20,308 bases of DNA, taken from Hyphomonas sp. GTDB lineage: Bacteria; Pseudomonadota; Alphaproteobacteria; Caulobacterales; Hyphomonadaceae. Below are positions 1 to 20,308 of this stretch, in pieces. The number at the start of each line of letters is the position of its first letter. Within the stretch, counting starts at the first letter, position 1. A model generated the notes under the pieces. The model was not told where the DNA came from and made no database searches. It saw only the letters and a program-made list of their open reading frames with translations. A program made the translations under genes and the position numbers. The stretch covers positions 1 through 20,308 of the forward strand of contig JARFRJ010000148.1 in assembly GCA_029287305.1 (NCBI GenBank), read 5' to 3'.

Positions 1-1051
1 GGGCATAGCCCATGCCGCCATGCGCCAGAACCGCCGCTTCGCAGGCATGAAAGCCTGCCTCGGCCCCCAAATATTTAGCCGCATTGGCTTCAGCCCCGCA
101 CGCTTCACCCTGATCAAACAGGCTGGCGGCTTTATAGGCGAGCAATTCAGCCGCTTTCAGCTCTGCCCAGGATTTTGCCAGAGGATGTGCGACGCCTTGA
201 TTTTGACCGATCGGACGGCCAAACACCACACGCTCATTGGCATATGTGCTGGCGCGTTCCAGCGCGGCATAACCAAGACCGATGCTCTCAACTGCAAACA
301 GGACACGTTCCGGATTGAGCCCTTCAATCAGATATTTAAACCCCGCCCCTTCCTCGCCAATCAAATGATCTTTGGGAACGGGCAGGCCATCAATAAACAG
401 CGTATTACATTCGACGGCTTTGCGGCCCATTTTCGGGATCGGATTGGCCTCAATATAGGCCCGATTGAAATCGGTATAAAAAAGTGACAGGCCAAGATAG
501 GGCTTAGCACATTGGTCTTTCGGGGTTGTCCGCGCAATGAGCAGGATTTTATCGGCCCGCTGTGCCCCCGTTGTCCAAATCTTGCGGCCATTGAGCACAT
601 ATCCTGTATTCGTGCGCTCGGCTTGGGTTTCCAGAGAGGCCGTATCTAGGCCGGAATTTGGCTCGGTGACCGCAAAACACATTTTTTCCGTGCCGGATAT
701 AAGTTTCGGCAGGGCCTCCTGTTTCAACGCTTCTGAGCCAAATTTCTCCAAAGGCTTCGGCCCGAATATGTTCAGATGGATCGCCGATGCGCCAGAATAG
801 CCCGCCCCGGACCGGGTCACCGTCTGCATGACAAGGGCTGCCTCTGTCAGGCCAAGCCCGGCCCCGCCATATTCTTCGGGCATGGCCACACCAAGCCAGC
901 CCCCCTGCGCCATGGCTTCGGTAAAGGCTTCCGGCCAGTTGCCGGTCTCATCGGTTTTCAACCAATAATCGGCATCAAACTGGGCGCAGGTGCGCGCCAC
1001 CGCATCCTGAATAGCTGTTTGATCCTCGTTCATTGCCTGAATAATATGCAT
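1..1051 (-). CDS. acyl-CoA dehydrogenase, 3' end cut by the window edge
   Basis: FAD-dependent acyl-CoA dehydrogenase, which would oxidise an acyl-CoA to the 2,3-enoyl-CoA and pass electrons to ETF; the substrate class cannot be told. The minus strand is open for 350 codons from ATG at 1051 to the left edge. Visible family marks are MPEEYGGAGLG near residue 57, the flavin-region signature AVTEPNSGLDTAS (Leu where Ser/Thr is usual before Asp), WTTGAQRADK, and HGGMGYA at the very edge. The catalytic Glu normally lies about 25 residues after GGxGY, so it is outside the window and activity cannot be judged. AAGGAC sits 8 nt before the ATG; a second in-frame Met is at residue 7. The next gene upstream on the same strand is thiO, 133 bp away. 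Family assignment is secure; the physiological substrate is not. Confidence 0.95.
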   Translation of the reverse strand, partial: MHIIQAMNEDQTAIQDAVARTCAQFDADYWLKTDETGNWPEAFTEAMAQGGWLGVAMPEEYGGAGLGLTEAALVMQTVTRSGAGYSGASAIHLNIFGPKPLEKFGSEALKQEALPKLISGTEKMCFAVTEPNSGLDTASLETQAERTNTGYVLNGRKIWTTGAQRADKILLIARTTPKDQCAKPYLGLSLFYTDFNRAYIEANPIPKMGRKAVECNTLFIDGLPVPKDHLIGEEGAGFKYLIEGLNPERVLFAVESIGLGYAALERASTYANERVVFGRPIGQNQGVAHPLAKSWAELKAAELLAYKAASLFDQGEACGAEANAAKYLGAEAGFHACEAAVLAHGGMGYA

Positions 1052-1089
1052 GGGACAGTCCTTATAGTCTCTCTAATCGATGTGAATAT

Positions 1090-1119
1090 GATGTAGACGC
1101 TGTCAGGTCCGACGTCCAA
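1090..1119 (-). promoter_or_regulatory. possible sigma-70-type promoter for the acyl-CoA dehydrogenase
   Basis: On the minus strand TTGGAC (1119-1114) and TACATC (1095-1090) are separated by 18 bp. This would start transcription about 30 nt before the ATG at 1051. Both hexamers deviate from consensus, so the call rests only on position and spacing. Confidence 0.25.
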
Positions 1120-1184
1120 TACGGATTAGTTTGTATCGTCCATTTAAGCCTGTGCGGGGTTAATGCAATTTCCAGCCTAATCCT

Positions 1185-2192
1185 CTAAACCGCCTCCATG
1201 GCCCGATCTGGCGCGAAACTCTGAAAATACTCCGGAGGGGCCTCACCGAGGATACAGGCCGATAGGAGCTGCGCTGTGATCGGGGCAAGCAATATACCGT
1301 TTCTGTAATGCCCGGCGGCGATAAAGTGGCGCGGATCGGCAAGCTGGCCAAGGAAAGGCGCATGATCAAATGTCGCCGGACGATATCCACTCCAATGATC
1401 CTGAATTGGCATATCGGCCACAGCAGGGAGAAAGCATTGCGCCCGGTCAATCAGATAGGAAACCGGGTCCGCCACCTCTCCGAGCGTTGCCCCAATCAGA
1501 AGCTGCTCACCGCGCGGCACGGCATATTCAGCCCCGCAGCGGATGACATAATCCACGCCAAGCCCCCCCTGACGCGCAAAGGCCAGCATAACACCTTTCA
1601 CAGGCTTGACCCCATAGCCTGCCGCATGGCCTTGCGTGAAAAGCACTTTGTCATATGCACGCAGATCGGCATCTCCTGCGTCTATGCGCTGGGGGATCAG
1701 CGTCACCCCAATTCTGGGCATAAGTGTGCCAAGCGCGTCCAGAACGCGGCGATTATTGACCCAGCCATCCGCATTAAGCCATTTCGAAGCGATAACCCTA
1801 TCGGACATCATAGATATATCGCGCCCTGTCCTCTCTGCCTTATTGAAATTTTCAAGGCTAGCGAGTTTCGTTGCCTCCCGGGGACGTAAAGCGAGAGCTA
1901 GGGTTGGGCCCCGATAATAGCCAATGGAAAGGCCGCTGGCCGCTTCCAGCTCATCGGAAAAATCTGGCCAAAGCTGTGCACTTGTCTGGCAGAGCAAGGC
2001 AAGCGCCGGATGCGCCTTGTCTTGGTGAAGGCTTTCATAAGTAGGCCCGAGCATGCCAGCCGCCGCCCAGCTTGCTGATTTTGTCGCCGATGGGCTGTCA
2101 TAGACGGTGACCTGCGCGCCCTTTTGCGCCAGACGCCAAGCACAGGACAGACCCATAATTCCGCCCCCAATAATGGCTATTCTATCTGTCAC
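1185..2192 (-). CDS. thiO: glycine oxidase ThiO-type FAD-dependent amine oxidase
   Basis: Member of the D-amino-acid oxidase (DAO) fold family. ThiO oxidises glycine to iminoacetate (dehydroglycine) for the thiazole ring of thiamine. The 335-residue protein starts with an FAD-binding Rossmann motif IIGGGIMGLSCAW (residues 7-19), with Asp32 after the second strand. Near residue 298 it has GHYRNGILLAPITAQLL, the most ThiO-like stretch, preceded by a GYRP..DHAPFLG segment. Length fits the family. The start is GTG at 2192 with only a weak GAGAG-like SD. ThiO is usually encoded among thiC/thiS/thiG/thiE; none of these is in the window, so the gene stands apart from its usual partners and a related amine oxidase role cannot be excluded. 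It is divergent from the iron transporter operon. Confidence 0.82.
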   Translation of the reverse strand: MTDRIAIIGGGIMGLSCAWRLAQKGAQVTVYDSPSATKSASWAAAGMLGPTYESLHQDKAHPALALLCQTSAQLWPDFSDELEAASGLSIGYYRGPTLALALRPREATKLASLENFNKAERTGRDISMMSDRVIASKWLNADGWVNNRRVLDALGTLMPRIGVTLIPQRIDAGDADLRAYDKVLFTQGHAAGYGVKPVKGVMLAFARQGGLGVDYVIRCGAEYAVPRGEQLLIGATLGEVADPVSYLIDRAQCFLPAVADMPIQDHWSGYRPATFDHAPFLGQLADPRHFIAAGHYRNGILLAPITAQLLSACILGEAPPEYFQSFAPDRAMEAV

Positions 2193-2300
2193 GCCAGCTC
2201 TCGCTTTATTAAAATAATCTGTTCTTTAGACAGACCAAATTTAAGGGCATTTGCGTCAAATTGTAAGCCGTCTTGTCTTTTTATGGACAGGGCGGCGCCT

Positions 2301-2328
2301 CTTATAATAAGAGTGAGTTTCATTTTCA
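2301..2328 (+). promoter_or_regulatory. candidate promoter -10 and TGA-N9-TCA (RirA-like) operator of the iron ABC operon
   Basis: A perfect TATAAT at 2303-2308 lies inside the 11-bp palindrome CTTATAATAAG (2301-2311). Six bases on is TGAGTTTCATTTTCA (2314-2328), an exact TGA-N9-TCA, the core described for iron-responsive operators bound by the Rrf2-family regulator RirA in alphaproteobacteria. If TATAAT is used, the operator covers the transcription start. No good -35 is visible at 16-18 bp. The core has only six fixed bases, so chance occurrence is easy; its position before an iron importer is what makes it plausible. Confidence 0.35.
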
Positions 2329-2394
2329 TGCTTGAACCTGTTATAGATGCACTTAAAATCTGCCCTCTATCTGCCCTTAAACCGGAAAAAATCT

Positions 2395-3423
2395 ATGCCG
2401 TTCAAAACAGTTTTCATCCTGCCACTTCTTCTCGCCGGGCTTTTGGCGTGTGCGCCAAACTCTGCGCCTGAAAGCGAAACCATCAGCATCTACAGCGCCC
2501 GTCATTATGATTCCGATCAAATGCTATATGATGCATTTACGGCGAAAACCCGTATTGAGGTACGCGTGCGCGAAGGCAAAAGCGCTGGCCTTTTGGAAAC
2601 CATGAAAACCGAAGGGGAAAAAAGCCCGGCGGATATTATTATCGCTGCGGATGCCGGCTCACTCTGGCGTTTTCAGCAGGCTGGCCTTTTACAGCCTGTC
2701 CGTTCCGATCTCTTGGAAGCGACAATACCCGCCGTCTATAGAGAGGCTGACGGATATTGGTTTGGGGTCTCAAAACGTGCCCGCATTATCGCCTATGACC
2801 CAACTCGAATAGAGCCGGGCCTTGTCAAGAGTTACAGAGCTTTTACCGATGCGTCCGTGCAGGGCGAGGTCTGCATTCGCTCCAGCTCGAACATCTATAA
2901 TCTTTCTCTCATGGCAGAATTGATAGAGCGCTGGGGCGCTGAAGAGGCGACCCGGTGGGCGGGCGCAACCCGCGCGCATTTTGCACGCCCCCCTTCTGGT
3001 GGAGATACGGCGCAACTTGAATCCATCGCCGCAGGCGAATGCGCCATTGCGCTCGTCAATCATTATTACTGGGTTCGGCTGGCCACACATGCCTCCGCCG
3101 AGAAGCGCGAAATTGCCCAGAAAGTTGCCCTCTCCTTTCCGAGCGAAGGCATGCGCACACATATCAATGTCACAGGCGCAGGCCTTGCCGCCCATGCCCC
3201 TAATCCAGCTGGAGGTCGCGCGTTTCTAGAGTTTCTGATAAGCCCTGAAGGCCAGGCGCTCTTGATCACGGAAACCAAGGAGTATCCGATTTTGGAAAGC
3301 GTGGCGCGGCCTGTCGGGCTTGAAGGCTTTGCCCCTCTGCCTGACCCGGATATCTCTTTGAGCGTCTATGGCCGGCATCAGATTCAGGCACAAATGATCT
3401 ATGATCAGGTGGGCTGGAATTAA
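2395..3423 (+). CDS. fbpA: ferric-iron ABC transporter substrate-binding lipoprotein (FbpA/FutA family)
   Basis: Captures ferric iron in the periplasm and hands it to the permease encoded next. It begins with ISIYSARHYDSDQMLYDAF, the family's first strand and an early Tyr that may bind metal. SPADIIIAADAGSLWRFQQA follows, then the paired tyrosines of NHYYWVRL (residues 224-225 from this start), which match the tandem Tyr that coordinates iron in FbpA. The end, YGRHQIQAQMIYDQVGWN, is typical. I chose the ATG at 2395 over an in-frame ATG at 2347 because it gives a clean signal sequence MPFKTVFILPLLLAGLLAC with lipobox LLAC (Cys19) and a 342-residue protein. A lipid anchor is unusual for the classical soluble FbpA of Gram-negatives, though the lipobox is textbook. 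It leads a three-gene operon. Confidence 0.93.
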   Translation: MPFKTVFILPLLLAGLLACAPNSAPESETISIYSARHYDSDQMLYDAFTAKTRIEVRVREGKSAGLLETMKTEGEKSPADIIIAADAGSLWRFQQAGLLQPVRSDLLEATIPAVYREADGYWFGVSKRARIIAYDPTRIEPGLVKSYRAFTDASVQGEVCIRSSSNIYNLSLMAELIERWGAEEATRWAGATRAHFARPPSGGDTAQLESIAAGECAIALVNHYYWVRLATHASAEKREIAQKVALSFPSEGMRTHINVTGAGLAAHAPNPAGGRAFLEFLISPEGQALLITETKEYPILESVARPVGLEGFAPLPDPDISLSVYGRHQIQAQMIYDQVGWN

Positions 3424-3456
3424 ATATGTCCTTTAGGCATCCTCCCGGAAACATCC

Positions 3457-5076
3457 ATGTCCGGGCTTAAACGCATCGCGACAAGCATAAGACATGTCAG
3501 CCGGCGTGATATTCCGGCTCTCATGGCTGGTCTGATTATTGGCGGGCCTGTAATGGCGACCGTGCTGATCGGTCTGTTTGCTGGGGGCGGCGATATATGG
3601 ACACATATTTTTCAGACCGCCCTGATGGGCTATGTGCTGAACACAGTGGCCTTAATGATCATCACAGGCGCTCTGGTCCTGATATTTGCCGTGCCAAGCG
3701 CCTATCTTGTCACCTATTATCGCTTTCCCGGTCAAAGCCTGTTTCACTGGGCCCTGATTTTGCCACTGGCCGCGCCCGGCTATGTTCTGGCCATCTCCTA
3801 TGCAGATTTTCTGGGCGTGTCCGGCCCCCTGCAAAGCGGGTTAAGGGAGCTGACCGGGCTCAGTGCCCGCGAGTATTGGTTTCCGGATATTCGCAGCCTT
3901 ATAGGCTGCAGCTTTGTTCTGGCCTGTTGCCTGTATCCTTATGCCTATCTCACTCTGCGGGTCGCTTTTACCTCGCAATCTGTCTCAACCCTAGAGGCCG
4001 CCAAATCCCTCGGACTTGGCGCGAGTGCGCGCTTTTGGCGCGTTATTCTGCCCTCAGCCCGACCGGCTATTGTCGCCGGAACAGCGCTGGCGCTTATGGA
4101 AGCGGTGGCCGATTATGGCGCAGCTGATTATCTTGGTGTGCAAACCTTAACCGTTGGCGTATTTCGCGCTTGGGCGAGCTATGGAGATGCCGCCGCTGGA
4201 GCCAGATTGGCGATTTTACTGGTTAGTCTGACCCTTTTCCTGCAATGGGCCGAACGGTGCCAGCGCGGCGCAGCAAGTTTTGATAAAAGCGCAAAGGGCT
4301 GGCGCAAGCTGACCCCTATACGCTTGCACGGGAAACAAGCCTTAGGGGCAAGTTTCTTTTGCACAGGACTTTTAACACTGGGATTTATGATCCCGATGGG
4401 TCATTTGATCGGGCTTGCCCTAGAAGGCTCCGGGGCGAGCGGGTCACTCCTGAAAGCCTTTTGGCGATCTGTTAGCCTAGCTGGACTGGCCAGCCTAGGA
4501 GCCTTCGCCTTAAGTCTTGTGATCGCCTTTGCCTTACAAGCAGGCCGCACAAGCGGGCGGTTTGCGCAGTTGGGCGCGCTTATGGCGTATGCGATCCCGG
4601 GCGCGGTCCTCGCGCTGGGCGCGCTTTATGTACAGCGCAGTTTCAATCTTTCCGGCGGACCGGTCATCGCGCTCGGCTTTCTTGTTTTGATCTATATAAG
4701 CCGATTTACCGCCGCAGGCCTTGGGCCCGTTCAAGCGGCCCTGCAACGGGCCCCGGCCAGTCTGACACAGGCTGCGCGTAGCCTTGGGGCAAGCCGCTGG
4801 AGACGTTTTCGCGCCGTTGAATGGGGCGTCATCTGGCCCGGCGCAGCCGCCTCAATGCTGATCCTGTTTGTTGAAATGCTCAAAGAACTGCCCGCCACGC
4901 TCTTACTGCGTCCCTTTGATTGGGACACGCTGGCGGTACGCGCCTATGCCTATGCTTCAGATGAACGTCTGGCAGCGGCGGCCCTGCCATCGCTGGCGAT
5001 TACTTTGGCGGGTCTCTTGCCTGTTATCCTTCTCTCCCGGCAATTATCCAAAAACACTTTCGAGGAGAAAACCTGA
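3457..5076 (+). CDS. fbpB: ferric-iron ABC transporter permease, fused two-domain FbpB type
   Basis: Inner-membrane permease of the iron importer. At 539 residues it carries two binding-protein-dependent permease domains in one chain, as usual for FbpB/HitB/SfuB. Hydrophobic segments run throughout, roughly six per half. Each half has the cytoplasmic coupling loop that docks on the ATPase: EAAKSLGLGASARFWRVILP (residues 180-199) in the first, and a variant starting QAARSLGASRWRRF (438-451) with Gln for Glu in the second. A soluble linker around residues 265-295 separates the halves. It starts 33 nt after the binding-protein gene, with GGAA before the ATG, and ends 2 nt before the ATPase start, so coupled expression is likely. 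Confidence 0.94.
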   Translation: MSGLKRIATSIRHVSRRDIPALMAGLIIGGPVMATVLIGLFAGGGDIWTHIFQTALMGYVLNTVALMIITGALVLIFAVPSAYLVTYYRFPGQSLFHWALILPLAAPGYVLAISYADFLGVSGPLQSGLRELTGLSAREYWFPDIRSLIGCSFVLACCLYPYAYLTLRVAFTSQSVSTLEAAKSLGLGASARFWRVILPSARPAIVAGTALALMEAVADYGAADYLGVQTLTVGVFRAWASYGDAAAGARLAILLVSLTLFLQWAERCQRGAASFDKSAKGWRKLTPIRLHGKQALGASFFCTGLLTLGFMIPMGHLIGLALEGSGASGSLLKAFWRSVSLAGLASLGAFALSLVIAFALQAGRTSGRFAQLGALMAYAIPGAVLALGALYVQRSFNLSGGPVIALGFLVLIYISRFTAAGLGPVQAALQRAPASLTQAARSLGASRWRRFRAVEWGVIWPGAAASMLILFVEMLKELPATLLLRPFDWDTLAVRAYAYASDERLAAAALPSLAITLAGLLPVILLSRQLSKNTFEEKT

Positions 5077-5078
5077 CC

Positions 5079-6152
5079 ATGTCTGAGCCTTTAAGTGTCA
5101 TAGATATCTCGCATGAATATGCCGGAAATGTCACTCTCATAGGGGTTTCTCTGGAGTTACGTCCCGGCGAGATCACCGCCCTGCTTGGGCCATCCGGAGC
5201 GGGCAAATCCACGCTCTTGCGCTTACTGGCAGGGCTGGAGACCCCAACAGACGGGCGCATCCTATATGGTGAGACAATCCTCGCCCAGAAAGGGCACAGC
5301 GTGCCGACCGAAAAGCGCTCAATTGGCCTCGTCTTTCAGGATTTTGCCCTCTTCCCACATCTCACCGCTGTGCAGAATATTGCCTTCGGCCTGATCAAGG
5401 AAACCAAGACGGAGCGCGCCCGGCTAGCGCTGAACTGGTTGGAGCGAATGGGGCTTGGCCGCCATGCCAATGCCTATCCGCACCAAATGTCCGGCGGAGA
5501 AAAACAGCGCCTAGCGATTGCCCGTGCCCTAGCCCCAAAACCCAAAGCGATCCTGATGGATGAGCCTTTCTCCAATCTCGACCCAGAGCAGCGCGACCAT
5601 ATTCGCAGAGCCAGTCTGGACATCATTCGCGCTTTGAACATTCCAGCCCTGATCGTCACCCATGATGCAGAAGAAGCGATGTCATCGGCAGATCGTCTGG
5701 CCATCATGCGAAATGGAAAAATTTTGCAGTCGGGCACGCCGGAGCATTTGTATAAACATCCCAATTCCTATGAAGCCGCCATCGCGCTAGGGCCAATTAT
5801 TGAACTTGAAGCCACACGCAATGAGGCAGGCGCGCCATGGCAGACCCAATTTGGACCTGTAGAGCTTGACGCAGACAAAACCAGACAAGCGGCCCGTATC
5901 GGCGTTCGCCCGGAAGCTTTTATCCTTGAGGCGAGCTCCCCTTACAGGGCGCATCTTATTACCAAAACCTTGAAAGGCCCTCTGATTGAGGCAGAGATTG
6001 AGGTGGAGATTGAAAACGCGGCCCGCCGCCTCAAAATCCTCCTTCCGGCCTCAACACGCTTGCAGACAGGTCAGGAAATCGGCCTTCGATTAAGCCCGGA
6101 TTTATGCGTTCTATGGCCTGACAAAGAGGCGTCACAAAAAACCGTCGATTAA
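5079..6152 (+). CDS. fbpC: ferric-iron ABC transporter ATP-binding protein (FbpC type)
   Basis: ATPase of the iron importer. All nucleotide-binding elements are intact in order: Walker A GPSGAGKST (37-45), Q-loop Gln87 in VFQDFALFPHLT, signature MSGGEKQRLAIARAL (137-151), Walker B AILMDEP (157-163) with catalytic Glu162, D-loop SNLD, and H-loop His195. Residues from about 240 to the end form the TOBE-like regulatory domain typical of this 350-residue subfamily. GAGGAG lies before the ATG, inside the 3' end of the permease gene, and the intergenic gap is 2 nt. The C-terminal domain alone does not exclude other carbohydrate- or metal-importing relatives; the iron assignment comes mainly from the binding protein. 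Confidence 0.93.
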   Translation: MSEPLSVIDISHEYAGNVTLIGVSLELRPGEITALLGPSGAGKSTLLRLLAGLETPTDGRILYGETILAQKGHSVPTEKRSIGLVFQDFALFPHLTAVQNIAFGLIKETKTERARLALNWLERMGLGRHANAYPHQMSGGEKQRLAIARALAPKPKAILMDEPFSNLDPEQRDHIRRASLDIIRALNIPALIVTHDAEEAMSSADRLAIMRNGKILQSGTPEHLYKHPNSYEAAIALGPIIELEATRNEAGAPWQTQFGPVELDADKTRQAARIGVRPEAFILEASSPYRAHLITKTLKGPLIEAEIEVEIENAARRLKILLPASTRLQTGQEIGLRLSPDLCVLWPDKEASQKTVD

Positions 6153-6246
6153 GAGCAAACCTCTCTTTTATGTTATATTGCACGCTTGATCTCGCCAAAA
6201 TCGTTTTTGCGCTTTAAATCAGTCTTACATTATCTGGACTTTCAAC

Positions 6247-7602
6247 ATGCTTTACAGACAGTTGCGTATTTTTTGCCTTGGCCTGACCCTTGCCTTGACC
6301 TGGCAGGCGGCGGCGGCGCAGGGCTTTTTACGCGATGCAGAAATTGAAAGCATATTGCGTGAATATACAGATCCGATCCTAGAGGCAGCCAATCTGGTGC
6401 CTGAAGATGTCGGCCTTTATGTGATCAATGATCCAAGCCTGAATGCTTTTGTCGCTGGCGGGCAACGTATTCATTTACATACTGGCTTGATCATCCGAGC
6501 AGAAACGCCGAGCCAGCTTAAAGGCGTCATCGCGCATGAAGCCGCCCATATTGCCAGCGCGCATGGCGCACGGCGCGCGCAAGACCTTGCGGCAGCCTCA
6601 CGCTCAGGCTTTGTTTCTATCGGACTTGGCATTATCGCCCTTGCCGCCGGAGCACCGGAACTGGGCGTCGCCCTGATTGCCAATTCGCAGCAAATTACCG
6701 CGCTGAATTTCTTTACGCATACGCGGGCCCAAGAAGCCTCTGCTGACCAGTCGGCGGTCAATTTTCTCGTCGATTCAGGCCAATCTGCCATCGGACTTGT
6801 CGAGTTTTTTGAAGCCTTCCGCTATCAGGAAGTCCTGTCAGAACAACGCCGCTATGCCTATTTTCGCACCCACCCACTTGCCTCAGACCGGATTGCCCGG
6901 CTTCGCCAGCGCGTTGCTGCAAGCGAATTTCCTACAGAGATAAAAAATCAGCGCGACCTCCATCTTATGGAAATGATGCAGGCCAAGCTGATCGGATATC
7001 TGGAACCGCCCGTGCGGGTTTATCAGCGCTATCCACGCGAGAATACCTCTCTGCCAGCCCGCTATGCGCGGGCCCATTCAGCCATTAACACACTCGATTT
7101 CACCTTTGCCCTAAAGGAGGCCGACTATTTGCTGGAAGCCGAGCCGGACAATCCCTATTTTCATGAGCTGAAAGGCTTTATCCTCTTCCAAAACGGCGAT
7201 CCTGAGGCCTCTATTTCCCCTTATGCCAGAGCGGTCGCCCTGACAGAGGGCAATGCCCTATTACTGATCAGCTATGCCCGGTCCCTGATTGCGCGCGATC
7301 AACCCGGCGATATGCAAGCGGGTGAAGACGCGCTGCGTGAGGCCCTGATAAAGGAGCCGGACAATGCCTTTGCCTGGTCAGAACTTGCCAAAGCGCTGGA
7401 CAAACAGGGCCGCCGCGGCGATGCGGAATTGGCAACGGCGGAAAAGTCTTTTCATATCGGTGATATTGTCAGCGCACATGCTTTTGCCAAGCGCGCAACC
7501 AATAATCTTGAGAAACATACGATCTCATATCGCCGCGCCTTGGACATTGCCGCGGTAACCGATCCAAGATTAAAAGAAAATCAGCGCTATTATAGACGCT
7601 AA
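6247..7602 (+). CDS. exported M48-family zinc metalloprotease with TPR-like C-terminus (BepA-like)
   Basis: Periplasmic protease of the BepA/YfgC/LoiP-like group, which in E. coli degrades or assists outer-membrane proteins such as LptD. A signal peptide ends about residue 24 (TWQAAAAQ). The zinc site is intact: HEAAH at 97-101 and the third ligand Glu163 in AQEASAD, with the family's FFTHTRAQEASAD context. FRTHPLASDRIARL near residue 210 is another M48 hallmark. From about residue 270, helical repeats (YLLEAEPDNPYFHELKGF, then an ALIKEPDNAFAWSELAKAL segment) look like TPRs. At 451 residues it matches the size of such proteins. The SD is weak. A DsbA-like gene follows after 84 bp on the same strand, so the two are probably linked in function. 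Confidence 0.9.
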   Translation: MLYRQLRIFCLGLTLALTWQAAAAQGFLRDAEIESILREYTDPILEAANLVPEDVGLYVINDPSLNAFVAGGQRIHLHTGLIIRAETPSQLKGVIAHEAAHIASAHGARRAQDLAAASRSGFVSIGLGIIALAAGAPELGVALIANSQQITALNFFTHTRAQEASADQSAVNFLVDSGQSAIGLVEFFEAFRYQEVLSEQRRYAYFRTHPLASDRIARLRQRVAASEFPTEIKNQRDLHLMEMMQAKLIGYLEPPVRVYQRYPRENTSLPARYARAHSAINTLDFTFALKEADYLLEAEPDNPYFHELKGFILFQNGDPEASISPYARAVALTEGNALLLISYARSLIARDQPGDMQAGEDALREALIKEPDNAFAWSELAKALDKQGRRGDAELATAEKSFHIGDIVSAHAFAKRATNNLEKHTISYRRALDIAAVTDPRLKENQRYYRR

Positions 7603-7686
7603 AGACAAATGTCCTATTTTTGCCGATTGCAATAATCCCCGATCTATATTCTACAAGTTTTCATATTAATTCTATAAGAGTACACC

Positions 7687-8427
7687 ATGTATAAAAAAAT
7701 CATTCTGTCATTCTGTCTGATCTTGCCATTTACGGCGCTGTCTTGTGCGCAAGACAAAATCAGTGACGCTGAACGCACAAAAACAGAAACTATTATTAAA
7801 GCATATCTGCTCGAAAATCCGGAGATTATCGAAGAGGCTCTCATTGCCCTGCATAATAAAAGAGAGGCGGAAAAGGGTGAAGCCAGCCGCGCCATGATCG
7901 CCGCCAATACGGATGTGCTTTATCAAAACGCCGCCGATTATGCGATCGGACCTGAAGATGCGGCCATCACGCTTGTCGAATTTTTCGATTATCGCTGCGG
8001 CTATTGTCGCAAGGCGGTCGAGGCGGTCAGCGCTTTGCCGGAAAAATATGATGGTCAGGTCCGCATTGTCTTCAAGGAATTTCCAATCCTGTCCGAAACC
8101 AGTCACAAGGCCGCCATTGCGGCGCTCGCGGCAGGCCGTCAGGGCAAATATTTCGAAATTCACCAGGCCTTTATGAAAACGCCGACCCAGTTGACTGAGG
8201 CGGACATTCTTAAGATTGGCGAGGATATTGGCCTTGATATAGAGGCGTGGAAGCAGGACCGCACGGATCCGGCCCTGAGCACGCAAATCACGCGCACGCA
8301 AAGCCTTGCCAGACGCCTCGGTGTCAATGCAACCCCTGCCTTTATCACAGATGAGACGTTGATTACCGGTCTGGATATGGCCCAGCTAAGCAAGATGATC
8401 GAAACCCAATTGGCTGAAATTGGCTAA
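7687..8427 (+). CDS. exported DsbA/ScsC-like thiol-disulfide oxidoreductase
   Basis: Periplasmic thioredoxin-fold protein that makes or rearranges disulfides. The active site is FFDYRCGYCRKA with Cys104 and Cys107, followed by the cis-proline loop GVNATPAF (Pro217). Residues about 27-75, rich in helix (AYLLENPEIIEEALIALHN), resemble the N-terminal domain of ScsC-type proteins, which in some members drives oligomerisation and shifts function toward isomerase. The N-terminus MYKKIILSFCLILPFTALSCAQ is a signal sequence, cleaved either after Ala21 or, less typically, at Cys20 as a lipoprotein (ALSC is not a standard lipobox). Length 246. It follows the M48 protease gene and converges with the flavoenzyme gene, only 22 bp between stop codons. 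Confidence 0.9.
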   Translation: MYKKIILSFCLILPFTALSCAQDKISDAERTKTETIIKAYLLENPEIIEEALIALHNKREAEKGEASRAMIAANTDVLYQNAADYAIGPEDAAITLVEFFDYRCGYCRKAVEAVSALPEKYDGQVRIVFKEFPILSETSHKAAIAALAAGRQGKYFEIHQAFMKTPTQLTEADILKIGEDIGLDIEAWKQDRTDPALSTQITRTQSLARRLGVNATPAFITDETLITGLDMAQLSKMIETQLAEIG

Positions 8428-8449
8428 ATTGATTTAAGGCACACGCGCT

Positions 8450-9421
8450 TTAAAGCATGCCTTCAAGACGGGTTTTGATGATTGTATGGGCTTCATCCAT
8501 AATGCGATCAATCAATTCCTGGCATGTCGGAATATCATTGATGAGGCCTGCCACCATACCGCAGGACCAGGCCCCGGCATCCATATCGCCTTCCATCATA
8601 ATACGCGGATAGACCCCGGCCACTTCCTCAATAATATCCTCAAATTTCAAGTCTGGCCCGAGCGCCTTTTCCTTTTCAAGGAGGCGTTCCACAGCCTGAT
8701 TGCTCAAAACCCGTTCCGTATTGCGCAAAGGGCGCATAACAAGGCGTGTATCCAGCTCGGAAGCGGCGACAATGGCGTCTTTGACATTCTGGTGCACAGG
8801 CGCTTCTTTAGTAGCGATAAAACGGGTCCCCATATTCATCCCCTCTGCCCCCATAGCCAAGGAGGCGACAAGCGAGCGACCATCGGCCTGTCCGCCAGAA
8901 GAGACAAAGGGAATCTCCAATTCATCGGCCGCGCGGGGCAATAAAATCATGTTCGGCACATCATCCTCGCCTGGATGACCGCCGCATTCAAATCCATCTA
9001 CCGAGACAGCATCACAGCCGATAGATTGCGCTTTCAAGGCATGGCGCACAGAGGTGCATTTATGAATAACCTTAATCCCGGCTTCTTTCAGATAGGGCAA
9101 GACTTGCGACGGATTATTACCCGCCGTTTCGACAGCTTTGACACCGCTATCAATAATCACTTTGATGATAGCGGGATAATCGGGCGCGTTGACCGTCGGC
9201 AAAAAAGTGACATTCACGCAGATTGGATTCTGCGTTATATCGCGGCAGCGGGCAATTTCATTGGCTAAATCCCCGGGTGTCTTTTGGGTCAAGGCTGTGA
9301 TCGTGCCAAGCCCACCAGCATTTGAAACGGCCCCGGCCATTTCAGCAAAGCCAACATAATGCATACCTCCCTGAATAATAGGGTGCTTTATGCCAAATAG
9401 GTCTGTAATACGCGTCTTCAT
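8450..9421 (-). CDS. nitronate monooxygenase / 2-nitropropane dioxygenase family flavoenzyme
   Basis: FMN-binding TIM-barrel enzyme. Family members oxidise nitronates such as propionate-3-nitronate, but others are enoyl reductases or unknown, so the substrate is open. Visible: HPIIQGGMHYVG at the N-terminus, SNAGGLGTITALT, the GGHPGEDDVP loop (residues 147-156), and FMN-phosphate-site strands VSSGGQADGRSL and MGAEGMNMGTRFIATKEA. I start at ATG 9421, giving 323 residues, because AAGGAG is placed 8 nt before it and the family start (MKTRITDLFG) matches; an in-frame ATG at 9478 would add 19 residues with no family support. It lies downstream of cckA on the same strand with 131 bp between. Confidence 0.88.
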   Translation of the reverse strand: MKTRITDLFGIKHPIIQGGMHYVGFAEMAGAVSNAGGLGTITALTQKTPGDLANEIARCRDITQNPICVNVTFLPTVNAPDYPAIIKVIIDSGVKAVETAGNNPSQVLPYLKEAGIKVIHKCTSVRHALKAQSIGCDAVSVDGFECGGHPGEDDVPNMILLPRAADELEIPFVSSGGQADGRSLVASLAMGAEGMNMGTRFIATKEAPVHQNVKDAIVAASELDTRLVMRPLRNTERVLSNQAVERLLEKEKALGPDLKFEDIIEEVAGVYPRIMMEGDMDAGAWSCGMVAGLINDIPTCQELIDRIMDEAHTIIKTRLEGML

Positions 9422-9552
9422 AATAAGTCTCCTTCCAGATATGATCTTAAGCTGGAACAGGCCCGTCTGAAAGAGCAAAAGTGAAGGCTTATATTGGCAT
9501 AGACGGCAAGACAGATGACCGCGTGGATTTTATCCCCTGGCAATAAACACCT

Positions 9553-12129
9553 TTATGCGGGCACATCCCCTGTGGTCAAGCTCAGTTCATATTTGACCTT
9601 TTCGGCCAATTGACTGACCGTAAAAGGCTTCGGCAGAAAAGACACTGTATGTTTCGCCTCCAGCAAATCGGCCAAATCCCGCTCTGCATAGCCAGAAATG
9701 AAGATGATGCGGGCATGGCCCAAATGTTCTTGCGCCGTATTAATCAAAGTCGGTCCATCCATGCCCGGCATGACAACATCGGATATAATTAAATCAAAAC
9801 CACCTGAGTTTTTCTGTAATATCTCCAGAGCCTCTTCGCCATCTTCTGCTTCCATCACTTCATAACCGCGCGATAGCAGCAATTGCGCGGCAATACCGCG
9901 CACGCCAATCTCATCTTCAACCAGTAGAATTTTGCCGCGCCCGGATGTATCGACAAGGCGAGCAGCGCGCCGTTCTGAAGCGATATTTTGTAAAAGCGCT
10001 GTGTCATCGACAATCTCAGCTTCCGGCAAGGCGGGCAAGTAAATATGAAAACAGGTGCCTTTACCGATTTTACTGGTCAGGAAAATATGTCCGCCGGATT
10101 GTTTGATAATGCCATAAACCGTCGCCAGACCAAGCCCCGTACCGAGCCCGGGCGCTTTGGTGGTAAAGAAAGGCGTAAATACTTTTTCTATATTCTCCTG
10201 GGAAATCCCATGCCCAGTATCTTCAACCTCGATCAGAAGATAGTCACCAGAGGTGACATAGGTAAAGCCGGCGGCCTGCGCCTCTGCGCCCCGTGCTTTT
10301 TTCGTACGGATAATCAGCTTGCCCCCCTGACCGTCTGACAACATGGCGTCGCGGGCATTGGTGACGAGATTGATGATCGCCGTTTCAAGCTGGGTTTTAT
10401 CGACCCGTATATAGGGCAAATTGCGACCATGATGAATATCCAGCTCAATACGCTCATCAACCAATTGCCGCAGCAAAATATATAGTCCAGACAGCGAATC
10501 TGTAATATCGAGAGCTTCGTGTTTGAAGGTTTGCTTACGCGCATATGCCAGCAGCATTTTAACCAGTTCTGCTGCGCGATAGGACAGCTCGGAAATGAGT
10601 TTCAATTCGGTAAAGCTAGGGTCCCCTAAGGGGTGACGCATGATCAATTTATCCGTATTCAACATGATGCCAGTCAAGACATTATTAAAATCATGCGCGA
10701 TACCGCCAGCCAATTGGCCGATGGCCTGCATTTTTTCACCCTGAGCAAGGCGCATTTCAAGCTGTTTTTGCTCTGTCATATCAATGACATAGGCTTTGCA
10801 GGGTTGGGCCTGCGCATTAAGGCTGACAAACACATTGACGGTTTTGCGCTTATCCTTGGCCAGTTTAAGCTCAACCGGTTTATCAATCGCCTGCAATAGC
10901 AGATCCGTCACTTTATCATCCGGGTCCGGTGCGATGAATATGTCAGCAAAATAACTGCCTTCACCCGCTTCCCCCTCAATCAACTCCATAAACGCCTGAT
11001 TCATATCCCCAATAACAGTCCGCTCAATAGAGGGGCCTTGCAAGCTGACAGCACCAAAAGGCGCATCTTCCAAAGAGCCACTGATCGCCTCGGGTATGGG
11101 GGCAGCTAAATACGCCGCCTGCTCATTTGCGCCCTGTTCAGCGCGAAGCCCACCATATTTTGGAATAAAGTAAACACCAACGAGAGATTGGGGGGAATCA
11201 TTCAACCAGTCAAAGCGCGCCATGACAGGAAGTTGAGACCCATCCGGCAAAGGTAAAGTGATATCGACAAAGCCGCTTTGCCCGATGCGGCCCTGACGAT
11301 GGACAAGTTTAACCAATTCAGGCTTTAACAAATCCTCCAATGTTTTAGGGCTTTTATCAGCAGCCAGATCAAATGTCTGGCGCGCCCATTTATTAGCATA
11401 GCTCAGGGTCATGTCCGCTTTGGCAATAATAATGCCGATCGGGGCTTTTTCGAGATAAAGTTCGCGTACCGGATCTGACAGACGCACCGATTTTACCGCC
11501 TCCAGACGGCGCAAACGCCATAAATACTGATCCTCTGGCAAAGCCGAAACAACCGCTTCAATAGAGACCGGCTCAGCTTGCTGTTTCAGCACAATTGAGG
11601 GAAGAACTTGGCGTATGGGCTGATCCGGTCGAACCTTTACCGGCAATCGAAACAGCGCCGCCCGTAATGTCGGATGATGCTTGAATAAAGCATCAAGGCT
11701 GGGTAATTCTGACCCCTTATTGAGGTCGCCTAAAACATCAGAAGCCAGAGCTCGATAGGCACAATTGGCCTGAATGCGGGCGCCGTTCTGATCTGTGATA
11801 ATGGCCGCTTCATCCAAGGCTTCCACCCAGGCATCCGGCGCAAGAACCTCGCGCCCCAATTCCCTTGTATAGGCTCCTTTGATCGCATTATGTGTTGGGA
11901 AAAGGCCCAGCGTACGTCCGTAGCCAAGCCTGATCCAGAATACAAATACGCAGGCCAAGGCGGAAATCGCAATCAAATTCAAGGACCAGAAAACGGCCCC
12001 CTTGGTGTATTGTGTCGTTGAATAGGCGCCAATGATGATAACAATCGCAAGCAGGAACCAAAACGTGATTTGCGTAATATCTGGGCCTTGTGGCTCAGGA
12101 GAAAATTTCTGATGTGATTTTGCCGTCAT
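9553..12129 (-). CDS. cckA: CckA-like hybrid sensor histidine kinase
   Basis: Membrane hybrid kinase/phosphatase which in alphaproteobacteria feeds phosphate through ChpT to CtrA and CpdR to control cell cycle, motility or development. Order: two membrane segments (about 21-39 and 44-66), a long PAS-like region (about 100-450), the HisKA H-box [14 protein letters not shown] with His479, N-box NLVTNARDA (Asn591), D/G1 box VEDTGHGI, F-box FTPFFTTK, G2 box GLGTGLGLA, and a receiver starting KILLVEDE with phospho-acceptor Asp784 in [14 protein letters not shown] and Lys in FLPKPF. The kinase core and receiver read like Caulobacter CckA. At 858 residues it is longer than the roughly 690 of the Caulobacter protein, the excess lying in the sensory part. 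The start ATG has a poor SD. A CtrA box lies 136-150 bp upstream. Confidence 0.9.
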
Positions 12130-12264
12130 TGTATTGAAGCATGCTGCCTTGATGGGGGGTCAAATCGAAAAAGCCTCATGACTTATAAAGTATAATGGTA
12201 AAAAATGTGTATCCGCAGAAATTTAGAACCATGGGCATTTAAATGCTACTCTCAATAGAATACG

Positions 12265-12279
12265 TTAAATTAGTATTAA
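12265..12279. promoter_or_regulatory. CtrA-binding box TTAA-N7-TTAA
   Basis: TTAAATTAGTATTAA is a perfect full-length CtrA box: two TTAA half sites separated by exactly 7 bp. It lies 136 bp upstream of the cckA start and about 230 bp upstream of the DUF885 start. CtrA recognising this motif is established in Caulobacter and many other alphaproteobacteria; CtrA itself is not in the window. The motif is short and AT-rich, so one chance match in an AT-rich intergenic stretch is possible. Confidence 0.6.
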
Positions 12280-12300
12280 GTTGATCCTTTTGGGCATATT

Positions 12301-12348
12301 TTGACCGCTTCAAAGGGCGTCTATCATGTGCTGCCAAGCGTGTGGCAG
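12301..12348 (+). promoter_or_regulatory. possible promoter hexamers followed by a perfect hairpin
   Basis: TTGACC (12301-12306) and TATCAT (12322-12327) resemble -35 and -10 boxes, but the 15-bp spacer is short. Directly after comes CTGCCA-AGCGTG-TGGCAG (12331-12348), a perfect 6-bp inverted repeat with a 6-nt loop and no following T-run, so not a terminator. It could be an operator or a hairpin at the start of the DUF885 mRNA leader. Confidence 0.3.
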
Positions 12349-12509
12349 GAGCAGAATTAATATTTAGGCTTTCTATCACCAAGGCTAGAGGTGGTTTGCA
12401 TTAGGGTAACGCTTCCTTTCCGACATATTTTCATATATTCAAAAGCCTTGGACTGTCAGATTGAACCTGATATCATTTACTTAACCAGATGCATATTCAA
12501 GGACATATT

Positions 12510-14459
12510 ATGAAGCATATCTCTACATCTCTGCTCGCCCTCGCTTTTTTCAGCGGCTGCACCTTGTTGCCCCCCGCTTCAGAAGAGACGAAACCGGCTG
12601 AAACACCCCGCGAAACTGTCAGCAGTGAAGTCCCTGCCACGGTGACAGTCGCTCCAGGCGTTGAAATGAGCCTCGGCGGCGAGGACAGGATCAAAGCTCA
12701 AACCACGGCTGAAAAAATTGCCACCGAGAGCGCTAAGATCAATGCTTTTTTTGAAGACAAGTTTAATGAGGCCATCGCACGCAGTCCAATGAGCCAGACC
12801 TATTTGGGCATCAAGAATGATTATGACAAATGGGACGATGCATCAGAAGCCAATGAAATCAAGGAAATGAAATTCTTGCGTGCCGAGGTGAAACAAATGC
12901 GCGAGCGTTTTGACCCAGACTTTCTCGATGCCCAGGCTGCCTTGTCCTATCGTTTGAAAGCATTTCAATTAGAGCAGGCCGAACGGGACTTTAAATATCG
13001 TCAAAATGTCATGGTGTTCAGTCAGATGCGCGGCGCACATGCGTCTATCCCGGCTTTTTTGATCAATCAGCATCGGATTACTGATCTATCTGATGCCGAG
13101 GCCTATATTGCACGCCTGAACGGCATTCCTGAATATTTGGGCGCAAATCAAGCTCGCGCCAAAAAGGCTGCCGATACTGGCATACTCGCCCCACGCTTTG
13201 TCTATGGTTATGTTATTGAGTCCATCGACAATATTCTGAAAGGGTATCCGTTCACCGAGGATAAAGAGGCTCCGTCCCCGCTCTATGGAGATTTCACAGG
13301 CAAAATCGCTCAATTGGACCTCACCGAAGAGGAGGCCAAAGCCTTAACGCTCCGCGCCCGCACAGCGCTTTTGGAGGCGGTCCTGCCCGCTTATCAAAGC
13401 CTGCTTGCAGATTTAAAAATCTATCAGGACAAAGCGGGTGAGGAGGACGGGGTCTGGCGCTTGCCCGATGGCGAGGCCTTTTATGCCGCGATGCTCAATA
13501 ATATGACCACAACCGATATGACCGCCGATGAGATACATGATCTGGGTCTGGCGGAAATGGATCGCATACAGGCTGAAATGGGGGTGATTAAGGACCGTGT
13601 CGGCTTTGACGGCAGCTTGCAGGACTTTTTTGAATTCATGCGCACCGACCCGCAATTCTACAAGCCGGAAACCGAGGCGGGCAAAGCCGAATATCTGGCC
13701 GAGGCGACCGCCATTATCGAAAACATGCAAGCTGATCTGCCGCTTATGTTCAATACATTCCCGAAAGCTGAGCTGATTGTCAAAGCCGTCGAACCATTCC
13801 GGGAAAAAGCCGCCGGCAAGGCCTTTTACCAAAGCCCGGCCCGCGATGGATCGCGCCCAGGCATCTATTATGCCAATCTCTATCAAATGAGTTCCATGCC
13901 GACCTATCAGATGGAGGCGCTTGCCTATCATGAAGGCATTCCCGGCCACCATATGCAGCGAGCCATTGCGCAGGAACTGGAAGGCCTGCCGGAGTTTCGC
14001 AAATATGTGCGCGTGACCGCCTATACGGAAGGCTGGGGGCTCTATTCAGAATATCTGCCCAAGGAGCTGGGATATTATGAAGACCCGTATTCTGATTTTG
14101 GCCGCCTAGCCATGGAACTGTGGCGGGCTGCGCGTCTCGTCGTCGATACCGGTCTGCATTCCAAACAATGGAGTCGTGAAAAAGCCACGCAATATCTGAT
14201 TGAAAACACACCCAATCCGGAACGCGATTGCATCAAGGCGATTGATCGCTATATCGTTATGCCAGGTCAGGCCACAGCCTATAAAATCGGTATGATTAAA
14301 CTTCTGAAATTGCGCGAGCAGGCCAAAGCGGCTTTGGGAGATGCGTTCAGCCTTGGCGAATATCATGATGTTGTCTTGAGAGATGGACCTGTGCCGCTCT
14401 CTATTCTGGAAGAGAATATCAATGCATGGATCGCGGGAGAGGATCAGCCTGCAGAATAA
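12510..14459 (+). CDS. DUF885 family lipoprotein, putative zinc metallopeptidase
   Basis: Exported protein of the DUF885 (PF05960) family, widespread and poorly characterised, presumed metallopeptidases. The putative metal site is AYHEGIPGHHMQ, with His474, Glu475 and His480/His481, and the downstream acidic motif YTEGWGLYSEYLP (Glu507). VVDTGLHSKQWSREKA near residue 550 and DCIKAIDRYIVMPGQATAYKIG are further family marks. I start at ATG 12510, not the in-frame ATG at 12489, because AAGGA lies 6 nt before it and it gives a compact signal sequence ending FFSGC. Cys17 would be lipidated, though Phe at -3 is atypical. Residues 18-60 are a Pro/Thr/Glu-rich linker. Length 649. Its substrate is unknown. 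It is divergent from cckA across the CtrA-box region. Confidence 0.88.
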   Translation: MKHISTSLLALAFFSGCTLLPPASEETKPAETPRETVSSEVPATVTVAPGVEMSLGGEDRIKAQTTAEKIATESAKINAFFEDKFNEAIARSPMSQTYLGIKNDYDKWDDASEANEIKEMKFLRAEVKQMRERFDPDFLDAQAALSYRLKAFQLEQAERDFKYRQNVMVFSQMRGAHASIPAFLINQHRITDLSDAEAYIARLNGIPEYLGANQARAKKAADTGILAPRFVYGYVIESIDNILKGYPFTEDKEAPSPLYGDFTGKIAQLDLTEEEAKALTLRARTALLEAVLPAYQSLLADLKIYQDKAGEEDGVWRLPDGEAFYAAMLNNMTTTDMTADEIHDLGLAEMDRIQAEMGVIKDRVGFDGSLQDFFEFMRTDPQFYKPETEAGKAEYLAEATAIIENMQADLPLMFNTFPKAELIVKAVEPFREKAAGKAFYQSPARDGSRPGIYYANLYQMSSMPTYQMEALAYHEGIPGHHMQRAIAQELEGLPEFRKYVRVTAYTEGWGLYSEYLPKELGYYEDPYSDFGRLAMELWRAARLVVDTGLHSKQWSREKATQYLIENTPNPERDCIKAIDRYIVMPGQATAYKIGMIKLLKLREQAKAALGDAFSLGEYHDVVLRDGPVPLSILEENINAWIAGEDQPAE

Positions 14460-14554
14460 TTTTATCTCCAGACAATTATTTTATCTTTTTCAAAGCGGCA
14501 AATGAGGTTAAAGAGAAAGTGCTGGATATGATACGCCAGCCAATTGCAGCAACT

Positions 14555-14571
14555 GAAAGGAGGTGATCCAA
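14555..14571 (+). promoter_or_regulatory. 17-nt extended Shine-Dalgarno sequence
   Basis: GAAAGGAGGTGATCCAA is a perfect reverse complement of the standard 3' end of 16S rRNA (TTGGATCACCTCCTTTC). The GGAGG core is 7 nt from the ATG at 14571, and the complementarity runs through the A of the start codon. Such near-total pairing is far beyond a normal SD of 4-7 nt and is the defining feature of the rreB/rreR type of small mRNA. Confidence 0.9.
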
Positions 14572-14642
14572 TGTCAAGTGAGAAACCAGATAGGGCGTTT
14601 GGGTCCGTATCCGAGGAACATCGCATGGAGCAACCTCTATAG
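14571..14642 (+). CDS. 23-residue small ORF, rreB/rreR-like
   Basis: The ORF runs ATG to TAG directly behind the extended SD. The predicted peptide, starting MSSEKPDR and ending MEQPL, is short, charged and without membrane segment or signal. I recall that rreB of Bradyrhizobium (14 residues, GTG start) and rreR of the Rhodobacter group (18 residues) were described as small mRNAs with an SD of at least 16 nt, bound by 30S subunits and weakly translated; similar ORFs were noted in several alphaproteobacterial orders. This gene shares the architecture: extended SD, tiny ORF, structured 3' part and terminator preceded by ACGGAGGG. Here the start is ATG and the ORF is longer. Its role may lie in the RNA-ribosome interaction more than in the peptide. 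A possible -10 TATGAT is at 14527-14532, with no clear -35. Confidence 0.72.
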   Translation: MSSEKPDRAFGSVSEEHRMEQPL

Positions 14643-14660
14643 ATGATCTAGAGATATACG

Positions 14661-14710
14661 GGTTTTCGTGTTTGTAACAAAACCAGGAACCAGAGAGCTT
14701 TATCAAGCTC
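14661..14710 (+). other. two hairpins in the 3' part of the small mRNA
   Basis: After the stop codon, GGTTTT (14661-14666) can pair with AAAACC (14679-14684), and GAGCTT (14695-14700) pairs perfectly with AAGCTC (14705-14710) around a TATC loop. With the terminator they make three successive stems, which suggests a compact stable transcript of about 200 nt. A weaker stem, GCTGG/CCAGC at 14521-14540, lies in the possible leader. Confidence 0.5.
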
Positions 14711-14715
14711 ACGGA

Positions 14716-14742
14716 GGGTCGCACCAAGGTGCGGCCCTTTTT
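14716..14742 (+). terminator. rho-independent terminator of the small mRNA
   Basis: GGGTCGCAC (14716-14724) pairs with GTGCGGCCC (14729-14737), nine pairs including one T-G, around a CAAG loop. TTTTT (14738-14742) and then GCTTTT follow. It ends the small mRNA and any read-through from the DUF885 gene, since no terminator is visible between 14460 and 14554. The reverse strand lacks a T-run, so it should not stop cfa transcription. Confidence 0.88.
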
Positions 14743-14833
14743 GCTTTTGCCAGAGCCTTTTCAAGTCAATTGAAGCGTTTGCGATTCTTCTGGAAACGTC
14801 TTAACGCTTTACACTATTTTTAATCTGCGCTTT

Positions 14834-14893
14834 GCGACCAGCGGAACGACCAGCGGGAGCAGCGCGACGGCGACCAGCGGAACGATCAGCGAC
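14834..14893. repeat. 12-bp-period GC-rich tandem repeat at the 3' end of cfa
   Basis: Five 12-bp units lie head to tail. GCGACCAGCGGA at 14834 is repeated exactly at 14870; ACGACCAGCGGG at 14846 recurs as ACGATCAGCGAC at 14882; the middle unit is AGCAGCGCGACG (14858). The last unit contains the cfa stop codon. The 13-mer GAGCAGCGCGACG (14857-14869) also occurs in the other repeat tract at 16367-16379, on the far side of cfa and in the same orientation. Confidence 0.8.
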
Positions 14894-16187
14894 GCGATCG
14901 GGCTTGCCGAGAAGCTTGGTCGACAAGTTTGACCGAACGTTCGTCGGCAAACGCTTTAAAGTCAGCAACACTTTGAGCTTTAGGGACGGGGTAGAGATAG
15001 TCACGCGTCAGTGGAGCCGCATCCTGTTGCTTGCCGATCTGCACCTGAAAAACATTGTGCAAGCCAGAGCGAAAAGAGACCTCGCTGCTGGCCAAATAAA
15101 AATCCCACATTCGGACAAAACGGTCATCATAAAGAGCTTCAGCCTTGTCCGCATTGTCCAAAAAGCGCGTCCGCCAGGCTCTCAGCGTTTCGGCATAATG
15201 CAAGCGCAAAACCTCAACATCCAGAACCATAAGCCCAGCTCTCTCTATCATCGGAACGATCTCTGAAAGCGCTGGAATATAGCCGCCCGGGAATATGCGT
15301 TTGGCAATCCAAGGATTGGTCACCCCAGGACCGGGTGCCCGCCCGATTGTGTGGATTAACGCAACGCCATCCTCCTTCAGGCAGGCCGCCACCCTATCAA
15401 AATACGCCTGATAATGGGGCACACCAACATGTTCAAACATGCCCACAGACACGATCCGGTCATAGGTCTCGGTCAGATTTCGATAATCCTGTATAGCAAA
15501 ACTGACCCGCCCAGACAGCCGCTCGGCCTCTGCGCGGCATTTGGCCAGATTGATCTGTTCACTGGATAAGGTGATCCCGTAAACATCGACATGTTCAGTA
15601 TTTGCAAGATGTAAGGCCATGCCGCCCCAGCCGCAGCCAATATCAAGAATCTTCTGTCCCGGCTTGAGACATAGCTTACGGGCGATATGATCTTTTTTCA
15701 GCCTCTGGGCTTCTTCCAGTGTTGTTTCAGAATTAGGAAAATACGCACAGGAATATTGCATATCCTCATCTAGGAAAAGCTGATACAGATCATTTCCGAT
15801 ATCATAATGGTGCGTCACATTCCGCAAGGATCGGCCTTGTGGATTAAACTGGGCCAAGGCACGAAACAGTCTTCTGAAAACCATAGCCAGCCTTTGTTCT
15901 GCATTGCCATTCTCATCCCTGAAACTCTGCCAGAGGAGGTCGACAAGATCGTAAAGATCACCGCTCTCCAGGCGCACCCCACCCTCCATATAGGCATCAC
16001 CAAACTGTAATTCGGGGTCGAGAAGAATTTTCCGCAACCAAGTTTCGCTTGTGATTGCAATCTCTATTGGCGGTGACGGTCCGTCGCCAAATTCACCAAT
16101 CTCCCCATTCGGAAATCGAATATTTAACCGTCCACCCTGCACGCCCCCGGACAGCCACCGCGTTACAATCTTGCTCAAAAACCCCAT
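14886..16187 (-). CDS. cfa: cyclopropane-fatty-acyl-phospholipid synthase
   Basis: SAM-dependent enzyme that adds a methylene group across double bonds of membrane phospholipid acyl chains, usually in late growth or under acid or membrane stress. An N-terminal lipid-binding domain (about 1-110, with FGDAYMEGGVRLESGDLYDL) precedes HHYDIGNDLY (126-135), MQYSCAYF with conserved Cys147, SAM motif LDIGCGWGG (181-189), YGITLSSEQ, and SVGMFEHVG with Glu252 of the bicarbonate/active site. The core ends near FQVQIGKQQDAAPLTRDYLYP. A further basic tail of about 35 residues runs to QARSRR and stops inside the 12-bp repeat, so the present C-terminus may be recent. GAGAGGTGAG before ATG 16187 is a good SD. 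Total 433 residues, somewhat longer than the roughly 380 of E. coli Cfa. Confidence 0.93.
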   Translation of the reverse strand: MGFLSKIVTRWLSGGVQGGRLNIRFPNGEIGEFGDGPSPPIEIAITSETWLRKILLDPELQFGDAYMEGGVRLESGDLYDLVDLLWQSFRDENGNAEQRLAMVFRRLFRALAQFNPQGRSLRNVTHHYDIGNDLYQLFLDEDMQYSCAYFPNSETTLEEAQRLKKDHIARKLCLKPGQKILDIGCGWGGMALHLANTEHVDVYGITLSSEQINLAKCRAEAERLSGRVSFAIQDYRNLTETYDRIVSVGMFEHVGVPHYQAYFDRVAACLKEDGVALIHTIGRAPGPGVTNPWIAKRIFPGGYIPALSEIVPMIERAGLMVLDVEVLRLHYAETLRAWRTRFLDNADKAEALYDDRFVRMWDFYLASSEVSFRSGLHNVFQVQIGKQQDAAPLTRDYLYPVPKAQSVADFKAFADERSVKLVDQASRQARSRR

Positions 16188-16342
16188 AACTCACCTCTCA
16201 ATTGTATCTATGCGAGCAGACCACACAAGAGGATAGACAGGCGGGAACGTTCCAAATCCCAAAAATCCCACAAATTCCAATGGCGTGAACCTGTTCATGA
16301 GGACAGAGAAGCATATCCAGAGCCTGCTGAAATTAATCAGAG

Positions 16343-16444
16343 TCAATTTAATGGGATAGATTTTTTGAGCAGCGCGACGAGCAGCGCGGGCAGCGCAACG
16401 ACGAGCAGCGCGGGCAGCGCGACGACGAGCAGCGCGGGCACCAT
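16343..16444 (-). CDS. speculative 33-residue hydrophobic peptide with an 8-residue repeat
   Basis: Read on the minus strand, the 24-bp repeat codes in one frame for about three copies of PALLVVAL. It is preceded by ATG at 16444 with AGGAG 10 nt upstream and ends KKSIPLN before TGA. The result would be a single transmembrane helix of about 26 residues with a basic tail, the general look of small membrane toxins or regulators. Against it: because the repeat period is a multiple of three, all three frames are open through the tract, the SD spacing is long, and I know no homologue. It sits 80 bp behind the S9 gene on the same strand. Confidence 0.2.
   Translation of the reverse strand: MVPALLVVALPALLVVALPALLVALLKKSIPLN
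16367..16442. repeat. 24-bp tandem repeat upstream of cfa
   Basis: The tract reads as a 12-bp partial unit GAGCAGCGCGAC (16367-16378), then two 24-bp units (16379-16402 and 16403-16426) that differ at one base, then a 16-bp partial unit (16427-16442). Each unit is GAGCAGCGCGGGCAGCGC plus A/G and ACGAC. It shares a 13-mer with the repeat at the other end of cfa. An uninterrupted tract of this kind can change copy number by slippage. Confidence 0.85.
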
Positions 16445-16524
16445 AAGGGGACCGCTCCTGACAGAGACAAAAATTACAGCGCAAGTCCCGCTGGTCAAAC
16501 GGCCTATTTTAACTCGGACACGCT

Positions 16525-18804
16525 CTAGCCGTCTGGGGCGGTGCCTTTGCCAACGACATTCAGAGCAAATGCATATTCCAGCGCGGTCTCTTTTAGACCT
16601 TCAAATCGACCACTCGCCCCGCCATGACCGGCCCCCATATTCATATGCAGATAATAAGGCCCCGCCTCGGGCGCTTCATAGCGCAGTTTGGCGATCCATT
16701 TGGTTGGCTCCCAATAAGTCACACGCGGATCGGTCAATCCGCCTGTGATCAGCATAGGCGGATAGGGTTTCAGGCCGACCTGATCATAGGGCGACCAGGA
16801 CAGGATGAGATCATAGGCCTCTGCATCTGTCAGAGGATTGCCCCATTCAGGCCATTCGGGCGGGGTCAGAGGCAAATCCGCATCCGACATCGTATTGAGG
16901 ACATCAACAAAAGGCACCGCCGCAATAATCCCGGCAAACAGGTCTGGCGCAAGATTGGCCGCCGCGCCCATCAGCAAGCCACCCGCAGAACCGCCCAACG
17001 CAACAATGTCACCTTTGGAAGTATAATTTTGATCAATCAGATGCTGCGCGGCTGCAATATAGTCGGTAAATGTATTGATTTTCTTTTCCAGCTTGCCGTC
17101 CAAATACCATTGATAGCCTTTCGCCGTAGACCCACGAATATGGGCAATCGCATAAATAAAGCCGCGATCAACAAGCGACAGGCGTGATGTGGCGAAGCGG
17201 GCTGGAATCGTCACCCCATACGAGCCATAGCCATAGAGAAGGAGAGGCGCCGTCCCATCCACTGGTGTCGATTTCAAGCGTAAAATCGTAATCGGAATAG
17301 TCTCCCCATCTTCGGCTGGGGCGAATATACGCTCTGTAACATAGGCGCTGGCATCATGACCGGACGGCACTTCACGTGTCTTGCGCAATATCCGTTCATC
17401 CGTCGCCAGATTATAATCATAAATCTGGTCTGGCGTTGTCGGTGATGAATAGCGATAGCGCATCCACGGCGTATCATAGCCATAGCCTTTGATCAGGCTA
17501 AGAGAATAGGCCGCTTCATCAAAAATGATCGGGCGGCGCTCGCCCGTTTCCCCTTCCTCAATAATGCATTGCGGCAATCCATTGTCGCGCTGCACCCAGA
17601 GGAGATAATTCTGCAAACTGTGCATGTCGAGGATAAGCCGGCCCGGCTGATGGGGCAGATAATCCTGCCATTCGCTCTGGTTTTGCGCTGTGATTGGGGC
17701 ACGCATAATTTTAAAGTCAACCGCGCCGTCCAGATTGGTCCGGATATAAAATTCACCCTTATAGTGGGTGACATCATATTCATGCCCGACCTGGCGCGCA
17801 GCAATAAGGGTCAGGTCCGTCTCTTCGGTCTCCTCGGCACGGATCCAGCGATATTCTGACGTTGTATGATCATTCGACCTGATAAAGATAAACTCGCCAG
17901 ACTGGCTCTTGCCAATGCCGAGGAAAAAGCCTTCATCGGGTTCTGTATAGATCAGCGTGCTTTCCCCGCTTGCCAGGGAATATCGATATATCCGTTCAGG
18001 GCGGCCTTTCTCATTGCGAAAGCCCCAGTAAAAGCTGGAGGAGTCTGCCGTCCAGATGATATCGCCTGTGGTATTTTCAAGCGCAATGCCCAAATCTCGC
18101 CCGGTCTCAATCTCACGCACGTGCAGCGTATTATACTCACTGCCCTTATCATCGACAGACACGGCCAGATATTTATGATCAGGCGAATGAGAGATTGCGC
18201 CAATATCAAAATAATCCTTGCCTTCGGCCTCTTTGGGCCCGTCGAAGATTATGGTTTCCTGCGTATCTTGCGCAAAGGCCTGCCCGGCCGGGATACGCGT
18301 ATAAATCGGATATTCAGCGCCTTTAAGATAGCGCGAGCCATAGGCATAGGGCCCATCTATCAGCGGCACAGAACTGTCATCTTCTTTAATGCGTCCACGC
18401 ATTTCTGCCACGAGCTGATCAATGAGCGGCTGATTGGGTGTTTTTAGCATGGCGTCTTTATAGGCGTTCTCTGCATCCAGATAGGCGCGAATTTCGGCAT
18501 CCAGAACGGAAGGGTCGCGCATGACGTCCTGCCAATTATCGTCTTTCATCCAATGATAGGGATCAATACGGGTCCGCTCCAATTGCGTGAGGCTATGCTC
18601 AACCCGTTTGGCGACAGGCGGCTGCAAATCTGGCAAACTCACCTCTCCATTGGCCGCAGCATTGTTGATGTCGGGCCCGGTTCTTGTATCCATATCATTC
18701 CGATCTGTTGTTTGACTGCAAGCGACATTTAGGCTGATCAAGCTGGCCGAGGCGAGGCTTGAGCTTAGGAACCCGCGACGGGTCCAGTGTAAAGTCTGTG
18801 TCAT
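16525..18804 (-). CDS. S9 family serine peptidase, oligopeptidase-B-like, with Tat signal
   Basis: Prolyl-oligopeptidase-fold enzyme expected to cleave short peptides, in oligopeptidase B after Arg or Lys. RIDPYHWMKDDN (about residue 79) opens the mature protein, a beta-propeller occupies the middle, and the hydrolase domain has the catalytic triad: Ser606 in GGSAGG, Asp692 in GGLTDPRV, His727 in GAGHGGASGR. The N-terminus has a twin-arginine motif, TRRGFLSSS (residues 8-16), a hydrophobic stretch and then Cys29 in LNVACSQ. It is thus probably exported folded by Tat, perhaps lipid-anchored, although NVAC is not a standard lipobox. E. coli oligopeptidase B has no signal. ATG 18804 has GAGG at fair distance. 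The gene follows msrB by 51 bp, so they are probably co-transcribed. Length 759. Confidence 0.9.
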   Translation of the reverse strand: MTQTLHWTRRGFLSSSLASASLISLNVACSQTTDRNDMDTRTGPDINNAAANGEVSLPDLQPPVAKRVEHSLTQLERTRIDPYHWMKDDNWQDVMRDPSVLDAEIRAYLDAENAYKDAMLKTPNQPLIDQLVAEMRGRIKEDDSSVPLIDGPYAYGSRYLKGAEYPIYTRIPAGQAFAQDTQETIIFDGPKEAEGKDYFDIGAISHSPDHKYLAVSVDDKGSEYNTLHVREIETGRDLGIALENTTGDIIWTADSSSFYWGFRNEKGRPERIYRYSLASGESTLIYTEPDEGFFLGIGKSQSGEFIFIRSNDHTTSEYRWIRAEETEETDLTLIAARQVGHEYDVTHYKGEFYIRTNLDGAVDFKIMRAPITAQNQSEWQDYLPHQPGRLILDMHSLQNYLLWVQRDNGLPQCIIEEGETGERRPIIFDEAAYSLSLIKGYGYDTPWMRYRYSSPTTPDQIYDYNLATDERILRKTREVPSGHDASAYVTERIFAPAEDGETIPITILRLKSTPVDGTAPLLLYGYGSYGVTIPARFATSRLSLVDRGFIYAIAHIRGSTAKGYQWYLDGKLEKKINTFTDYIAAAQHLIDQNYTSKGDIVALGGSAGGLLMGAAANLAPDLFAGIIAAVPFVDVLNTMSDADLPLTPPEWPEWGNPLTDAEAYDLILSWSPYDQVGLKPYPPMLITGGLTDPRVTYWEPTKWIAKLRYEAPEAGPYYLHMNMGAGHGGASGRFEGLKETALEYAFALNVVGKGTAPDG

Positions 18805-18855
18805 GTGAAGGCCTCACTTTGGTAGAGATCAAACTGTAAAGAGTGAAAGGCGAGA

Positions 18856-19263
18856 TTATTCCTCACCCGGCTGAAAATCGAGTACGACACCATTAATGCA
18901 CCAGCGCTGGCCAGTTGGCGGCGGCCCGTCTTTAAAGACATGTCCCATATGCAGACCGCATGTTGCACAATGACATTCTGTACGGGGCAAAAGCATTTTA
19001 AAGTCCCGCTTCGTCTCGATGACCGTATCGGCCACTGGCTGATAAAAGCTTGGCCATCCTGTCCCACTGTCAAATTTATGCTGCGATGACCAAAGCGGTG
19101 TGCCGCAGCCGACACATGTATAAGTCCCCGTGCGCTTTTCATCATTCAGATTACCCGCGCTGAAAGGGGGCTCTGTCCCCTCTTTTACACCCACACGATA
19201 TTGCTCATCGGTCAGGCGCGCGCGCCAGTCGGCCTCTGAACGCTTGTTTTTCATCTCTGACAT
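18856..19263 (-). CDS. msrB: peptide-methionine (R)-S-oxide reductase MsrB
   Basis: Reduces the R form of methionine sulfoxide in proteins using thioredoxin. All marks are present in 135 residues: structural zinc cysteines Cys50/Cys53 (CVGC) and Cys99/Cys102 (CATC), SGTGWPSFYQP, GHVFKDGPPPTGQRWCING with catalytic Cys122, and LDF close to the end. No signal peptide, so cytoplasmic. ATG 19263 has AAGGGGA upstream; an in-frame Met three codons later is possible. It lies ahead of the S9 peptidase gene on the same strand and 129 bp after the MaoC gene. Confidence 0.96.
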   Translation of the reverse strand: MSEMKNKRSEADWRARLTDEQYRVGVKEGTEPPFSAGNLNDEKRTGTYTCVGCGTPLWSSQHKFDSGTGWPSFYQPVADTVIETKRDFKMLLPRTECHCATCGLHMGHVFKDGPPPTGQRWCINGVVLDFQPGEE

Positions 19264-19345
19264 GGGGGTCCCCTTCAGGCTGTGTTATCGTCCGGAAAGT
19301 GCTGGCAGGAAGCGCTGGCAGATTACGATATTGGCCCAGCGCCCC

Positions 19346-19362
19346 CAAAAAGCAAACTTGCT
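19346..19362 (-). terminator. weak possible terminator after the MaoC gene
   Basis: On the minus strand AGCAAGTTTGCT (19362-19351) can form a 4-bp stem around AGTT and is followed by TTTT. The stem is short, so this may only weaken transcription from the MaoC gene into msrB. Confidence 0.25.
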
Positions 19363-19392
19363 CACCTTTTCAGGCGCGGAGTTTGGCTGAGC

Positions 19393-19848
19393 TTAAACGT
19401 ATAATACAGAGATGATCTCTGCAATACAGGCCGGGCGCTCCTGACCGTCAATCTCAATTGTGTTTTCCATAATGACCTGTTTGCCACCGGATTTTGGCTC
19501 AACGGACAGGCATTTTTGAACCACACGGACTTTCGATCCAACAGGCACCATATTCGTAAAGCGAACCTTGTTTGAGCCATAATTGATCGCGCGGGAAACA
19601 CCTTTTACGAACATAACCTCAGAGGCCAGCATAGGCAAAAGGGACAAGGTCAAATAACCATGCGCGATCGTACTGCCGAGCATTTGGGTGGCGCGTTCAA
19701 CATCAATATGGATCCATTGATGGTCGCCCGTCGCATCCGCGAACAGATTGACTCGCTCCTGATCAATCTCATGCCAATCAGATGCGCCAACTTCTTTGCC
19801 AACCAAATCTTCCAGCTCATCATAAGTCACCATACGTGGATCAGCCAT
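19393..19848 (-). CDS. MaoC-family (R)-specific enoyl-CoA hydratase-like protein
   Basis: Hot-dog-fold protein of the MaoC/PhaJ family, expected to hydrate an enoyl-CoA to the (R)-3-hydroxyacyl-CoA or carry out a related dehydration. The active site is visible as FADATGDHQWIHID, with Asp42 and His47 at the family's spacing of five, followed by GSTIAHGYLTLSLLP. At 151 residues it is a single-domain member. RBS AGAGGAG precedes ATG 19848 at good distance. It follows the class V aminotransferase gene by 37 bp on the same strand. The natural acyl substrate cannot be read from the sequence; links to fatty acid breakdown or hydroxyacyl supply are possible. Confidence 0.92.
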   Translation of the reverse strand: MADPRMVTYDELEDLVGKEVGASDWHEIDQERVNLFADATGDHQWIHIDVERATQMLGSTIAHGYLTLSLLPMLASEVMFVKGVSRAINYGSNKVRFTNMVPVGSKVRVVQKCLSVEPKSGGKQVIMENTIEIDGQERPACIAEIISVLYV

Positions 19849-19885
19849 AGATATCTCCTCTTAATTAATGATTATAGTGTCTTGA

Positions 19886-20308
19886 TTAATTTATATAGGT
19901 TTTCAGGATCGCGGCAAGATGTTCAAATTGATCCTCACTATTATAAAGGTGCGGCGTGATGCGCAAATGCCCGTCCCGTTTCGACAAATAGATATTTTTC
20001 TGGCGGAGCTGCGTGACAATATCATCCGGGGCCGTTTCAGGCAGTCTGACACTGAGATAATGCGGCCCACGGACAGTCTCTGGCGGGCAAGACAGACCAA
20101 TTCCCTCAAGTTTTTCGGACAATGAGCGATTAAGCGCAGCCAATGATGTTTCAATTCGCGGGATTTGCCAGTGTGTCAGCAAATCAACACTGGCTTCCAG
20201 CGCCGGCAGCAGGGCAAAGTTTGATTTCTCACCCATATCATACCGCTCTGCGCCGGCTACAAAATCATCGCTATAGCGTGTTAACCGGGTAAAATCGCGC
20301 GAGCCTTT
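19886..20308 (-). CDS. class V aminotransferase-fold PLP enzyme, C-terminal part only
   Basis: The last 140 codons of a fold-type I PLP enzyme; the frame stays open to the right edge, so the N-terminus and the PLP lysine are outside. Visible are the small-domain features: AGAERYDMGEKSNFALLPAL, then PHYLSVRLPE and RQKNIYLSKRDGHLRITPHLYNSEDQFEHL, the ending typical of the isopenicillin-N-epimerase/cysteine-desulfurase-like class V group. The reaction cannot be assigned from this part. The stop TAA is 37 bp before the MaoC start, suggesting one operon. Confidence 0.88.
   Translation of the reverse strand, partial: KGSRDFTRLTRYSDDFVAGAERYDMGEKSNFALLPALEASVDLLTHWQIPRIETSLAALNRSLSEKLEGIGLSCPPETVRGPHYLSVRLPETAPDDIVTQLRQKNIYLSKRDGHLRITPHLYNSEDQFEHLAAILKTYIN

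Follow-up and report, generated by a model that had tools for sequence, protein, structure and literature searches.

The closest described systems are rreB of Bradyrhizobium and rreR of the Rhodobacter/Roseobacter group, which were reportedly presented by Hahn et al. in 2017 (RNA Biol 14:1353). These loci are said to have a small open reading frame (ORF) preceded by a complement of the 3' end of 16S rRNA that spans 16 nt or more. Their product is reportedly a small transcript that associates strongly with the 30S subunit, is weakly translated, and becomes stabilised when its start codon is lost. Matches in Caulobacterales, Rhizobiales, Rhodobacterales and Rhodospirillales are said to have been mentioned in the same work already; this would make the occurrence in Hyphomonadaceae described below an extension and not a surprise.

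A second point of comparison is the Rfam family RF01867 (caulobacter sRNA CC2171), which is filed as an sRNA and not as an mRNA. In Mesorhizobium huakuii, the RNA MH_s33 is filed under this family as one of 35 non-riboswitch candidates, of which 34 gave RNA-seq products, with MH_s6 as the sole exception (accessible part of PMC5596092). For Caulobacter, ribosome profiling is said to show translation of two RNAs earlier predicted to be non-coding (PMC4117421). CC2171 was nowhere named together with rreB or rreR in the literature searched, a link that Hahn et al. may already print. A more distant likeness is offered by start sites of Staphylococcus aureus, where the helix between the Shine–Dalgarno sequence (SD) and the anti-SD is likewise extended toward the start codon; this extension, however, serves ordinary mRNAs, with no dedicated RNA family described in the accessible text (PMC13009471).

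The window, that is, the whole stretch of 20,308 nucleotides of Hyphomonas sp. DNA analysed here, contains a gene of the rreB/rreR/CC2171 kind (the window gene) that is almost certainly real and conserved. What is added here to the earlier picture is the closing helix of the RNA, the conserved length of the ORF, and an apparent reach beyond Alphaproteobacteria.

The window gene and its complement of the 16S tail

The gene stands alone between a DUF885 gene, which ends at 14459 (PF05960, E 1.6e-183), and a convergent gene on the minus strand at 14886-16187, which encodes a cyclopropane-fatty-acid-synthase-type protein (PF02353). The ATG, the 23-codon ORF and the strong terminator that the initial annotation had placed after the DUF885 gene are all read directly in the sequence, and the "successive hairpins" that it mentioned are present in the fold, where they are here split into the named helices P1-P4. 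The parts of the gene are as follows:

14486..14513, + strand: putative promoter block TTTTTCAAAGCGGC...GGTTAAAG, aligning with the upstream block of many Hyphomonadaceae members
14519..14541, + strand: predicted 5' hairpin of the transcript, appearing in the fold with the SD held open
14555..14570, + strand: extended Shine–Dalgarno sequence, GAAAGGAGGTGATCCA, 16 nt complementary to the 16S 3' tail of the same-genus genome G001
14555-14569, + strand: 15-mer core of the SD, GAAAGGAGGTGATCC, read directly and followed by A at 14570
14571-14573, + strand: start codon ATG, read directly
14571..14642, + strand: ORF of 23 codons with ATG start and TAG stop, peptide MSSEKPDRAFGSVSEEHRMEQPL, read directly; open frame and stop position kept in 67 representatives
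14578..14582, + strand: 5' strand of the closing helix P1, GUGAG (codons 3-4), pairing with 14708-14712 in the minimum-free-energy (MFE) fold and across relatives
14599..14606, + strand: 5' strand of helix P2, pairing with 14686-14693; covariation in 36 Hyphomonadaceae sequences
14625..14640, + strand: hairpin P3, AUGGAG-CAAC-CUCUAU, holding the GGAGCARCCTY motif; supported by fold, covariation and the position of the RCCTYY motif
14686..14693, + strand: 3' strand of helix P2, with covariation in the same 36 sequences
14695..14710, + strand: hairpin P4, GAGCUU-UAUC-AAGCUC, above shuffles at the same place in 93/108 distinct sequences
14708..14712, + strand: 3' strand of the closing helix P1, CUCAC, directly adjoining the terminator; from the fold and relatives
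14713..14740, + strand: intrinsic terminator with a 12-pair stem, a loop of 4 and a T run; covarying pairs

The transcript is probably a small mRNA of about 220 nt, a length that rests on a guessed transcription start near 14519. A sigma-70 consensus was sought in the upstream block at 14486-14513, with 0 matches.

The central element of the gene is its complement of the 16S tail. The 3' end of 16S rRNA reads CTGGATCACCTCCTTTCT in eight Hyphomonadaceae genomes, one of them from the genus of the window (G001, L273). The initial annotation had described a perfect complement of 17 nt; a long complement before the ATG is indeed present, and its length is 16 nt (14555-14570), since its extension would require A in place of the preceding T and G in place of the A that follows. 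The duplex with the 16S tail is predicted at -29.7 kcal/mol, and that of a short AGGAGG site at -12.3. The assembly of the window itself (2.16 Mb in 523 contigs) lacks the 16S end, as a search for the 15-mer gave one forward match and 0 reverse matches.

Conservation in the family is extensive. The 15-mer followed by a start codon within 10 nt is found in 85/105 Hyphomonadaceae genomes from 8/10 genera, and a reversed control pattern is found in none; a search of related genomes for the motif, a near start codon and a short ORF had been proposed in the initial annotation as a check. Each of these genomes has the exact pattern at a single place, apart from a second copy at a contig end (G002) and a split gene (G076). 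A covariance model, R1, built from 38 sequences (10 from Hyphomonadaceae) with a structure supplied by hand, matches 97/105 genomes, including 84 of the 89 good ones, and all ten genera. The eight genomes without an R1 match are G025, G030, G033, G063, G066, G068, G099 and G103, and three of them are less than 90% complete. In the 12 R1-matched genomes that lack the exact 15-mer, 14 of its 15 letters are kept, and 10 of the 12 changes preserve G-U pairing (seven GATTC, one GATCT, one GTGGTCC and one GGAAGG), although the seven that share one change reduce the number of independent events; the remaining two, both GATCG, forfeit the last pair with the 16S tail. The SD-ORF-terminator arrangement, whose loss in relatives had been set beforehand as a ground for rejection, is conserved.

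These results bear on the reading that the match is due to chance or that the element is a stray fragment of 16S. The 15-mer is, by its nature, the reverse complement of a 16S end, as such a fragment would be. A given 15-mer is, however, expected in the window about 4e-5 times (by arithmetic), its surroundings show no other 16S-like sequence by eye, the window has no Rfam match at the gathering score, and place, spacing and structure are conserved in the 97 genomes; this reading can practically be dismissed. It is also very improbable that the element is a leader or attenuator of the downstream gene. A small ORF followed by a terminator would suit such a role, and in some genera a gene on the same strand follows (clusters c4 and c8), but the downstream gene varies by genus and in many cases, the window included, is convergent. 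In general, the genes adjoining the element vary from genus to genus.

The likeness to rreB and rreR proposed in the initial annotation is upheld by relatives with ORFs of 14 and 18 aa, in which the same 15-nt complement stands one base from a GTG start and is followed by a tiny ORF and a terminator. The 14-aa ORFs are VSYLKRCHLAGIAR in L242 and VSLTKRCHLAGIAR in L243 and L244, from genomes of 6.7-8.0 Mb; the 18-aa ORFs occur in L246-L253 (e.g. VSRKVLETCDGTTWEARL), and in one of them, L251, AAAAGG replaces GAAAGG. The accessible part of PMC7217052, which cites Hahn et al., describes SP-1 of 14 aa in Bradyrhizobium japonicum and SP-3 of 18 aa in Dinoroseobacter shibae. Because of these equal lengths, we infer that the 14-aa loci are rreB and the 18-aa loci rreR, with the qualification that ORF length is not unique to the rreR type, since 18 aa are likewise encoded in L257-L259, three relatives that start with ATG.

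The window gene has the sequence traits of both: a 16-nt complement, a tiny ORF directly behind it, and a terminator that ends the short unit. It is nonetheless neither of them proper. In place of the GTG and the 14-aa peptide of rreB it has an ATG and 23 codons that encode an unrelated peptide, and it lacks the 18-aa peptide of rreR, which begins with GTG in the eight loci read. The ATG start and the longer peptide had been correctly noted at the outset.

Against RF01867, the window scores 37.1 bits (E 1.7e-6), below the gathering cut-off of 75. The window gene has an SD block and a closing helix after the start that resemble those of the family, and the match is largely carried by the SD block. 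The consensus of RF01867 begins with CAACAAUCGAAAGGAGGUGAUCCAGUGUCUCAUUGUCAU, which is the same SD block, and its order is likewise SD, start, helix and terminator, with the closing helix CAUUGUC/GACAAUG at the position of P1 in the window gene. In contrast to the window gene, members above the cut-off have GTG starts and VSH-type ORFs. The cut-off was reached by 3/20 loci scanned. In the class, 49/240 genomes match, seven of them above the cut-off, and among 14 named controls Caulobacter vibrioides alone matches.

RNA fold and reading frame

The stretch 14525-14742 folds with an MFE of -75.7 kcal/mol (z -4.25), and 0/200 shuffles were equally good. The closing helix P1 was assessed in 62 representatives less than 65% identical, drawn from 160 distinct places at which a terminator was called; some of them had been selected by RTGAG. 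P1 scores at least 13 in 45/62, compared with 8.8% for shuffled 3' strands and 40.9% for strands swapped between sequences, the latter value being high because many sequences share GTGAG/CTCAC. In three representatives no P1 was found. The letters of P1 change in step, as in ATGAGATT/AATCTCAT, CGAGATC/GATCTCG, TCATTGTC/GACAATGG, TTCCA/TGGAA and GTTGTG/CACGAC.

Covariation, which had been proposed as a check, is present. In the alignment of 38 sequences, the three modelled helices together give a value of 0.272, as against 0.161 when shuffled (0/500), and 36 Hyphomonadaceae sequences contain 136 double-changed cells versus 38.6. All eight pairs of P2 are changed on both sides within these 36 sequences, and P2 has one mismatch in the window. 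P1 is invariant among them, so that the support for this helix comes from other families. In the window, P1 has just 5 bp and shares part of its 3' strand with P4, a competing hairpin; P1 and P4 therefore cannot both form fully.

In the unconstrained fold of the window gene, part of the SD pairs with the 5' leader. In the predicted fold, opening the SD alone costs 3.7 kcal/mol, and opening the region from -20 to +15, as for full loading, costs 9.0. The idea of an intramolecular anti-SD as a general gate was considered over 65 loci, from which ORFs above 45 codons, L032, the split L050 and eight non-element loci were left out. The pairing is better than dinucleotide shuffles in 44/65 (11 at p<0.05), and controls exceed shuffles in 27/65 (6 at p<0.05), 28/65 (0) and, with the core only, 36/65. 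The general form of the idea was dropped as weak, and it is kept for the rreB-/rreR-type sequences alone, in which the SD itself is paired in the MFE fold in 3/3 rreB-type and 8/8 rreR-type sequences (from MFE folds, with no shuffles). In these models, the SD would pair with UCACCUC or CACCUCC-like strands, unlike in the window gene, where P1 would gate the start. The folds of relatives cover 23 of 24 sequences, as L238 did not fit the pattern. The RCCTYY motif is concentrated by position: it occurs 45 times, as against 14 expected, and 34 of these occurrences lie at +48 to +65. An anti-SD function does not follow from this, as the same motif contributes to hairpin P3. As a separate observation, L147 carries a 13-bp complement of the SD (with G-U) within its RNA, and L255 one of about 11 bp in its fold.

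Stop codons were counted in 67 representatives less than 60% identical, drawn from 275 places, leaving out L050, L323-L325 and loci judged not to be the element. Within the first 17 codons, a stop occurs in frame 0 in 1/67 (a 14-aa type) versus 34/67 in frame 1; at codons 17-30 the counts are 60/67 versus 13/67. An ORF of 14-39 codons follows the start in 65/67 representatives. Frame 1 is the fair control here, and frame 2 (42/67 early stops) is a poor one, because GTGAG puts a TGA there. Judged from these sequence comparisons, a reading frame of set length is maintained, with the start codon, the frame and the stop position under selection. Such selection speaks against a non-coding RNA that would titrate 30S subunits, with binding of the 16S tail as its whole function and the ORF as a by-product. 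That explanation would account for the near-invariance of the complement and would agree with the filing of the element as an sRNA by Rfam and, in the accessible text of PMC5596092, in Mesorhizobium huakuii; on balance we consider it quite unlikely.

The evidence for constraint on the peptide itself is mixed. Tree-based counting over 46 distinct MSSEK-type ORFs gives an excess of synonymous changes across the whole ORF (94 vs 68.1 expected, 0/1000), so that the synonymous bias suggested initially is found at this level, but it fades between the RNA elements, in codons 6-18 (64 vs 54.3, 57/1000; 131/2000 in a repeat test). In the 15 Hyphomonas-type ORFs, there is no excess between RNA elements (12 vs 11.0, 842/2000). 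Close pairs of 36 ORFs, which are not independent of each other, have synonymous to non-synonymous ratios of 282:174 in frame 0 and 62:290 and 55:280 in the other frames; the strong coding claim that could be drawn from such pairs was weakened by the tree-based counts.

The open frame of set length, the pairwise ratios and the whole-ORF excess, with which constraint on amino acids is possible, would all suit a functional micropeptide, whose strong SD would just secure expression and whose RNA fold would be secondary. This explanation is unlikely in view of the fading excess and of the peptides of other genera, which have little in common beyond residues forced by P1 and P3. In addition, the GGAGCARCCTY motif in P3 is kept in the MSVT-type genus while the reading frame through it shifts, and the 14-aa and 18-aa small proteins are described as unstructured by NMR/CD in the accessible part of PMC7217052. 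The amino-acid sequence appears to be weakly constrained.

A possible mechanism of 30S tethering

The fold and the frame together are consistent with a 30S-tethering, gated and poorly translated mRNA, which is the reading that we regard as rather probable. Its basis in the sequence is the complement of 15-16 nt to the 16S tail, kept 0-1 nt from the start codon. A 30S subunit would dock through the extended SD while the fold keeps the start codon shut; in the window gene P1 would serve as the gate, and in relatives of the rreB and rreR types the SD would itself be paired. The subunit could be tethered without starting, because opening the SD costs far less than opening the region for full loading, and pairing with the 16S tail would return about -30 kcal/mol. 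Once the gate opens, the ORF would be read and the ribosome released, so that transit would matter and the amino-acid sequence would matter little. Tethering with a shut start would also explain the strong 30S association and weak translation that Hahn et al. are said to have observed.

The order of synthesis may add a further property to this tethering mRNA. P1 needs the last-made strand of the RNA, and capture during synthesis would therefore be favoured over later capture. As P1 would form only once nearly the whole RNA has been made, the fraction of transcripts that 30S captures ahead of P1 closure would report free 30S. On this ground, the RNA can tentatively be proposed to sense or buffer free 30S subunits.

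More speculative is a comparison with 6S RNA, a small RNA that acts as a mimic of the natural binding site of RNA polymerase. The RNA of the window gene would, by analogy and with no homology claimed, mimic the binding site of the 30S subunit instead. It is conceivable, though doubtful, that the gene encodes a ribosome counterpart of 6S RNA, born open, caught by 30S during synthesis, or else self-locked by its last-made helix. The whole 16S tail would then be paired, and translation of an ORF that is conserved in length and largely free in sequence would be the release step. If this is true, the RNA would both gauge and buffer free 30S, and CC2171, rreB and rreR would form one family with interchangeable locks, which would act either through a helix behind the start codon or by masking the SD.

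For the tethering mRNA as such, the comparison brings rreB, rreR and an Rfam "sRNA" into one structured and translated class, in which ORF length and an RNA gate would be kept while the peptide drifts. A gene devoted to a near-perfect docking site for the 30S subunit raises the question of how cells sense free 30S.

Range of carriers and inserted segments

In the class Alphaproteobacteria, the exact pattern occurs in 60/385 genomes and 51/277 genera, and R1 matches 63/240 genomes, with the weakest matches, stretches of about 24 nt covering the SD alone, being doubtful. Most of the sampled genomes of the class thus have no match (325/385 with the exact pattern and 177/240 with R1). Named records with the gene amount to at least 119 stretches; among the matches listed, records named Hyphomonas, Henriciella and Ponticaulis place the family as Hyphomonadaceae. 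There is usually one gene per genome among the loci read, and a search for the element on plasmids gave no match.

A looser pattern applied to the phylum matched 77/398 genomes, including seven that do not belong to the class (G523, G526, G541, G597, G604, G794 and G803). These seven were set aside, as by eye their sites lie inside or before other reading frames, and a second match in G719 (L227, L270) was rejected as the same element on the same ground. Three loci titled Acidobacteria or Sulfopaludibacter (L119, L138 and L157) bear Hyphomonas-type peptides and were taken as wrongly labelled bins, not as true acidobacterial carriers.

At least five genomes named Woeseiaceae or Gammaproteobacteria carry the element (L105, L118, L131, L167 and L168), with a 26-codon ORF and a P1 of up to 9 bp; L183 and L213 have the same kind of ORF. 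In seven Woeseiaceae-type genomes, a one-piece tmRNA scores above the cut-off in 6/7 and the alphaproteobacterial form in 0/7. The latter form is found in 2/3 alphaproteobacterial genomes tested alike, the assembly of the window itself having no match, and its absence alone therefore proves little. A search for 16S ends in the seven genomes gave one match each, which was taken as the complement within the gene itself. The element apparently occurs in some Gammaproteobacteria, with the possible alternative that these matches are wrongly binned single contigs.

A further observation concerns insertions. Three Hyphomonas-type genomes have an inserted segment in the gene, of about 4.1 kb in L323 (G036), 3.2 kb in L324 (G037) and 2.0 kb in L050 (G076). 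In each, the promoter and the SD-start stretch lie on the left; to their right come the cargo, a right end common to the three and then the SD-start stretch again, now with the whole gene. The small-mRNA gene seems to serve as an insertion site. The main ORFs of L050 and L324 gave no family in PADLOC and Pfam, and two ORFs of L323 match DRT type 3 defence reverse transcriptases, namely Drt3a (E 1.6e-93) and Drt3b (E 2.6e-176).
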